A stretch of 64,000 bases of DNA, from contig NZ_CP155551.1 in assembly GCF_039679125.1 (NCBI RefSeq), forward strand, positions 3,472,001-3,536,000, given 5' to 3'. The notes beneath the pieces were generated by a model. That model worked only from the letters and a program-made list of their open reading frames with translations, had not been told where the DNA came from and did no database searches. The stretch comes from Blastococcus sp. HT6-4 (GTDB lineage Bacteria > Actinomycetota > Actinomycetes > Mycobacteriales > Geodermatophilaceae). Position numbers and translations under genes: made by a program. This document shows, piece after piece, positions 1 to 64,000 of the stretch (positions within the stretch are counted from its first letter, which is position 1; the number at the start of each line of letters is the position of its first letter).

Positions 1-15
1 AAGGGGCCGGATGCG

Positions 16-48
16 AGAGGCCCAGAACCCGTCGGGTTCTGGGCCTCT
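16..48 (-). terminator. Intrinsic terminator after sigR-rsrA
   Basis: A perfect 15-bp stem (16-30 with 34-48) closes a 3-nt loop, 15 nt beyond the rsrA stop. There is no U tract, which is usual for terminators in very GC-rich actinobacteria. Confidence 0.8.
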
Positions 49-62
49 GGCGTTCAGCGGTC

Positions 63-404
63 CTACGCGGTGGGGCGCTCCCCCGACCGCTCGATCGTCA
101 GCCGCTCGACGCTGACCGAGGTGCCGTCCTCCTCGAAGGAGACGCTGGTCAGCTGCATCTTGATGCGTTCCCGCAGCCCCGACGGCGGCTTGTCCCCGCC
201 GCAGCGCCGCCGTACCAGGGCCTTGAACTCCTGCTCGATGCCGAACTCGCGCAGACAGGAGGAGCAGTCCTCGAGGTGCTCGGCGATGACGGCGCGTCGC
301 TCGTCCCCGGTCTCGTGGTCGAGGAACTCGAAGACGTGCGACAGGACGTCGTCGCAGGAGTCGATCCGGATCGGCTCGCCGGCCCGTGCAGCGTCGTCGC
401 CCAT
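63..404 (-). CDS. rsrA: Anti-sigma factor RsrA (zinc redox switch, ZAS family)
   Basis: This is a 113-residue zinc anti-sigma factor that should hold SigR inactive until thiol oxidation releases it. The ZAS signature is visible as H43-x3-C47-x2-C50 (HLEDCSSC), preceded by C17 and H23, which match the other zinc/disulfide positions of Streptomyces RsrA. The length is typical. Its ATG (404-402) overlaps the sigR stop as ATGA, so the two are translationally coupled and should be made in near-equal amounts. The stop codon is TAG, which matters because UAG is read as selenocysteine elsewhere in this window. It is the last gene of the operon and is followed by a strong terminator. Confidence 0.93.
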   Translation of the reverse strand: MGDDAARAGEPIRIDSCDDVLSHVFEFLDHETGDERRAVIAEHLEDCSSCLREFGIEQEFKALVRRRCGGDKPPSGLRERIKMQLTSVSFEEDGTSVSVERLTIERSGERPTA

Positions 405-1096
405 CAGTGGCTCGCCTCCTCACCGGCTCCGGCGCGGACGAATCCGCGCTCACGGGCGTAGTCGGCCAGCAGCTTCTGCAGCCCCCGGCGACCGCGGTGC
501 AGGCGGGACATCACCGTGCCGATGGGCGTGCCCATGATCTCGGCGATCTCCTTGTAGGCGAACCCCTCGACATCGGCCAGGTAGACGGCCAGCCGGAAGT
601 CCTCGGGCAGCTGCTGCAGGGCGTCCTTGATGTCGGAGTCCGGCAGGTGGTCCAGTGCCTCGATCTCGGCCGACCGCAGGCCCGTGGAGCTGTGCTCCTC
701 GGCCGCGTAGAGCTGCCAGTCCTGCACCTGCTCGGTGGGGTACTGCTGCGGCTGGCGCTGCTTCTTGCGGTAGCTGTTGATGTAGGTGTTGGTCAGGATC
801 CGGTACAGCCAGGCCTTGAGGTTGGTGCCCTCGGCGAACTGGTGGAACGCGGAGTAGGCCTTCACGAAGGTCTCCTGCACCAGGTCCTCGGCGTCGGCCG
901 GGTTGCGGGTCATCCGCAGGGCCGCCGGGTAGAGCTGGTCCAGGTAGGGCAGGGCGTCGCGCTCGAACCGGGCGTCCCGCTCGGCGCGGGTCTCGGCGAG
1001 CTCCGTGCGGCTACCGCCCTCGCGCGCCTCCGGCACCTCCACCGGGGCGGGCTCGGGCAGCTGTCCGGTGTTGTCGACCGCGGAATCCTCAGGCAC
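404..1096 (-). CDS. sigR: ECF RNA polymerase sigma factor SigR (thiol-oxidative stress)
   Basis: This is an ECF sigma factor of the SigR/SigH family controlling the disulfide-stress and mycothiol regulon. Region 2 (around 55-120, including [10 protein letters not shown] and [15 protein letters not shown]) and region 4 (around 160-215, with the helix-turn-helix [23 protein letters not shown]) are intact. An open frame runs to 1303, but I choose GTG at 1096 because GGAGAGGA lies 6 nt upstream. That gives 230 residues, normal for the family. A SigR-type promoter about 140 nt upstream suggests positive autoregulation, as known for Streptomyces sigR. It overlaps rsrA by ATGA. Confidence 0.93.
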
Positions 1097-1234
1097 CGAC
1101 CGTCCTCTCCGGGGCCCCCGGGTGCGGGGCACCACGTCGGTCGATCCTAGCCGCGCGACGTCCGGGCGGCCCGGGGGACGCCGGTGCACGGCCCGCGTTC
1201 GGGTGGTCGAGACGCTGCTGCTCACGGCCGGTGC

Positions 1235-1262
1235 AACGGCACCGGCTCCGGCGGCCATTCCC
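1235..1262 (-). promoter_or_regulatory. SigR-type promoter (GGGAAT-N19-GTT) for sigR-rsrA
   Basis: On the minus strand GGGAAT (1262-1257) is separated by 19 nt from GTT (1237-1235), matching the SigR consensus GGAAT-N18/19-GTT. Initiation should fall near 1228, giving a leader of about 130 nt. The -35 element lies in a perfect 9-bp inverted repeat (1254-1262 with 1271-1279), whose other arm sits just upstream of the ybaK -10 element. Confidence 0.6.
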
Positions 1263-1293
1263 GGCAGGCGGGGAATGGCTACGCTGCGGCGCC

Positions 1294-1767
1294 GTGGCGG
1301 CAACCCCGGCGGTGCGGGTGCTGGAGCGGGCGAAGGTGGCCCACACCCTGCACCCCTACGACTCCGAGCACCCCGCCGAGCAGGGGCACGGCGAGGCCGC
1401 CGTCGTCGCTCTCGGCGCCGATCCCCGCCAGGTGTTCAAGACGCTGGTCACCCGCGTCGACGGCACGCTCACCGTCGCGGTCGTCCCGGTCAGCGGGACG
1501 CTGGACCTCAAGGCGCTGGCCGCGGCCGCCGGTGGGCGGAAGGCGGCGATGGCCGAACCCGCGGACGCGGAGCGCTCCACCGGCTACGTCCTGGGCGGCA
1601 TCAGCCCGCTGGGGCAGCGCAAGGCACTCCCCACCGTGGTCGACGCCTCGGCCCTGGAGTTCGCCACCGTCCTGGTCAGCGCCGGGAAGCGCGGGCTGCA
1701 GCTGGAGCTGCCGCCGGCCGAGCTGGTCCGGCTGACCCGCGCCCGCACCGCACCGATCGGGCGGTGA
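1294..1767 (+). CDS. ybaK: YbaK/ProX-family aminoacyl-tRNA deacylase (Cys-tRNA(Pro) type)
   Basis: This 157-residue protein belongs to the YbaK/EbsC family, which hydrolyses misacylated Cys-tRNA(Pro). The family core is visible: the VFKTLV strand around residue 48, followed by the [21 protein letters not shown] segment around 95-115 (a GGxSPxG motif plus conserved basic residues). The start is GTG at 1294. A -10-like TACGCT (1280-1285) lies 8 nt upstream and there is no Shine-Dalgarno, so the mRNA is probably leaderless. An upstream extension to 1231 would run into the promoter. It is divergent from sigR with a shared inverted repeat between them; co-regulation is possible but not shown. Confidence 0.88.
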
Positions 1768-1777
1768 GCGCGGGGGC

Positions 1778-3340
1778 TCAGCCGTAAGGGTTGATCAGCT
1801 GGTCGACCGGTGCGAAGTCGTCGGTGAGCACGGGGGCGTCGCCGACGAACCGGTCCAGGTCGTCCTCGTCCGCGACCTGCCAGGCCAGGTCGAACTCGGC
1901 CAGCGCGGCGGCGATCTCCTCGGCCGGCAGCGGCCGCTGCGAGGCGACGGCGACGAGGTTCCCGCCGTCCTGGCCCGCGAGGACGGGCGCACGGGCGAGC
2001 AGCAGCACGTGGTCGAACACCTCCCGCATGGTGGCCAGCTCCGCGCGGACGAAGTCCAGCGGCGGGTGGTCGATCAGGTTCACTGCGTAGACGCCGTCGT
2101 CGGCCAGCGCGCGGTCGATCAGCTCCAGCGCCTCCCGGGTGGTGAGCTGCCAGGGCACCGACAGCCCGCCGAAGGCGTCGCCGACGACGAGGTCGCGCGT
2201 CCCCGCCGGTTCCTCGGCCAGCCCCACCCGGCCGTCGGCGACCCGCACCCGCAGCTGCGCCGACGTGTCCAGCCCGAGCTGCTCGCGGTCCATGGCGACG
2301 ACCCCCGGATCGACCTCCACCACCAGGCTCTCCGTCCCGGGCCGCACCTCGGCGAGGTAGCGGGGCAGCGTGAGCCCGCCCCCGCCGATGTGCAGCGCGG
2401 AGACCGGTTCGCCCGACGGGAACACGGCTCCGGTGACCGCGGCGATCGCCCGCACGTACTGGAACTCGAGGTAGGTCGGGTCGGCGAGGTCCACGTAGGA
2501 GTGCCGGAGGGTGTCGAGCATCAGGACCCGGCCGGACTCGCGGACGGGGTCGGCCACCACCCGGGCGCAGTGGTAGGCGGTCTCCTCCGCGCACGGGGTG
2601 GGGGCCACCGCGGCCAGCCCGCCCCCGACGACCGCGAGCACCAGCAGGCCGGTGGGCACAGGACGGGCGCCGGCGCCGCGCCGCAGCAGGAGGGCCACGG
2701 CCAGGCCGGTGGCCACGGTGACCGCACCGGTGGCCACGAGGATGACGCTGCTCGGCAGGATCGCCACGAGGACGAAGCCGGTGGCGAACGTGGCCGCGAT
2801 CCCGCCGAGGGTGCCGATGCCCGACAGCCGCCCGACCACCGCACCGGTCTCGTGCAGGCTCGCCAGCTGCAGCTTGACCACCATCGGCGGTACGGCCGAC
2901 AGCAGCGCCGCGGGGACCACCACCGCGACCGCGGCCAGCAGCAGCACACCGCCGGCGTCGGCCCCGGAGAGCACCGCACCGGTGAACCGGACGAGCGGCA
3001 GGACGGCGATGATCAGCGCGCCCCCGGCGACGAGCAGCGGGGCCAGCAGCCGGCGGGGGTCGGTGCGGTCGGCGGTCACACCGCCGATCCACGCACCGAG
3101 GGCGATCGCCGCCAGCGCGAAGCCGATGACCGCGGTGCTGGTCTGCACGGTGACGCCGACGTAGGGCGCGATCAGCCGCAGGCCCACGATCTCCAGCACG
3201 AGGACCGCCCCCGAGCTGAGGAAGGTCAGCGCCGCCGCCACCCACGTCGGGAGCGCGCCGCCGGGGGGCGGGGGCTCCGGCGGCAGGTCGTCGGCGGGCA
3301 GGTCACGGGTGGGCGGGGACTGCCCGGGTCCGGCGGCCAC
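1778..3340 (-). CDS. Spermidine synthase-like protein with N-terminal membrane domain
   Basis: This is a fused membrane/spermidine-synthase-like protein of 520 residues. The N-terminal half (about 30-235) carries around seven hydrophobic segments. The C-terminal half has a class I methyltransferase-like fold with the nucleotide-binding motif HIGGGGLTLPRYLA (around 318) and an acidic VVEVDPGVV strand. Whether it makes polyamines is unknown; many such fusions lack a demonstrated substrate. The GTG start lies immediately after the stop of the SRAP gene, so it is co-transcribed and probably coupled. It converges with ybaK, leaving a 10-nt gap and no clear terminator. Confidence 0.85.
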   Translation of the reverse strand: MAAGPGQSPPTRDLPADDLPPEPPPPGGALPTWVAAALTFLSSGAVLVLEIVGLRLIAPYVGVTVQTSTAVIGFALAAIALGAWIGGVTADRTDPRRLLAPLLVAGGALIIAVLPLVRFTGAVLSGADAGGVLLLAAVAVVVPAALLSAVPPMVVKLQLASLHETGAVVGRLSGIGTLGGIAATFATGFVLVAILPSSVILVATGAVTVATGLAVALLLRRGAGARPVPTGLLVLAVVGGGLAAVAPTPCAEETAYHCARVVADPVRESGRVLMLDTLRHSYVDLADPTYLEFQYVRAIAAVTGAVFPSGEPVSALHIGGGGLTLPRYLAEVRPGTESLVVEVDPGVVAMDREQLGLDTSAQLRVRVADGRVGLAEEPAGTRDLVVGDAFGGLSVPWQLTTREALELIDRALADDGVYAVNLIDHPPLDFVRAELATMREVFDHVLLLARAPVLAGQDGGNLVAVASQRPLPAEEIAAALAEFDLAWQVADEDDLDRFVGDAPVLTDDFAPVDQLINPYG

Positions 3341-3341
3341 C

Positions 3342-4088
3342 TCAGAACAGCGCCGGCTGGTCGGCGGGCGGGGTGACCGTCTCGGCCCGGGCCACGAGCT
3401 CCGGCCCGTTGTTGCGCACGTTGTTCACCGCGGCGCTCACCGGCCGCAGCTCGAGGGCGGCGACGACCTCCGGCGGTGTGGGGGCGGCGAGCTCGGCGAC
3501 GTCCTCCCGCGCCGGGTCGAGCCACGCGGCCCAGCGGTCCGGCGGCAGCACCAGGGGCATCCGTTCGTGGATCTCGGTGAGTGCCCCGGTGGCGGGGGCG
3601 GTGACGACGGTGCAGGTGTACAGCCGGTCCTCGCCCTTCCCCCACACCTCCCAGAGCCCGGCGAAGGCGAGCACCGACCCGTCCTCCGGGGTGATGAAGT
3701 AGGGCTGCTTGGCCGGGCAGTCCAGCCGCTTCGCCCACTCGTACCAGCCGTCGGCCGGTACCAGGCAGCGGCGGGACCGCGCCGCGGTCCGGAAGGCGGG
3801 CTTCTCGGTGAGCGACTCGAGCCGGGCGTTCAGCATCCGGTTGCCGACGGACGGGTCCTTGGCCCACGACGGGACCAGCCCCCAGCGGACCGCGCGCAGC
3901 TCGCGGTGCCCCCCACCGGTGGGCCGGCCCTCGGCGTCGCGCTCCCTGGCGTGCCGGACGACGTAGACGTCCTTGGTCGGGGCGACGTTGTGGTCGGCGG
4001 GCAACGCCGGCTGCCCGTCGGCCGGCACCGCCTCGAACTCGACCGCGAGGTCGTCAGGGCTGCGGCTGGCCGCGTAGCGACCGCACAT
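3342..4088 (-). CDS. SOS response-associated peptidase (SRAP; YedK/HMCES family)
   Basis: SRAP proteins crosslink covalently to abasic sites in single-stranded DNA through Cys2 and so shield them. The family hallmarks are present: MCGRY at the N-terminus (catalytic Cys2), NVAPTK around 53, the WGLVPSWAK segment, NARLES, the WYEW glutamate around 132, and HERMP histidine around 178. Length is 248 residues, normal. The ATG is preceded by GGAGGAGA at good spacing, and a -10-like TAGAGT lies about 40 nt upstream. No LexA box was recognised. It is the first gene of a two-gene operon with the spermidine-synthase-like protein. Confidence 0.94.
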   Translation of the reverse strand: MCGRYAASRSPDDLAVEFEAVPADGQPALPADHNVAPTKDVYVVRHARERDAEGRPTGGGHRELRAVRWGLVPSWAKDPSVGNRMLNARLESLTEKPAFRTAARSRRCLVPADGWYEWAKRLDCPAKQPYFITPEDGSVLAFAGLWEVWGKGEDRLYTCTVVTAPATGALTEIHERMPLVLPPDRWAAWLDPAREDVAELAAPTPPEVVAALELRPVSAAVNNVRNNGPELVARAETVTPPADQPALF

Positions 4089-4124
4089 GGGATCTCCTCC
4101 GGGACGGACCGGGATGACCGTTCG

Positions 4125-4130
4125 ACTCTA
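4125..4130 (-). promoter_or_regulatory. -10 element of the SRAP operon
   Basis: TAGAGT on the minus strand fits the actinobacterial TANNNT -10. Initiation should occur near 4118, leaving a short leader that contains the GGAGGAGA ribosome binding site. Confidence 0.45.
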
Positions 4131-4163
4131 GGTGCGCCCACCGACACCGGGTTGCGCGCGGGC

Positions 4164-4186
4164 GTGCGCCCGAAAGCATCGGGTAG
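4164..4186 (+). promoter_or_regulatory. Possible SigB/SigF-type promoter of the aldehyde dehydrogenase gene
   Basis: GGGTAG (4181-4186) is a typical -10 for the SigB/SigF class. The upstream element GTGC (4164-4167), with a 13-nt spacer, is a weak match to GTTT, so this call is less secure than the similar sites at 13.9, 34.7 and 56.7 kb. Confidence 0.35.
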
Positions 4187-4227
4187 CCCCCTAGGCGGAT
4201 CAGCCGACGAGAGACGAGGATCACCGC

Positions 4228-5691
4228 GTGACCGCTACGCAGAACCCAGCCACCGAGCACCCGAAGACGGCCAGCGACAGCGCCGAGCGGCGCTACGCGA
4301 CGGTCAACCCCTTCACCGGGGAGACGGAGAAGGAGTTCCCCTTCACCGAGACCTCGGCGATCGACGGGATCGTCCAGCGCGCCCACTCCGCCTACCAGGA
4401 GTGGCGGAACCGCCCGGTCGAGGAGCGCGCCGCCGTCGTCCGGCGCGCCGCCGAGCTGATGGACGAGCGCCGGGACGACCTCGCGACGCTGATCACCACG
4501 GAGATGGGCAAGCGCAAGGAGGAGGCCACCGGCGAGCTCTTCCTCTGCTCGATGATCCTCAAGTACTACGCCGACAACGGCCCCGGCTTCCTCGAGCCGA
4601 CGTCCATCCAGCCGCTCATGGGCAAGGGCGAGGCGGTCGTGGAGACCCAGCCCGTCGGCGTCCTGCTGGCCATCGAGCCGTGGAACTACCCCTTCTACCA
4701 GGTCGTCCGCGTGGCCGGCCCGAACCTGGTGCTGGGGAACACGGTCATCCTCAAGCACGCCGAGAGCGTGCCGCAGTGCGCCGTGGCCATCGAGCAGCTG
4801 TTCGCCGACGCCGGCGCTCCCGAGGGCGTCTTCACCAACACCTTCCTGCGGATCGACGACATCGAGCAGGTCGTCGCCGACCACCGCATCCAGGGCGTGA
4901 CCCTCACCGGCAGCGAGCGGGCGGGCAGCGCCGTCGGGGCGCTGGCCGGCAAGCACCTGAAGAAGTCGGTGCTCGAGCTCGGCGGCAGCGACCCGTTCAT
5001 CGTCCTCGACGCCGAGGACCTTGCCGCCACGGTCAAGGCCGCCACCATGGGCCGGATGCAGAACACCGGTCAGGCCTGCACCGCGTCCAAGCGGCTGATC
5101 GTCACCGAGGAGCTCTACGAGCCGTTCGTCGAGGGCCTCAAGCAGGCGTTCTCGACCTTCGCCCCGGGCGACCCGGCCGACCCGTCGACGTCGCTCGCCC
5201 CCCTGTCGAGCGAGCGGGCCGCGCAGGACCTGCACGCGCAGATCCAGGACGCCGTCGACAAGGGCGCCACCGTGGTCGCCGGTGGCAAGCGCCCCGAGCA
5301 CCCCGGCGCGTTCGTGGAGGCCACCATCCTCACCGACGTCACCCCGGAGATGCGGGCCTACCACGAGGAGCTGTTCGGTCCCGCGGCCGTCGTCTACAAG
5401 GTGAAGGACGCCGACGAGGCGGTCGCGCTGGCCAACTCCAGCGTCTACGGCCTGGGCGCCACCGTCATGAGCGGCGACCTCGACCGCGCGCGGGCGGTGG
5501 CCGACCGGCTCGAGGCGGGCATGGTGTGGATCAACCAGCCCACCGGCTCCTCCCCCGAGCTGCCCTTCGGCGGCGTCAAGCGGTCCGGCTACGGCCGCGA
5601 GCTGTCCGAGCTGGCCATGTTCGAGTTCGCCAACCGGCGGCTGGTCCGCACGGTGCCGGTGAAGAAGGCCGACCGCCCGCTCGGCGGCTGA
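4228..5691 (+). CDS. gabD: NAD(P)-dependent succinate-semialdehyde dehydrogenase-type aldehyde dehydrogenase
   Basis: This 487-residue aldehyde dehydrogenase would oxidise succinic semialdehyde or a similar aldehyde to the acid. It shows [10 protein letters not shown] (around 150), the cofactor motif GSERAG (around 230), the catalytic glutamate in ELGGSDPF (around 253) and the catalytic cysteine in GQACTASKR (around 287). The start GTG at 4228 has a GAGACGAGGA ribosome binding site. It stands alone between divergent SRAP and a downstream, separately started aroA. The exact substrate cannot be read from the sequence; GabD/YneI-like is the best match. A stress-type promoter is possible upstream. 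Confidence 0.87.
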
Positions 5692-5737
5692 TCGGGTGCG
5701 CGGGCGGTGCGGCGCGGCGACCGGGCAGACTGGTGAC

Positions 5738-7018
5738 GTGACAGACGTCTGGTCCGCGCCGCACCACCCGGCTCCCGTCGACGCCGTCGTGACCCTGCCG
5801 GGGTCCAAGTCGCTCACCGCGCGCGCCCTGGTCCTGGCGGCGCTGGCGGACGGGCCGAGCCGGCTGGTCCGGCCGCTCCGCGCGCGGGACACCGACCTCA
5901 TGGCGGCTGCGCTGCGCGCCCTCGGGGTCGGCATCGACGACGACGGCGAGGACCAGGTGGTCACCCCGGGTCCGCTGCGCGGCGGCATGGAGGTCGATGC
6001 CGGGCTGGCCGGCACGATCCTGCGCTTCCTCCCCCCGGTCGCCGCCCTGGCCGACGGCCCGGTGCGCGTCGACGGGGACCCGCGGCTGGGGGAACGTCCC
6101 AACGCGGGGCTGATCGACGGCCTGCGCGGCCTCGGCGTCGACATCGACGACGGCGGGCGTGGCCGGGCGCCGTTCACCGTCCGCGGCACCGGCCGGGTGC
6201 CCGGGGGCACCGCGGTGGTCGACGCAAGCGAGTCCAGCCAGGTGCTCTCCGGCCTCCTGCTCGCCGCCGCCCGTTACGAGCGCGGCGCGGACCTCGAGCT
6301 GGTGGGCAGGCTGCCCTCCCTGCCGCACGTCGAGATGACCGTGACGACGCTGCGCGAGCACGGCGTCGACGTCGCGCGCACCGACCGCGGGTGGCGGGTC
6401 GCCCCCGGGCCGATCGCCGCCCTCGAACGGGTCGTCGAGCCCGACCTCTCCAATGCCGCGCCGTTCCTGGCAGCCGCCCTGGTCACCGGCGGCCGGGTGA
6501 CGGTGCGCGACTGGCCGGAGGTCACCACCCAGCCCGGTGCGCAGCTGGACCGGCTGCTGTCCGCGATGGGCGCCGAGGTGACCCGCACCGCCGACGGGCT
6601 CCGGGTGACCGGCACCGGCACGATCCGGCCCCTGGTCGCCGACCTCGGCGAGGTGGGCGAGCTGACCCCGGTGCTGGCGGCGCTGTGCGCGCTGGCCGAC
6701 GGACCCTCGGAGCTCACCGGCATCGGGCACCTGCGCGGGCACGAGACCGACCGGTTGCAGGCCCTCGACGAGGTGCTCGGCGCCGTCGGGGCGGACGTCC
6801 GCCAGCTGCCCGACGGGCTGGTGATCACGCCCGGACGACCGCGGCCCGCGCTGCTGAGCTCCTACGCCGACCACCGCATGGTCATGGCGGCCGCCGTCCT
6901 CGGGCTGGCCGTCGACGGGGTCCGGGTGGCCGACCCCGGCGCGGTCACCAAGACGCTGCCGGACTTCCGGGAGCGGTGGGCGGGCCTGCTGGGCGAGCCG
7001 ATCGGGGCCGTCCCCTGA
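5738..7018 (+). CDS. aroA: 3-phosphoshikimate 1-carboxyvinyltransferase (EPSP synthase)
   Basis: EPSP synthase joins PEP and shikimate-3-phosphate in the aromatic amino acid pathway. The protein has 426 residues with the N-terminal LPGSKSLTARALVLAAL, GTILRF (around 88), LGERPN (around 110), and C-terminal DHRMVMAAA with PGAVTKTLPDF. I start at GTG 5738. A -10-like CAGACT (5726-5731) lies 6 nt upstream with no Shine-Dalgarno, so it is probably leaderless; the frame extends to 5696 but would cover that promoter. The rsgA gene follows 26 nt downstream in the same direction, a common actinobacterial pairing near sigR. Confidence 0.95.
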   Translation: MTDVWSAPHHPAPVDAVVTLPGSKSLTARALVLAALADGPSRLVRPLRARDTDLMAAALRALGVGIDDDGEDQVVTPGPLRGGMEVDAGLAGTILRFLPPVAALADGPVRVDGDPRLGERPNAGLIDGLRGLGVDIDDGGRGRAPFTVRGTGRVPGGTAVVDASESSQVLSGLLLAAARYERGADLELVGRLPSLPHVEMTVTTLREHGVDVARTDRGWRVAPGPIAALERVVEPDLSNAAPFLAAALVTGGRVTVRDWPEVTTQPGAQLDRLLSAMGAEVTRTADGLRVTGTGTIRPLVADLGEVGELTPVLAALCALADGPSELTGIGHLRGHETDRLQALDEVLGAVGADVRQLPDGLVITPGRPRPALLSSYADHRMVMAAAVLGLAVDGVRVADPGAVTKTLPDFRERWAGLLGEPIGAVP

Positions 7019-7044
7019 GCGGGAACCAGCGCGGGGCCCGGCGG

Positions 7045-8034
7045 ATGGACGAGGACGACGTCCGGGTCCGGCCCAGCCGCCGCGGTTCCCGCCCCCGCAC
7101 CCGCACCCGGCCCGCGCACGCCGACGCCGTCCCCGGGCTGGTCATCGCCGTGGACCGCGGGCGCATGACGGTGCGGGTCGACGGGCCCGACGGCGCCGTC
7201 GACGTGACCACCATGCGCGCCCGCGAGCTCGGCAAGCACGGCGTCGTCGTCGGTGACCGCGTGCGGGTGGTCGGCGACACCAGCGGCCGCACCGACAGCC
7301 TGGCCCGCATCGTCGCGATCGAGGAGCGGACGACCTCGCTGCGGCGCACCGCCGACGACACCGACCCCACCGAGCGGGTGGTGGTGGCCAACGCCGACCT
7401 GCTCGTGATCGTCACCTCGGTGACCGACCCCGAGCCGGCGCTGGGCTTCCTCGACCGCTGCCTGGTCGCCGCGTACGCCGGCGGGCTCGAGCCGCTGCTG
7501 TGCCTGACCAAGACCGACCTGGCGTCGCCGCGGCCGCTGCTGGACCGCTACGCCGGGCTGAGCCTGGACGCCGTCCCGATGTCGCTCGAGCTGCCGCTGG
7601 ACGACCTCACCAGCCGGCTGCGGGACCGGATGAGCGTGTTCGTCGGGCAGTCCGGCGTCGGCAAGTCCACGCTGGTCAACCGGCTGGTGCCCGACGCGTT
7701 CCGGGCGACCGGCGACGTGAGCAAGATCGGCAAGGGGCGGCACACGTCGTCGTCCGCCGTGCTCTTCGACCTGCCCGGCGGCGGCACCGTCATCGACACC
7801 CCGGGGATCCGGTCCTTCGGCCTGGCCCACGTCACCGCCGACGACGTCCTGGCCGCCTTCGAGGACATCGCCGAGGCCGCCACCGACTGCCCGCCCGGCT
7901 GCGGGCACACCGCCGAGGACCCCGGGTGCGCGCTCGATGCCTGGGCGGCCGCGGGACCGCCGGCCCGGGAGCAGCAGCTGGCCGCCCTGCGGGTCCTGCT
8001 GGGCGCCGTCGGCCAGGTCGGCCCCGGCTACTGA
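7045..8034 (+). CDS. rsgA: Ribosome small subunit-dependent GTPase A
   Basis: RsgA is a circularly permuted GTPase that acts late in 30S subunit maturation. The permuted order is clear: LTKTDL (G4, around 153) precedes GQSGVGKST (G1, around 202), then DTPGIRSF (G3, around 252), and a C-terminal zinc-knuckle region with CPPGCGHTAEDPGC (around 281-294). An N-terminal OB-fold precedes these. Length 329 is normal. The ATG at 7045 is the only good start downstream of aroA; family members carry the same DEDDVRVRP N-terminus. It lies downstream of aroA in an apparent operon and overlaps the convergent gene by 7 nt. Confidence 0.95.
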   Translation: MDEDDVRVRPSRRGSRPRTRTRPAHADAVPGLVIAVDRGRMTVRVDGPDGAVDVTTMRARELGKHGVVVGDRVRVVGDTSGRTDSLARIVAIEERTTSLRRTADDTDPTERVVVANADLLVIVTSVTDPEPALGFLDRCLVAAYAGGLEPLLCLTKTDLASPRPLLDRYAGLSLDAVPMSLELPLDDLTSRLRDRMSVFVGQSGVGKSTLVNRLVPDAFRATGDVSKIGKGRHTSSSAVLFDLPGGGTVIDTPGIRSFGLAHVTADDVLAAFEDIAEAATDCPPGCGHTAEDPGCALDAWAAAGPPAREQQLAALRVLLGAVGQVGPGY

Positions 8035-8759
8035 CGGCCGAACCAGCTCCGCCGCGGCTCGGTGAACAGGTCGTCGGGCATCGGCTCGTCGACCGCCTCG
8101 ATCCGCAGGTCGTGGCCCCGTCCCGCGATGTCGCCGCCGATGGCCTCGGTGAGCACGCAGACGCCGGTCCGCACGTCCAGCCGCACCCGGAAGGCGTCGG
8201 AGTACTCCGCCAGGATGTGCTGCGGGTGATCGCGGTACTCGTCCAGGTCCACCTCGCGCGAGCGGAGCAGCGGGCAGCAGCCACAGCGCGGCTCGTAGGC
8301 CTCCGTCGGCCGGACGAGGGCCTCCCACGCCGGCCGCCCGGCGTGCTCGACCTCCGCCACGGAGTCCACCTCCAGCGCTGTCACCAGCACCTCGACGTCC
8401 TCGGTCTCCGGATCGCGGCCGTCGGCGAGCTCCGCCGGGTCGAGCATCGCCACCCAGTGGTAGTCCTGGTGCATCGGGTCGTCCAGATCGTGGTCCCACG
8501 ACCGGCGCCACTCGGCCACCAGGCCGTCCGGCCCCAGCCGGGGCTGCGGTACCGCATCCCTCGGCGGCTCCCGGACCACCTGCAGCAGCGCTCCGTCGGT
8601 CCTCTCGACGCGGAGCAGGTCCGGACGACGCAGCCACGCCCGGACGGCACCGGGCTTCCACGGGTCGCCCGGCCAGCTGACCGAGAAGCGCAGCGTCTTC
8701 CAGCGCCACGGCGAGGAGCGCGCGAGGGCGGCGAAGGCGTCGGGTGACGGGCTGGGCAC
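8028..8759 (-). CDS. Conserved hypothetical protein, 243 residues
   Basis: I do not recognise a named family. The protein is soluble, rich in Trp, Asp and Glu, with a YEPRCGCCPLL segment around residue 160 that holds three cysteines and could bind metal. I choose GTG at 8759: a -10-like CAGACT (8771-8766) lies 6 nt upstream, the same hexamer and spacing as aroA, so it is probably leaderless. The open frame extends to 8867 through the inverted repeat and is unlikely to be translated there. The stop is TAG. It overlaps rsgA tail to tail by 7 nt. Confidence 0.7.
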   Translation of the reverse strand: MPSPSPDAFAALARSSPWRWKTLRFSVSWPGDPWKPGAVRAWLRRPDLLRVERTDGALLQVVREPPRDAVPQPRLGPDGLVAEWRRSWDHDLDDPMHQDYHWVAMLDPAELADGRDPETEDVEVLVTALEVDSVAEVEHAGRPAWEALVRPTEAYEPRCGCCPLLRSREVDLDEYRDHPQHILAEYSDAFRVRLDVRTGVCVLTEAIGGDIAGRGHDLRIEAVDEPMPDDLFTEPRRSWFGRQ

Positions 8760-8801
8760 CCGGCCAGTCTGCGTCGTCGGCGGGCTGCTGACGAGCGACT
8801 T

Positions 8802-8863
8802 GTCGACACCACCGCCTGTCGACTCGTCGTGGTGTCGACCGCCTGGGACACCACGACGAGTCG
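8802..8863 (-). terminator. Overlapping inverted repeats; probable terminator of the DUF2087 gene
   Basis: A perfect 17-bp stem (8820-8836 with 8847-8863, 10-nt loop) begins 20 nt after the stop of the 8884-9420 gene. Its inner arm is also half of a second perfect 11-bp repeat (8802-8812 with 8829-8839), so the two hairpins exclude each other. The promoter of the next gene lies downstream at 8771, so this is best read as a terminator, though it could belong to a dispersed repeat family. Confidence 0.55.
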
Positions 8864-8883
8864 GCAACGGGCGGGCGGTCCGC

Positions 8884-9420
8884 TCAGACCTCCACGTAGC
8901 CGCCGCTGCGCCAGTAGACGCCCGCCCGGCGGGTGAGCAGCCCCTCGTCGACCAGGTAGCGCCGCAGCGCCGCGACGTCGGGGTGCCAGACGGCGAGCAG
9001 CGCGTTCACCTCCCGCTCGGGGTAGCGGACCCCGGGTTCGAAGACCCGCACCACGTGGTCGAGCACGACCAGCCGCTTGGTGCGCTGGGCGGGGATCGAC
9101 ACCAGCCGGCCGTCGCGGACGAAGGTGGTGAGCACGCCGTTCTCGACCGGGTCGTCCGAGAGGGGCTCCGGGGCCGGTGCGGCCTCGGCGGCGGCGCGGG
9201 CGGCCGCGCCGAACCGCTCGGTGTGCAGCGCGAGGGAGTGCCCGTCCCGGTCCACCAGCCCCGCGCGGGCCAGCCGGCGGGCGGCCAGCGCGACCTCCTT
9301 CAGCGACAGACCGGACGCCGCGGCGACGTCCTCGATCGTCGTGGCACCGAGCGCCAGGGCCGCGACCACCTTGAGGCGCACCGGCTCGGCGAGCAGCCCT
9401 GCGATGGTCGCCGCGTCCAC
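8884..9420 (-). CDS. DUF2087-domain winged-helix regulator
   Basis: This 178-residue protein has an N-terminal helix-turn-helix of the ArsR kind (about 1-60: LLAEPVRLKVVAALALGATT, then a second helix pair LSLKEVALAARRLARAGLV). Its C-terminal DUF2087 domain (about 105-178) contains RTKRLVVLDHV, the PEREVNALL segment and RRYLVDEGLLTR. Such proteins are presumed transcription regulators with an unknown signal. The GTG at 9420 has a -10-like TACCGT (9433-9428) 7 nt upstream and no ribosome binding site, so it is probably leaderless. No cognate target was identified in the window. Confidence 0.78.
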   Translation of the reverse strand: MDAATIAGLLAEPVRLKVVAALALGATTIEDVAAASGLSLKEVALAARRLARAGLVDRDGHSLALHTERFGAAARAAAEAAPAPEPLSDDPVENGVLTTFVRDGRLVSIPAQRTKRLVVLDHVVRVFEPGVRYPEREVNALLAVWHPDVAALRRYLVDEGLLTRRAGVYWRSGGYVEV

Positions 9421-9473
9421 GTCCCCGACGGTATCCGTGCATCGCCGGCGGGGTGCCGGGTAGGGAGCCGGGC

Positions 9474-9656
9474 ATGGTGAGCCCCATCGACATCCAGAAG
9501 GCCCTGTCCGGCATCGACTACCCCGCGGGCAAGGACGACATCGTCAAGCACGCCGAGCAGCACGGGGGCGACAAGGAGGTCCTGGACGCCCTCCGGAACA
9601 TCGAGGACCGCGAGTACGAGGGCCCCAGCGGCGTCAGTTCCGCGGTCTTCGACTGA
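9474..9656 (+). CDS. DUF2795 domain protein
   Basis: This is a 60-residue protein of the DUF2795 family, common in actinobacteria and of unknown function. The core IDIQKALSGIDYPAGKDDIVKHAE is followed by the DKEVLDALRNIEDREYEGP segment, which resembles the usual ending of the domain. The ATG at 9474 has GGGAG 7 nt upstream. An in-frame ATG at 9453 lacks a ribosome binding site. It is divergent from the DUF2087 gene and 22 nt before hisN, which has its own promoter-like element. Confidence 0.8.
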   Translation: MVSPIDIQKALSGIDYPAGKDDIVKHAEQHGGDKEVLDALRNIEDREYEGPSGVSSAVFD

Positions 9657-9678
9657 CTCCCCGCTAGGTTCGGTGCCC

Positions 9679-10485
9679 ATGACGTCGGGTCGGGGCTACT
9701 CAGAGGACATGCGGCTGGCACACGTGCTGGCCGATCAGGCCGACTCGATCAGCATGGAGCGGTTCAAGGCGCAGGACCTGACGGTCGACACCAAGCCCGA
9801 CCTGACCCCGGTGACCGACGCCGACCGCGCGGTCGAGGAGATGCTGCGCATCACGCTGAGCCGGGCCCGGACCCGGGACGCCGTGCTGGGCGAGGAGTTC
9901 GGCACGACCGGCCACGGTTCACGCCGCTGGGTGCTCGACCCGATCGACGGGACCAAGAACTTCGTCCGCGGCGTCCCGGTCTGGGCCACGCTGATCGCCC
10001 TCTTCGACGGCGACGAGCCGGTCGTCGGGCTGGTGTCGGCGCCGGCGCTGAACCGGCGGTGGTGGGCAGCCAAGGACGTCGGCGCCTGGACCGGCCGCCG
10101 GCTGGAGTCGGCCTCCCGGTGCCGCGTGTCGGAGGTCGGCGACCTGGGTGACGCCAGCCTGAGCTACTCCAGCCTCTCCGGCTGGGAGGAGCGCGGCGGG
10201 CTGGACGGCTTCCTCGACCTCACCCGGTCGGTCTGGCGCACCCGCGCCTACGGCGACTTCTGGAGCTACGTGCTCCTCGCCGAGGGGGCCGTGGACATCG
10301 CCTGCGAGCCGGAGGTCTCGATCTGGGACCTCGCGGCCCTGGACGTGATCGTCCGCGAGGCCGGCGGCCGGTTCACCGACGTGACCGGCGCCCCGGGGCC
10401 GGCCGGCGGGAGCGCCCTGGCCACGAACGGCAAGCTGCACGACGCCGCCCTGCAGCGGCTCCGGCCTCGACCCACCTCCGTCTGA
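9679..10485 (+). CDS. hisN: Histidinol-phosphatase, inositol monophosphatase family
   Basis: HisN dephosphorylates histidinol phosphate in histidine synthesis; actinobacteria use this IMPase-type enzyme. The metal and catalytic motifs are present: GEEFG (around 77), DPIDGTKNF (around 94), and the C-terminal WDLAALDVIVREAGG (around 218). Length is 268 residues. A frame start GTG exists at 9673, but TAGGTT (9665-9670) lies 8 nt before ATG 9679, so I read it as leaderless with that ATG. It converges with the xylulokinase gene. A general inositol monophosphatase cannot be excluded, but the motif context resembles actinobacterial HisN. Confidence 0.88.
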   Translation: MTSGRGYSEDMRLAHVLADQADSISMERFKAQDLTVDTKPDLTPVTDADRAVEEMLRITLSRARTRDAVLGEEFGTTGHGSRRWVLDPIDGTKNFVRGVPVWATLIALFDGDEPVVGLVSAPALNRRWWAAKDVGAWTGRRLESASRCRVSEVGDLGDASLSYSSLSGWEERGGLDGFLDLTRSVWRTRAYGDFWSYVLLAEGAVDIACEPEVSIWDLAALDVIVREAGGRFTDVTGAPGPAGGSALATNGKLHDAALQRLRPRPTSV

Positions 10486-10498
10486 CCGCGGGGCCGGA

Positions 10499-11839
10499 TC
10501 AGGGGCGGGGCTCGACCAGCGGCCCCCAGGCGTGCCGGACCGCGACGTCGGCCCCGCTCCCCCGCGCGGCCAGCAGGGCCGCGCCGACCGCCGAGGCGGA
10601 CCGCAGCGCCAGGAACCGGACCGGACGCCCCAGCTCGTCGGCGAGCAGCTGCTGGACGACGCCGGCGCGACCCCCACCGCCGGTGAGCACCACCGGCGCG
10701 CCGTCGCCGGGGACCTCGAGCAGCGCCGTCGCCGCACCGACGGCCCGCACGACCCCCTCCACCGCCGCCCGGGCCAGGTGCGCGCGGGTCGTGCCCGGGT
10801 GCAGCCCGTCCCACCCGCCGCGGTCCTCCGGACCGGCGACCCCACCCCGTTCCCCGGTGAGGAACGGCCGGAAGACCGCTCCGCCGGCGTCGGGCACCGA
10901 CGCGGCCGCCCCGAAGAGCCCGTCCCAGGACAGGCCGAGGACGCCGCACACCCACGCCCAGGCCGAGCCGCCGTTGCGCAGCGCCGCCATCGCGTACCAG
11001 CCGCCGTCGACGTCCGCGTAGCCGTGCACCGGGGGGTCGTCGGCGGGGCGCGGCGACCAGCCGGGGCGCAGGACCTGCGCCCCGGTGCCGAGGTTCACCT
11101 GCAGGCCGGTCGCCGTCCCCGCGGCCAGCAGCGCCAGCGGGGTGTCCGCACCGCCGACCACCACGGGCACGTCCCCGAACGGCAGCCGCGCGACGCCGGC
11201 CACCTGGTCCGCCGGGCGCACCTCCGGCAGCAGGCGGGGCGGCACGCCGGCCGCCGCGGCCGCCGCCGGAGACCAGCCGTCGGCGACGACGTCCCACAGC
11301 AGCGTCGCCGAGGCGTCGCTGCGGTCGGTCACCAGCGGGCCGCCGGGCACCAGCTCGGCGCGGAACGCGTCCTTCGGCAGCAGCACCGCCGCCGCCCGCT
11401 CGACGGCCGCCGGTTCGTGGGCGGTCAGCCAGGCCAGCAGCGGGCCGGTCATCCCCGGCACCAGCGGGTTGGCCAGCGCGGCGCGGTCGGCGGGGGCGAG
11501 GCCGCGCCAGCGCGCCAGCTCCGCCGTCGCCCGCGCATCCGGCCACAGCAGCGCCGGGTGCAGCGCGCGCCCGCCGCCGTCGACCAGGACGGCGCCGTGC
11601 ATCTGCCCCGACAGCCCCAGGGCCCGCACCGGGGCGCCGGCCAGCGCGGGGGCCAGCTCGCTGCACGCGGCGTCGAAGGCCTCGCGCCACCTGCGCACGT
11701 CGATCTGCGCCCGGCCGGGCGCCGGCCGGTCGTGCTCGTAGCCGGCCTCGGCCCCGGCGACCACGCGGCCCGCCCCGTCCAGCGCGACGAGCTTGAGCCC
11801 GCTGGTGCCCAGGTCCGCGCCGAGGAACACCTCCCCCAC
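10499..11839 (-). CDS. xylB: Xylulokinase-type FGGY carbohydrate kinase
   Basis: This FGGY sugar kinase (446 residues) most likely phosphorylates D-xylulose. It opens with the ATP-binding GADLGTSGLKLVALD, has the xylulokinase-type substrate loop GLSGQMHGAVLVD (around 75) and LLWPDARA, and in the C-terminal half shows NLGTGAQ (around 255) and VVLTGGGGRAG (around 385). I chose GTG 11839, just after the aldo/keto reductase stop, so translation is probably coupled; GTG 11830 is also possible. No xylose isomerase or transporter is adjacent, so the natural substrate is uncertain. Confidence 0.83.
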   Translation of the reverse strand: MGEVFLGADLGTSGLKLVALDGAGRVVAGAEAGYEHDRPAPGRAQIDVRRWREAFDAACSELAPALAGAPVRALGLSGQMHGAVLVDGGGRALHPALLWPDARATAELARWRGLAPADRAALANPLVPGMTGPLLAWLTAHEPAAVERAAAVLLPKDAFRAELVPGGPLVTDRSDASATLLWDVVADGWSPAAAAAAGVPPRLLPEVRPADQVAGVARLPFGDVPVVVGGADTPLALLAAGTATGLQVNLGTGAQVLRPGWSPRPADDPPVHGYADVDGGWYAMAALRNGGSAWAWVCGVLGLSWDGLFGAAASVPDAGGAVFRPFLTGERGGVAGPEDRGGWDGLHPGTTRAHLARAAVEGVVRAVGAATALLEVPGDGAPVVLTGGGGRAGVVQQLLADELGRPVRFLALRSASAVGAALLAARGSGADVAVRHAWGPLVEPRP

Positions 11840-11847
11840 GTCCGGGC

Positions 11848-12864
11848 TCAGCGCTCCGGGCTGTCGCCGTAGGTGTAGGAGCTGTCGGCGTACCGGCCGC
11901 CGACCGCGGCGCCCGGCGGGGCGATGACGTCGAGACGCGCGAGGTCGTCGGTGGAGAGCTCGACCGCGGCGGCGCCGACGTTCTCCTCCAGGTAGCTGCG
12001 CCGCTTCGTGCCGGGGATGGGGACGACGTCGTCGCCCTGGGCCATGACCCAGGCCAGCGCCAGCTGCCCGGGGGTCACCTCCTTCTCCGCCGCGATCCGG
12101 CGGACGGCGTCGACCAGCCGCAGGTTGGTCTCGAACGCCGCACCGGTGAACCGGGGGTGCGTGCGGCGCCAGTCGTCCTCGGCGAAGTCGTCGGGGCTGG
12201 TGATCGCGCCGGTGAGGAACCCGCGGCCCAGCGGGCTGAACGGCACGATGCCGATCCCGTGCTCGCGGGCGACGCCGACGACCTCTCCCTCGAGGTCGCG
12301 GGTCCACAGCGACCACTCGCTCTGCAGGGCGGCGATCGGGTGCACCGCGGCGGCGCGCCGGATCGACGCCGCGCTGGCCTCCGAGAGTCCGAGGTGGCGC
12401 ACCTTGCCCTCCCGGACGAGGTCGGCCATCGCGCCGACGGTGTCCTCGATCGGCACCCGCGGGTCGACCCGGTGCTGGTAGTACAGGTCGATGGTGTCGA
12501 CGCCGAGCCGGCGCAGGCTCGCCTCGGCGCAGGCCCGCACGTTCGCCGGCCGCCCGTCGATGTCCATGCCGCCGCGGTCGTTGTGCGACAGGGAGAACTT
12601 CGTCGCCAGCTGCACCTCGTCGCGGCGTCCGGCGATCGCCTCGCCGACGAGCTCCTCGTTGTGGCCGCTGCCGTAGACGTCGGAGGTGTCGAGGAAGGTG
12701 ACGCCGAGGTCGAGGGCCCGGTGCACGGTGGCGATCGACTCGGCACGGTCGGCCGTCCCGTACATCTGGCTCATCCCCATGCAGCCCAGGCCGAGGGACG
12801 AGACGACCAGGCCGTCGCGGCCGAGCGTGCGGGTACCGACGGGAGGCAGCGGCGAGGCAGACAT
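11848..12864 (-). CDS. Aldo/keto reductase
   Basis: This 338-residue NADPH-dependent aldo/keto reductase has the TIM-barrel tetrad: D around 60 and Y65 in [16 protein letters not shown] around 90 in [10 protein letters not shown], and H in YYQHRVDP (around 131). The C-terminal cofactor segment [18 protein letters not shown] is intact. The start ATG at 12864 has GAGG 9 nt upstream and is preferred over ATG 12873. It is the first gene of an operon with the sugar kinase, which suggests a role in carbonyl or sugar metabolism, but the substrate is not predictable. Confidence 0.88.
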
Positions 12865-12922
12865 GCCCCGCATCCTCGTCCGCCCACCCGCCGGCCCGCT
12901 ACCAGCCGCCTGGCAGCTCCGC

Positions 12923-13711
12923 TCAGGCGGCGTCCCGGGCCCAGGCCCCGGACGGCGACGGCGACAGCCGGCCGCGCACCGGGCCCGCAGAGCCGGCTCC
13001 CACGCGTGCGCGCCCCGGCCGGCGACGGCCGACGCGGTCGGCGAGCGAGCTGACGGCGGGCAGCGCGAGGAGCACCAGCGCCCCGGCGATCCAGCCGGCC
13101 AGGACGTCGCTGATCCAGTGGGTGCCGAGGTAGACGGTGGTCGCGCCGACGCCGAGCGCGACGAGTGCGACCAGGACCGGGGCGGCCCGGCGGTACCGGG
13201 CGCCCAGGTAGGCGACCATCCCCCACATGGCGACCGCGTTGGCGGCGTGGCCGGAGGGGAAGACCATGCCGTCGGTGAAGACCTCGGCGGCCCCGGGCAG
13301 CACGGCGCCCTCCCCCAGCTGCAGCGGCCCGAGCCGCCCGAAGGCCGTCTTCGCCGCCCCCACGGTGGCGTTCAGCAGCAGCGTCGTGGCCGCCACCACC
13401 AGCAGCGGCCTCGGATCCCGGTCCCGTGCGAACCGCACGGCCAGCCAGCCGCCGATGACCAGGAGGCACACCAGCCGCTGCCCGAGCAGGACCCAGGAGG
13501 ACAGCAGCGGCTCCAGCTGCGGCCAGCGGGCGGCCGGCTCCCAGCGGAGGGCCGCGAGGTCCAGCGCCACCAGCGGTGACCCGGTGAGGACGGCAACGGC
13601 GAGCGCGACGTAGCCCGCCACGAGCACCACGGCGAGCACGGCCCGTCGGCGGTGCCCGCGTCGCCGCGCGGGCGCCCTCGCCGGACCGCCTCCCGAGTCC
13701 GGCGTGCCCAC
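12923..13711 (-). CDS. PAP2-family membrane phosphatase
   Basis: This is a 262-residue integral membrane phosphatase with five or six hydrophobic segments. The three PAP2 catalytic motifs are visible: KTAFGRLGP (around 120), PSGHAANA (around 152) and [11 protein letters not shown] (around 200), the last two providing the catalytic histidines. Family members hydrolyse lipid phosphates such as phosphatidic acid or undecaprenyl pyrophosphate; which one is not clear. The GTG at 13711 has TAGCCT 6 nt upstream and no Shine-Dalgarno, so it is probably leaderless. It is transcribed alone. Confidence 0.88.
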
Positions 13712-13854
13712 GCTCCGAGGCTAGGTCGAGGACGCCGGCCGCGCTTCGGGCGAGGACCCATGGGGACGCAGCTCGCACCGCCGGTGCAGCGACGCGCGGA
13801 CGGGCGTCGGTCACCGTGCCCGGACCGTCACCGATCGTCGCCGCGTGCCGCGGA

Positions 13855-13879
13855 GTTTCCGGGTGCGGGCCACGGGTAG
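13855..13879 (+). promoter_or_regulatory. SigB/SigF-type promoter upstream of the SRPBCC-ADH pair
   Basis: GTTT (13855-13858) and GGGTAG (13874-13879) are separated by 15 nt, matching the actinobacterial general-stress class GTTT-N14/16-GGGTAT. The start of the SRPBCC gene is about 100 nt downstream. Confidence 0.55.
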
Positions 13880-13976
13880 GCGGCCGTGTGCAGCCGTCTC
13901 GGCACGCCCATCGTCGCGTCGCACCCACCCGTCGGCGCGCTCCCTCCGCCGACGGACCGACAGCCAGGAGGACCTC

Positions 13977-14918
13977 ATGAGCTCCCGCTCCGCCAGCCCC
14001 GGCCTGCGCCGCACCGCGCGCGTCCTGGGCCTGGCCAGCACCGGCCTCGGCGTCGCCATGCTCCGGAACCCGGTGGGCGTCGCCCGCGCGTCCGGCGTCG
14101 ACGACTCGCCCACCGCGCTGTCGGTGATCCCGGTGGTCGGCGCGCGCGAACTGCTGCACGCCCTCCCGCTGCTCGCCGGCCGCCCGGGCTGGGCCTGGAC
14201 CCGGATCGCCGGGGACGCGATGGACCTCACCGCCATGGGCGTCGCGCTCGCGCACCGGTCCGGCGACCGCCGGCGGCGGCTGCGCGCCGCGACCGTCGCG
14301 GTCGGGGGGCTGGCCGCGCTCGACCTGCTCACCGCCGCCCGGTCGCGCCGCCGGGGACCGGCCCGGGACCTCCTGCCCGGATCGGCGCCGTGGAAGGGCG
14401 CGATCGACGTCTCCGCCGCGACCACGGTGAACAAGACGCCGGAGCAGGTCTACCGCTACTGGCGCGACTTCTCGCGCCTGCCGGACTTCATGGCGCACGT
14501 GCGGGAGGTGCGCACGCTCGACGACGGGCAGCGCTCGCACTGGGTCGCCGAGGCGCCGGGGCGGCGCACCGTCGAGTGGGACGCCGAGCTCGTCGAGGAC
14601 CGCCCCGGTGAGCTGATCCGCTGGCGCTCGCTGCCCGGCGCCGGCATCGAGAACGCCGGCTCGGTCGAGTTCCGCCCCGCCCCCGGCCGGCAGGGCACCG
14701 AGGTGCGCGTCCGGCTGGCCTACGCGCAGCCCGGCGGCCGGCTGGGCAAGGTCGTCGCCGGGCTGTTCGGCGAGTCGCCGGAGCAGCAGGTGCGCGACGA
14801 CCTCACCCGCTCCAAGCAGGTTCTCGAGACCGGGCAGGTGGTCCGCTCCGAGGGCAGCCCCGAGGGCCCCCTGGCGGCCCGGCTCACCCACCAGCGGCCC
14901 GCGACAGCTCGTTCCTGA
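13977..14918 (+). CDS. SRPBCC-domain (polyketide cyclase/START-like) membrane-associated protein
   Basis: This is a 313-residue protein. Its N-terminal part (about 10-115) has several hydrophobic segments, and the C-terminal part (about 135-285) is an SRPBCC ligand-binding domain beginning [28 protein letters not shown]. Proteins of this build are common stress-induced genes in actinobacteria, often next to the same kind of alcohol dehydrogenase. ATG 13977 follows a perfect AGGAGG; the frame extends upstream to 13845 but through the promoter. The ADH gene begins 29 nt downstream, so they form an operon. The ligand is unknown. Confidence 0.8.
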
Positions 14919-14947
14919 CCCGATCCGCCTCCGGAAGGACTCCCACC

Positions 14948-16120
14948 GTGCGCGCCACCCAGTGGATGGGCAAGAACCACGTCGAGGTCAACGAGGTCCC
15001 CGACCCGCGGATCCTCAACGACCGCGACGCCATCGTGAAGGTCACCTCGACCGCCATCTGCGGCTCCGACCTGCACCTGTTCGACGGGTTCATCCCGACG
15101 ATGAAGAAGGGCGACATCCTCGGCCACGAGTTCATGGGCGAGGTGGTCGAGCTCGGCAGGGGCGTCGGCAACCTGAAGGTCGGCGACCGGGTCGTCGTGC
15201 CGTTCCCGATCGCGTGCGGCGCGTGCACCGCCTGCGAGCGCGGCCTCTACTCGGTCTGCGAGAACTCCAACCCGAACGCCCGGATGGCCGAGAAGCTGTG
15301 GGGCCACTCGCCCTGCGGCATCTACGGCTACTCGCACCTGGTCGGTGGCTACCCCGGTGGGCAGGCCGAGTACGCCCGCGTGCCGTTCGCCGATGTCGGC
15401 CCGCTGAGGGTCGAGGACGACCTGACCGACGAGCAGGTGCTGTTCCTCACCGACATCTTCCCGACCGGGTACATGGGTGCGGAGATGTGCGACATCAAGG
15501 GCGGCGACGTCATCGCCGTCTGGGGAGCCGGCCCGGTCGGTCTGTTCGCCGTCGCGAGCGCCAGGATGCTGGGCGCGGAGCGGATCGTCGCCATCGACCG
15601 GTTCGACTACCGGCTGGACAAGGCGCGCGAGGCCGGCGCCACCGACGTCCTCAACTACGAGGAGGTCGACGTCCTGGACGCGCTGAAGGAGATCACCGCC
15701 GGCCGCGGCCCCGACGGGTGCATCGACGCCGCGGGTCTGGAGGCCACCCACCCCACCACCGCCGTCGACGCCTACGACCGGGCCAAGACCGCGGTCATGG
15801 CCGAGACCGAGCGGCCGCACGCGCTGCGGGAGGCGATCATGGCCTGCCGCAACGGGGGCACGGTCTCGATCATCGGCGTCTACGGCGGGCTCATGGACAA
15901 GTTCCCGGTCGGCTCGCTGATGAACCGGTCGCTGACCGTCCGGACCGGCCAGGCGCACGTGCACCGCTACCTGCGCCCGCTGTACGAGAAGATCCGCGAC
16001 GGCGAGATCGACCCGACGTTCCTCATCTCGCACACCCTGCCGCTCGACCAGGCACCGCAGGGGTACCGGATGTTCCGGGACAAGGAGGACGACTGCACGA
16101 AGGTCGTCCTGAAGCCCTGA
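14948..16120 (+). CDS. Zinc-dependent alcohol dehydrogenase, formaldehyde-dehydrogenase-like
   Basis: This 390-residue medium-chain dehydrogenase has the catalytic zinc ligands C38 (AICGSDLH) and GHE around 59, a structural zinc lobe with [15 protein letters not shown] (around 92-106), and a Rossmann motif VWGAGPVGL (around 190). The long insert with [20 protein letters not shown] is typical of the glutathione-independent formaldehyde-dehydrogenase-like group. The start GTG 14948 follows GGAAGGA. It sits downstream of the SRPBCC gene in a probable stress operon. The physiological substrate cannot be told from sequence. Confidence 0.85.
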
Positions 16121-16155
16121 CCTGCCGCCGAGCCCCGGCCGAGGGAGGACCCCCC

Positions 16156-17538
16156 GTGCAGTACGCCGAGTCCGTCGTGGACCTGGTCGGCGACACCCCG
16201 CTGGTGAAGCTGTCGTCGGTGACCCGCGACCTGGGTCCCGACGCGCCGCTCGTGCTGGCCAAGGTCGAGTACCTCAACCCGGGCGGCTCGGTGAAGGACC
16301 GGATCGCCGTCCGCATGGTCGACGCGGCGGAGGCCGACGGCCTGCTGGAGCCCGGCGGCACGATCGTGGAGCCGACCAGCGGCAACACCGGCATCGGCCT
16401 GGCCCTGGTCGCCCAGCAGCGCGGCTACCGCTGCATCTTCGTCTGCCCCGACAAGGTCGGCCAGGAGAAGATCAACGTGCTCAAGGCCTACGGGGCCGAG
16501 GTGGTGGTCTGCCCGACCGCCGTCGACCCCGCCGACCCGCGGTCGTACTACTCGGTGTCCGACCGGCTCAGCCGGGAGACGCCGGGCGCCTGGAAGCCCG
16601 ACCAGTACTCGAATCCCAACAACCCGCGCTCGCACTACGAGACGACCGGGCCCGAGATCTGGGCGCAGACCGAGGGCCGGATCACCCACTTCGTCACCGG
16701 TGCCGGCACGGGCGGGACGATCAGCGGCGTCGGCCGCTACCTCAAGGAGGCCTCCGGCGGCCGGGTCCAGGTCATCGGCGCCGACCCCGAGGGCTCGGTG
16801 TACTCCGGCGGCACCGGCCGCCCCTACCTCGTCGAGGGCGTCGGCGAGGACTTCTGGCCCGCCACCTACGACCGGGACGTCGCCGACGAGATCGTCGCCG
16901 TCTCCGACGGCGACTCCTTCGCCATGACCCGCCGGCTGGCCCGCGAGGAGGGGCTGCTGGTCGGGGGCTCCTGCGGCATGGCGGTGGTGGCCGCGCTGCG
17001 CGTGGCCGAGCGGCTGACGAAGGACGACGTCCTCGTGGTGCTGCTGCCCGACGGCGGCCGCGGCTACCTGAACAAGATCTTCAACGACGCGTGGATGGCC
17101 GACTACGGCTTCCTCGAGGCCACCGGCGGCGAGACCGTCGGCGAGCTGCTGCACACCAAGTCCGGTGCGACGCCGACCCTGGTGCACACCCACCCGAACG
17201 AGACCGTCCGCGACGCCATCGACATCCTGCGCGAGTACGGGGTCAGCCAGCTGCCCGTCGTCCGGGCCGAGCCGCCGGTGACCGCCGGCGAGGTCGTCGG
17301 CTCCATCGACGAGAAGACGCTGCTCGACGCGCTCTTCGCCGGCCGGGCCTCGCTCGCCGACCGGGTGGAGAAGCACATGAGCCCGCCGCTGCCGATCGTC
17401 GGCTCGGGCGAGGCGGTCAGCGCCGCGGTCGCGCAGCTCGGGTCGGCCGACGCGCTGCTGGTGCACGTCGACGGCAAGCCGGCCGGCGTCGTCACCCGGC
17501 AGGACGTGCTGGGGCACCTCGCGGGGGTGACCCGGTGA
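16156..17538 (+). CDS. cbs: Cystathionine beta-synthase
   Basis: This PLP enzyme condenses serine with homocysteine to cystathionine (reverse transsulfuration). The lysine motif NPGGSVKDRIA (around 44-54, K51), the PLP phosphate loop TSGNTGIG (around 76) and GAGTGGTISG (around 185) are present, and the C-terminal 130 residues form a CBS-domain pair (from about 325). Length 460 matches actinobacterial CBS. The GTG start has GAGGGAGGA upstream. The metB stop-start overlap downstream is GTGA, so both genes are coupled. Together they allow homocysteine-cysteine interconversion, relevant to mycothiol supply. Confidence 0.93.
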   Translation: MQYAESVVDLVGDTPLVKLSSVTRDLGPDAPLVLAKVEYLNPGGSVKDRIAVRMVDAAEADGLLEPGGTIVEPTSGNTGIGLALVAQQRGYRCIFVCPDKVGQEKINVLKAYGAEVVVCPTAVDPADPRSYYSVSDRLSRETPGAWKPDQYSNPNNPRSHYETTGPEIWAQTEGRITHFVTGAGTGGTISGVGRYLKEASGGRVQVIGADPEGSVYSGGTGRPYLVEGVGEDFWPATYDRDVADEIVAVSDGDSFAMTRRLAREEGLLVGGSCGMAVVAALRVAERLTKDDVLVVLLPDGGRGYLNKIFNDAWMADYGFLEATGGETVGELLHTKSGATPTLVHTHPNETVRDAIDILREYGVSQLPVVRAEPPVTAGEVVGSIDEKTLLDALFAGRASLADRVEKHMSPPLPIVGSGEAVSAAVAQLGSADALLVHVDGKPAGVVTRQDVLGHLAGVTR

Positions 17539-18671
17539 GCGGCTTCGACACCCGGGCCATCCACGCCGGGCAGGAGCCCGACCCGGCCACCGGCGCGGTG
17601 ATCCCCCCGCTGCACCTGACCACCACCTACAAGCAGGACGGCGTCGGCGGGCTGCGCGGCGGCTACGAGTACAGCCGCAGCGGCAACCCGACCCGCGACG
17701 CGCTGCACGAGGCGCTGGCCGCGCTGGAGGAGGGCACGACGGCGCTGGCGTTCGCCTCCGGGCTCGCCGCGGAGGACACCCTCCTGCGCACCGCCTGCCG
17801 GTCCGGCGACCACGTCGTCCTCGGCGGTGACGCCTACGGCGGCACGTTCCGGCTGATCTCCCGCGTGCTGTCGGAGTGGGGCCTGGAGCACACCCCGGTC
17901 GACCTCGACGACGCCGACGCCCTGCGCGCCGCGATCCGCCCCACGACGCGGGTCGTCTGGTGCGAGACGCCCAGCAACCCCCTGCTGAACATCACCGACA
18001 TCGAGCGCACGGCGGCGGTCGCGCACGAGGCCGGCGCGCTGCTCGTCGTCGACAACACCTTCGCCTCGCCCTACCTGCAGCGGCCGCTCACCCTGGGCGC
18101 GGACGTCGTCGTGCACTCGACCACGAAGTACCTGGGTGGGCACTCCGACGTGGTGGGGGGCGCACTCGTCACGCGGGATGCCGCCCTCGGCGAGCAGCTG
18201 GCGTACAACCACAACGCGATGGGCGCGGTCGCGAGCCCGTTCGACTCCTGGCTGGTGCTGCGCAGCCTCAAGACGCTCGGCGTCCGGATGGACCGGCACT
18301 GCGCCAACGCGGCGCGGATCGCGGAGTTCCTGGTCGGCCGGTCCGAGGTCGCCTCGGTGCTCTACCCGGGGTTGCCCGACCACCCGGGGCACGACATCGC
18401 GGCACGGCAGATGTCCGGCTTCGGCGGGATGCTCTCGTTCCGGCTGCGCGGCGGCGAGGAGGCGGCGCTCGAGGTCTGCGAGCGGACGCAGCTGTTCACG
18501 CTGGCCGAGTCGCTCGGCGGCGTCGAGTCGCTGATCGAGCACCCGGGCCGGATGACCCACGCCAGCGCCGCCGGCTCGCCGCTGGAGGTGCCGGCGGACC
18601 TGGTGCGGCTCTCGGTCGGCATCGAGGACGCCGACGACCTGCTGGCCGACCTCGAGCAGGCGCTGGGCTGA
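17535..18671 (+). CDS. metB: Cystathionine gamma-synthase / gamma-lyase
   Basis: This is a Cys/Met-metabolism PLP enzyme of 378 residues. It has YEYSRSGNPTRDALHEAL (around 45), the PLP-lysine motif HSTTKYLGGHSDVVGG (around 197, K about 202) and the C-terminal SLGGVESLIEHPGRMTHAS. In the context of cbs it could run as gamma-synthase or gamma-lyase; the family is often bifunctional in actinobacteria and sequence alone does not settle this. Its GTG overlaps the cbs stop (GTGA), so expression is coupled. Confidence 0.9.
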   Translation: MSGFDTRAIHAGQEPDPATGAVIPPLHLTTTYKQDGVGGLRGGYEYSRSGNPTRDALHEALAALEEGTTALAFASGLAAEDTLLRTACRSGDHVVLGGDAYGGTFRLISRVLSEWGLEHTPVDLDDADALRAAIRPTTRVVWCETPSNPLLNITDIERTAAVAHEAGALLVVDNTFASPYLQRPLTLGADVVVHSTTKYLGGHSDVVGGALVTRDAALGEQLAYNHNAMGAVASPFDSWLVLRSLKTLGVRMDRHCANAARIAEFLVGRSEVASVLYPGLPDHPGHDIAARQMSGFGGMLSFRLRGGEEAALEVCERTQLFTLAESLGGVESLIEHPGRMTHASAAGSPLEVPADLVRLSVGIEDADDLLADLEQALG

Positions 18672-18674
18672 GCC

Positions 18675-18992
18675 TCAGGCCGCCGTCGGGGTCGGCCCGA
18701 CGATGAACAGCGGGCGGAAGTGCTCGACCACCGGGAACGGTTCGTAGAAGGAGTGCAGCAGGCGCCGCCACTCCTGGTACCCCGGTGACCCGCGGAATCC
18801 CTCGGTGTGGTCCTCCACGCTGTTCCACTCGACGAGCAGGAGGAAGACGTTCTCCCGCTCCACGCACCGGGACAGCAGCAGCCGCCGGAAGCCCGGCGAC
18901 GCGGAGATGATCGGGGCAGCGGACCGGAACGCCGCCTCGAACTCGGCCTCGCGGCCAGGTGTCACGGACAGCTCTGCATGCTCGAGGATCAC
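18675..18992 (-). CDS. Antibiotic biosynthesis monooxygenase (ABM) family protein
   Basis: This 105-residue ferredoxin-like-fold protein belongs to the ABM/heme-degrading-like group: VILEHAELSVTPGREAEFEAAF, LLLSRCVERENVFLLLVEW and the C-terminal FYEPFPVVEHFRP. The role is unknown. I choose GTG 18992 rather than GTG 19001 because TACGGT (19005-19000) lies exactly 7 nt upstream, the leaderless arrangement, and homologues begin with a similar ILEHA. The promoter and first codons are nearly repeated 870 bp away in front of map. It converges with metB with a 3-nt gap. Confidence 0.8.
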   Translation of the reverse strand: MILEHAELSVTPGREAEFEAAFRSAAPIISASPGFRRLLLSRCVERENVFLLLVEWNSVEDHTEGFRGSPGYQEWRRLLHSFYEPFPVVEHFRPLFIVGPTPTAA

Positions 18993-19047
18993 GGCGTGCA
19001 CCGTACGGCCCGCCGGACATCGCGCCGGTGGACTGCCGCGGCGGCGC

Positions 19048-19818
19048 TCAGCGCGGGGCGGTGAGGATGCGGGGGCCGTCGGCGGTGACGGCGACGGTGT
19101 GCTCGACGTGCGCGGCGCGGCTGCCGTCGGCGCTGCGCAGCGTCCAGCCGTCGGCGTCCACCGTGTAGTCGTCGGAGCCGCCGGCGAGGAACCACGGCTC
19201 GATCGCGATCACCAGGCCGGCGCGCAGCGGGACCCCGCGCCCGGCCCGGCCCTCGTTGGGCACGGACGGCGCCTCGTGCATGGTGCGGCCCACCCCGTGA
19301 CCGCCCTGGTCGGTGTTGATGCCGCACCCGCCGGCCCGGCCGACCGCGCCGATCGCCGCGGAGATGTCGCCTACCCGGTTGCCGACGACCGCCGCCGCGA
19401 TGCCCGCCGCCAGCGCGCGCTCGGCGGTCGCCACCAGCTCGAGGTCCTCCGGCCGCGGCGTACCCACCGGGAAGGTGATCGCCGCGTCCCCGACCCACCC
19501 GTCCAGGACGGCGCCGGCGTCCACGCTGAGCAGGTCACCGTCCTCCAGTTCGTAGGGCGTCGGGATGCCGTGCAGCGCGACGTCGTTCACCGACAGGCAC
19601 AGCACACCGGGAAACGGCGGGGTGGTGTGCAGCGGCGCGTAGCCGAGGAAGGGCGAGGTGGCGCCGGCGTCGGCCAGCACGTCGCGGGCCACGGCGTCGA
19701 GCTGGGTCAGCCGCACGCCCGGTGCCGCGAGCGCCCGCACCGCGGCGTGCATGTCGGCGACCACGGCGCCGGCGGCTCGCATGGCATCCAGTTCACCAGG
19801 GGTCCGCAGTTCGATCAC
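19048..19818 (-). CDS. map: Type I methionine aminopeptidase
   Basis: MetAP removes the initiator methionine. The five metal ligands are recognisable: VDAGAVLDGWVGDAA (two aspartates, around 94-105), GHGVGR (histidine, around 167), AIEPWF (glutamate, around 200) and VEHTVAV (glutamate, around 240), plus the substrate-side histidine in LHGIP (around 77). Length 256 is typical. The GTG at 19818 overlaps the TGA of a 17-codon upstream ORF (GTGA), and GAGGTGGACC within that ORF serves as the ribosome binding site. This may be one of several map copies in the genome. Confidence 0.93.
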   Translation of the reverse strand: MIELRTPGELDAMRAAGAVVADMHAAVRALAAPGVRLTQLDAVARDVLADAGATSPFLGYAPLHTTPPFPGVLCLSVNDVALHGIPTPYELEDGDLLSVDAGAVLDGWVGDAAITFPVGTPRPEDLELVATAERALAAGIAAAVVGNRVGDISAAIGAVGRAGGCGINTDQGGHGVGRTMHEAPSVPNEGRAGRGVPLRAGLVIAIEPWFLAGGSDDYTVDADGWTLRSADGSRAAHVEHTVAVTADGPRILTAPR

Positions 19819-19868
19819 CGGTCCACCTCGACGGGTCCGGCGGCGGGCGACGCGTGTTCGAGGATCAC
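19815..19868 (-). CDS. Leaderless 17-codon upstream ORF coupled to map
   Basis: GTG at 19868 lies 6 nt after a -10-like TACCGT (19880-19875). It encodes the peptide VILEHASPAAGPVEVDR, and its TGA overlaps the GTG of map. The first six residues equal those of the ABM protein at 18992, and the DNA from the -10 through codon 6 is closely similar at both sites. Either it is a duplicated promoter with the start of a lost ABM gene, or a leader peptide that couples translation into map. Expression is not shown. Confidence 0.5.
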   Translation of the reverse strand: MILEHASPAAGPVEVDR

Positions 19869-19890
19869 CCGCGCACGGTACGGGGAGCAG

Positions 19891-20775
19891 GTGACTCCTC
19901 CGCGCGTGACCGTCGTCGTCGCCACCCGCGACCGCCGCGACCCGCTGCTCCGCAGCCTCGACCACCTCGCGGGCCCGGGCCTGCCGCCGGTGGTCGTGGT
20001 CGACAACGGCTCCTCCGACGGCACACCCGCCGCCGTCCGCGAACGGCACCCGGCGGTGACCGTGGTGGAGCTGCCCGCCAACGCCGGGGCGGTGGCGCGG
20101 ACGTCGGGGGTCCGGCGTGCCGGCACGCCGTACGTGGCCTTCGCCGACGACGACTCCTGGTGGGAACCGGGCGCCCTGGACCGGGCCGCCGACCTGCTGG
20201 ACGCCCATCCGCAGGTCGCGCTGGTCGCCGGCCGGGTGCGGATGGCCGCCGACGGGTCGGTCGACGCGGTCACGCGCAAGCACCGGGCCGCCGTCCTCGG
20301 GGTCACGCCGGGGAACCCGGGGCCCGACGTGCTGAGCTTCCCCGCCTTCGCCACGGTGGTGCGGCGCGACGCGTACCTGTCGGCCGGCGGGTTCGCGCCG
20401 CTGTTGTTCTTCGGCGGCGAGGAGCACCTGCTGGCGCTCGACCTCGCGGCGGCGGGCTGGCAGCAGGTCTACGCCGACGACGTCGTCGCCTGGCACGACC
20501 CGGCCGGTCCCCCCGCCGTGTCCCCGCGGCGCTGGGCGCTGCAGACCCGCAACGACCTGTTGGTCGACTGGCTGCGCCGGCCGCTCCCCGTCGCGCTCGC
20601 CGCCACCGCGCGGCTGGCCCGCCGGGCCCGCACCGACCCGGCGGCCAGGGCCGCCCTCCGCGGCTGGGCCCGCCGGCTGCCGGCCGCGCTGCGGCAGCGG
20701 CGGCCGGTCCCGCGCGACGTCGAGCGCCGGTTCGCGGCGGCGCAGCGGCCGCTCAGCGCCCCAGCTGCCCGGTGA
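19891..20775 (+). CDS. Family 2 glycosyltransferase
   Basis: This is a 294-residue GT-A-fold glycosyltransferase. It has VTVVVATRDR at the N-terminus, the VVVVDNGSSDGT nucleotide-sugar motif (around 37) and AFADDDSWWEPGALD (around 84), a DDD motif equivalent to the DXD metal site, then GGEEHLLALDLAAAGW as the acceptor-side ED-like motif. It has no strong membrane segment. The GTG at 19891 follows GGGGAG. It is divergent from map and its tail overlaps the pyruvyltransferase-like gene by 23 bp. A cell-surface glycan role is likely but unproven. Confidence 0.85.
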   Translation: MTPPRVTVVVATRDRRDPLLRSLDHLAGPGLPPVVVVDNGSSDGTPAAVRERHPAVTVVELPANAGAVARTSGVRRAGTPYVAFADDDSWWEPGALDRAADLLDAHPQVALVAGRVRMAADGSVDAVTRKHRAAVLGVTPGNPGPDVLSFPAFATVVRRDAYLSAGGFAPLLFFGGEEHLLALDLAAAGWQQVYADDVVAWHDPAGPPAVSPRRWALQTRNDLLVDWLRRPLPVALAATARLARRARTDPAARAALRGWARRLPAALRQRRPVPRDVERRFAAAQRPLSAPAAR

Positions 20776-21622
20776 GCCACTCCCGCGCCCGCTCGTTGCC
20801 GGCCACCCCACGCCGCTGCGCCTCCGCCACCGCGGCGGTCAGCTCCCCGGACAGGCAGCGGGCGAGAGCGCCGTCGAGGGCCTCGGCCGTCACCTCGTCC
20901 GCGGCCAGCAGCAGCGGCCAGCCCAGCGCCTCGGCCTGGCCGGTGACCTTCGCGCCCCCGGAGACGGCGTCGCAGGCGATGACCGGACGCCCGTGCTTCA
21001 GCCCCAGGACCATGCCGTGCAGGCGCATGCTCAGCACCACGTCGGCGCGCCGGAGCAGCGCCTCGACCTGAGCCGGCCGCCGCGGGTGCGGCTTGTCGTA
21101 CAGGTCGGTGTCGATCGGGAACCACGGCAGCGCGCGGGCCGCCAGCCACTCCTCGACGACGCCGCGGACCCGGTCGGCGCGGCTGCGGTCGCCGTACTCG
21201 CCCTGCACCGGCGCGAAGGCGACCGCCAGCACGGGGACCTCGGGCGCGGGCCCCTCGATGGCCAGGTCCGGTCGGGCGACCCCCCGGGCGTCGCGCTCCA
21301 GGATCGCGTCGAACAGCGTCGGGGCGACGTCGTCGACGACGGAGACGTTCACCGCCCAGCGCCGGGCGCCGGCGAACGCGGCGGTCAGCTCGGGCAGGGG
21401 CGCCAGGTCCCCGACCGGCCCGGTGGTGAACAGCAGGTGCGTGTAGTCGGCCGGATCGACGTCGCGCCAGTGCACGCCACGGCCGAGGTACGGCGCCCAG
21501 GCGACGTCGTGGTCGATGCCCAGGTCGGTGAGCCAGCGCACGACGGCGTCGGCTCCCAGCTCGTCGCCGACGGTGGCGATCACCTCGTCGAAGCTGAACC
21601 ACCCGGCCACGAGAACGCGCAT
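20753..21622 (-). CDS. Polysaccharide pyruvyl transferase-like protein
   Basis: This 289-residue protein matches the polysaccharide pyruvyltransferase superfamily (CsaB/WcaK-like): MRVLVAGWFSFDEVIATVGDEL at the N-terminus and the diagnostic LSMRLHGMVLGLKHGRPVIAC segment (around 205). The family transfers pyruvate from PEP to glycans, but some members have other roles. The start is ATG 21622 with GAGGGTGGAG upstream; the frame continues to 21658 without a better signal. It is convergent and 23-bp overlapping with the glycosyltransferase, which fits a shared surface-polysaccharide function though they cannot be in one operon. Confidence 0.72.
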   Translation of the reverse strand: MRVLVAGWFSFDEVIATVGDELGADAVVRWLTDLGIDHDVAWAPYLGRGVHWRDVDPADYTHLLFTTGPVGDLAPLPELTAAFAGARRWAVNVSVVDDVAPTLFDAILERDARGVARPDLAIEGPAPEVPVLAVAFAPVQGEYGDRSRADRVRGVVEEWLAARALPWFPIDTDLYDKPHPRRPAQVEALLRRADVVLSMRLHGMVLGLKHGRPVIACDAVSGGAKVTGQAEALGWPLLLAADEVTAEALDGALARCLSGELTAAVAEAQRRGVAGNERAREWLTGQLGR

Positions 21623-21724
21623 GATCTCCACCCTCGCAGCCGGGCATGCAGCGGGCACGCGGGGGGAACGAGATCACCGTCTCACCGGTTGTCGCCGGCA
21701 GCCGCACCGAGCGAGGAGGAGCCC

Positions 21725-22234
21725 GTGAGCACCGCCGAGAGCACCCGTGACCTGGCCGCCCTGGAGGCCGCACGCACCCGCATCCGCGAGGCGCACCTGC
21801 GCCCGGCCGGAGCGCGCCCCCGGTCGACCGCCCGGGGGCTGCACCACACCGCGCTGATCAGCAGCGACGTCGAGCGGACCGTGCGCTTCTACCAGGACGT
21901 GCTCGGCTTCCCGCTCACCGAGCTGATCGAGAACCGCGACTACCCCGGCTCCTCACACTTCTTCTTCGACATCGGCAACGGCAACCTGCTGGCCTTCTTC
22001 GACTTCCCGGGGCTGGACGTCGGCCCGTACGCCGAGGTGCTCGGTGGCCTGCACCACCTGGCCATCAGCGTCGATCCGCAGGGCTGGGAGCAGCTCGTGC
22101 AGCGGCTCACCGAGGCCGGGGTCCCGCACGAGGTGCACAGCGGGGTCTCGGTCTACTTCCGCGACCCGGACGGCGCCCGCATCGAGCTGATCGCCGACCC
22201 GCTCGGCGAGATGTACGGCTCGAAGGTCCTCTGA
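21725..22234 (+). CDS. VOC-family (glyoxalase/dioxygenase fold) protein
   Basis: This 169-residue protein contains one vicinal-oxygen-chelate unit pair: LHHTALISSDVERTVRFYQDVLGFPL (around 40-66), GGLHHLAISVD (around 105), and DPDGARIELI near the C-terminus. The His and Glu positions expected to bind a metal are H42, H108 and E161. The substrate is unknown; glyoxalase, bleomycin-resistance-like and dioxygenase proteins share this fold. The GTG start has GAGGAGGA at 4-nt spacing. A strong bidirectional terminator follows. Confidence 0.82.
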   Translation: MSTAESTRDLAALEAARTRIREAHLRPAGARPRSTARGLHHTALISSDVERTVRFYQDVLGFPLTELIENRDYPGSSHFFFDIGNGNLLAFFDFPGLDVGPYAEVLGGLHHLAISVDPQGWEQLVQRLTEAGVPHEVHSGVSVYFRDPDGARIELIADPLGEMYGSKVL

Positions 22235-22237
22235 CGC

Positions 22238-22272
22238 GGACCGGTGGGGCGGCGGGACCGCCCCACCGGTCC
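22238..22272. terminator. Bidirectional intrinsic terminator
   Basis: A perfect 15-bp stem (22238-22252 with 22258-22272) with a 5-nt loop fills the gap between two convergent genes, 3 nt after one stop and 5 nt after the other. Confidence 0.85.
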
Positions 22273-22277
22273 CGGGC

Positions 22278-22568
22278 TCAGCGCTCCGGGTCGGCGACGA
22301 GGTCGGCGTAGTCGGGGTGGCGCTCGATCCAGCCGGCGACGAACGAGCAGCGGGGCACCACGGACCCGCCGCGGGAGCGGACCTCGTCGAGCGCCGCCCG
22401 GACCAGCGTGCTGCCCAGCCCCGACTGCCCGGCATCGGGGTCGACCTCGGTGTGGGTGAACACCACGGTCTCGCCACGGCGCTCGTAGGCGGCCAGGCCC
22501 AGGACGCGCTCGCCGTCGCGGATCTCGAAGCGGTCGGACTCGGGGACGTCGGTGACGGTGGGCTCCAT
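22278..22568 (-). CDS. Small GNAT-like N-acetyltransferase (YjdJ type)
   Basis: This 96-residue protein belongs to the short GCN5-related acetyltransferase group: FTHTEVDPDAGQSGLGSTLVRAALDEVRSRG contains the acetyl-CoA loop (QSGLGS), followed by VVPRCSFVAGWIERHPDYADL. Such minimal GNAT proteins have unknown substrates. ATG 22568 lies 8 nt downstream of the ferredoxin stop, so it is the third gene of the P450 operon. A terminator follows directly. Confidence 0.8.
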   Translation of the reverse strand: MEPTVTDVPESDRFEIRDGERVLGLAAYERRGETVVFTHTEVDPDAGQSGLGSTLVRAALDEVRSRGGSVVPRCSFVAGWIERHPDYADLVADPER

Positions 22569-22576
22569 GTCAGCGG

Positions 22577-22795
22577 TCAACCGGCCGCGGGGGCGGGCTG
22601 TTCCGGGTGCAGCTCCAGCGCCCGGGTCGGGCACTGCTGCACCGCCTCCTCGACGTCGCGCAGCTCCTCGGGCGCCGGGTTCGGGCGCAGCACCGTCACC
22701 GTCCCCTCGTCGCCCACCTCGAACACGTCCGGGGCCAGCGCCTCGCAGGCCCCCGCCCCGACGCACTTCTCCAGGTCGGCCACGAGCCGGCTCAT
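22577..22795 (-). CDS. Ferredoxin, [3Fe-4S] type, partner of the P450
   Basis: This 72-residue ferredoxin carries C11-x5-C17 and a later CPTRAL cysteine (C55), the three-cysteine pattern of P450-associated [3Fe-4S] ferredoxins. The start ATG overlaps the P450 stop (ATGA), so the two are coupled and the ferredoxin very likely delivers electrons to that P450. No ferredoxin reductase gene is adjacent, so reductase must come from elsewhere. Confidence 0.9.
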   Translation of the reverse strand: MSRLVADLEKCVGAGACEALAPDVFEVGDEGTVTVLRPNPAPEELRDVEEAVQQCPTRALELHPEQPAPAAG

Positions 22796-24108
22796 CGGGC
22801 GCCGTCCAGCCGGGCGGGCAGCCGCTTGAGGCCGTTGACGAACGAGGACCGCAGCCGGTCCGGCGGGCCGGTGACCACCAGGTCGGGCAGCTGCTCGAAC
22901 ACCTTGGCGAACGTGACCGCGAGCTCCCGGCGGGCGAGGTGCGCGCCGAGGCAGAAGTGCGGCCCCTTGGACCCGAACCCGACGTGCGGGTTGGGGTCGC
23001 GGGCCACGTCGAACCGGTGGGGCTCGGCGAAGACCTCGGGGTCGCGGTTGGCGGCGCCGTAGAAGAGCAGGAACTTGTCGCCGGCCCGGAACCGGTGGCC
23101 GTTCACCTCGCCGTCCTGGGTGGCGGTGCGGCGCATCCACGTGACCGGGCTGGTCCAGCGGACGATCTCCTCGACGGCCGTGCGGGTGAGACCGGGGTCG
23201 GCCACCCACCGGGCCCGCTGCTCGGGGTGCTCCTGCAGCGCCAGCAGCCCCTGCGAGATGGCGTTGCGGGTGGTCTCGTTGCCGGCCACCAGCAGCAGGA
23301 TGAAGAACGACGCGATCTCCTGGTGGCTGAGCCGCTCGCCGTCGACGTCGGTGGTCACCAGCGCCGTCGTCAGGTCGTCGGTGGGCTCCTGCACCCGCTC
23401 GGCGGCCAGCCGCTCCATCAGCCCGGCCAGCTCGATCCCGGCCATGAGCACGCCGGTGAGCGGGTCCTCGTCGTTCTCGACGAGCTCGGGGTCGCCGCCG
23501 GAGAGGATCACGTTGGACTTCGCCAGGACCATCGCCCGGTCCTCCTCGGGCACGCCCATCATGTCGCAGATGACCCGCAGCGGGATGGGCGCGGCGAGGT
23601 CGGCGACGACGTCGAACGTGCCGTCCCCCTCGGCGGCCTTCCGCCGGACGGCCGCGAGGACGTCGTCGGCGATCCCGGCCACCGAGTCCACGACCCGCTC
23701 GAGCATCCGCGGGGTGAACGTCTTCGCCACGATCCGGCGGATCTTCGCGTGCCGGGGGTCGTCCATGCTGATCAGCGAGCCGTAGAACTCGTTGAGGTCG
23801 GCCGGGATGTCCTGGATCGACACCGCGCCCTCGCCCGAGCAGAAGACCGCCGGCCGGGAGCTGATCGCCTCCAGGTCCGCGTAGCGCGTGACGGCGTGGT
23901 AGCCCGGGCCGCTGGGCAGGTTCGGGATCTCGGGCTCGGCGAAGAACGCGAACGGCCGCTCGCTCCGCAGCCGGTCGAAGACGGCGTGCCGTTCGGCCGG
24001 CGGCCGGGCCCAGAAATCGCGGTCGGACAGCTCGACCCCGAGGTCCTCGGCCTCGGCTCGACGAGGTGGCGGAGCAGTTCCCGCTGCGGCTGCGGCGTCG
24101 ACGGACAC
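22792..24108 (-). CDS. Cytochrome P450
   Basis: This soluble bacterial P450 has 438 residues. The I-helix oxygen motif is VAGNETTRNAIS (around 255), the K-helix ExxR is EEIVR (around 295) and the heme loop is FGSKGPHFCLGAHLAR (around 358, axial Cys about 366). Overall it resembles steroid C26-monooxygenase P450s of the CYP125/142 group, but no sterol-catabolism genes are nearby, so the substrate stays open. GTG 24108 is preceded by GGGGAGGAG. A SigA-like promoter with an 11-bp dyad at the start site suggests repressor control. Confidence 0.9.
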   Translation of the reverse strand: MSVDAAAAAGTAPPPRRAEAEDLGVELSDRDFWARPPAERHAVFDRLRSERPFAFFAEPEIPNLPSGPGYHAVTRYADLEAISSRPAVFCSGEGAVSIQDIPADLNEFYGSLISMDDPRHAKIRRIVAKTFTPRMLERVVDSVAGIADDVLAAVRRKAAEGDGTFDVVADLAAPIPLRVICDMMGVPEEDRAMVLAKSNVILSGGDPELVENDEDPLTGVLMAGIELAGLMERLAAERVQEPTDDLTTALVTTDVDGERLSHQEIASFFILLLVAGNETTRNAISQGLLALQEHPEQRARWVADPGLTRTAVEEIVRWTSPVTWMRRTATQDGEVNGHRFRAGDKFLLFYGAANRDPEVFAEPHRFDVARDPNPHVGFGSKGPHFCLGAHLARRELAVTFAKVFEQLPDLVVTGPPDRLRSSFVNGLKRLPARLDGAR

Positions 24109-24130
24109 GGAGCTCCTCCCCTGGGATCGG

Positions 24131-24170
24131 TCGGTGACCGAACGCTAGAGACAGTTGCCGTGACGCACAA
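24131..24170 (-). promoter_or_regulatory. P450 promoter with operator-like dyad
   Basis: On the minus strand TTGTGC (24170-24165), a 17-nt spacer and TAGCGT (24147-24142) form a good SigA-type promoter. The perfect dyad TCGGTCACCGA (24141-24131) covers the expected transcription start, a position where a TetR-like repressor would block initiation. No regulator gene is adjacent. Confidence 0.5.
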
Positions 24171-24218
24171 CACACACCTGTGCCGACCTGGGCGGACGCC
24201 GTGGCGGGCCGGACAGCG

Positions 24219-24252
24219 CGAGGGCCCGGTCACCGTGGTGACCGGGCCCTCG
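24219..24252 (-). terminator. Terminator of initiator tRNA copy 1
   Basis: A 16-bp stem (24219-24234 with 24237-24252) with a minimal 2-nt loop lies 4 nt past the tRNA 3' CCA. Confidence 0.8.
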
Positions 24253-24256
24253 ACCG

Positions 24257-24333
24257 TGGTAGCGGGGACAGGATTCGAACCTGCGACCTCTGGGTTATGA
24301 GCCCAGCGAGCTACCGAGCTGCTCCACCCCGCG
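24257..24333 (-). tRNA. Initiator tRNA-Met (CAU), copy 1
   Basis: The 77-nt gene includes an encoded CCA (24257-24259). The anticodon loop is CTCATAA in a stem with three consecutive G-C pairs (CTGGG/CCCAG), and position 1 is C facing U at 72, an unpaired end; both mark an initiator. The T arm GGTTCGAATCC is standard. A -10-like TAGGGT lies about 12 nt upstream. The tRNA body is identical to copies at 56.8 and 59.5 kb. Confidence 0.97.
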
Positions 24334-24430
24334 TCGGTAGAACCCACCCTACACGCCCCGGACGACCCCGCGCGCGGGGCCCCGTCGGCGACGAGACTGT
24401 GGGCAGTCGTGCCCGACCCCTGGAGGTCCC

Positions 24431-24967
24431 GTGTCCGAACCGCCCGCCGGCCTGCACAACCTCGATCTGCTGGCGATCTACTGCAACGACCACCTGGCCG
24501 CATCGGTCGGAGGCATCGAACTCGTCCGGCGGATGCTGGACGTGCACCGGAACACGCCGTACGCACCGGCGCTCGAGCAGTTGCTGACCGAGTTGCACGG
24601 GGAGAACGAGGCGCTGCGGTCGACGATGGCGGCTCTGGGCCTCCCGGTGCAGCGGTACAAGCAGGTGGCGCTGTGGCTCGGCGAGAAGGCGTCGCGGCTC
24701 AAGCTGAACGGCCGGCTCGTCAGCCGTTCCCCGCTGAGCGACCTCGTGGAGTTCGAGTTCCTGGCATCCGCCGTCCGGGCCAAGCGCAGCGGCTTCGAGA
24801 GCCTCCGGGAAGTGGCCGACGCCGACGAGCGCCTGGACAAGGAGCAGCTGAACGGGCTGGTCGAGCAGGCCAACCGACAGCACGAGTGGCTCACCGCGAC
24901 CCGCCGCGAGGTCGCCGCGCGGGTCTTCGGCGGGAACGACCACGCCGCGGACCAGGCCGCCGACTGA
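24431..24967 (+). CDS. Hypothetical helical protein, 178 residues
   Basis: I do not recognise the family. It reads as an all-helical soluble protein: the N-terminal LHNLDLLAIYCNDHLAASVGG is followed by long amphipathic stretches (VRRMLDVHRNTPYAPALEQLLTELH is in pieces around 33-57, then 63-130), which may form a four-helix bundle like ferritin-like DUF proteins, though no clear metal-binding motif is visible. GTG 24431 has GGAGG at 4-nt spacing. It is transcribed away from the tRNA and separated by 154 nt from the SDR gene. Confidence 0.72.
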   Translation: MSEPPAGLHNLDLLAIYCNDHLAASVGGIELVRRMLDVHRNTPYAPALEQLLTELHGENEALRSTMAALGLPVQRYKQVALWLGEKASRLKLNGRLVSRSPLSDLVEFEFLASAVRAKRSGFESLREVADADERLDKEQLNGLVEQANRQHEWLTATRREVAARVFGGNDHAADQAAD

Positions 24968-25121
24968 CCTCGCCGGACACGTCACTTCGTCGCCCGGAAC
25001 GGGTTTGCCGCCCGCGCCGACCGTGCACACCGATGGGAGTCGATGCGCGCCCACGGTCGCGCGCCCCGTTCGTGCGGCCGGGCTGATCCCTGCCGCGGAC
25101 AACCAACCGGGAGGGCCTGCC

Positions 25122-26147
25122 GTGCGCGGAACGGAAGCAACCGGAACCGGGAGAGTCGTCGTCGTGACCGGGGCCAGTGGCGGGATCGGACGGGCCACCG
25201 CGGTCGCCTTCGCCCGCCGGGGGGACCGGGTCGCCCTGCTGGCCCGGGGCGAGACGGGGCTCGCCGCGGCCGCCGCGGAGGTCCGGGCCGCCGGGGGCAC
25301 CCCGCTGGTGATCCCGGTGGACGTCGCCGACGCCGCGGCCGTCGATGCGGCGGCCGGCCGGGTGGAGGACGAGCTCGGCCCGATCGACGTCTGGTGCAAC
25401 GTCGCCTTCAGCACGGTCTTCGCGCCCTTCGAGCAGATCACCGCCGAGGAATGGGAGCGCGTCACCCAGGTCACCTACCTGGGCTTCGTGCACGGCACCA
25501 TGTCCGCGCTGCGGCGGATGAAGCCGCGCGACCGCGGCGTGATCGTGCAGACCGGCTCCGCCCTCGCCTACCGCGGCATCCCCCTGCAGAGCGTCTACTG
25601 CGGCGCCAAGCACGCCATCAAGGGCTTCACCGAGTCGCTGCTGACCGAGCTCCGGCACGACGGCAGCAACGTGCACGTCACGATGGTCAACCTGCCCGGG
25701 GTCAACACCCCGCAGTTCGACTGGGTCCTCAACAAGCTTCCGGAACGGCCTCAGCCGGTGCCCCCGATCTACCCGGTGGACATGATGGCCGACGCGCTCG
25801 TGCACGCCACCGAGCACCCGCGCCGCCGTGCGTGGTGGGTGGGCAACCCGACCGTCTGGACCATCCTCGGCAACAAGGTCTGGCCCCAGTTCCTGGACTG
25901 GTACCTCGCTCGGAACGGGTACGAGGGCCAGCAGCGGGGCGAGAAGGCCTCGTCCACCGACCCGGTCAACCTCTGGGAGCCGGCCGACGGGCCCGAAGGC
26001 CGTGACTTCGGCGCCCGCGGCAGCTTCCGCCACCGCACCCGCGACCGGGATCCGCAGATCTGGGCCTCCCGTCACCACGGGACCCTCGCCGCAGCCGGCG
26101 CCGGGCTCCTGGCGACGGCGGTGGCCGCCTGGCGCCGCGATCGCTGA
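25122..26147 (+). CDS. Short-chain dehydrogenase/reductase with C-terminal membrane anchor
   Basis: This SDR has 341 residues. The N-terminal cofactor motif is VTGASGGIGRATA (around 14), and the active site is S around 142 (TGSALAYRG) with Y-x3-K in VYCGAKHAIKG (around 155). It is extended beyond the usual 250 residues and ends in a hydrophobic segment (AAAGAGLLATAVAAW), probably a tail anchor. The substrate is unknown. GTG 25122 has GGGAGGG upstream; a longer frame to 25005 has no start signal. The GH15 gene begins 3 nt after the stop, so they form an operon. Confidence 0.87.
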   Translation: MRGTEATGTGRVVVVTGASGGIGRATAVAFARRGDRVALLARGETGLAAAAAEVRAAGGTPLVIPVDVADAAAVDAAAGRVEDELGPIDVWCNVAFSTVFAPFEQITAEEWERVTQVTYLGFVHGTMSALRRMKPRDRGVIVQTGSALAYRGIPLQSVYCGAKHAIKGFTESLLTELRHDGSNVHVTMVNLPGVNTPQFDWVLNKLPERPQPVPPIYPVDMMADALVHATEHPRRRAWWVGNPTVWTILGNKVWPQFLDWYLARNGYEGQQRGEKASSTDPVNLWEPADGPEGRDFGARGSFRHRTRDRDPQIWASRHHGTLAAAGAGLLATAVAAWRRDR

Positions 26148-26150
26148 CCG

Positions 26151-27959
26151 ATGGCACGGCGGATCGAGGACTACGGGCTGATCGGTGACCTGCAGACCGC
26201 CGCCCTCGTGGGTCGCGACGGGTCGGTGGACTGGTTGTGCCTGCCCCGCTTCGACTCCCCCGCCTGCTTCGCCGCACTGCTCGACGACGACCGCGCGGGT
26301 CGCTGGCTGCTGGCACCCAGCGGGAGGGCCACCTGCACCGGACGTCGCTACCGCGGGGACTCGCTGGTGCTCGAGACGGAGTGGGAGACGCCCGAGGGCT
26401 CGGTCGTCGTCATCGACTTCATGCCCGTGCGCGGCGAGTCCGCCGACGTCGTCCGGATCGTGGCGGGACGCTCCGGCCGGGTGCGGATGCAGACGACCCT
26501 GCGGCCGCGCTTCGACTACGGCCAGCTCCGACCGTGGACCTACACCGAGGGCGACGATCTGGTCGCCGTCGCGGGACCGGACGCCCTGTGGCTGCGCACC
26601 CCGGTTCCCGTCGAGCAGCACGACGGGACGGCCCGGGCGGAGTTCCGGGTCGGCGCCGGGGAGCGCATCCCGTTCGTCCTCAGCCACGGGCCGTCCCACC
26701 GACCGCGTCCCCGGCCGCTGGATCCCGAGGCGGCTCTGGCCAACACCGAGACGTTCTGGGCCGACTGGATCGGCCGGTGCGACTACACCGGACGGTGGGA
26801 CGACGCGGTCCGCCGCTCGCTGATCACCCTCAAGGCGCTGACCTACGCACCCACCGGGGGGATCGTCGCCGCGGCGACGACCTCCCTCCCCGAGAAGCTG
26901 GGCGGGGTGCGCAACTGGGACTACCGCTACACCTGGCTCCGGGACGCCACGTTCACCTTGCAGGCCCTGCTCGGCACCGGCTACGTGCACGAGGCGCGGG
27001 CGTGGCGGGACTGGTTGCTGCGCGCGGTGGCCGGGGATCCCGCGGATCTCCGGATCATGTACGGCCTCGACGGCACCCGGCGGCTGCCGGAGCACGAGCT
27101 GCCCTGGCTCTCCGGTTACGAGGGCTCCGCGCCGGTACGGATCGGGAACGCCGCGGCCGACCAGTTCCAGCTCGACGTCTGGGGCGAGGTGCTCGACGGC
27201 CTGCACCTGGCCCGTGAGGCCGGCATGCCGCACAGCGCGGACGCGTGGTCCCTCCAGCGGGGGCTCCTGGACTACCTGGAGGGCGCGTGGGAGGAGCCCG
27301 ACAACGGCCTGTGGGAGGTCCGCACCACGCGGCGGCACTTCGTGCACAGCAAGGTCATGGCCTGGGCCGGGGTCGACAGCGCGGTCCGGGCGGTCGAGCA
27401 GCAGGGCCTCGACGGTCCGGTGGACCGCTGGCGGGCCCTGCGGAGCGAGATCCACGCCGACGTGTGCGCGAAGGGCTACGACGCCGAGCGCGGGACGTTC
27501 ACCCAGTACTACGGCTCACGCGGCCTGGACGCGGCCCTGCTGCTCATCCCGCGGTTCGGGTTCCTCGGCTGGGACGACCCCCGGGTGATCGGCACCGTGG
27601 AGGCCGTCCGCCGGCAACTCGACGAGGACGGCCTCCTGCTCCGGTACCGGCCGGAGGCCGAGGACACCGACGACGGGCTGCCCGGCGCGGAGGGCGCCTT
27701 CCTCGCGTGCAGCTTCTGGCTGGTCGACGCGTTGAACGGCACCGGACGCCGCACCGAGGCGACGCGGTCGTTCGAGCGGCTGCTCGGCCTGCGCAACGAC
27801 CTGGGGCTGCTGAGCGAGGAGTACGACCCCCGGGCCGGCCGCCAGCTCGGCAACGTGCCGCAGGCGTTCAGCCACGTCGGCCTGGTCAACGCCGCCCGGC
27901 ACCTCAGCGGCACGCACCCGGCCGAGCAGCCCGGATCGGACGCGGCCGGCCGGCCGTGA
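26151..27959 (+). CDS. Glycoside hydrolase family 15 (glucoamylase/trehalase-like)
   Basis: This 602-residue GH15 enzyme begins with the typical IEDYGLIGDLQTAALVGRDG and has a beta-sandwich domain (about 1-210) followed by an (alpha/alpha)6 barrel. Catalytic-site motifs are NWDYRYTWLRDA (around 255), the central PWLSGYEGS (around 318) and the C-terminal LLSEEYDPR (around 553, candidate base) with NVPQAFSHVGLV. Mycobacterial members of this family are trehalases, so trehalose or maltodextrin turnover is likely. Coupling with the SDR suggests osmotic or general stress. Confidence 0.9.
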   Translation: MARRIEDYGLIGDLQTAALVGRDGSVDWLCLPRFDSPACFAALLDDDRAGRWLLAPSGRATCTGRRYRGDSLVLETEWETPEGSVVVIDFMPVRGESADVVRIVAGRSGRVRMQTTLRPRFDYGQLRPWTYTEGDDLVAVAGPDALWLRTPVPVEQHDGTARAEFRVGAGERIPFVLSHGPSHRPRPRPLDPEAALANTETFWADWIGRCDYTGRWDDAVRRSLITLKALTYAPTGGIVAAATTSLPEKLGGVRNWDYRYTWLRDATFTLQALLGTGYVHEARAWRDWLLRAVAGDPADLRIMYGLDGTRRLPEHELPWLSGYEGSAPVRIGNAAADQFQLDVWGEVLDGLHLAREAGMPHSADAWSLQRGLLDYLEGAWEEPDNGLWEVRTTRRHFVHSKVMAWAGVDSAVRAVEQQGLDGPVDRWRALRSEIHADVCAKGYDAERGTFTQYYGSRGLDAALLLIPRFGFLGWDDPRVIGTVEAVRRQLDEDGLLLRYRPEAEDTDDGLPGAEGAFLACSFWLVDALNGTGRRTEATRSFERLLGLRNDLGLLSEEYDPRAGRQLGNVPQAFSHVGLVNAARHLSGTHPAEQPGSDAAGRP

Positions 27960-28012
27960 GCCGGCCGGTACCGCGGGAGCCGCGCCGTCCGGACCTCACG
28001 ACGGCGCCCCCC

Positions 28013-28330
28013 TTACGGCCGAGGTGTGATGGGAGAGAGGTCGGCCTGACCGTCCGGGTCCACGGCTTCATCGCTGTGCAGGACGGTGGTCCCGGTCTCG
28101 ACGCCCGCCTCCTCGAGCCGCCACATGAGGTGCCCGACCTGCAGCTGGAGCCGCCGCCACTCGTCGTGCGGGTGGGTGACGCCATCCTCGGCGGCCCCGC
28201 TGTTCCCCGCGGCCGAAGCGGAGGCCAGCGAGATCGTGCACCAGGCTGCCCGCGCTCGATCAGCCTGGTGCACGGCCTCGATCAGGTCCGCCGGGGCGTA
28301 GCGGTGTCCCGCCCCCGTCGGTCCACCCAC
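28013..28330 (-). CDS. Possible small soluble protein, 105 residues
   Basis: GTG 28330 opens a frame coding for YAPADLIEAVHQADRAR, a Ser/Ala-rich middle and WRRLQLQVGHLMWRLEEAGVE, ending in TAA. The helical, charged composition looks protein-like, but it overlaps the preceding membrane-protein gene by 49 nt and lacks a ribosome binding site. It could be translated by coupling. ATG 28360 is an alternative start. Unknown function; it could be spurious. Confidence 0.4.
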   Translation of the reverse strand: MGGPTGAGHRYAPADLIEAVHQADRARAAWCTISLASASAAGNSGAAEDGVTHPHDEWRRLQLQVGHLMWRLEEAGVETGTTVLHSDEAVDPDGQADLSPITPRP

Positions 28331-28647
28331 GAGATCAGGGCGGCGACCAGCAGCAGGCATGACGGCAGCAGGAAGGCGCCACCGATGCCCAGGCCCGTGA
28401 CGAGCGACCACGCCACCGACACCAGCCCGAGGACCGCCACCACCGCGGAAGCCAACGGCGTCCTGCCGGCACGTTCGGCCACCAGAGCCAGCGCCGTGCA
28501 CGCCAGTGGCACGCCGAACATCGAGAAGGCGAACGAGCCGCTGTCCTCCCAGACGAATCGCCCGTACCACGCCGTGAGGCCGACGACGCTGATGAGCGAT
28601 ACGACGATCAAGCCGAAGGCCCTCCGGCTGAACGTTGTCACGGTCAT
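28282..28647 (-). CDS. Small integral membrane protein, 121 residues
   Basis: This protein has four predicted hydrophobic helices (about 11-28, 36-56, 66-84 and 88-108) with positive termini (RRAF at the start, WVDRRGRD at the end). No family recognised. Its ATG overlaps the TGA of an 18-codon ORF (ATGA), which carries a strong Shine-Dalgarno, so translation probably initiates at that small ORF and re-initiates here. It sits in a stretch of low-conservation small genes between GH15 and the formate dehydrogenase cluster. Confidence 0.65.
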   Translation of the reverse strand: MTVTTFSRRAFGLIVVSLISVVGLTAWYGRFVWEDSGSFAFSMFGVPLACTALALVAERAGRTPLASAVVAVLGLVSVAWSLVTGLGIGGAFLLPSCLLLVAALISWVDRRGRDTATPRRT

Positions 28648-28700
28648 GTCCTCCGCAGACTGCGGTCGAACTGCTCGATGTGTTCCTCATGGATGACCAC
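28644..28700 (-). CDS. 18-codon ORF coupled to the small membrane protein
   Basis: GTG 28700 follows GAGGAGGAG with a 6-nt spacer, an excellent start signal. It encodes VVIHEEHIEQFDRSLRRT, and the TGA overlaps the ATG of the 28282-28647 gene. The small peptide may be functional or simply load ribosomes for the next gene. Confidence 0.5.
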   Translation of the reverse strand: MVIHEEHIEQFDRSLRRT

Positions 28701-28858
28701 GGGCCACTCCTCCTCAAGGGACGAAGGAACCTTGCCACCGCGCCGCCGGGCACGCCTCGGTGGACGGCGAGCGGTCGGTGCGTGGATGCACCGGCTCGCC
28801 AGCGGCTGCGACCTCGTGGCAGCGGGCACGACGAATGCAGGCGGCTACGCTTCCGCGG

Positions 28859-29089
28859 GTGTCCGAGCCGTGGGTCCGTCGCACCCTGCGGGCGCTGGAC
28901 CTGGGGTTCTGGGTCGTGCTCGCCGGCATCTGGCTCGTCGTACTGGTGCTCGCGGTCATCGACGGAGACGACGGCTGGCGGATCTTCATCGCTGTCCTGT
29001 GGCTGGCGACCTCCAGCGTGTGGCTGGTCCGCACCCTTCGCTCTCGGGAGAAGCGTCAGCAAGAGGAAGCCGAGCGCGCCTCGTCGTAG
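28859..29089 (+). CDS. Two-helix small membrane protein, 76 residues
   Basis: After a short basic N-terminus (VSEPWVRRTLRALD) there are two transmembrane helices (about 16-34 and 41-59) and a charged tail (SREKRQQEEAE). GTG 28859 lies 7 nt after TACGCT (28846-28851) without a Shine-Dalgarno, so it appears leaderless. The stop is TAG. It converges on nrfD. No family recognised. Confidence 0.62.
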   Translation: MSEPWVRRTLRALDLGFWVVLAGIWLVVLVLAVIDGDDGWRIFIAVLWLATSSVWLVRTLRSREKRQQEEAERASS

Positions 29090-29140
29090 AGGCCCGGCTG
29101 GGTGAACATCACCCACCCATGGCAACGCTTGCTGCCGGAC

Positions 29141-30190
29141 TCAGGACGGCGTGTGCGCTTCCTCGGCGCTCGCGTTCGCCGCGTCCCGTCCGGCAGCCCG
29201 TGCCCGCTGCGGCTCGACGGTGTACTTCGGATCCTTCGCGCTGGCCATGCCGGCGTCGAAGACGCCGAAGCGGGTGAACACGGAGCCGGCCGCCAGGAGG
29301 GCACCCCCGATCACCGCCGGCACGCGTCGCCGACCGGCGGTGAGGGCCAGCGCCGTCCCGGTCACCGTGCAGGCGCGGGCGGCCCGCAGCTGCCGGCCCG
29401 CGCGGCCGGTGCGGTAGGGCTCGCTCACCAGCCCGTGGCCGTGCTCGATGCGGTGCATGGCGCCGAGCTCGATCAGCGCACCGGTGACGGCGACCTTGCG
29501 GGCCGGCCCGGCCTCCTCCGCAGGGCTGCAGGCGACGGCGATGCCGCCCCCCGCGGCCATCGCCGAGCCGGCGAAGGCGAACGGCAGCTCCCGGTGCGCC
29601 TCGTGCCAGGACGGCACCGCGGTGTTGGACAGGAGCGCCGCGGTGTAGGTGGTCATCGGTCCGCCGAGCACGCCCGCCCCCACCCCGGTGAGCATCCGCA
29701 GGCGCCGGAAGCGACCCAGCAGGTGGGCCCCGGCCGTGGCGGTGGCCAGCGCGCTGAACGGCGCCAGGATCCAGGAACCCACCGACAGCGGCGACGTGGG
29801 CTTGAACACCCGCAGCATGTTCAGGAACCGCGCCGGCCGGCCCAGGTCGTGGATGAGGAAGGCCACCGACGTCAGCGCACCGCCCCCCGCGGTGAGGTGC
29901 GCGACGCGGGACAGGGCCGGCCGGCCGGTCAGCTCGGCCAGCGCCCCGAGCAGCGCCGACGACCCCGCCGCACCGCCGAGGAACAGGTACAGCGGCACGT
30001 CCGGGGTCTTCCACACCGGCGGCTTGATCACCGGCCGCCCGTAGTACGAGGCGAACTCCGCCTCCCCCACCACCGACTCACCCGGTCGCGGGGCGCGGCC
30101 GCCCGACCGGCGGTGCCGTTCCCGGTCCTGCGCCGGTGCGCCGTCCGCGCGGCGCCAGCCGGCCCCGGGAACCGCCTCCCCCGCCGTCAC
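29141..30190 (-). CDS. nrfD: NrfD/PsrC-type membrane quinone subunit of formate dehydrogenase
   Basis: This 349-residue integral membrane protein belongs to the NrfD/PsrC family, which passes electrons between Fe-S proteins and the quinone pool. A soluble N-terminal stretch (about 1-60) is followed by about eight hydrophobic segments, including PLYLFLGGAAGSSALLGAL and HDLGRPARFLNMLRVFKPTSP, both typical of the family. GTG 30190 overlaps the fdhB stop (GTGA). It replaces the cytochrome b (FdnI) of Escherichia coli FDH-N, so the complex probably reduces menaquinone directly. Confidence 0.9.
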   Translation of the reverse strand: MTAGEAVPGAGWRRADGAPAQDRERHRRSGGRAPRPGESVVGEAEFASYYGRPVIKPPVWKTPDVPLYLFLGGAAGSSALLGALAELTGRPALSRVAHLTAGGGALTSVAFLIHDLGRPARFLNMLRVFKPTSPLSVGSWILAPFSALATATAGAHLLGRFRRLRMLTGVGAGVLGGPMTTYTAALLSNTAVPSWHEAHRELPFAFAGSAMAAGGGIAVACSPAEEAGPARKVAVTGALIELGAMHRIEHGHGLVSEPYRTGRAGRQLRAARACTVTGTALALTAGRRRVPAVIGGALLAAGSVFTRFGVFDAGMASAKDPKYTVEPQRARAAGRDAANASAEEAHTPS

Positions 30191-31224
30191 CGGCGTCGCC
30201 CCACGAACGCCGACGCCACCACGCCGACCACCATCGCCGCGCCCGCGGCGACGTGCCGCCACATGGACGGCAGGTCGCGGGTGGTCACCACCGGATCCGG
30301 CGGGAGCCCGTAGACCTCCGGTTCGTCCAGGAGCAGGAAGAAGGCGCCCGCTCCCCCGACCCCGTCGGTCTCGTCGTGCCCGTACAGCCGGACCCCCTCG
30401 ACGCCCTTGTCCTGAAGCGCCGCCAGCCGGGCGTCGGCACGGGCCCGGAGCTGGTCGAGGTCGCCGAACTGGATCGACTCGGTCGGGCAGGCGCTCGCGC
30501 ACGCGGGCTGGAGCCCGTCGGTGAGCCGGTCGTAGCAGAGGGTGCACTTGAACACCCGTCCGTCGTCCTGCCGCTGGTCGATGACGCCGTAGGGGCAGGC
30601 GGGCACGCAGTAGCCGCAGCCGTTGCAGATGTCCTCCTGCACCACCACGCTGCCGAACTCGGTGCGGAACAGCGAGCCGGTCGGGCAGACGTCCAGGCAG
30701 GCGGCGTGGGTGCAGTGCTTGCAGACGTCGGAGCTCATCAGCCACCGGATCTCCCGGTCCGCCGACGGCGTCTGCTGCGGTGCGCTCTGCTCGGCCGTGG
30801 TCGCCGACGCCGGCACCCGGGGGTGGACGACGGGCGGGTCCTCCAGCGGCCGCGGCCCGCCGACCGCGCCCGGCGCCCCCACGGTCGGCATCGGGAGGTC
30901 GACCGCGCGGCTCTGCTCGACGAAGGCCACGTGCCGCCAGCTGTTGGCCCCGAGCATGCCGGTGTTGTCGTACGACGCCCCGGTCAGCCCGAGCTGCGCC
31001 CGGTTGCCCTCGGCGTCGTCCATCGGGAGCGTGTTCCACTCCTTGCACGCCACCTCGCACGCCTTGCACCCGATGCACACCGACGTGTCGGTGAAGAAGC
31101 CGACCCGGGGCGGGTGGTCGTCGCCGTAGCCGCGTTCCCCGGCGACGTCGGGGACCGGGCCGAACAACCGGTTGTGCGGGTCGTCCCCGGAGAAGGCGGT
31201 GCTCGCCGAACTGATCGTCGTCAT
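30187..31224 (-). CDS. fdhB: Formate dehydrogenase iron-sulfur (beta) subunit
   Basis: This 345-residue ferredoxin-type subunit has four cysteine clusters, each for a [4Fe-4S]: CIGCKACEVAC (around 52), CKHCTHAACLDVC (around 165), CNGCGYCVPAC (around 202) and CTLCYDRL plus CASAC (around 228-248). It wires FdhA to NrfD. A single C-terminal hydrophobic helix (about 318-340) should anchor it to the membrane. The ATG at 31224 overlaps the fdhA stop (ATGA), and its own stop overlaps nrfD. The open frame upstream of 31224 is only an antisense-like read-through of fdhA in another phase. Confidence 0.93.
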   Translation of the reverse strand: MTTISSASTAFSGDDPHNRLFGPVPDVAGERGYGDDHPPRVGFFTDTSVCIGCKACEVACKEWNTLPMDDAEGNRAQLGLTGASYDNTGMLGANSWRHVAFVEQSRAVDLPMPTVGAPGAVGGPRPLEDPPVVHPRVPASATTAEQSAPQQTPSADREIRWLMSSDVCKHCTHAACLDVCPTGSLFRTEFGSVVVQEDICNGCGYCVPACPYGVIDQRQDDGRVFKCTLCYDRLTDGLQPACASACPTESIQFGDLDQLRARADARLAALQDKGVEGVRLYGHDETDGVGGAGAFFLLLDEPEVYGLPPDPVVTTRDLPSMWRHVAAGAAMVVGVVASAFVGRRR

Positions 31225-34200
31225 GACCGCTCCTCGATCGGGGCTCGTCCGTTGGGGCCGAGCCGCCCACTGGCGACGCCGGCCCGGCGGCGGTGGTCCT
31301 CGACGAACTCGACCAGCGCAGGCCCCCGGGGCCGGCGGCCGGGCCGGATGTCGCAGGTGGCGACCTTGGACTCCTGGATGTGCACGTTCGGGTCCATCAC
31401 CACGCCGAGCAGCTCGTTCGCCGAGTCGCCGGTGGTGATGCCGTTCTGGCCCCAGTGGTACGGGATGCCGATCTGGTGCACCTCGCGACCGGCGACCCGC
31501 AGCGGGCGCATCCGCTCGGTGACGAGCACCCGTGCCTCGATGGCGTTGCGCGCGCTGACCAGCGTGGCCCAGCCCATGTGCTCCAGCCCGCGCTCGGCGG
31601 CCAGCTGGGGGCTGACCTCGCAGAAGAACTCGGGCTGGAGCTCGGCGAGGTACTCCAGGGTGCGGCTCATCCCGCCGGCGGTGTGGTGCTCGGTGAGCCG
31701 GTAGGTGGTGACGACGAACGGGAATACCTCGTTCATCGCCGGGTTGGCCCGGTTCCACGCGCCCCTGATCTCCTTGCGCGCGGGGTTGGCCTGCCGCTCG
31801 TACAGCGGGTTGGGCACCGGTGACTCGGCCGGCTCGTAGTGGGTCGGCATCGGCCCGTCGGCCAGCCCCGCCGGCACGAACAGCCACGCCTTCCCGTCGC
31901 CCTGCATGATGAACGGGTCGGTCCCGGAGAGGGCGTCCTCGGCGGTCGCCCCCTCGGCGGGCACGTGGTCCGGCCGCTTGGTGGCCTGGAAGTCCGGGAC
32001 GTCCGGGCCGGTCCACTTCCCGGCGTCCTCGTCCCAGTACACGTACTTCTTGCGCTCGCTCCACGGCCGGCCCTCGGGGTCGGCCGAGGCGCGGTTGTAC
32101 AGCACCCGGCGGTTCATCGGCCACGCCCAGCCCCACTCCGGAGCCACCAGGTCCTGCTCGGTGTGCGGCTTCTTCCGGTTGGCCTGGTTCACCTCGTCGG
32201 CGAAGACGCCGGAGTAGATCCAGCAGCCGCAGCTGGTAGAGCCGTCGTCGGCGAGCTCGGTGTACCCGGAGACCGCCGTCCCGTCCGGCCCGGTCCCGCT
32301 GATCTCGCGGAGCACCGCATGCGCACTCGGTTCGTCGTGCGGCCCGTGGGTCGGGTAGTCCCAGGTGAGGTCGAGGATCGGCCGGTCCCGCGGGTCGGTG
32401 GACCCGGCCAGCTTCTCGCGGACGATCCGGCCGAGGTGGAAGTAGAACCACAGGTCGCTGCGGCAGTCCCCCTCCGGCTCCACGGCCTGGGAGTGCCACT
32501 GCAGCAGCCGCTGGGTGTTGGTGAACGAGCCGTCCTTCTCCACGTGCGCCGCGGCGGGCAGGAAGAACACCTCGGTGGGGATCTCCTCGGTCACCAGCTC
32601 GCCGGTCTCGATCTCCGGCCCGTTCTCCCAGAACGTCGCCGACTCGATCATCTGCAGGTCGCGGACGACGAGCCACTCGAGGTTGGCCAGGCCGAGCCGG
32701 GACATCTTCCCGTTGGCGTTGCCGACCACGGGGTTCTCCCCCACGAGGAAGTATCCGGGCACGTTGCCCTGGATCTGCTCGGCGATCGTCGTGTAGTTGC
32801 TGTGGTCGCCGGTCAGCCGGGGCAGGTGGTCGAAGCAGAAGTCGTTCTCCGGCTGCGCGGCATCGCCCCACCAGGCCTTGAGCAGGCTGACCGCGTACTT
32901 CCGCATGTTGCCCCAGTAGCCGACGGAGCCCGACGCCTCGGCGACGAAGTCGTCGAGGTCGCGGTCCTCGCGGGCGTGCGGCATCGGGATGTACCCGGGC
33001 AGCAGGTTGTACAGCGTCGGGATGTCGGTCGACCCCTGGATGCTGGCGTGCCCGCGCAGCGCCAGGATGCCGCCACCCGGGCGTCCCATGTTCCCCAGCA
33101 GCGCCTGCAGCACGCTGGCCGCACGGATGTACTGGACACCGACGGTGTGCTGGGTCCAGCCCACCGAGTAGACGAAGGCGCTGGTGCGCTCGCGGCCGGA
33201 GTTCCTGGTCAGCGCATCGGCGACCTTCAGGAACACCGCCGGCTCGATGCCGCAGACCTCGTGGACCAGCTCCGGGGTGTAGCGCGCGTAGTGCCGCTTG
33301 AGCACCTGGTAGACGCACCGCGGGTGCTGGAGGGTCTCGTCCCGCAACGGCTTCCCGCCCACCGGCAGCCCGCCGCTGCCGGACTCCTCCGCGCTGCCCT
33401 CCTCGTGCTCCTCCGGATCGGGTGCTGCTCCGGGCTGCCGGCCGTCGGGCGAGCCGGACGCGCCTGGCTTGGGCGCCTGGCGCTGACCGGCCGCGGCGGT
33501 CACCTGGGTGCCCTCGTACTGCCAGGACGTCTCGTCGTACTGCCCCTTCTCCGGGTCGTAGCCGGAGAACAGGCCGTCGAGGTCCTCGGTGTCCTGGAAG
33601 TCCTCCCGCAGGATCGCCGCCGCGTTGGTGTAGGCGGCCACGTACTCGCGGAAGTCCAACTCGTTCTGCAGGACGTGGTTGATCAGCCCCCCGAGGAACG
33701 CGATGTCGCTGCCCGCCCGCAGCGGGACGTGGAGATCGGCCAGCGCGCTCGTGCGGGTGAACCGCGGGTCGACGTGGATGACCGTCGCACCGCGCGCCTT
33801 GGCCTCCATCACCCACTGGAAGCCCACCGGGTGGGCTTCGGCCATGTTCGAGCCCTGGATGACGATGCAGTCGGAGTTGGCGAGATCCTGCTGCGGCATC
33901 GTCGCGCCGCCGCGACCGAACGACGTCCCCAGACCGGGGACGGTGGAGGAGTGCTATATGCGGGCCTGGTTCTCGACCTGCACCGCGCCCAGCGCGGTGT
34001 AGAGCTTCTTCATGAGGTAGTTCTCCTCGTTGTCGAGGGTCGCCCCTCCGAGGCTCGCTATCCCCATCGTGCGGTTGACCCGCTTGCCGTCGACCTCGTC
34101 CTGCCAGGTCGCGCGGCGGGTCCGGATCACCCGGTCGGCGATCATGTCCATCGCGGTGTCGAGGTCGAGGTCCTCCCACTCCGTCCCGTGCGGACGGCGG

Positions 34201-34514
34201 TAGCGGACCTTGGTCTGGCGGGTCGTACTGGTGACCAGGTTCTTGCTGGCCGCCCCCTTGGGGCACAGCCGGCCGCGGCTGATCGGCGAGTCGGGGTCAC
34301 CCTCGATCTGGGTGACCTTCTCGTCCTCCACGAACACCCGCTGGCTGCAGCCCACCGCGCAGTAGGGGCACACGCTCTGAACCACCCGGTCGGCGGTGGC
34401 CGTGCGGGGGGCCAGGGAGTTCGTCCGCTTGCTCCGCACCGCCTCACCGCGGCCGAGCGGATCGTTCCCGGTGAGCTGCCGGACCACCGGCCACGCGTCG
34501 AGCCAGGTCTTCAT
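31221..34514 (-). CDS. fdhA: Selenocysteine-containing formate dehydrogenase alpha subunit (Sec encoded by UAG)
   Basis: This molybdenum/tungsten bis-MGD formate dehydrogenase catalytic subunit has 1097 residues when the in-frame TAG (33956-33954) is read through. N-terminal part: [4Fe-4S] motif CPYCAVGC...CPKG (around 49-82), no Tat signal, so cytoplasmic. The TAG falls at residue 187 in ENQARI-*-HSSTVPGLGTSFG, exactly where FDH selenocysteine or cysteine stands, followed by MPQQDLANSD and the rest of the MGD domains. A SECIS-like hairpin follows. A low-complexity insert (around 345-400, rich in G, S, P, E) interrupts the middle. ATG 34514 has GGGAGGGG. Without recoding it would be two fragments. 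Confidence 0.93.
33923..33944 (-). promoter_or_regulatory. Bacterial SECIS element of fdhA
   Basis: Starting 9 nt after the UAG, AC, a single bulged C, then GTCCCC pair with GGGGAC-GT around the apical loop GGTCT (33935-33931). The loop GGUCU and its distance of 18 nt from the Sec codon equal those in E. coli fdhF as I remember it. The SelB elongation factor should bind here. Confidence 0.85.
33954..33956 (-). other. In-frame UAG read as selenocysteine in fdhA
   Basis: The codon is TAG on the minus strand, between ATA (Ile) and CAC (His). It aligns with the Sec UGA of E. coli FDH-H (V-U-H-G-P-S-V-A-G-L) as R-I-*-H-S-S-T-V-P-G-L. Both sides are intact and in one frame. Confidence 0.9.
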
Positions 34515-34677
34515 GCGCCCCTCCCACGGAGCCCGCGCCGCCGGGAGGGCGGACGGGTTGCCGGGCGTGCAGGCACGGTCTCGGTCGCACGCCTCGGTCC
34601 GTTCAGCTGCCGGCTCCGACCCTAGCCAGCAGCCGGGCGGCCTGCACCTCCGCGCAGATCGACCGGCGGTCGTCCGG

Positions 34678-34701
34678 GTTCGGCGCCGGGTTCCCGGGTA
34701 G
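34678..34701 (+). promoter_or_regulatory. SigB/SigF-type promoter of the DUF1469 protein
   Basis: GTTC (34678-34681) is followed after 14 nt by GGGTAG (34696-34701), close to GTTT-N14/16-GGGTAT. The ATG lies 49 nt downstream. Confidence 0.5.
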
Positions 34702-34750
34702 CCGGGACGGGACGGAACCGGTCCACCGGCCCGAGCCCGAGGAGCACCCC

Positions 34751-35161
34751 ATGACCGACCCGATCTCCAACGCCTCCACGAGCGACCTGATCAGGTCGCT
34801 CAGCGACGATCTCTCGAACCTCGTCCGGGCCGAGATGCGGCACGCCCAGGCCGAACTCGCCGAGAAGGCACGGCAGGCCGGCCGGGCCGGCGCGCTCCTG
34901 GGCGCCGCCGGTGTCCTCGGCGCGATGTCCGTCGGCAGCGCGACGGCCCTCCTCCTGCGCCTCCTGGACCGCAGGCTCAGCCCCGCGACGTCCGCCGCAC
35001 TGGCGACCGGGCTGTTCACCGGCGGCGCCGGCGCGCTCGTCGCCGGGGCGCTGGCGGAACTGCGACGTACGGGGACGCTCGTCCCGGACGAGACGCTGGC
35101 GAGCCTGCGCGAGGACGTCCGCGCCGTCACGGACACCGACCGGCCCCCGTCGGCGGGGTGA
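34751..35161 (+). CDS. DUF1469 (holin superfamily III-like) membrane protein
   Basis: This 136-residue protein of the Phage_holin_3_6/DUF1469 group has an N-terminal amphipathic helix (SDLIRSLSDDLSNLVRAEMRHA and on to residue 45) and two membrane helices (about 47-72 and 80-105). Despite the family name it is a housekeeping or stress gene in actinobacteria, not a phage holin; no phage genes are nearby. ATG 34751 has GAGGAG at 5-nt spacing. A general-stress-type promoter precedes it, in line with the usual SigB/SigF control of such proteins. It converges with ctaG. Confidence 0.8.
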   Translation: MTDPISNASTSDLIRSLSDDLSNLVRAEMRHAQAELAEKARQAGRAGALLGAAGVLGAMSVGSATALLLRLLDRRLSPATSAALATGLFTGGAGALVAGALAELRRTGTLVPDETLASLREDVRAVTDTDRPPSAG

Positions 35162-35174
35162 GCCGGCCGGCGGC

Positions 35175-36086
35175 TCAGCGCGGTGCGACGTCCACCGCCG
35201 GCCGGGGCGACGACCGCTCGGGCATGGGCGGAACCGGCGGCGGGGGCTCGTCGTCCACGGGGGCGGACCGGACCAGGCGCAGGACCAGCACGACGGCGGC
35301 CAGGAGGTAGACCGGCGTGCCGGCCGCCCACAGGACGGCGCCGGCCACCTGCTGGTCGGCCACCGGGTCGAAGCCGTGGTCGGCCGCCGTCTCGACGTAC
35401 ACGCCGTACCAGGGGCTGGACGAGAGCATCATGACGCCGCCGAGCACCGCTTCCCCGAACGCCGGGATCAGCACGGCAACCAGCCCGGCCACCAGCTGGC
35501 CGAGGCGTCTGCGCGGGATCCGCAGGACGCACCACCAGAAGACCACGCCCCCGCCGAGGAAGGTGAGGTGCTCGGTGACGTGCACCGCCTCGGAGCGCAC
35601 CGCCGCCTCGTAGGCGCCCGGCAGGTGCCAGGCGAGGACCACGGCCAGGTAGCCGACGGCCACGCCGAGCACGACGGCGGGGCTCCGGGCTCCCCTCACC
35701 ACCGCCGACCACGGCGGGACGACGATCTCGCGGGCACGGGGCGGCAGTGTGGCGAGCACGCGCGGCACCGGGTCGGCGAGCACGAGCAGCGGGGCCGCCA
35801 CGATGGTCAGCAGCAGGTGCTGGACCATGTGCGCGGTCAGGGAGTCCTCCGCCAGCCGCTCGAGCGGGGAGGCCAGGGCGGCACCGAGCGCGGTCAGGCC
35901 GAGCAGCCAGGCCGCCCCCGGTCCGGCGGCGGCCCACGGCGACCGCCGGCGGGGCGCCGACCAGGCCAGCAGGCACCCGTAGCCCAGGGCGGCCAGCCCG
36001 AGGAGCGCGATCGTCGGGTACGACCAGTCCCCGCCCCCGCCGAGCGGGTGGGCGAGGGTGTCCTGCGGCAGCGCGGAGCCGCTCAC
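35175..36086 (-). CDS. ctaG: Cytochrome c oxidase assembly factor CtaG (caa3 type)
   Basis: This membrane protein has 303 residues and about seven helices, matching the caa3_CtaG family needed to build caa3 oxidase in Bacillus. Family motifs include SLTAHMVQHLLLTIVAAPLL (around 83), HVTEHLTFLGGGVVFW (around 167) and the MMLSSSPWYGVYV region. The conserved histidines may handle copper. A proline-rich tail ends it. GTG 36086 overlaps the preceding stop (GTGA), making it the last gene of the ccm operon, and its target is probably the divergent coxBAC oxidase. Confidence 0.88.
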   Translation of the reverse strand: MSGSALPQDTLAHPLGGGGDWSYPTIALLGLAALGYGCLLAWSAPRRRSPWAAAGPGAAWLLGLTALGAALASPLERLAEDSLTAHMVQHLLLTIVAAPLLVLADPVPRVLATLPPRAREIVVPPWSAVVRGARSPAVVLGVAVGYLAVVLAWHLPGAYEAAVRSEAVHVTEHLTFLGGGVVFWWCVLRIPRRRLGQLVAGLVAVLIPAFGEAVLGGVMMLSSSPWYGVYVETAADHGFDPVADQQVAGAVLWAAGTPVYLLAAVVLVLRLVRSAPVDDEPPPPVPPMPERSSPRPAVDVAPR

Positions 36087-36484
36087 CGCCCCACCTCCCC
36101 CGCGTCCACGTCGAGGGCCGTGTGCATGCCCGCGGCGTGGTGCCCGGTCAGCGTGCACCACAGCTCCACGCGCTCGTCCGCAGCCACCGCGAAGCTCAGC
36201 TCGTGCGCCTCCCCGGGAGCGAGCACCGGTGTGACGGCCCGCTCCTCCCCGTCGACGCGGACGGCCAGATCGTGCGGAGCCGCTCCGGCGTTGGTCACGA
36301 CCAGCCGCACGTCCCCCGGGGCCAGCGGGCGTCCCTCGGTCACGACCTCCCACTCGGTCAGCCCGACCCGCTGATCGGCGGCCGGGAGCCCCGGTGCCGT
36401 CGCCGGATCCTCGGCCGCGCACCCGCCGAGGACCACCGCGAGGCCGAGCGGCAGGAGGACCGCGCGGGTGCGGCGCCCGGTCAC
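36083..36484 (-). CDS. Cupredoxin-like lipoprotein
   Basis: This 133-residue protein begins with a lipoprotein signal (LPLGLAVVLGGCAAE, lipobox LGGC, Cys22). The remainder is a beta-rich cupredoxin domain with the type I copper ligands in order: H around 74 (PHDLAV), then CTLTGHHAAGM with Cys, His and Met. It could donate electrons or copper to the caa3 oxidase. It is coupled by GTGA overlaps to both neighbours, the CcmH/I fusion upstream and CtaG downstream, which strengthens a link to oxidase assembly. Confidence 0.82.
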   Translation of the reverse strand: MTGRRTRAVLLPLGLAVVLGGCAAEDPATAPGLPAADQRVGLTEWEVVTEGRPLAPGDVRLVVTNAGAAPHDLAVRVDGEERAVTPVLAPGEAHELSFAVAADERVELWCTLTGHHAAGMHTALDVDAGEVGR

Positions 36485-37677
36485 GGCTCCTCCAGCAGGG
36501 CGCGGACCGCGTCCGCGGCCGGGTGGTCGGGCGCCAGGTCGAGGAACCGCCGCAGCGTGGCGCCGGCCTCGCCGTCCCCGAGGGCGCGCTCGGCGGTGCC
36601 CAGCATCAGCAGCGCCTCCGGGTGCTCGGGGTGGGCGGCCAGCACGGTCTCCACCAGGGGGACGGCCTCGCCCGGCCGGTCGTCCCGGAGCAGGGCGAAC
36701 GCCAGCGCGAGCACCACCGCCCGGTCCTCCGGTCGTTCCTCGAGCACCGCACGGTAGGCGGTCACCGCGTCGGCGAAGCGGCCGGCGTCGTCCAGCGCGC
36801 GTGCCTGGCGGAGCAGCTCGTCGGCGGGATCGGCGGGCGCCGCGGCGCCCGGGTCCGCCGGCGCGGCAGCCGTTCCCGGATCGGCGGCGGCCGGCTCCAG
36901 CGCGCGGGGCACGGCGATCAGGGCGACCACGCCGACCGCGGCGGCGGCGACCACCGGCACGACGACCGCCGGGCGCGGCAGCCGGAGCCGCCGGTCCCGT
37001 TCCGGCGCCTCCTCCGCGGCCGGGCCGTCGTCCTCCCGCGGGGTGCTCGCCGCGTCCGGGCCGGCGGACGTGAGCCGCAGGATCTCGGCCAGCAGCTCGT
37101 CCTCGGTGGCGCGCGAGCGCGCGGTCCTCCGCGGCTCGGCGCGGACGTCCGCCAGCAGCTGCAGGGCCGCCTCCAGGCGCTCGTCGTCACCCGATCCGGT
37201 CGACCGGTCCGCCCGGCCGGCGGCCGCGGTCACGGCGGCCTCGGCAGCCGTGCGATCGGCGTCGGTCAGCGCGGGCCCGGCGGCGGGCCGCCGGCGGGAG
37301 ACCAGGACGCCGACGGCGATCGCGCCACCCACCAGCGCCACCCCCGGCAGGACGACGAGCACCCAGCCCACGCCTTCCCGGGGCGGGTCGAGCAGGATCC
37401 ACTCGCCGTACCTCGCCACGAACCAGTCGCGGATCTCCTCGGGGCTCTCCCCTGCCGCCACCTGGTCGGCGATGACCGCCCGCATCCCCCGGGCGGCGGG
37501 GGCGGCCGAGTCCGCCGCCGACTCGCCGGCACAGGTGGGGCACCGCAGCCCGGCCGCGACCTCGCGCGCGGTCGCCGCCGGGTCGGTCCGCCCGCTCGGC
37601 TCGTGGCGCCACCACAGCGCCGCGACGAGCGCGAGGACCGCCAGCACGACGGCCGGGACCCGCGCGCGGCCGCTCAC
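36481..37677 (-). CDS. ccmH: Fused CcmH-CcmI cytochrome c maturation protein
   Basis: One 398-residue protein joins two Ccm functions. The N-terminal CcmH part (about 1-115) has a membrane helix and the redox motif LRCPTCAGES (around 37-46), which reduces apocytochrome thiols, followed by a second helix. After a linker comes another membrane helix (around 230) and a C-terminal TPR region (about 270-398: ELLRQARALDDAGRFADAVTAYRA and following repeats) equivalent to CcmI, which chaperones apocytochrome. GTGA overlaps join it to ccmG and the cupredoxin gene. Confidence 0.88.
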   Translation of the reverse strand: MSGRARVPAVVLAVLALVAALWWRHEPSGRTDPAATAREVAAGLRCPTCAGESAADSAAPAARGMRAVIADQVAAGESPEEIRDWFVARYGEWILLDPPREGVGWVLVVLPGVALVGGAIAVGVLVSRRRPAAGPALTDADRTAAEAAVTAAAGRADRSTGSGDDERLEAALQLLADVRAEPRRTARSRATEDELLAEILRLTSAGPDAASTPREDDGPAAEEAPERDRRLRLPRPAVVVPVVAAAAVGVVALIAVPRALEPAAADPGTAAAPADPGAAAPADPADELLRQARALDDAGRFADAVTAYRAVLEERPEDRAVVLALAFALLRDDRPGEAVPLVETVLAAHPEHPEALLMLGTAERALGDGEAGATLRRFLDLAPDHPAADAVRALLEEP

Positions 37678-38209
37678 CGTGCCTCCAGGCGCGGCAGCAC
37701 TTCCTCGGCCAGCCACGCGGCGGAGACCGCGCCCACCCGCCGGGCGACGACCGTGCCGTCCCGATCGACCACGAAGGTCTCGGGCACGCCCGTCGTCCCC
37801 CACTGCACGGCCAGCCGGCCGTCGGTGTCGGAGATGCTGGGGAACGGCGTGCCGCCGACCCCGGCGAGGAACTCGCGGGCGGCCGCGTCCTCGTCGTTCA
37901 CGTCGATGCCGATGATCCGCAGCCCCTGCGGCCCCCACTGCCGCGCCGTCTCCACCAGCAGCGGCATCTCCTCCCGGCAGGGGGCGCACCAGGAGGCCCA
38001 GACGTTGACCAGCACGACCGAGCCGCGCAGGTCCGCGAGGTCGACGTGGCCCCCGTCGAGGGTGGGGCCGGACAGGGCCGGGGCCGGGCCGTCCAGGATC
38101 CCGCTCGACGCCGCCTGCCGGGGGCGGTCCAGCGCCAGGGCCAGCGGCACGGTCAGCGCCAGACCGACGAGCAGCGCCGGGACCAGGAGCAGCCACCGCC
38201 GCCGGCTGC

Positions 38210-38213
<4 letters not shown>
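37674..38213 (-). CDS. ccmG: Thiol:disulfide protein CcmG (DsbE)
   Basis: This 179-residue membrane-anchored thioredoxin works in cytochrome c maturation. An N-terminal signal anchor (RRRWLLLVPALLVGLALTV) precedes a thioredoxin fold with the active site WASWCAPCREEMP (around 75) and the cis-proline motif GVPETFVVD (around 137). It keeps the CcmH cysteines reduced. The GTG start overlaps the ccmF stop. Confidence 0.93.
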
Positions 38214-40203
<1,990 letters not shown>

Positions 40204-40207
<4 letters not shown>

Positions 40208-40617
40208 CCCGCCTCCCCGATCGGCTGGTACTCGTTGGAGTGCTTGACCAGCACGAGGTCGCCGACGAAGACGCCGTCGGAGCCCAGCCGGCCCTCGACG
40301 ACGGCGCCCTGGCCCTCGGCGAAGACCGCCGGCAACGCCCCGAGGTAGACGACGGGCACGCTCGCGACGCCGTCGGTCACGGTGAACCGGGCCTCCGGGC
40401 CGACGCGCTCCAGCGATCCGGCCTGCACCAGACCGCCCAGGCGCAGCCGCTCGTCCTCCGCCGGCACCTCGGCGAGGACCTCCGCCGGCGTGCGGTAGTA
40501 GACGAGCGTGTCGGCCAGCCCGCTCACCCCGAGCAGGGCGAGGGCTGCCGCGACCGCCCCGACCACCACCAGGAGCCGCAGCGACAGGGCGCGCCGCCGT
40601 GCCGTCGGCGGATTCAC
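40204..40617 (-). CDS. ccmE: Heme chaperone CcmE
   Basis: The protein has 137 residues: one N-terminal membrane anchor (about 13-32) and an OB-fold periplasmic domain. The covalent heme site is the histidine in VKHSNEYQP near the C-terminus, matching the HxxxY pattern of CcmE, and LVYYRTPAEVLAE is the typical family segment. GTG 40617 is coupled to ccmD (GTGA); the frame upstream to 40662 is not needed. Confidence 0.93.
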
Positions 40618-40712
40618 CGGCCGCCCCGCCCGGGCCGGGTGGCCCACAGGTACCCCGCCCACACCAGCACGGTGAGCAGGTAGCCGAGGACCACCGCCAG
40701 CTGCCCGCTCAC
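40614..40712 (-). CDS. ccmD: CcmD-like single-pass membrane protein, 32 residues
   Basis: This ORF encodes a membrane helix (LAVVLGYLLTVLVWAGYLWA) followed by a basic tail (TRPGRGGR), the size and build of CcmD, which releases holo-CcmE from CcmABC. It sits precisely between ccmC and ccmE and overlaps both by GTGA. Sequence conservation in this family is poor, so position is part of the evidence. Confidence 0.82.
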   Translation of the reverse strand: MSGQLAVVLGYLLTVLVWAGYLWATRPGRGGR

Positions 40713-41440
40713 CGGCCGGCCCGCGGGACGACGGTGACGACCGGCGGCGCCTCCCGGCCGGGGGGGACGGCCGCCGGGTCGGCAGCCTCCGCCCCCAGCC
40801 GGGCGACCCGGCGGCGGACGACCAGGACGGCGAGCAGCGTGAACGCCACGACGCCCGTCGCCAGGGCCCAGGCCATGGTCGGGTGGATCGGCGGGCTGCC
40901 CTCGGGGCCGAGCACGGTGGGCGGCTGGTGCAGGGTGCGCCACCAGACGACGGAGAAGTGCACGACGGGCACGTTGAGGAACGCCACGATGCCGACCGCC
41001 GCCGACCGGCGGGCGGCGACGTGCGGATCGTCGGCCGTCCGCCGGACGCCGAGGTAGGCCACGTAGACCAGCAGGAGGACGGCCGTGGTGACCAGCCGGG
41101 CGTCCCAGGTCCACCAGACGCCCCAGACCGGCCGGCCCCACAGCATGCCGAGCGCGATCGCCAGCGCCGTGAGCCCGACGCCCAGCTCGGCGGCCGCCTG
41201 CGCGTACCGGTCCCAGCGCAGTTCCCGGCGCACCAGGTACAGCACGCTGGAGACCAGGACCGTGGCGAACGCCAGATAGGCGACCCAGGCGGCGGGCACG
41301 TGCACGTACATCAACCGCTGCGCGACGCCCTGCACCCCGTCCTGGGGGGCGACGACCAGCGCCAGGACCAGGGCGGCCGCGACGGCCACCGCCGCGGCGG
41401 CGGACAGGAGACCGTCGCCGCGCACCGGCGTCCTACGCAC
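40709..41440 (-). CDS. ccmC: Heme exporter/handling protein CcmC
   Basis: The protein has 243 residues and six membrane helices. The WWD motif is RPVWGVWWTWDARLVTT (around 101-117), with the flanking histidines VHVPAAW (around 46) and VHFSVVWWRTLHQP (around 160). It loads heme onto CcmE. I choose GTG 41440 because AGGAGG is 7 nt upstream; GTG 41446 would leave only 1 nt. The gap to ccmB is 77 nt, the only real break within the operon. Confidence 0.94.
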   Translation of the reverse strand: MRRTPVRGDGLLSAAAAVAVAAALVLALVVAPQDGVQGVAQRLMYVHVPAAWVAYLAFATVLVSSVLYLVRRELRWDRYAQAAAELGVGLTALAIALGMLWGRPVWGVWWTWDARLVTTAVLLLVYVAYLGVRRTADDPHVAARRSAAVGIVAFLNVPVVHFSVVWWRTLHQPPTVLGPEGSPPIHPTMAWALATGVVAFTLLAVLVVRRRVARLGAEAADPAAVPPGREAPPVVTVVPRAGR

Positions 41441-41517
41441 GCGCACTCCTCCTGTCGACCGGTCCCCGACCGGGAGGGCTCGGGGACAGCGGGATCAGCG
41501 GGGACACGACCAGCCTC

Positions 41518-42189
41518 TCACTCCTCGAGAAGGAAGGGGAAGACGGCCCAGGCGGCGGCTCCGACGACCAGGTCGTAGGCGACCAGCAGGACCAGCCACG
41601 GCAGGGGGTCCGCGGCCAGGTCGGCCTGCGTCCCGGCCAGCAGCGCGGGCAGCCCGGCGGGCAGGACCAGGGCGGCCAGGAGCCCCGCACCACGCGCCGA
41701 GGCGGCCAGCAGCGCGCCGAAGACCGTCGTGCTCGCCGCGACTCCCACCAGGCCGAGCACCGCCGCCGCAGCTCCCGCGACGGTCACGGGACCGTCGAGC
41801 AGCAGGACGGCGAGCGCCCGCGCGGTGACCCAGGTGACCGCCAGCGCGATCCACAGGACGGCCGCCTTGGCCACGAACAGCACTCCCGGCGGGACGAGGC
41901 CGCGCAGCAGGTCCCAGGAGTCCTCGTCCCGCTCGGCCGCCGCGACCAGCCGGGCCAGCGGCACCGCGGCGGTGAGCACCAGCAACCAGACCAGCCCGGG
42001 AGCCGCGGCCCGCAGCGCCGCCGGATCGGGGCCGAACACCAGGCCACCGAGGACGACGCCGGCCGCCACGAACGGCAGGACCGACGCGAGCGCGTCGACG
42101 CCGCCCAGCGCGACCCGGGCGTCCCGCCGGACGAGCACCCCCATCGTGCGCAGGGCGCCGGCCGACGCACCGCGGCGGCGGTCGCTCAC
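41518..42189 (-). CDS. ccmB: CcmB, membrane subunit of the CcmAB transporter
   Basis: The protein has 223 residues with six hydrophobic segments. Family landmarks include the N-terminal LVRRDARVALGG, the FGPDPAALRAAAPGLVWL stretch and the acidic RDEDSWDLLRGLVPP loop. With CcmA it forms the ABC transporter that drives release of holo-CcmE. GTG 42189 overlaps the ccmA stop (GTGA). The open frame extending to 43767 is a shadow over coxB. Confidence 0.9.
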   Translation of the reverse strand: MSDRRRGASAGALRTMGVLVRRDARVALGGVDALASVLPFVAAGVVLGGLVFGPDPAALRAAAPGLVWLLVLTAAVPLARLVAAAERDEDSWDLLRGLVPPGVLFVAKAAVLWIALAVTWVTARALAVLLLDGPVTVAGAAAAVLGLVGVAASTTVFGALLAASARGAGLLAALVLPAGLPALLAGTQADLAADPLPWLVLLVAYDLVVGAAAWAVFPFLLEE

Positions 42190-42836
42190 CCCAGCACCGT
42201 CGCGGCGCCCGCGACCAGCTCCAGGCAGGCGTCGACCGGGCCGAGGCTCCCGGCGACGTCCGAGCCGGCGACGAGCACCGCGGAGCCGCTGCCGGCCAGG
42301 GCCTCGACCGTCCGGCGCACGGCGTCCCGGCCGGCCGCGTCGAGGTGCTCCAGCGGCTCGTCCAGGCACACGACCGCCGGAGCCACGATCCGGGCGACGG
42401 CGAGGGTCACCCGCGCGCGCTGGCCCGCCGAGAGCCGCCCCGCCTCGCGGTCCCACAGCTCCTCGGGCAGGCCGCAGGCGGTCAGGGCGGCCGCGGCGCC
42501 GGCGGCCGGACGTTCCCGGCCGGCCAGGGCCCCGGCGAACGCCACGGCGTCCAGCGCGCGCTGCCGGCGGCGGGCGGCCGCGCCGGGTCGCAGGTACAGC
42601 GCCTGCCCGGTCACCGACCGGGAGCCCGACGTCGGCTCCATCAGGCCGGCCGCGATCCGGAGCAGCGTGGTCTTGCCGGCGCCGTTGCCGCCGCCGACGA
42701 CGCAGACCGTCCCGGCCGCCAGCCGCAGGGTGAGCGGCGCGAGCGCGGTCCGGCGCCCGTAGCGGCGGGCCACCTCGTGCAGGGTCAGCACGGGCACGTC
42801 CACCGCGCCGGAGCCGCCGGTCCTGGACTGGGTCAT
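42186..42836 (-). CDS. ccmA: CcmA, ATPase of the CcmAB transporter
   Basis: This ABC ATPase has 216 residues: Walker A GGGNGAGKTTLL (around 50), signature LSAGQRARV (around 137), Walker B AVVCLDEPLEHLD (around 157). It is first in the ccm operon and divergent from coxB; a 145-nt gap must contain both promoters. The ATG start at 42836 has no strong Shine-Dalgarno. Confidence 0.92.
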   Translation of the reverse strand: MTQSRTGGSGAVDVPVLTLHEVARRYGRRTALAPLTLRLAAGTVCVVGGGNGAGKTTLLRIAAGLMEPTSGSRSVTGQALYLRPGAAARRRQRALDAVAFAGALAGRERPAAGAAAALTACGLPEELWDREAGRLSAGQRARVTLAVARIVAPAVVCLDEPLEHLDAAGRDAVRRTVEALAGSGSAVLVAGSDVAGSLGPVDACLELVAGAATVLG

Positions 42837-42887
42837 CGTGCCCAGGATCGTGCCATCGCGCTGCGCGCCCGGGCCCGCACCGTCCGG

Positions 42888-42915
42888 TTGTGCGGCCGGG
42901 CCGAGCCATTAGGGT
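42888..42915 (+). promoter_or_regulatory. SigA-like promoter of the cox-qcr operon
   Basis: TTGTGC (42888-42893), a 16-nt spacer and TAGGGT (42910-42915). It leaves a leader of about 60 nt ending in CGGAGG before the coxB GTG. The same -35 hexamer is seen at the P450 promoter. Confidence 0.5.
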
Positions 42916-42981
42916 CGGACGGGACCGCAGAGGGACCGCCCGGCAGGGCGCGCCCGTCACCCGCCACGGAGGTTCGCGATC

Positions 42982-43938
42982 GTGCCTGCCGACCTCACTC
43001 CGGTGGCAGCGCCGGAGCCGGGTTCGGTGCTCGATCCGGTGGGGCCCGAGGCGGCGCAGATCGCCGGCCTCACCTGGTTCATGATCGTCCTGGGCGGCCT
43101 GCTGTGGCTCGCCACCGTGGTCTTCCTGGTGCTGGCGCTGCGGCACCGCGCGCACCGCGAACCGCGGGCCTCCGACCGGGGCGCGAAGGCCTTCATCGCG
43201 GTGTGGGGGGTGGTCGTCCCGATCGTCGTGCTGCCCGTCGTGTTCGCCTACAGCCTCGTGGTCGGGGTCGACATCTCCCGCCCGGCACCGCCGGAGGCGC
43301 TCACCGTCGAGGTGATCGGGCACCAGTTCTGGTGGGAGGTGCGCTACCCCGAGGCCGACATCGTGACGGCGAACGAGGTGCACGTCCCGGTGGGCCGCCC
43401 GGTCCGGCTGGAGCTGACGTCGGCGGACGTCATCCACAGCTTCTGGGTCCCGCCGGTCGCCGGGAAGACCGACCTGCTGCCCGACCAGGTCAACCTCATG
43501 GACTTCCAGGTCGACGAGCCCGGGACCTACCTGGGCGAGTGCGCCGAGTTCTGCGGCATCCAGCACGCCCGCATGCAGTTCGTCCTCGTCGCCCAGCCGG
43601 AGGAGGAGTTCGAGGAGCACATGCTCGCGCTGCAGGCCGGGAGCGCGGAACCGGACAGCGACCTGGAGGAGGCCGGCCGCGCGGTGTACCTGGCGGAGGG
43701 GTGCGGTTCCTGCCACCGGATCGAGGACGTCAGCGAGGGCGCCGGCTTCGCGCCCGACCTCACGCACCTGGCCACCCGCGAGACGATCGCGGCCGGGATG
43801 CTGGAGAACACCCGCGGCAACCTGGCCGGCTGGATCCTGGACCCGCAGGGCCTCAAGCCGGGTGTGCGCATGCCGCCGAACAACCTCGAGGGTGACGACC
43901 TCCAGGCCATGCTGGCCTATCTGGAGAGCCTCGAGTGA
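42982..43938 (+). CDS. coxB: Cytochrome c oxidase subunit II with fused cytochrome c domain (caa3 type)
   Basis: The protein has 318 residues: two membrane helices (about 28-52 and 70-92), a CuA cupredoxin domain with VIHSFWVPP (His around 152) and CAEFCGIQHARM (Cys, Cys, His, Met around 188-199), then a cytochrome c domain with CGSCH (around 238-242) and axial Met near PGVRMPPNNL. The fusion defines a caa3-type enzyme. The start GTG 42982 has CGGAGG upstream. No clear signal peptide precedes helix 1. It overlaps coxA by GTGA. Confidence 0.94.
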   Translation: MPADLTPVAAPEPGSVLDPVGPEAAQIAGLTWFMIVLGGLLWLATVVFLVLALRHRAHREPRASDRGAKAFIAVWGVVVPIVVLPVVFAYSLVVGVDISRPAPPEALTVEVIGHQFWWEVRYPEADIVTANEVHVPVGRPVRLELTSADVIHSFWVPPVAGKTDLLPDQVNLMDFQVDEPGTYLGECAEFCGIQHARMQFVLVAQPEEEFEEHMLALQAGSAEPDSDLEEAGRAVYLAEGCGSCHRIEDVSEGAGFAPDLTHLATRETIAAGMLENTRGNLAGWILDPQGLKPGVRMPPNNLEGDDLQAMLAYLESLE

Positions 43939-45839
43939 CCGCGCTCCGGGAGACCCCGCCCACCCAGGACCGGCTGGCCGACGCGTGGGCCACCCCGCCG
44001 GGCGTCGCCGGCTCGCTCACCGCGTTGAACCACAAGCAGATCGGGCAGCGCTTCCTGATCACGGCGTTCGTGTTCTTCGCGCTCGGCGGCATCCAGTCGA
44101 TCTTCATGCGCTGGCAGCTGGGCAGCGCGGAGAGCACCTTCCTCGACGCCGAGACCTACAACGCCCTGTTCACCATGCACGGCACGACGATGATGTTCCT
44201 CTTCGCCGTGCCGGTGGGCGAGGCGTTCGCGATGTACTTCCTGCCGCTGATGCTGGGCACCCGGGACCTCCCGTTCCCCCGGCTCACCGCGTTCGGTTAC
44301 TACATCTACGTCCTCGGCGGGATCTTCCTCTACAGCAGCTTCCTGTTCGACGCCGTCCCCGACGGCGGCTGGTTCGCCTACACGCCGCTGACCGGGCCGG
44401 AGTACTCCCCCGGTCCGCCGATCGACTTCTGGCTGCTGGGCGTCACGTTCGTGGAGATCGCCACCATCGGCGGGGCGATCGAGCTGGTCGTGCTCATCCT
44501 CCGGTACCGGGCGCCGGGCATGAAGATCAGCCAGATGCCGCTGCTGGCGTGGAACGTGCTCGTCACCGGCCTGGCGGTCATCTTCGCCTTCCCCCCGCTG
44601 GTGGTCGCCAGCGTCCTGCTCGAGCTGGACCGCAAGGTCGGCACCCACTTCTACGACCCCGCGGCGGGGGGCGACTCGCTGCTCTGGCAGCACCTGTTCT
44701 GGTTCTTCGGGCATCCCGAGGTCTACATCGTCCTGCTGCCCGGGCTGGGGATCGTCGCCACGATCGTGCCCGTCTTCGCCCGCAGCAGGATCGTGGGCTA
44801 CAGCCTGATCGCCGTCTCCACCGTGGCCATCGGCATCCTGTCCTTCGGCGTGTGGGTGCACCACATGTTCGTGACCGGGATCCCGCAGCTCGGGCTGGCC
44901 TTCTTCTCCCTCGCCAGCCTGTTCATCCCCATCCCGAGCGCCATCCAGATCTCCGCCTTCATCGCCACGCTGTGGCAGGGACGGGCGGTCTGGAAGACCC
45001 CGCTGATGTACGTCGTCGGCTTCATCGTGATCTTCGTGCTCGGCGGGGTGACGGGGGTGATGGTCGCCTCCGTGCCGTTCGACCAGCAGGCCCACGACAG
45101 CTACTTCGTGGTCGCCCACTTCCACTACGTGCTGATCGGCGGGATGCTCTTCCCGGTGCTGGCCGCCCTCTACTTCTGGGTGCCCAAGATGACCGGCCGG
45201 CTGCTCGACGAACGCGCCGGCACGATCTCGTTCTGGCTCACCTTCATCGGGTTCAACGTCACCTTCTTCCCCCTGCACATCACCGGACTGCAGGGCATGC
45301 CGCGGCGGGTCTACACCTACGCCGAGAACACCGGGTGGGAGGTGACCCAGGCGATCGCGACCTGGGGCACCATCGTGCTGACCGTCGGCCTGCTGGTCAC
45401 GCTCGGCAACCTGCTCTGGGCCGTCCGGAACGGCGAGCGGGCCGGGCCCGACCCGTGGGGCGCCGAGACGCTGGAGTGGCACCTGAGCTCGCCACCAGCC
45501 GCCTACAACTTCCGCGCCATCCCGGAGGTCGCCAGCCGGTCCCCCCTGTGGGACACCCGACCGTTCCGGCCGAAGTACGACCCGGCCACCTGGCAGGAGC
45601 CGCTCGTGGAGCCTCCGGCGGAGGTCCGGCAGGTGGTGCTCACCAGCGTCATGGACGCCGAACCGGAGGAGCTGGTGACCCTCCCGAAGCAGTCCTGGTG
45701 GCCGCTGGTGATGGCCCTCTCCCTGACCGTGGCGCTGATCGGCACCATGGTGTCGGTCTACCCACTCGCCCTCATCGGGGTCCTGGTCGCGCTCGTCATC
45801 GGCGTGGTGTGGATCTGGGACAGGCAGGATGAGCCATGA
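43935..45839 (+). CDS. coxA: Cytochrome c oxidase subunit I
   Basis: This heme-copper oxidase core has 634 residues. The binuclear-site motif is FFGHPEVYIV (around 257; GHPEVY marks the A1 type with the proton-channel Glu and His-Tyr pair), followed by VHHMFVTG (around 305) and AHFHYVLIGG (around 392) with the heme ligands. It carries a C-terminal extension with two further helices (around 585-625), as in subunits I partly fused with a small subunit IV. It is coupled to coxB and coxC by 4-bp overlaps. Confidence 0.95.
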   Translation: MTALRETPPTQDRLADAWATPPGVAGSLTALNHKQIGQRFLITAFVFFALGGIQSIFMRWQLGSAESTFLDAETYNALFTMHGTTMMFLFAVPVGEAFAMYFLPLMLGTRDLPFPRLTAFGYYIYVLGGIFLYSSFLFDAVPDGGWFAYTPLTGPEYSPGPPIDFWLLGVTFVEIATIGGAIELVVLILRYRAPGMKISQMPLLAWNVLVTGLAVIFAFPPLVVASVLLELDRKVGTHFYDPAAGGDSLLWQHLFWFFGHPEVYIVLLPGLGIVATIVPVFARSRIVGYSLIAVSTVAIGILSFGVWVHHMFVTGIPQLGLAFFSLASLFIPIPSAIQISAFIATLWQGRAVWKTPLMYVVGFIVIFVLGGVTGVMVASVPFDQQAHDSYFVVAHFHYVLIGGMLFPVLAALYFWVPKMTGRLLDERAGTISFWLTFIGFNVTFFPLHITGLQGMPRRVYTYAENTGWEVTQAIATWGTIVLTVGLLVTLGNLLWAVRNGERAGPDPWGAETLEWHLSSPPAAYNFRAIPEVASRSPLWDTRPFRPKYDPATWQEPLVEPPAEVRQVVLTSVMDAEPEELVTLPKQSWWPLVMALSLTVALIGTMVSVYPLALIGVLVALVIGVVWIWDRQDEP

Positions 45840-46444
45840 GGTCCAGCGGCGCGGCCGGGGACACCGCACCCCGGCCGGCTCCCTACATCGCCCGGGGCAC
45901 CGGCTGGTGGGGGATGCTCATGACCCTCTTCGTGCTCATCTCCATGCTCGCGGCCCTGCTGTTCGCGTACTTCTACCTGCTGGCCGGGTTCGACAGCTGG
46001 CCGCCGCCGTCCTCCGAGGAGCCGGCCCTGGGGCTGACCTCGATCGCCTCGGGGCTGCTCGTGCTCAGCGTCGTGCCCGTGGCCGCCGCGCACCTGGCGG
46101 CCCGCGCCGGCACGGCCGGCGGGCGGTTGCCGGCCGCGCTGGCCGCCACGCTGCTGCTCGGCGGCGCCTTCCTCCTCCTCCAGTTCGCCGACTACGGGGC
46201 CAACGACATCGACCCGGCACGTGACGTCTACGGCTCGCTGTGGCTCGCCCTGGCCGGTTTCCACCACATCAACGCGGCGCTCGCCCTGGTCGGCATCGGC
46301 GTCGTGGTGCTCCGGGTCCGGACCGGACGGCTCACCCCGCGCGAGCAGGAGATGACCGTCACCGCCGCCCACTACTGGTACTTCGTCGTCGGCTCCTGGC
46401 TGGTCATCGCAGCCACGCTCTACCTCACCCCGAGGCTCTGGTGA
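45836..46444 (+). CDS. coxC: Cytochrome c oxidase subunit III
   Basis: The protein has 202 residues with five membrane helices; family motifs are GWWGMLMTLFVLISMLAAL (around 23), WLALAGFHHINAALALVGI (around 134) and TVTAAHYWYFVVGSWLV (around 176), the final helix with His-Tyr-Trp typical of subunit III. The ATG overlaps the coxA TGA (ATGA). Confidence 0.92.
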   Translation: MRSSGAAGDTAPRPAPYIARGTGWWGMLMTLFVLISMLAALLFAYFYLLAGFDSWPPPSSEEPALGLTSIASGLLVLSVVPVAAAHLAARAGTAGGRLPAALAATLLLGGAFLLLQFADYGANDIDPARDVYGSLWLALAGFHHINAALALVGIGVVVLRVRTGRLTPREQEMTVTAAHYWYFVVGSWLVIAATLYLTPRLW

Positions 46445-46908
46445 CCGCGGCCAGCCCGGAGACCAAGCGCCCCGGCATCCACCCGCTGGTCTTCTGGTTC
46501 GGGGTGGGCGGGGGCACCGCCGCGTGGATCCTGCACCTGCTCGTCGGCTACTGGACCATCGAGCTCGCCTGCCCGACCGACAGCCCCGCCCTGCCGGTGT
46601 TCCTCATGGTGATCACCGTCCTCCTGACCGTGGTCGCCGCCGCCGCGACCTACGCCTCGTGGTGGGCGCTGCGGCGGCTGCCGGAGTACGCGGAGTCCGC
46701 CGCGGTGCCGCCGCCCCCACCACCGTCGCTGCCGTGGCGGCGCCGGCGCGATCCCGAGGGCGCGCCCCCGGCCGGTGCGTGGGACCCCGTGCCGAGCCCG
46801 GCCCGCAACCGCCTCCTCGCCCTCACCGGCCTCGCCATGAACCTGCTGTCGATCGGCATGATCGCGCTCGCGGCCTTCCCCGTGCTGGCGTACGGACCGT
46901 GTTGGTGA
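46441..46908 (+). CDS. Membrane protein of the caa3 oxidase operon, 155 residues
   Basis: I do not recognise the family with confidence. It has three hydrophobic helices (about 15-38, 48-72 and 128-150) and a proline/arginine-rich loop between the second and third. Cysteines at ELACPTD and at the C-terminal GPCW are notable. GTGA overlaps place it between coxC and a cytochrome c, so it may be an oxidase accessory or assembly subunit. Confidence 0.75.
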   Translation: MTAASPETKRPGIHPLVFWFGVGGGTAAWILHLLVGYWTIELACPTDSPALPVFLMVITVLLTVVAAAATYASWWALRRLPEYAESAAVPPPPPPSLPWRRRRDPEGAPPAGAWDPVPSPARNRLLALTGLAMNLLSIGMIALAAFPVLAYGPCW

Positions 46909-47288
46909 GCGGCCACCGGGTGCCCGGCGCGCGGCTGGGGGCGATCGTGGCGGCCATCGCCGCGCTGAGCGCGTGCACGGTCAGCCCGACCGGCGACCCG
47001 GACGGGTCGGTGGAGGCCGGCCGCGTGCTGCTGCGCGAGTACGGCTGCGTGGCCTGCCACCAGGTGCCCGGTGTCCCGGGCCCGCAGGGGCAGGTGGGCC
47101 CCCCGCTGGGCTCGATCGCGGAACGGCGGACCGTCGCCGGCACCCTGCCGAACACACCGGAGAACCTCCGGTCCTGGATCCAGGACCCGCAGGAGATCAA
47201 CCCCGGCAGCCTCATGCCCGACGTCGGCGTCACCGACGAGGACGTCGACGCCATCGTCGCCTACCTGTACTCGCTGGAGTCCCCGTGA
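46905..47288 (+). CDS. Monoheme cytochrome c lipoprotein
   Basis: The 127-residue protein starts with a hydrophobic signal ending in a lipobox-like LSAC (around 24), then a class I cytochrome c domain with CVACH (around 49-53) and probable axial Met in PGSLMPDVG (around 107). The GTG start 46905 overlaps the preceding stop. Placed between oxidase and bc genes, it could shuttle electrons from the bc complex to the caa3 oxidase. The NTPENLRSWIQDP segment is shared with the coxB cytochrome domain. Confidence 0.85.
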   Translation: MSGHRVPGARLGAIVAAIAALSACTVSPTGDPDGSVEAGRVLLREYGCVACHQVPGVPGPQGQVGPPLGSIAERRTVAGTLPNTPENLRSWIQDPQEINPGSLMPDVGVTDEDVDAIVAYLYSLESP

Positions 47289-48157
47289 GCGCCCGCCGCC
47301 CGACACCGTCGCCGGCCACCCCGACCGCCGCCCGCGCACGCTCCCGGCTGTCGCGGTGGGTGCTGGTGTCGGCCCTGGTCCTGGCTTGCGCGGGGCTCAC
47401 CCTGGTGACCGCCCCGGTCGAGGCCGCGCCCGCGCCCGAGCAGCCGGCGGAGAGCGTCACGGCCGGTGCGGCGGCCTACCAGCGCTTCTGCGGGGTGTGC
47501 CACAACAACGACGGCAGCGGCATCCCGGGGACCGGCGTCGAAGCCGGACCCGATCTGCGCGGGCTGCCCGTCGCCTACGTCGACCTGGTCATCCGGACCG
47601 CCCGGATGCCGATCGTGCACCGGCCGGTCGGCGCCGTGGAGGAGGAGCTCACCGACGCCCAGCGGGTCGCGGTGGTCGACTGGATGACCGACGCGTTCGA
47701 GCTGGAGGGCGGGATCCCGGAGGTGGCGGCCGGCGACCCAGGGCGCGGGCAGCCCCTCTGGCTCACCAACTGCGCGCCCTGCCACAGCGCCGCGGGCAAC
47801 GGGGGCATCTCGGCCGACGGGACGATCGCCCCGGAGGTCACCGACGTCGACGCCACCGGGATCGTGGAGGCGCTGCGGGTCGGCCCGTTCGAGATGCCGC
47901 GCTTCGGCGACGAGGTGCTCAGCGAGCAGGACGCCGCCGACATCGCCGCCTACGTGCAGGAGTTGTCGGACGCCGAGACCACGCCGCTGGGCCTGTCCGA
48001 CATCGGCCGGGTCTACGGCGGCGCCTTCACCGGGCTCCTGGCCCTGGCCATGGTCGGCGCGCTGCTGGTCGTCGCCCGCAACGGCCGGCGACCGGCCGTG
48101 GGCCCCGAGGAGGCGCAGGCGGGGGAGACGGAGGAGACGGAGGACACGCGGCAGTGA
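47285..48157 (+). CDS. qcrC: Diheme cytochrome c subunit of a bc complex
   Basis: The protein has 290 residues: N-terminal signal anchor (about 22-42), two heme motifs CGVCH (around 65) and CAPCH (around 160), axial Met candidates in PMPRFGDEVL-like and ARMPIVH segments, and a C-terminal membrane helix (about 247-266), as in actinobacterial QcrC. GTGA overlaps connect it to the monoheme cytochrome and to the Rieske gene. Confidence 0.88.
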   Translation: MSARRPTPSPATPTAARARSRLSRWVLVSALVLACAGLTLVTAPVEAAPAPEQPAESVTAGAAAYQRFCGVCHNNDGSGIPGTGVEAGPDLRGLPVAYVDLVIRTARMPIVHRPVGAVEEELTDAQRVAVVDWMTDAFELEGGIPEVAAGDPGRGQPLWLTNCAPCHSAAGNGGISADGTIAPEVTDVDATGIVEALRVGPFEMPRFGDEVLSEQDAADIAAYVQELSDAETTPLGLSDIGRVYGGAFTGLLALAMVGALLVVARNGRRPAVGPEEAQAGETEETEDTRQ

Positions 48158-48984
48158 CGGGAACCGATGCTCCGCCCACCACCACCCGGGACCGGCTGCG
48201 CCGGCCGGTGCCGATCGGCGTGGCTCTCGTCACCGCCGTCCTGCTCGCGGCCTTCGTCGTGGGGCTCGTCCTGGGCTGGCCGACCGGGGCGCTGGGCCTG
48301 GCGCTGACCGGCGCCCTGCTGGGCGCGGCGTTCCTCGCCGGCCGGTTTCCCGGACCCGCCGCGCAGGAACTGACCTGGCCGGACGAACGCCGTCCCGGGA
48401 CGGCCCCGGTGGTGGCCGCGGCGGGGGCGGCCGTCCGGACCCCGGTGCGCCGGCGGTGGGTCCTCGGCGGCCTCGGCGGGCTGGGCATCGGCGCCCTGAC
48501 CGGCGTCGGACTGCTCGCCTGGCTCGGCCGCGACCGCGGACCGGAGACGCCCTGGCGGCGCGGTGTCCACCTGGTGACCGCGGAGGGGCAGCGGATCCGT
48601 GCCGCGGACGTGCCGGTGGGCGGCTTCGGCACCGTGTGGCCCGAGGACGCGGTGCGCGCCGACCTGTCGGCCGTCGTGCTGATCCGCCTGGCGACCCAGG
48701 AGGCGGAGCCGCCCACGGTGCTCGACTGGGTGGTCGGCGAGCGCATCGTGGCCTACTCCAAGATCTGCACGCACGCCGGCTGCCCCGTCGGCCTCTACCA
48801 GGAGGACACCGACTCGCTGTTCTGCCCGTGCCACCAGGCCACCTTCGACGCGGCACGGGGAGCGGTGCCCACGTTCGGTCCGGCGTCGCGCCCGCTCCCC
48901 CAGCTGCCGCTGGGCGTGGACCGGGACGGCTTCCTCGTGGCGACGGGCGGGTTCCCGACGCCGGTCGGACCGGTGCGCGGATGA
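48154..48984 (+). CDS. qcrA: Rieske iron-sulfur subunit of a bc complex
   Basis: The protein has 276 residues. Two N-terminal helices (about 18-62) and a third (about 98-120) resemble the multi-spanning actinobacterial Rieske proteins. The [2Fe-2S] ligands are in CTHAGC (around 206) and CPCHQATFD (around 225). The distal region PLPQLPLGVD is typical. It overlaps qcrC by GTGA and qcrB by ATGA. Confidence 0.93.
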   Translation: MTGTDAPPTTTRDRLRRPVPIGVALVTAVLLAAFVVGLVLGWPTGALGLALTGALLGAAFLAGRFPGPAAQELTWPDERRPGTAPVVAAAGAAVRTPVRRRWVLGGLGGLGIGALTGVGLLAWLGRDRGPETPWRRGVHLVTAEGQRIRAADVPVGGFGTVWPEDAVRADLSAVVLIRLATQEAEPPTVLDWVVGERIVAYSKICTHAGCPVGLYQEDTDSLFCPCHQATFDAARGAVPTFGPASRPLPQLPLGVDRDGFLVATGGFPTPVGPVRG

Positions 48985-50255
48985 GCGTGCAGCAGAGCCC
49001 CACCCGGCCGCGGTGGCTGCGCGAGACCTTCGTCCCGACGCACTGGTCGTTCCTGCTCGGACCGGTCGCGGTGGTCTGCTTCGTGGTGCTGCTCCTGACC
49101 GGCCTGGTGCTCACCTTCTTCTACCAGCCGTCCACGGAGCTCGTGGAGTACGACGGGTCCGCGGCCCTCTACGCCGGCCGCGAGCTCCCCGCCGCCTTCT
49201 CGTCGGTGGTCACGATCAGCCACGACGTGCCCGGGGGGCTGCTGCTGCGCCGGGTCCACCGGGCGGCCAGCTACCTGTTCGTGGCCGCGCTGCTGCTGCA
49301 CGTGCTGCGCGTGCTGCTGGCCGGCGCGTTCCGGGGGCGCCGGTTCACGAACTACCTGCTCGGGCTCGTGCTGCTGGCCCTGGCCCTGGCCCTCGGCTGG
49401 ACCGGTCAGAACCTCGTCTACGACATCGTCACCGGCAGCAGCGTCCGGATCGGCTACACGATCGCGGCGAGCATCCCCTACGTGGGCGCGGAGCTCGCCG
49501 ACCTGTTGTTCGCCGGGCCCGACGTCGACGACGTCGTCGCCCGGTTGTTCTGGCTGCACGTCCTGCTCCTGCCGGTGGCCTTCGTCCTCGGCCTGGCCGC
49601 CCACCTGTGGCTGGTGGTCCGGCACCGGCACACCGTGGTCCCCCGGCGCAGGGGGGACGACGGCCGGCTGCTGGTGGCCGTGCCGAGCGGTGCGGGGCTG
49701 CGGTCGCGCGCGGGGCTGCTGGCGGGGCTCGTCTGCGCGCTCGTGGTGCTCGCCGGCACCCTGGTGCCCTTCGGCGACGTCACGCACATCGGCCCGTTCC
49801 TGCCCGGCGTCGCGGGCAACGACATGTACCCCGACTGGTACCTGTTCCCCATGGAGGGGGCGATCCTGCTGCTCCCCGCCGTCGACTTCACCGTCCTCGG
49901 CGCGACGATCACCAACCCGCTGCTCGGCGGGGTCCTGCTGCCCGTGGTCCTCGGGGCGGCGGCCCTCCTCTACCCGCTGCTCGAGCGCCTGTTCCGGCGG
50001 CGCTCGGCGGCGGACCTGGACCTCAGCGAGCACCCGTTCCGCGCTCCGGCCCGGGTCGCCTTCGTGACGCTGCTGGTGACCCTCACGGTGGTGATCTCGC
50101 TCGGCGCGGCCAGCGACGTGATCGCCGAGATCGCCGGGATGCCCGTCGCCGACGTCATCCGCATCCTCCGGGTCGCCTTCCTGGCGGCTCCGCCGGTGCT
50201 CGCCGCCGGCATGTACTGGTACGCCCGGCGGCGGTCCCGGCAGCTCCCGGCCTGA
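48981..50255 (+). CDS. qcrB: Cytochrome b subunit of a bc complex
   Basis: The 424-residue cytochrome b has heme ligands in ISHDVPGGLLLRRVHRAASY (around 76-92) and HVLLLPVAFVLGLAAHLWL (around 194-209), and the Qo-site motif PDWY (around 291). PDWY instead of PEWY is known in actinobacterial QcrB. It is shorter than the usual actinobacterial QcrB, so it may be a second type of bc complex. It is the last gene of the operon. A converging gene ends 6 nt later. Confidence 0.9.
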   Translation: MSVQQSPTRPRWLRETFVPTHWSFLLGPVAVVCFVVLLLTGLVLTFFYQPSTELVEYDGSAALYAGRELPAAFSSVVTISHDVPGGLLLRRVHRAASYLFVAALLLHVLRVLLAGAFRGRRFTNYLLGLVLLALALALGWTGQNLVYDIVTGSSVRIGYTIAASIPYVGAELADLLFAGPDVDDVVARLFWLHVLLLPVAFVLGLAAHLWLVVRHRHTVVPRRRGDDGRLLVAVPSGAGLRSRAGLLAGLVCALVVLAGTLVPFGDVTHIGPFLPGVAGNDMYPDWYLFPMEGAILLLPAVDFTVLGATITNPLLGGVLLPVVLGAAALLYPLLERLFRRRSAADLDLSEHPFRAPARVAFVTLLVTLTVVISLGAASDVIAEIAGMPVADVIRILRVAFLAAPPVLAAGMYWYARRRSRQLPA

Positions 50256-50260
50256 TCCGG

Positions 50261-51370
50261 TCAGCCGACCCGGAGCGCCTCGACGTCGGCCTCGCGCAGC
50301 GTGAGACCGAGCCCCGGAGCGGTCGGATCGGGGCGGACCCGCCCCCGGTGCGGCTCGGGCGCACCGTCGAAGAGCCGGGTCTCGAAGCGCTCGTGGTCGT
50401 GGAACCACTCGAGGTGGCGCAGGTTCGGCGTGGCGAGGCCCAGGTGGGCGTGCAGGGCGGGCACGCAGTGCGCGGAGACCTCCAGCCCGTGACCGGCGGC
50501 GACCGCGGCCGCGCGCAGCCACTCCGTCACCCCGCCGCAGCGGCTGGCGTCGATCTGCAGGCAGTCCACGGCCCCGGTGCCGCAGAGCGCGGCGAAGTCC
50601 TCGATCCGGGCGCCGTACTCCCCCGCGGTCACGTCGCAGTCCAGGCTCCGGCGCACGAGCCGCAGTCCGGCGAGGTCGTCGGAGGAGACCGGCTCCTCGA
50701 ACCACACGATGCCGAGGTCGTCGAGCTGCCGGCCCACCCGGACCGCCTGCTTCGCGGTGTACCCGCCGTTGGCGTCGACCAGCAGCGCCACCTCGTCCCC
50801 GACGACCTCCCGGGCCAGCCGGGTGCGCGCCAGGTCGCGGGCCACGGCGCCGCCCCAGGACTCCCCGATCTTGATCTTCACCTGGTCGAAGCCGCGGTCC
50901 AGCCACCCCGCCAGCTGCTCCCGGGTGGCGGCGTCGTCGTAGCTGGTGAACCCGCCGCTGGCGTAGACGGCCGAGTCCTGCCGCACCGCCCCGAGCAGGA
51001 CCGCCAGCGGCACGTCGAGCAGCCGCGCCTTCAGGTCCCACAGCGCGACGTCGACCGCGGAGATCGCCATGGCGACGACGCCGCGCACCCCGGCGTTGCG
51101 GGCGGCCCGCGCCATGGCGTGCGTGGCGTCCTGCGGGTGCAGCGCCGACCGGCCCTCCACCACGCCGGTGAGCAGCCCCCGGACGGCGGCCGCGGTCATC
51201 GGGTCGGCGTAGGTCCAGCCGGTCCCGGTCCGGTCCCCCGCGCGGGCCCGCACCACGATCGCCGTCGTCGCGTCCCACTGCAGCGTGCCGTCGGCCTCGG
51301 GGCGGTCGGTCGGCAACCGGTAGACGGCGACGTCGAGGCCCTCCACCGGGACGTCCGGCAGCGCCGTCAC
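50261..51370 (-). CDS. Enolase-superfamily (mandelate racemase/muconate lactonizing-like) enzyme
   Basis: The 369-residue enzyme has the superfamily KxK motif (QVKIKIGE, around 165), metal ligands in LLVDANGGY (Asp around 194), FEEPVS (Glu around 220) and TAGEYG (Glu around 245), followed by DASRCGG and a histidine in EVSAHCVP (around 297), which fits the mandelate-racemase/sugar-acid dehydratase subgroup. The substrate is unknown. The GTG at 51370 overlaps the stop of the repeat-containing membrane protein (GTGA). Confidence 0.87.
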   Translation of the reverse strand: MTALPDVPVEGLDVAVYRLPTDRPEADGTLQWDATTAIVVRARAGDRTGTGWTYADPMTAAAVRGLLTGVVEGRSALHPQDATHAMARAARNAGVRGVVAMAISAVDVALWDLKARLLDVPLAVLLGAVRQDSAVYASGGFTSYDDAATREQLAGWLDRGFDQVKIKIGESWGGAVARDLARTRLAREVVGDEVALLVDANGGYTAKQAVRVGRQLDDLGIVWFEEPVSSDDLAGLRLVRRSLDCDVTAGEYGARIEDFAALCGTGAVDCLQIDASRCGGVTEWLRAAAVAAGHGLEVSAHCVPALHAHLGLATPNLRHLEWFHDHERFETRLFDGAPEPHRGRVRPDPTAPGLGLTLREADVEALRVG

Positions 51371-51690
51371 ACCAGCAACCCGATCAGCAGCCAGACGAGC
51401 GCCACGACGGCCACCACCCAGAGGACGTCGGCCAGCACCCCCCAGCCCCGCGCCTCTTCGGCCGCCACCGGGTCGAGCGCCGGGTCGGCCGCCGGATCGA
51501 CGACCGGATCGACCGCCGGGTCCACGGCCGGGTCGGCCGCCGGGTCGGCCGCCGGGTCCGCCGCCACGGTCCGGCGGCTCCCGTAGTACGAGGGGTAGGG
51601 CGGGCCCCAGTCGCGGTAGCCCCAGCCGTAGCCGAGGGGCAGCAGCAGGAGCAGGAAGACGAAGAGCAGCCACCACCAGAACCAGAGCAC
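51367..51690 (-). CDS. Two-helix membrane protein with DPAA tandem repeats
   Basis: The 107-residue protein starts with a very hydrophobic tryptophan-rich helix (WFWWWLLFVFLLLLLPL), then an aromatic GYGWGYRDWGPPYPSYYG stretch, about nine copies of a DPxx tetrad (residues 44-76), and a C-terminal helix (about 86-106). No family recognised. GTG 51690 follows GAGAGGAGA. The repeat is encoded by imperfect 12-nt units and could vary in number between strains. It is translationally coupled to the enolase-like gene. Confidence 0.75.
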   Translation of the reverse strand: MLWFWWWLLFVFLLLLLPLGYGWGYRDWGPPYPSYYGSRRTVAADPAADPAADPAVDPAVDPVVDPAADPALDPVAAEEARGWGVLADVLWVVAVVALVWLLIGLLV

Positions 51691-51730
51691 CGCGATCTCC
51701 TCTCTCGGAAGGTGTGTCGCCGTCGGCCGG

Positions 51731-54700
51731 TCAGCCGGCGGAGCGGCCGGCGAGTGCGCGTCGCACGGCGGTGACCGCGCCGGTCACCACGGCGCCGGTG
51801 GCGCAGGCGGCCGTCGCCAGCGCCACCGCCTGCGCCGTCCGGCCAGGTGGGCGCGGAGCCGGTGCCAGCACCCGCTCCGGGTTGTCCCCGAGCTGCGCAC
51901 CGGTCACCAGACCGGCGAGCGCCTCGGCCAGGTGGACGCCCCGACGGCCGGTGCCGGCCTGCTCGACCTGGGTGCGGCAGCTGAAACCGTCGGCCAGCAC
52001 CACCGTCTGCGCGTCGCCTTCGCGCACCGCCGGCAGCAGAGCCTGCTCGGCGCAGGCCATCGACACGTCGTAGTGACCGCGTTCGAAGCCGAAGTTCCCG
52101 GCCAGCCCGCAGCAGCCCGAGTTCAGCACGTCGGCGTCGAACCCGGCCTTCCGCATCAGCTCGCGATCCTGGTCGAAGCCCATGATCGAGTGGTGGTGGC
52201 AGTGGGTCTGGACCATGGCCGCGCGGTCCGCCGGGGGCGGCGCCCAGTCCGGTGCGCGCTCGCCCAGCAGCTCGGCGAGGGTCCGCGTCCGGTCCGCGAG
52301 CAGCCGGACGTCCGCGTCGTCCGGGAGCAGCTCCGGCGCGTCGGACCGGAAGACCGCCGTGCAGCTGGGCTCCAGCCCCACCACCGGCATCCCCTCGCGC
52401 AGCGCCGGCGCCAGGGCACCCGCCGTCCGGCGGAGGACGCGGGAGGCCGTCGCGAGCTGGCCCGTGGAGATCCAGGTCAGCCCGCAGCACAGCTCCTGGT
52501 CCGGGATCCGCACGGTGAAGCCGGCGTCCTCCAGCACCGTCACCGCCGCCTCGCCGATGTGCGGCTGGAAGAACTCGGTGAAGGTGTCGGGCCAGAGCAG
52601 CACCTCGCCGCGCTCCCCCGTCCCGCGGGGTCCCCGCTCCCGGTACCAGGAGGTGAAGCGCTGCGGGGCGAACAGCGGCAGGTCGCGCTCCGGGGTCACC
52701 CCGCCGACCGCCTTGGCCACCGTGCGGAGCCCCGGCGCCTGGGTCAGCACGTTGACCACCCGCGGCGCCAGCGCGCCGACGCGGGCGACCAGCGGCAGCC
52801 AGCCCAGGGTGTAGTGGGTCCGCGGGCGCACCCGGCCCGCGTAGTGGTGCGACAGGAACTCCGCCTTGTACGTCGCCATGTCGACGTCGACCGGGCAGTC
52901 GCTCCGGCAGCCCTTGCAGGCCAGGCACAGGTCGAGCGCGTCGCGGACGGCGGTCGAGCGCCAGCGGTCCCGGATGACGTCACCGCGCAGCATCTCGAAC
53001 AGCAGGCGCGCGCGCCCGCGGGTGGAGTGCTTCTCGTCGCCCGTGGCCTGGTAGCTGGGGCACATCACCGCGCCGGGGGATGCCTCCAGCGACGCGCGGC
53101 ACTTGCCGACGCCGACGCAGCGCGCCGCGGCGTGGGCGAAGGACCCCTCGTCCTCCGGGTAGGCGAAGGTGGCCTCGGGCTCCCACGCCGGGTAGTCCGC
53201 GGTGAGCCGGACGTGCTCGTCCAGCGCGTAGGGCGCGACGACCTTCCCCGGGTTCATCCGGTCCTCGGAGTCCAGCAGCGCCTTCATCCGGCCGAACGCC
53301 TCGATCAGCTCCGGCTCGAACATGCGCGGCAGCAGTTCGCCCCGCACCTGGCCGTCGCCGTGCTCGCCGGACATCGACCCGCCGTACCGCGTGACCAGTT
53401 CGGTGGCGTCCTCCAGGAACGACCGGTACGTCCCCTCTCCGCCGGGTGCGCCGAGCGGGAACGGGATGCGCAGGTGCACGCACCCGTGGCCGAAGTGGCC
53501 GTAGAGGGATGAGGGGGTGAGGCCGTGCCGGCCGAGCAGCTCCCGGAGGTCGGCGAGGTAGTCGCCCAGCTGCTCGGGCGCGACGGCGGAGTCCTCCCAG
53601 CCCGGCCAGGTGTCCGGGGCGTCGGGCGGGTGGGCGGTGGCGCCCAGTCCGGACTCGCGGAAGGACCACATGTCCGCCTGGTCGGTCGGATCGCTGAGCA
53701 CCAGGACGTCGGGCGGCTCCGGCGCGGACCGGAGGTCCTCGACCAGCCGGTCCATCCGCTCGTCCAGCTCGTCCTCGTCCCCCGCCAGCTCGACCAGCAG
53801 CCAGCCGTGACCCTCCGGCAGCTTCTCCAGCGCCCGCGGGTTCATGCCGAGCTCGTCCTGGTTGCGGCGCAGCACCTCGTCGACGCCCTCGAGCCGGTGC
53901 GGCCGGTGCGGGAGCACCCGGGCGACCTCCCGGCCGGCGGCGACGACGTCGGGATAGCCGAGCACCGCCAGCCGCCGGGCCTGCGGCAGCTCGGAGAGCT
54001 GCAGCTCCGCACGCAGCACGGTCACCAGCGTGCCCTCGCTGCCCACCAGCGCGCGGGCCACGTCGAAGCCGTTCTCGGGCAGCAGCGCGTCGAGGTTGTA
54101 GCCGGACACGCGACGGGGGATCCGGGGGAAGCCGGTCCGGATGGCCCCCAGGTAGTGGTCCCGCAGCTCGCGCAGCCCGCGGTGGACCTCCGCCCGGCGG
54201 CCACCCGCCGTCACGATCCCGGCGTACTCCTCGTCGGTGGTCGGGCCGACCCACATCCGGGTGCCGTCGGCCAGCAGGACCTCCAGGCGGGACACCTTGT
54301 CCACCGCCTTGCCGTACACCTGCGCCGAGGAGCCGCACGCGTTGTTGCCGAGCATGCCTCCGACGGTGCAGGTCCAGTGGGTCGCCGGCTGCGGCCCCCA
54401 GGTGAGCCCGTGCTCGGCGAGCCGCGCGTCGAGGTGGTCGAGCACCATGCCCGGCTCCACGACGCAGGTCCGCCGGTCGGTGTCGACCGACACGAGGCGA
54501 TTGCAGTACCGGCTCCAGTCGAGGACGACGGCGGCGTTGGTCGTCTGGCCGGCCAGGCTGGTGCCCCCGCCCCGCGACAGGAGCGGCACGCCGTGCTCGC
54601 GGCAGACCGCGGCCGCCTCAACGGCGGCCTCCACCGTGCGCGGCTCCACCACGCCCAGGGGCGGGATCCGGTAGTTCGACGCATCGGTGGAGTACGCGCC

Positions 54701-54838
54701 ACGGGTGCCGGTGTCGAAGCGGACGCCGCCGTCGACCCGGCGGCGCAGGTCCGCCTCCAGGCCCGCGACGTCGACCCGGTCGGGCCCGGCCGGGTCCGGC
54801 GGCCTGCTGGTGGGCGGGGGGAGGTCGGTGACCGCCAT
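51731..54838 (-). CDS. FAD-linked oxidase fused to Fe-S/CCG domains (D-lactate dehydrogenase/YdiJ-like)
   Basis: This 1035-residue fusion has an FAD-binding PCMH domain (about 45-270: LLSRGGGTSLAGQTT and GGMLGNNACGSSA), an FAD-oxidase C-terminal domain (about 280-540, SGEHGDGQVRGELL), a ferredoxin-like part (CVGVGKC and MCPSYQATGDE, then CLACKGCRSDCPVD around 655-668), and CCG domains (QELCCGLTW; NSGCCGLAGNFG). A final hydrophobic helix may anchor it. Such proteins oxidise D-2-hydroxy acids, probably D-lactate, to the quinone pool. It lies 3 nt after the pyruvate-oxidase-like gene, suggesting lactate-to-pyruvate-to-acetate flow. Confidence 0.85.
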   Translation of the reverse strand: MAVTDLPPPTSRPPDPAGPDRVDVAGLEADLRRRVDGGVRFDTGTRGAYSTDASNYRIPPLGVVEPRTVEAAVEAAAVCREHGVPLLSRGGGTSLAGQTTNAAVVLDWSRYCNRLVSVDTDRRTCVVEPGMVLDHLDARLAEHGLTWGPQPATHWTCTVGGMLGNNACGSSAQVYGKAVDKVSRLEVLLADGTRMWVGPTTDEEYAGIVTAGGRRAEVHRGLRELRDHYLGAIRTGFPRIPRRVSGYNLDALLPENGFDVARALVGSEGTLVTVLRAELQLSELPQARRLAVLGYPDVVAAGREVARVLPHRPHRLEGVDEVLRRNQDELGMNPRALEKLPEGHGWLLVELAGDEDELDERMDRLVEDLRSAPEPPDVLVLSDPTDQADMWSFRESGLGATAHPPDAPDTWPGWEDSAVAPEQLGDYLADLRELLGRHGLTPSSLYGHFGHGCVHLRIPFPLGAPGGEGTYRSFLEDATELVTRYGGSMSGEHGDGQVRGELLPRMFEPELIEAFGRMKALLDSEDRMNPGKVVAPYALDEHVRLTADYPAWEPEATFAYPEDEGSFAHAAARCVGVGKCRASLEASPGAVMCPSYQATGDEKHSTRGRARLLFEMLRGDVIRDRWRSTAVRDALDLCLACKGCRSDCPVDVDMATYKAEFLSHHYAGRVRPRTHYTLGWLPLVARVGALAPRVVNVLTQAPGLRTVAKAVGGVTPERDLPLFAPQRFTSWYRERGPRGTGERGEVLLWPDTFTEFFQPHIGEAAVTVLEDAGFTVRIPDQELCCGLTWISTGQLATASRVLRRTAGALAPALREGMPVVGLEPSCTAVFRSDAPELLPDDADVRLLADRTRTLAELLGERAPDWAPPPADRAAMVQTHCHHHSIMGFDQDRELMRKAGFDADVLNSGCCGLAGNFGFERGHYDVSMACAEQALLPAVREGDAQTVVLADGFSCRTQVEQAGTGRRGVHLAEALAGLVTGAQLGDNPERVLAPAPRPPGRTAQAVALATAACATGAVVTGAVTAVRRALAGRSAG

Positions 54839-54841
54839 CGG

Positions 54842-56629
54842 TCAGCTCCGACGCGGGAGGAACTCTTGGATCTTGGTCTTGGCCCCCGTCTTGACCACTC
54901 CCCAGGCGTCCTCGTCGCCCTTGAACAGCGACTTCGCGGTCTCGGTCATCTGCTCCAGGGTCGCGTGCGGCGGGATCGGCGGGACGTTCGCGTCGCAGTG
55001 CACGTCCAGGACCGCCGGCCGGCCCGCCGCCAGCGCCCGGTCCCACGCGGGACCGATCTGGTCGGGGTCGTCGACGGTGATCGCCTCGAACCCCAGCCCC
55101 GCCGCGAAGTTCGCGAAGGAGACGTCCGGCAGGGTCTGCGACTCGGCCAGCTTCGGGAAGCCGCCCATGGCCCGCATCTCCCAGGTGACCTGGTTGAGGT
55201 CGTTGTTGTGCAGGACGGCCACGACCAGCCGCGGATCGCTCCACTGCTGCCAGTAGCGGGAGACGGTGATGAGCTCCGCCATCCCGTTCATCTGCATCGC
55301 GCCGTCCCCGACGAAGGCGATGGCGGGCCGGTCCGGATGGGCGAACTTCGCCCCGATGGCATAGGGGACGCCCGGGCCCATGGTGGCCAGGGTGCCCGAC
55401 AGCGAGCCGCGGTTGTCGGGGCCGAACCGCAGGTGCCGGGCGTACCAGTTGGCCGCCGACCCGGAGTCCGCGGTGATGATCGCGTTACCCGGCATCCGGT
55501 CGTTGAGCTCCCAGAACAGCCGCATCGGGTTGATCGGGTCCGCGTCGGTCATCGCGCGCATGTGGATGGTCTCCCACCAGCGCCGGACGCCGTCCTCGAT
55601 GCCGTCGCGCCAGGAGCGGTCGGACTTGCGCTCCAGCAGGGGGATCAGCGCGCGGAGGGTGGTGGCGGCGTCGCCCACGAGGTTCAGCTCGTACGGGTAC
55701 CGCATCCCGATGAACTTCGCGTCGTGGTCGATCTGGACGCCCCGGGCCTGGCCGTACTCGGGGAAGAACTCGCTGTAGGGCAGGTTCGATCCGACCGTCA
55801 GCAGCGTGTCGCAGTTCTCCATCATCTCCCAGGTCGGGCGGGTACCCAGCAGCCCGATCGACCCCGTCACGAACGGCAGGTCGTCGGGCAGCACGTCCTT
55901 CCCGAGCAGCGCCTTCGCGACGCCGGCACCGAGGAGGTCGGCGACCTCGATGACCTCGGCGCGGGCACCGCGCGCCCCCTGGCCCACCAGCATCGCGACC
56001 TTGCTCCCGCTGTTGAGCAGGTCGGCCGCCGCGCGGATCGACGGGTCGTCCGCGACGACCGTGGGAGTCGAGGTGTGCACGCTGCTGGAGGGCACCATCT
56101 TGTGCTCGTGCGTCGGCGGGCTGTACTCCAGCTCCTGCACGTCGGCCGGGATGATCACGGCGGTCGGCGCGTGCTCGGCGGCCGCGATCCGCATCGCGCG
56201 GTCGATCACGTTGGGGAGCTGCTCGGGGGTGTTCACCACGTGCACGTAGTGGTGCGCGACGTCCTTGAACAACGACAGCAGGTCGACCTCCTGCTGGTAG
56301 GAGCCGCCCATGGCGCTCCGATCGGTCTGCCCGACGATCGCGACCACGGGCACGTGGTCGAGCTTGGCGTCGTAGAGCCCGTTGAGCAGGTGGATCGCGC
56401 CCGGCCCGGACGTGGCCATGCAGACCCCCACCCGGCCGGTGAACTTCGCGTACCCCACCGCCTCGAACGCGGACATCTCCTCGTGGCGGGACTGGACGTA
56501 CTGCAGGCCGTCCTGCTTCCCGAACGCTTCGAGGATGCCGTTGATCCCGTCGCCGGGATAGGAGAACACCTTCTCGACGTCCCACTCGCGGAGGCGGTCC
56601 AGCAGCACGTCGGCGACAGTCTGGCTCAT
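54842..56629 (-). CDS. Thiamine-pyrophosphate enzyme, pyruvate oxidase-like (YdaP type)
   Basis: The 595-residue enzyme has the three POX/AHAS domains: N-terminal PYR domain with the catalytic glutamate in SRHEEMSAFEAVGYAK (around 50), a central domain, and the PP domain with GDGAMQMNGMAELITV followed by LHNNDLNQVTWEMR (around 430-466, TPP-Mg motif GDG...NN). It resembles Bacillus YdaP, a general-stress pyruvate-oxidase-like protein, and an upstream GTTT-N14-GGGTAG agrees. An acetolactate synthase role is less likely: no ilvN is adjacent. ATG 56629 has CGGGAGGG upstream. Confidence 0.86.
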   Translation of the reverse strand: MSQTVADVLLDRLREWDVEKVFSYPGDGINGILEAFGKQDGLQYVQSRHEEMSAFEAVGYAKFTGRVGVCMATSGPGAIHLLNGLYDAKLDHVPVVAIVGQTDRSAMGGSYQQEVDLLSLFKDVAHHYVHVVNTPEQLPNVIDRAMRIAAAEHAPTAVIIPADVQELEYSPPTHEHKMVPSSSVHTSTPTVVADDPSIRAAADLLNSGSKVAMLVGQGARGARAEVIEVADLLGAGVAKALLGKDVLPDDLPFVTGSIGLLGTRPTWEMMENCDTLLTVGSNLPYSEFFPEYGQARGVQIDHDAKFIGMRYPYELNLVGDAATTLRALIPLLERKSDRSWRDGIEDGVRRWWETIHMRAMTDADPINPMRLFWELNDRMPGNAIITADSGSAANWYARHLRFGPDNRGSLSGTLATMGPGVPYAIGAKFAHPDRPAIAFVGDGAMQMNGMAELITVSRYWQQWSDPRLVVAVLHNNDLNQVTWEMRAMGGFPKLAESQTLPDVSFANFAAGLGFEAITVDDPDQIGPAWDRALAAGRPAVLDVHCDANVPPIPPHATLEQMTETAKSLFKGDEDAWGVVKTGAKTKIQEFLPRRS

Positions 56630-56668
56630 GGGGAGACCCTCCCGTTGGTTGCACCGTCCCTCGTCGCG

Positions 56669-56693
56669 CTACCCCGTTCGACCTCGGGAAACC
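56669..56693 (-). promoter_or_regulatory. SigB/SigF-type promoter of the TPP enzyme-FAD operon
   Basis: On the minus strand GGTTTC (56693-56688) and GGGTAG (56674-56669) frame a GTTT-N14-GGGTAG arrangement, the best match of this class in the window, about 40 nt before the ATG. Confidence 0.62.
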
Positions 56694-56745
56694 ACGGGGC
56701 CGGGAAGAATCGGGCGGCACAGCCGTGCATGGCGGCCCACCGACG

Positions 56746-56790
56746 ACAGAGGCCCCACCGGCCCGTTTCCGGGGCCGGTGAGGCCTCTGT
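56746..56790 (-). terminator. Terminator of initiator tRNA copy 2
   Basis: A long hairpin (56746-56764 with 56772-56790) has 18 pairs and one C-A mismatch, about 24 nt past the tRNA 3' end. Confidence 0.78.
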
Positions 56791-56814
56791 GCTGCAGCGA
56801 TGCGCTGCGGGTCG

Positions 56815-56888
56815 TAGCGGGGACAGGATTCGAACCTGCGACCTCTGGGTTATGAGCCCAGCGAGCTACCGAGCTGCTCCACCCCGCG
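56815..56888 (-). tRNA. Initiator tRNA-Met (CAU), copy 2, no encoded CCA
   Basis: The 74-nt body is identical to copies 1 and 3, including the GGG/CCC anticodon stem and C1 facing U72. The next three bases are CGA instead of CCA (56814-56812), so the mature 3' end must be made by a CCA-adding enzyme. A -10-like TACCGT lies about 10 nt upstream. Confidence 0.96.
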
Positions 56889-56971
56889 TCGGTAGGCCCA
56901 CGGTACCTCATCCGGGCGAGGGCCGCCGCCGCCCCGCGTGGCCGGCAGCGGCCACGCGGGACGGCCGTGGA

Positions 56972-58561
56972 TCAGGACGGACTCGACGTGCCCGTCGTCG
57001 CGGGCGCCGCCACCGTGGACCCGGCGGCCGACCCGTCGCCCGACGGCGTCGCGACCGGCGCCGTCCCGACACCTCGGTCCGGGCGCGGAACCGTCGGCTC
57101 CTCGCGCAGGGCCTTGACCAGCGAGACCAGTACCAGCAGCAGCACGATCGCGAAGGGGAACGCGGCGACGATCGACGCGGTCTGGACCCCGCCCAGCCCA
57201 CCGCTGACGAGCAGCACGGCGGCGGAGGCGGAGATGACCAGACCCCAGATCACGCTCACCACGCGCGCCGGGTCCTGCCCACCGCGGCTGCTGAGCGACC
57301 CGAGGACGAAGGTGGCGGAGTCGGCGCTGGTCACGAAGAAGGTGACGATGAGGATCATCGCCCCGATGCCGGCCACCAGCCCACCGGGCAGCGTGTCCAG
57401 CAGGGCGAACAGCTGCGACTCGGTCGGCTGGCCCGCGAGCTCCGCGCCGTCCTGCTCGGCGAGGATCCCGGCGCCACCGAACACGGAGAACCACAGGCCG
57501 CTCACCAGCGTGGGAACGGCCAGCACCCCGACCACGAACTCGCGGATGGTGCGCCCGCGGGAGATGCGGGCGATGAACGTCGCCACGAACGGCGACCAGG
57601 AGATCCACCACGCCCAGTAGAAGACGGTCCAGCCGTTGATCCACTCCGACCGCTGCACGTCGAACGGACCGGTCTGCAGGCTCATCGTGGGGAGCTCGGC
57701 GAGGTAGCTGCCGATGGTCGTGGTGAACGCGCCCACGAGCCGGCCGGACGACGCGGTGAACAGGACGAAGGCGAACAACGCCACGGCGAGGACGACGTTG
57801 GCGCTCGACAGCCACTTGATCCCACGGTTGATGCCGGAGAGCGCGGAGATCAGGAACAGGACCGTGACGACCGCGATGATCGTCAGCTGCACGGCGGGCC
57901 CGATGGCGATGCCGTCGTCGAGCGAGGTCAGGCCACCGTTGATCTGCGCGGCACCCAGGCCGAGCGACGTCGCGACACCGAACACGGTGGCGACCACGGC
58001 GATCGTGTCCACCGCGGCGCCCAGCGGCCCGTCGACGCGGTCGCCGAGGAGCGGCCGCAGCGCGCCGCTGATGGTCGCCTTCCAGCCGCGGCGGAACCGC
58101 GCGTAGGCGAGGGCCAGCGCCAGCACGGCGTAGATGCCCCAGGGGTGCAGTCCCCAGTGGAAGAAGGAGTACCGCAGCGCGTCCCGCGCCGCCTCCGTGG
58201 TCCCCGGCTCGGCCGTCGGCGGGGTGAGGAAGTGCGCCACCGGCTCCGCGACGCCCCAGAACACCAGCCCGATGCCCATCCCGGCGCTGAAGAGCATCGC
58301 GAACCAGGCCCGGGTGCTGTACTCGGGGCGGTCGTCGTCCCGGCCCAGCCGGACCCGCCCCCATCGGGAGGCCGCCACCACGATCACGGCGACGAGCACG
58401 ATGGTCGCGGTCAGCAGGTAGAACCAGCCGAACCGGTCGACGACGAAGGCCCGTGCCGTCCCGGCCGCGGAGTCCAGCGCCTCCGGCGCGACCGCCCCCC
58501 ACAGCACGACGGGCAGCACGACGGCCAGCGAGGCCCAGAAGACGACGGATGTTCTTCGCAC
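56972..58561 (-). CDS. BCCT-family osmolyte transporter (glycine betaine/choline type)
   Basis: This secondary transporter has 529 residues and twelve helices. The BCCT signature NGWTVFYWAWWISWSPFVA lies around 310-330, with the conserved glycine-rich FSAGMGIGLVFWGVAEP (around 92), which lines the substrate site. The C-terminal tail is long and hydrophilic (Ser/Thr/Pro-rich), often a stress-sensing region in the family. I start at GTG 58561 with AGGAGG 10 nt upstream, because the frame to 58636 adds an unlikely proline-rich leader. Hairpins in the upstream region suggest extra control. Confidence 0.9.
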   Translation of the reverse strand: MRRTSVVFWASLAVVLPVVLWGAVAPEALDSAAGTARAFVVDRFGWFYLLTATIVLVAVIVVAASRWGRVRLGRDDDRPEYSTRAWFAMLFSAGMGIGLVFWGVAEPVAHFLTPPTAEPGTTEAARDALRYSFFHWGLHPWGIYAVLALALAYARFRRGWKATISGALRPLLGDRVDGPLGAAVDTIAVVATVFGVATSLGLGAAQINGGLTSLDDGIAIGPAVQLTIIAVVTVLFLISALSGINRGIKWLSSANVVLAVALFAFVLFTASSGRLVGAFTTTIGSYLAELPTMSLQTGPFDVQRSEWINGWTVFYWAWWISWSPFVATFIARISRGRTIREFVVGVLAVPTLVSGLWFSVFGGAGILAEQDGAELAGQPTESQLFALLDTLPGGLVAGIGAMILIVTFFVTSADSATFVLGSLSSRGGQDPARVVSVIWGLVISASAAVLLVSGGLGGVQTASIVAAFPFAIVLLLVLVSLVKALREEPTVPRPDRGVGTAPVATPSGDGSAAGSTVAAPATTGTSSPS

Positions 58562-58611
58562 GGGTGCGGATCCTCCTGCAGGGGCTGCCGGCGGTGGCCG
58601 GGCACACGAAC

Positions 58612-58688
58612 GCCCGGGACGGACGGTCCCGGGCACGATCTACCAGCATGCAGGCTCACGCTCCGGCGTGCATGCCTCACGGCGTGAG
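58612..58688 (-). promoter_or_regulatory. Stem-loops upstream of the BCCT transporter
   Basis: A perfect 9-bp stem (58612-58620 with 58626-58634) lies about 50 nt before the GTG. Farther up, GCATG (58646-58650) pairs with CATGC (58671-58675) enclosing a 5-bp CACGC/GCGTG stem, and CTCACGC (58655-58661) can also pair with GCGTGAG (58682-58688). These may be leader structures or operators; no known riboswitch was recognised. Confidence 0.35.
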
Positions 58689-58851
58689 AAGGCCCACGGC
58701 CCCCGACCGGCGCCGGCCCGGCATCGCGGGCCGACGGCGGATCCGGCCGGGGGCGGACGCCTGTGAACCGTGTGACGCACCGGTGCACCGGAGCCCCGTG
58801 CCGGAGCGCGCCTTCGCGGGCGGCTCCGGTCCCGCACCTAGAGTCCGGCTC

Positions 58852-59388
58852 GTGGCAGAGGACGTGGCGGCGAGCAGGTTCGTCGGCGACCCGCAGCCGG
58901 TGGAGATCCACCACCGCGGCATCTGGTACTCCGGCGAACTGCTGGGCTGGCGGCACACGACCGACGGCCGGGTGGCGGCCCGGGTGCGGTGCACCATCGA
59001 CGGGCTGCGGCACTCGACGTGGAAGGACCTCGCGGAGCTCCGGCTCCCCGACCCGGCGCACCCGCCGCGCCGCGAGCCCTTCCCCGCGCCGCCGGCCCGG
59101 CCCCTCGCGGGCACACCCGGCGCCCCCGAGGAGGACCGGACGCGTCCGCACACCCTCCTCCCGGCGCTGACCAGCCGGCCGCGCGCGCCGGCGCACGCGC
59201 TCGCCCCGCCGCGGGCACGCACCGCCGCCGGCACGGCCGCGTCCGCGATGCCGCCGGCCCACCCGCTCGGCTCCGCGGCACCGACCCGCCCACGGCCGAC
59301 GCCGTACCGGCGCACCGGGAGTGCCCGCCGGGCCGGCGACCGGGCCGACGCCCGCCCGGGCGTCGACGACCGGCTCAGCACGGTCTGA
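58852..59388 (+). CDS. Hypothetical protein with proline/arginine-rich tail
   Basis: The first 65 residues form a small charged, beta-rich domain (VEIHHRGIWYSGELLGW, RVAARVRCTIDGLRHSTW); the remaining 110 are low-complexity Pro, Ala, Arg and Thr, probably disordered. No family recognised. GTG 58852 follows TAGAGT (58839-58844) by 7 nt with no Shine-Dalgarno, an apparent leaderless start. The tail may partly reflect the base composition and could be variable. Confidence 0.65.
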   Translation: MAEDVAASRFVGDPQPVEIHHRGIWYSGELLGWRHTTDGRVAARVRCTIDGLRHSTWKDLAELRLPDPAHPPRREPFPAPPARPLAGTPGAPEEDRTRPHTLLPALTSRPRAPAHALAPPRARTAAGTAASAMPPAHPLGSAAPTRPRPTPYRRTGSARRAGDRADARPGVDDRLSTV

Positions 59389-59420
59389 CGCGGCGGCCGC
59401 CGGCCCGCACCCACCGACGA

Positions 59421-59453
59421 CGAGAGCCCGGCCCCTGGGGGGCCGGGCTCTCG
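59421..59453 (-). terminator. Terminator of initiator tRNA copy 3
   Basis: A perfect 15-bp stem (59421-59435 with 59439-59453) and a 3-nt loop start 3 nt after the CCA. It could also end the convergent gene at 59388. Confidence 0.82.
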
Positions 59454-59456
59454 TGG

Positions 59457-59533
59457 TGGTAGCGGGGACAGGATTCGAACCTGCGACCTCTGGGTTATGA
59501 GCCCAGCGAGCTACCGAGCTGCTCCACCCCGCG
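59457..59533 (-). tRNA. Initiator tRNA-Met (CAU), copy 3
   Basis: The gene is 77 nt with encoded CCA (59457-59459). The sequence is identical to copy 1 over the whole tRNA, with anticodon CAU, three G-C pairs in the anticodon stem and C1 facing U72. A -10-like TAGCGT (59549-59544) lies 10 nt upstream. Confidence 0.97.
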
Positions 59534-59554
59534 TCGCAACTCCACGCTACCAGG

Positions 59555-59594
59555 CCGGTGGGGCCGGCGGTGGAACACCCACCGGCCCCACCGG
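59555..59594 (-). terminator. Terminator after the UPF0182 gene
   Basis: A perfect 13-bp stem (59555-59567 with 59582-59594) with a 14-nt loop begins 4 nt after the UPF0182 stop and precedes the tRNA promoter. Confidence 0.75.
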
Positions 59595-59598
59595 GCGA

Positions 59599-62556
59599 TC
59601 ACTCCCCGGCAGCTGCCTGCTGCGCCGCCTGGTAGGCGTCCACCGCGGACTGGAGGTCCTCCAGGGCCTGGCCCTGGCCGGCGAAGTCGCCCGCGCGCTG
59701 CGCCTCGGCGAGCGCCGCCAGAGCCGCGTTGATGTCGCCCACGGCCTGTTCCATGTCGGGCGTGACCGGCAAGCCCTCCTCGCCATCCGGCGGGATCGGC
59801 ACGTCGGTCGGATCCGCCGGCTGCTCCACGCCGGGGTTGTCCTCCCCCTCCTCCACCTCGGTCGGCACCCCGTCGGCGTCCGACGCGACCACCCCTGCGC
59901 CGTCGCCGAAGACCTGGTCCAGCGCCTCGGCGAGCGTGTTGGCGTAGCCGATCCGGTCACCGAAGTTGACCAGCACCCGCTGGAGCAGCGGGAAGCCGCT
60001 GTCCCCGGCGCCCTCCACGTAGAGCGGCTCGACGTACAGGAGCCCGGCGTCGCCGATCGGCAGGGTCAGCAGGTTGCCGAAGACCGCGTTCGAGTTCTCG
60101 CTCTCGAAGAGGGTGAGGTCGGGTCGCACCTGGTTGTTCGTCGTGAACGAGTTCTGCACCTGCTGCGGACCACGGAACGGCGTGTTGCCCGGTAGCTGCA
60201 GCACCTGGATCTCGCCGTAGGTGTCGGGCGCGCTGGACGCCGAGACGAACGCCGAGAGGTTGTCCCGCTGGAACGCGTTGAGCGCGCTGGTCAGCTGGAA
60301 GCTGGCCTCCTCGTCACCCGGCCGCTGCGCGAGGATGTAGTACGGCGGCTGGTCTTCCTCGATGTCCCGCGTCGGGTCGTCCGGGATCTGCCACCGATCG
60401 CTGCCCTCGTAGAACGTGATCGGGTCGTCGACGTGGTAGCGGGTGAGGATGTCCCGCTGCACCTTGAACAGGTCCTCCGGGTACCGGATGTGGCTGACCA
60501 GTTCCTCGCTCATCGCGCTGCGCGGCTCGACCACGCCGGGGAAGGCCTTCATGAACGTCTGGAGGACCGGATCCTCCTCGTCCCAGGCGTACAGCGTGAT
60601 CGTGCCGTCGTAGGCGTCGACCGTGGCCTTCACCGAGTCGCGGATGTAGTTGAAGGTCTCGTTCGGCAGGGCGGTGGTGCCCGTCCCGGTCAGCGCGTCG
60701 GCCGCGGCCTCCCCCAGCTGCATCTGCTCGGCGTAGGGGTAGGAGTCCGACGTCGTGTAGCCGTCGAGGAGCCACAGGATCTGGCCGTCGACGACCGCGG
60801 GGTACGGGTCGCCGTCGATCTGGAGGAAAGGCGCCGCCTTCTCCACCCGGTCGCGCGGGTTGCGGACGTACAGCACCTTCGACTCGTCGTTGACGGCGCT
60901 GGACAGCAGGAAGTTCCGCTCCCGGTAGTAGATGGCGAACGTCAGCTGCCGGAAGAAGCTGCCGATCTCGACGCCGCCCTCGCCGTCGTAGGTGTTGTTG
61001 ATCTGGCGGTCCTCGGAGCCGCCCTCGGGCAGGTCGAACTCCCGCGGCTCGGCTCCCTCGGGGGCGCCCACCACCGAGTAGTCCTCCATCAGCTCGCCGT
61101 AGTACACGCGCGGCTGCTCGACCTCGATGTCGCCGCGCACGGGCAGGTCCCGGGTGGTGAAGTTCGGCTCCCCACCCTCGGTTCCCGCGACCACCTCGTT
61201 GGCCGGCGCGGCCACGAAGCCGTTGCCGTGCGTGTACACGGTGTGCCGGTTGATCCAGCTGCTCTGGTTCTCCGACAGCCCGGCGCTGTTGAGCTCGCGG
61301 ACGGCGACCACGTAGTCGCCGGTCTCGCCGTCGATCGTGTACCGGTCGATGTCCAGCTTCTCGGGGAAGCCGTACACGTTCCGGATCTGCTGGCGCGCGG
61401 TGAACGTGTCGGACAGGACGTTGGGGTCCAGCAGGCGGGCGTTGGGGATGGTCTCGGTGTCGTTGCGCAGCTCGGCCAGCGCGACCTCGGGGTCGACCTC
61501 GCTGCCGGTGGTCTCCTGCGCGTAGTCGACGTAGTCGACCTCGGAGAGCCCGTACGCATCGAGCGTGGAGTCGATGGCCCGCTCGATGTAGGGCGCCTCC
61601 CGCTCGTTGGCGCTCGGGTTGACGACGAACTGCTGGACGATGGCCGGGTAGGCCACGCCGATCACCAGGCTGGACACCAGGAGCAGCACCAGCGCCACGG
61701 CCGGGAGCAGGAAGTTGCGGAAGAAGACGTTGGCGAAGAAGGCCACCGCGCACACCGCGGCGATGAACACCAGGATCGTCTTCGGCACGAGCAGCGCGTT
61801 GACGTCGGTGTAGCTGGCGCCGGTGAACACCTCACCGCGGTTCGAGTAGACCAGCCCGTAGCGGTCCAGCCAGTAGGCCACCGCCTTGAGGGCCACGAAC
61901 ACTCCCAGCAGGACCGAGAGCTGCACCCGCGCCGCGGGGGTGAGCTTCTGGCCGGGGGTCTGCAGCCGGAGCCCGCCGAACACGTAGTGGGTGAGCAGCG
62001 ACCCGATCAGCGCCAGGATGACGATCGCGAACCCGAACCCGAGGAGCAGCCGGTAGAAGGGGTACTCGAACACGAAGAACGACAGGTCGATGCCGAACTG
62101 CGGGTCGGTCCGGCCGAAGTCGGTGCTGTTGCGGAACGACAGCCAGGTCTCCCAGTTGGCCTGCGCGGTGAAACCCGCGAACAGGCCGAGCACCACGGCG
62201 ACGCCGGTGAGCACCAGGCCGCGCCGCGGCTCCAGCGACTGCCGGTAGCGCTCGAGGTTCTGCTGCTCCAGCGACATGGGGCGGAACGTGGGCCGGAACC
62301 GGTAGGCCAGGTACATGGCCAGCGCGGTCAGGCCACCGGTCGCCACCCCGGCGACGGCGAACAGCAGGGCGCGGCTCTGCAGCTCGGTCCAGAAGACCTC
62401 GGTGTACCCGGTCTCCTCGAACCAGAGGAAGTCGACGTAGACGTTGGTGAGCGTCCCGACGACGGTGAACAGCACCAGCAGCACGGCGATGGCGCCGATG
62501 ACCAGCTTCGCGCGCCGCGACAGGGTCGGTACCGGCACGGGGGGCCGCATGGCCAC
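59599..62556 (-). CDS. UPF0182 family large membrane protein
   Basis: The 985-residue protein matches the UPF0182 (COG1615) family found across actinobacteria and cyanobacteria. Seven membrane helices occupy about residues 17-330, including the opening segment LVIGAIAVLLVLFTVVGTL; a large exported domain (about 335-900) contains VNPSANEREAPYIERAI and PNAFVYTHG-like NRHTVYTHGNGFVAAP. The acidic, low-complexity tail (about 905-985) ends in an Ala/Gln-rich helix. Function unknown. GTG 62556 has AAGGAG at 7-nt spacing. A weak hairpin lies between it and the PDZ protease gene. Confidence 0.93.
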   Translation of the reverse strand: MAMRPPVPVPTLSRRAKLVIGAIAVLLVLFTVVGTLTNVYVDFLWFEETGYTEVFWTELQSRALLFAVAGVATGGLTALAMYLAYRFRPTFRPMSLEQQNLERYRQSLEPRRGLVLTGVAVVLGLFAGFTAQANWETWLSFRNSTDFGRTDPQFGIDLSFFVFEYPFYRLLLGFGFAIVILALIGSLLTHYVFGGLRLQTPGQKLTPAARVQLSVLLGVFVALKAVAYWLDRYGLVYSNRGEVFTGASYTDVNALLVPKTILVFIAAVCAVAFFANVFFRNFLLPAVALVLLLVSSLVIGVAYPAIVQQFVVNPSANEREAPYIERAIDSTLDAYGLSEVDYVDYAQETTGSEVDPEVALAELRNDTETIPNARLLDPNVLSDTFTARQQIRNVYGFPEKLDIDRYTIDGETGDYVVAVRELNSAGLSENQSSWINRHTVYTHGNGFVAAPANEVVAGTEGGEPNFTTRDLPVRGDIEVEQPRVYYGELMEDYSVVGAPEGAEPREFDLPEGGSEDRQINNTYDGEGGVEIGSFFRQLTFAIYYRERNFLLSSAVNDESKVLYVRNPRDRVEKAAPFLQIDGDPYPAVVDGQILWLLDGYTTSDSYPYAEQMQLGEAAADALTGTGTTALPNETFNYIRDSVKATVDAYDGTITLYAWDEEDPVLQTFMKAFPGVVEPRSAMSEELVSHIRYPEDLFKVQRDILTRYHVDDPITFYEGSDRWQIPDDPTRDIEEDQPPYYILAQRPGDEEASFQLTSALNAFQRDNLSAFVSASSAPDTYGEIQVLQLPGNTPFRGPQQVQNSFTTNNQVRPDLTLFESENSNAVFGNLLTLPIGDAGLLYVEPLYVEGAGDSGFPLLQRVLVNFGDRIGYANTLAEALDQVFGDGAGVVASDADGVPTEVEEGEDNPGVEQPADPTDVPIPPDGEEGLPVTPDMEQAVGDINAALAALAEAQRAGDFAGQGQALEDLQSAVDAYQAAQQAAAGE

Positions 62557-62722
62557 GAGCGGGCTCCTTCAGTTGCAGGTGTGGCCTTGCGGGCCACGGA
62601 ACGATCGACCGCGGGGGCCGGGTGGTGCGCCACCGGATGTGTCCCGGCGTTCAGGACAACGCACCGGACGGCACGGGGTTCCCGACCGCCAGGTTCCGCC
62701 GGTCGGAGGGGTGTCGGTGGGG

Positions 62723-63742
62723 TCAGCAGCTCTCCGGGGTCCGACCGGCGCGCAGGTCGGCCAGCGCGTCCAGGGCGTCGTCGAGCGTCGCGACCCGCGC
62801 CGTCGGGACGCCGGTCCCGGCGGCCACGGCCTCGGCGCAGTTGGCGGCCGGGACGAGGAACAGCTCGGCGTCGATGTCGCGCGCGGACACCATCTTCAGG
62901 GCGATCCCGCCGATGGGCCCCACGTTCTCCTGGAGGTCGATCGTGCCGGTGCCCGCGACCACCGCGCCGCCGGTGAGGTCGTCGTCCCCCACCAGGTCGA
63001 GGATGCCGAGGGTCAGCATCAGGCCGGCCGAGGGCCCGCCCACGTCGGCCACGTTGATGTCCACGTCGAAGGGCGCCGCCGGCTGGTCCAGCACGGAGAC
63101 GCCGAGGAGCGAGCCCTCGCGGTCCTCGGCGGCGCGGGTCGTGATCGTCGTGGTCCCCGGCTCCCCCAACCGCGTGTACCCGACGGTCACGGGGGTGCCG
63201 GGCGGGATGTCGGCCAGCACCTCGGCCAGCACGGCCGAGTCGGGCACCGGCTGCCCGTCGACCGTCTCGATCGCATCGCCCTCCTCGAGCTTCCCCTCCG
63301 ACGGGGAGTCCTCGACCACGGCGCGCACGACCACCTTCTCGGGATAGCCCAGCTCCCCGAGCGCGACGCTCTCGGCGGCCTGCTCGGAGGTGACGAAGGC
63401 CTGCCGGTTGACCTCGCGGGTCTCCTCCTCGCTGCGGTCGGGCGGGTACACCGCCTCTTCGGGGACGACGCTCACCTCGTCGTCGAACCAGCCGCGCACC
63501 GCCTGCACCAGGCTCAGCCCGCGGCTGCTCACGCCGACCGTGGTCAGGGTGAGTTGGCCCTCGACGTCGTTCCGCTCCCGCCCCTGGAGCTCGATGATCG
63601 GCTCGCCGTCGACCTCGCCCAGGGTGTCGAAGGTCGGGCCGGGCACCTGCGCCACGTACGGCACGGGGACGCTCGTGCCGAGCACACCGAACACCAGCAG
63701 CAGCACGGCGCCCACGCTGAGGACGGCGATCCGACGGGTCAC
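62723..63742 (-). CDS. YlbL-type membrane protease with PDZ and Lon-like (S16) domain
   Basis: The 339-residue protein has an N-terminal membrane anchor (about 5-24), a PDZ domain (about 135-205, EGKLEEGDAIETVDGQPV) and a C-terminal Lon protease-like domain with the catalytic serine in GGPSAGLMLTLGI (around 243) and lysine in GIALKMVSARD (around 285). It faces outside the membrane and may degrade secreted proteins. GTG 63742 follows TAAGCT by 8 nt with no Shine-Dalgarno, so it is leaderless. It is divergent from the metalloprotease at the window end; this pairing is typical of actinobacteria. Confidence 0.93.
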   Translation of the reverse strand: MTRRIAVLSVGAVLLLVFGVLGTSVPVPYVAQVPGPTFDTLGEVDGEPIIELQGRERNDVEGQLTLTTVGVSSRGLSLVQAVRGWFDDEVSVVPEEAVYPPDRSEEETREVNRQAFVTSEQAAESVALGELGYPEKVVVRAVVEDSPSEGKLEEGDAIETVDGQPVPDSAVLAEVLADIPPGTPVTVGYTRLGEPGTTTITTRAAEDREGSLLGVSVLDQPAAPFDVDINVADVGGPSAGLMLTLGILDLVGDDDLTGGAVVAGTGTIDLQENVGPIGGIALKMVSARDIDAELFLVPAANCAEAVAAGTGVPTARVATLDDALDALADLRAGRTPESC

Positions 63743-63851
63743 GAGGCGCGAGCTTAGGTCGCCGACCTGGGCGCCGCCGCACCGCGGCGGCGTCCGCTGT
63801 CGGCGCAGCGCCTGGCTCCCGGACCGAAGATCACGCGTCTACCGTGGACCC

Positions 63852-64000
63852 ATGAGCGACGTCCCGTTCGGCTTCGGCCCTCCCGACCGTGACCCCGAGC
63901 GCCGTGAGCCCGGGCGCGCAGGCGACCAGGGAGGTGGCGACCCGTTCGGTCTCGGCGCGCTCTTCGGAGGGCTCGCCGGCGGCGGGTCGCCGGAGGACGT
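63852..64000 (+). CDS. Zinc-dependent metalloprotease (DUF2342 type), N-terminal part
   Basis: The gene runs off the window after 49 codons. The visible start, MSDVPFGFGPPDRDPERREPG followed by a glycine-rich DPFGLGALFGGLAGGG, matches the N-terminus of the actinobacterial DUF2342 metalloproteases, which often lie divergent from the PDZ/Lon protein. The catalytic HExxH region is outside the window. TACCGT (63840-63845) precedes ATG 63852 by 6 nt, so it is probably leaderless. Confidence 0.7.
   Translation, partial: MSDVPFGFGPPDRDPERREPGRAGDQGGGDPFGLGALFGGLAGGGSPED

Follow-up and report, generated by a model that had tools for sequence, protein, structure and literature searches.

The closest described counterparts of the locus analysed here come from the same bacterial family. 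Santesmasses et al. (2017; PMC5330540) found tRNA-Sec genes with the anticodon CUA in three genomes of the Geodermatophilaceae, and added an AhpC selenoprotein with a Sec-UAG codon in Blastococcus saxobsidens DD2; the same text cites Mukai et al. (2016) for formate dehydrogenase and UGSC-motif selenoproteins. In part of its text, a 2026 review of the prokaryotic selenoproteome (PMC13188914) gives UGA only as the natural selenocysteine codon. UAG for selenocysteine is a rare natural change in the meaning of a stop codon. In 2016 Mukai and colleagues reportedly used 75Se labelling or mass spectrometry to verify that UAG directs the synthesis of selenoproteins. The canonical system of Escherichia coli (fdhF, fdnG) shares selA, selB, selD, the tRNA-Sec fold and a SECIS-type hairpin directly behind the codon with the genome described here, which differs in having a UAG codon and a CUA anticodon where E. 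coli has UGA and UCA.

The window, i.e. the whole stretch of DNA that was analysed, comprises 64,000 nucleotides of the soil bacterium Blastococcus sp. HT6-4 (NZ_CP155551.1); the genome is a single contig of 4,297,415 bases. As in the Geodermatophilus and Blastococcus strains of Mukai et al. (2016), a CUA tRNA-Sec and a formate dehydrogenase gene with UAG at the Sec site occur together in a member of this family. No difference of principle separates the two cases, ours being another genome, with two copies of fdhA. A preliminary description of the window had mentioned that such recoding was reported for these two genera, which is borne out by PMC5330540, citing Mukai et al. (2016); since UAG-directed selenocysteine is thus published for the Geodermatophilaceae, the locus is a further member of a known variant. 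The description had also offered it as a further example: it does add another genome, but it is not an isolated case, the trait being near-universal in the family and in print since 2016–2017.

Table 1. Features of the window and of other sequences discussed in the text
Feature	Location	Strand	Remarks
fdhA, selenocysteine formate dehydrogenase catalytic subunit (predicted)	window 31221..34514	-	1097 aa reading through one UAG
UAG codon 187 of fdhA, almost certainly read as selenocysteine	window 33954..33956	-	aligned Sec site, family homologues
Bacterial SECIS-type hairpin	window 33924..33942	-	7-bp stem CGUCCCC/GGGGACG, loop GGUCU
fdhB-like 4Fe-4S subunit	window 30187..31224	-	Pfam Fer4_11, E 3.7e-24
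NrfD-like membrane subunit	window 29141..30160, start approximate	-	Pfam NrfD_2, E 2.8e-10
tRNA-Met (CAT), three genes	window 24257-24333, 56814-56888, 59457-59533	-	61.8 bits each
tRNA-Sec, anticodon CUA	genome 1309686-1309777		Rfam tRNA-Sec, 65.7 bits, full-length covariance model match
Second fdhA	genome 310823-314026		one TAG
AhpC-like peroxiredoxin gene	genome 117669-118325		one TAG, GDW-*-PYCC
Second tRNA-Sec of G091, UCA	L169:1169-1263 (G091, C17)
Two CUA tRNA-Sec genes of G142	contig C255:162092-162183, 221048-221139		~59 kb apart
fdhA-type gene of G517	contig C195:2837-6082		one TGA and one TAG

The codon in question is CTA on the plus strand, i.e. TAG on the minus strand. The frame 34514..31221 contains 1098 codons with its terminal stop, and its sole internal stop is the TAG at codon 187. 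The product of read-through at this codon belongs to the actinobacterial formate dehydrogenases, with 1985.7 bits for NF041513 (formate_DH_Act), whose cut-off is 1400. Tested separately, the portions on either side of the TAG, the second taken from the first ATG after it, scored 343 and 1573 bits, and match the model in succession (positions 2-185, then 207-1067). Residue 187 aligns with the X (selenocysteine) of 1h0h and 1kqf, two formate dehydrogenases of solved structure, in the contexts ARI-X-HS and ARV-X-HG. The earlier claims that fdhA carries one TAG at the Sec/Cys position, and that coding is intact on both sides of it over 1097 codons, are confirmed. The fdhB-like gene, whose ATG start overlaps the fdhA stop, and the NrfD-like gene lie downstream.

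Exactly one tRNA-Sec was found in the genome. Its neighbours on either side are selD (minus strand) and selA; the latter, like selB, is on the plus strand. All three gene products exceed the NCBIfam equivalog cut-offs: selD with 387.8 bits (cut-off 125), selA with 423.3 (267.9) and selB with 288.2 (242.25). Besides its GTPase domain, SelB possesses PF09107, the C-terminal winged helix which binds SECIS in known SelB proteins. The CUA tRNA-Sec, selA, selB and selD are therefore all present, as the preliminary reading of UAG as selenocysteine entailed. A second Rfam tRNA-Sec match above the gathering score (48.2 bits, at 295282) is an ordinary tRNA-Ser with anticodon UGA. The Rfam scan of the window yielded only the three tRNA-Met genes of Table 1.

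The hairpin behind the fdhA codon spans 19 bases, +15 to +33 with numbering from the U of the UAG (CGUCCCC-GGUCU-GGGGACG). In the 33 distinct TAG sequences, 99.6% of the stem cells are paired; when the 3' partners were shuffled 2000 times, pairing averaged 90.5% and never exceeded 96.5%, under a null which ignores relatedness. Pairing is kept across homologues despite changes on both sides of the stem: the pair +18/+30, both of whose bases are third codon positions, occurs as C-G, G-U, G-C or U-A, and the outermost pair, C-G in the window, is G-C in almost every relative. The loop GGUCU is found in 32 of the 33 sequences, in contrast to the low use of GGT, only ~8% of the glycine codons of fdhA, selA, selB and selD pooled. 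By inspection, the two homologues with a cysteine codon have not kept the hairpin sequence. Folding of the single fdhA hairpin gave no extra stability over shuffles of equal G+C-rich composition (z -0.36), which is unsurprising because the background is so rich in G+C.

From the observed genes and CUA anticodon, the alignment of the Sec site, the conservation of the hairpin, and the match of codon to anticodon in the family, the catalytic residue 187 of FdhA is almost certainly selenocysteine specified by UAG, not UGA, and the preliminary reading is supported. The tRNA-Sec with anticodon CUA would be charged with serine, and SelA, with selenophosphate from SelD, would turn the Ser-loaded tRNA into Sec-tRNA-Sec. 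SelB would deliver this to the ribosome where a hairpin that it presumably binds stands behind the UAG; the fdhA codon would then be read as selenocysteine, while UAG elsewhere would still mean stop. Release factor 1 competes at UAG.

Stop-codon read-through is known in general, and an ordinary amber suppressor tRNA, or near-cognate decoding, might instead insert a common amino acid at codon 187. This is very unlikely, given the conserved hairpin behind the codon and its place at the catalytic Sec/Cys site. A census of 48 distinct tRNA genes, in which the tRNA-Sec was the only one with a CUA anticodon and none had UCA or UUA, rejects a suppressor tRNA.

Using a simple gene finder on 257 kb, 134 long frames were surveyed for their stop codons, and ended in TGA (123), TAG (10) or TAA (1). 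One of the ten TAG frames is the first part of fdhA and another is probably a spurious frame antisense to fdhB, so that TAG is the ordinary stop of about 8 of 132 predicted genes. Because these still stop with TAG, the survey points to context-dependent recoding of UAG, not to a wholesale reassignment. This minority of genes is also what favours taking the fdhA codon as a true stop, with the gene a pseudogene, its halves separate proteins, or the TAG a sequencing error. Such a reading is even less probable than read-through: the coding sequence is unbroken on either side, and TAG stands at the same site in both fdhA paralogues of the genome and in copies of separate descent. Among family homologues, every full-length fdhA listed showed TAG, and the codon is identical at 55 of the 112 homologous sites examined, so neither chance nor a sequencing error accounts for it. 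That the CUA tRNA reads UAG as pyrrolysine can be dismissed, since ARAGORN calls it tRNA-Pyl because of its anticodon, whereas it fits the tRNA-Sec covariance model at full length and is flanked by selD and selA, no PylS scored above the cut-off in the genome (22.7 bits; cut-off 178.15), and homologues have Sec or Cys at the site. With this label, and with standard annotation splitting UAG-Sec genes, mis-annotation of the family's selenoproteins is likely.

The CUA tRNA-Sec pattern was present in 104 of 115 genomes of the Geodermatophilaceae. The UCA pattern was present in seven, all fragmentary MAGs of three genera (g5, g6 and g7), and four incomplete genomes had neither. Every full-length family fdhA among the matches listed has one TAG, the exceptions being fragments that lack the site and a single copy with a broken frame (G112). 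In the three UCA genera no fdhA of the NF041513 type scored above the cut-off; the UCA tRNA-Sec matches of these genera (L160-L168) include two each in G105 and G107.

A wider sample of 395 genomes of the class gave 105 fdhA rows covering most of the model, counted by hand from the table. Eighty have TGA, 21 have no stop and presumably encode Cys, three have TAG, all of them in the genus of the window, and one has both TGA and TAG. The last (G517), from a 63% complete MAG outside the family, may be an assembly error.

The descent of FdhA was investigated with a tree of 75 proteins, in which the column of the Sec/UAG codon itself was masked. The TAG rows formed three separate groups, and did so again with 35 rows, a profile mixture and bootstraps. 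The main group holds the window FdhA and 37 others. L171 (G137) pairs with a TGA sequence of the Kineosporiaceae (support 99/99), and L077 and L172 (Geodermatophilus sp. TF02-6; G071) lie inside a clade of Streptomyces, Thermomonosporaceae and Pseudonocardiaceae (100/100) whose members mostly have TGA. A single group of all TAG rows was rejected (p-AU 1.2e-5), and did not appear in any of the 200 bootstrap trees from the careful 35-row run. Trees that united the main group with one or the other foreign group were likewise rejected (p-AU 3e-6 each, values somewhat optimistic because these groups had been chosen with the first tree already in view).

Since these TAG lineages nest inside UGA-using clades, the simplest account of the two foreign lineages is horizontal transfer from UGA users with a later switch of the codon to UAG, which requires two base substitutions. 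The source might instead be a UAG donor outside the family that the sample missed. Contamination is unlikely because TAG as the sole stop at this site was seen only in the Geodermatophilaceae. On the account by transfer and codon change, the Sec codon probably follows the host tRNA, fdhA genes from UGA-using actinomycetes having been converted from UGA to UAG at least twice with the same hairpin kept. The tRNA itself would have switched from UCA to CUA inside the family, because three MAG genera still have the UCA form. If this is true, a changed code word is no absolute barrier to the acquisition of selenoprotein genes.

A literature search, with most subscription papers outside its reach, revealed nothing on Geodermatophilaceae genera bearing UCA or on codon change after transfer. 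The recoded transferred fdhA lineages and the three MAG genera which keep a UCA tRNA-Sec are apparently new, and the family-wide match of codon and anticodon, together with the recoded transferred genes, goes beyond the literature found. Near family-wide fixation, UCA genera assigned to the family and recoded transfers make the evolution of a code variant testable step by step.

The AhpC selenoprotein of B. saxobsidens DD2 has a counterpart in the genome, an AhpC-like gene containing UAG, with a hairpin immediately behind the codon. The hairpin, with a GGUCC-type loop, is nearly invariant and therefore provides no evidence of covariation. In contrast to the single strain of the earlier report (PMC5330540), the gene was found here in 30 family genomes; it is full-length with one TAG in 28 of them, including that of the window. 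In the other two (L280 in G137 and L281 in G061) it also has the TAG, and the frame is broken because one base is missing a few codons behind the UAG.

Two further genomes possess more than one tRNA-Sec. Geodermatophilus sp. LHW52908 (G091, L019) has a CUA tRNA-Sec plus a second with UCA, which sits close to transposase-like frames in DNA of lower G+C (~0.59-0.65; the contig has ~0.70-0.75 farther along). A search for a second selA in this genome found only the one; the UCA gene may be a mobile tRNA-Sec that reads UGA within a UAG organism. In G142 both tRNA-Sec genes carry CUA, and they differ slightly in sequence (CTGGTGGTCC and CTGGTGGCCC).
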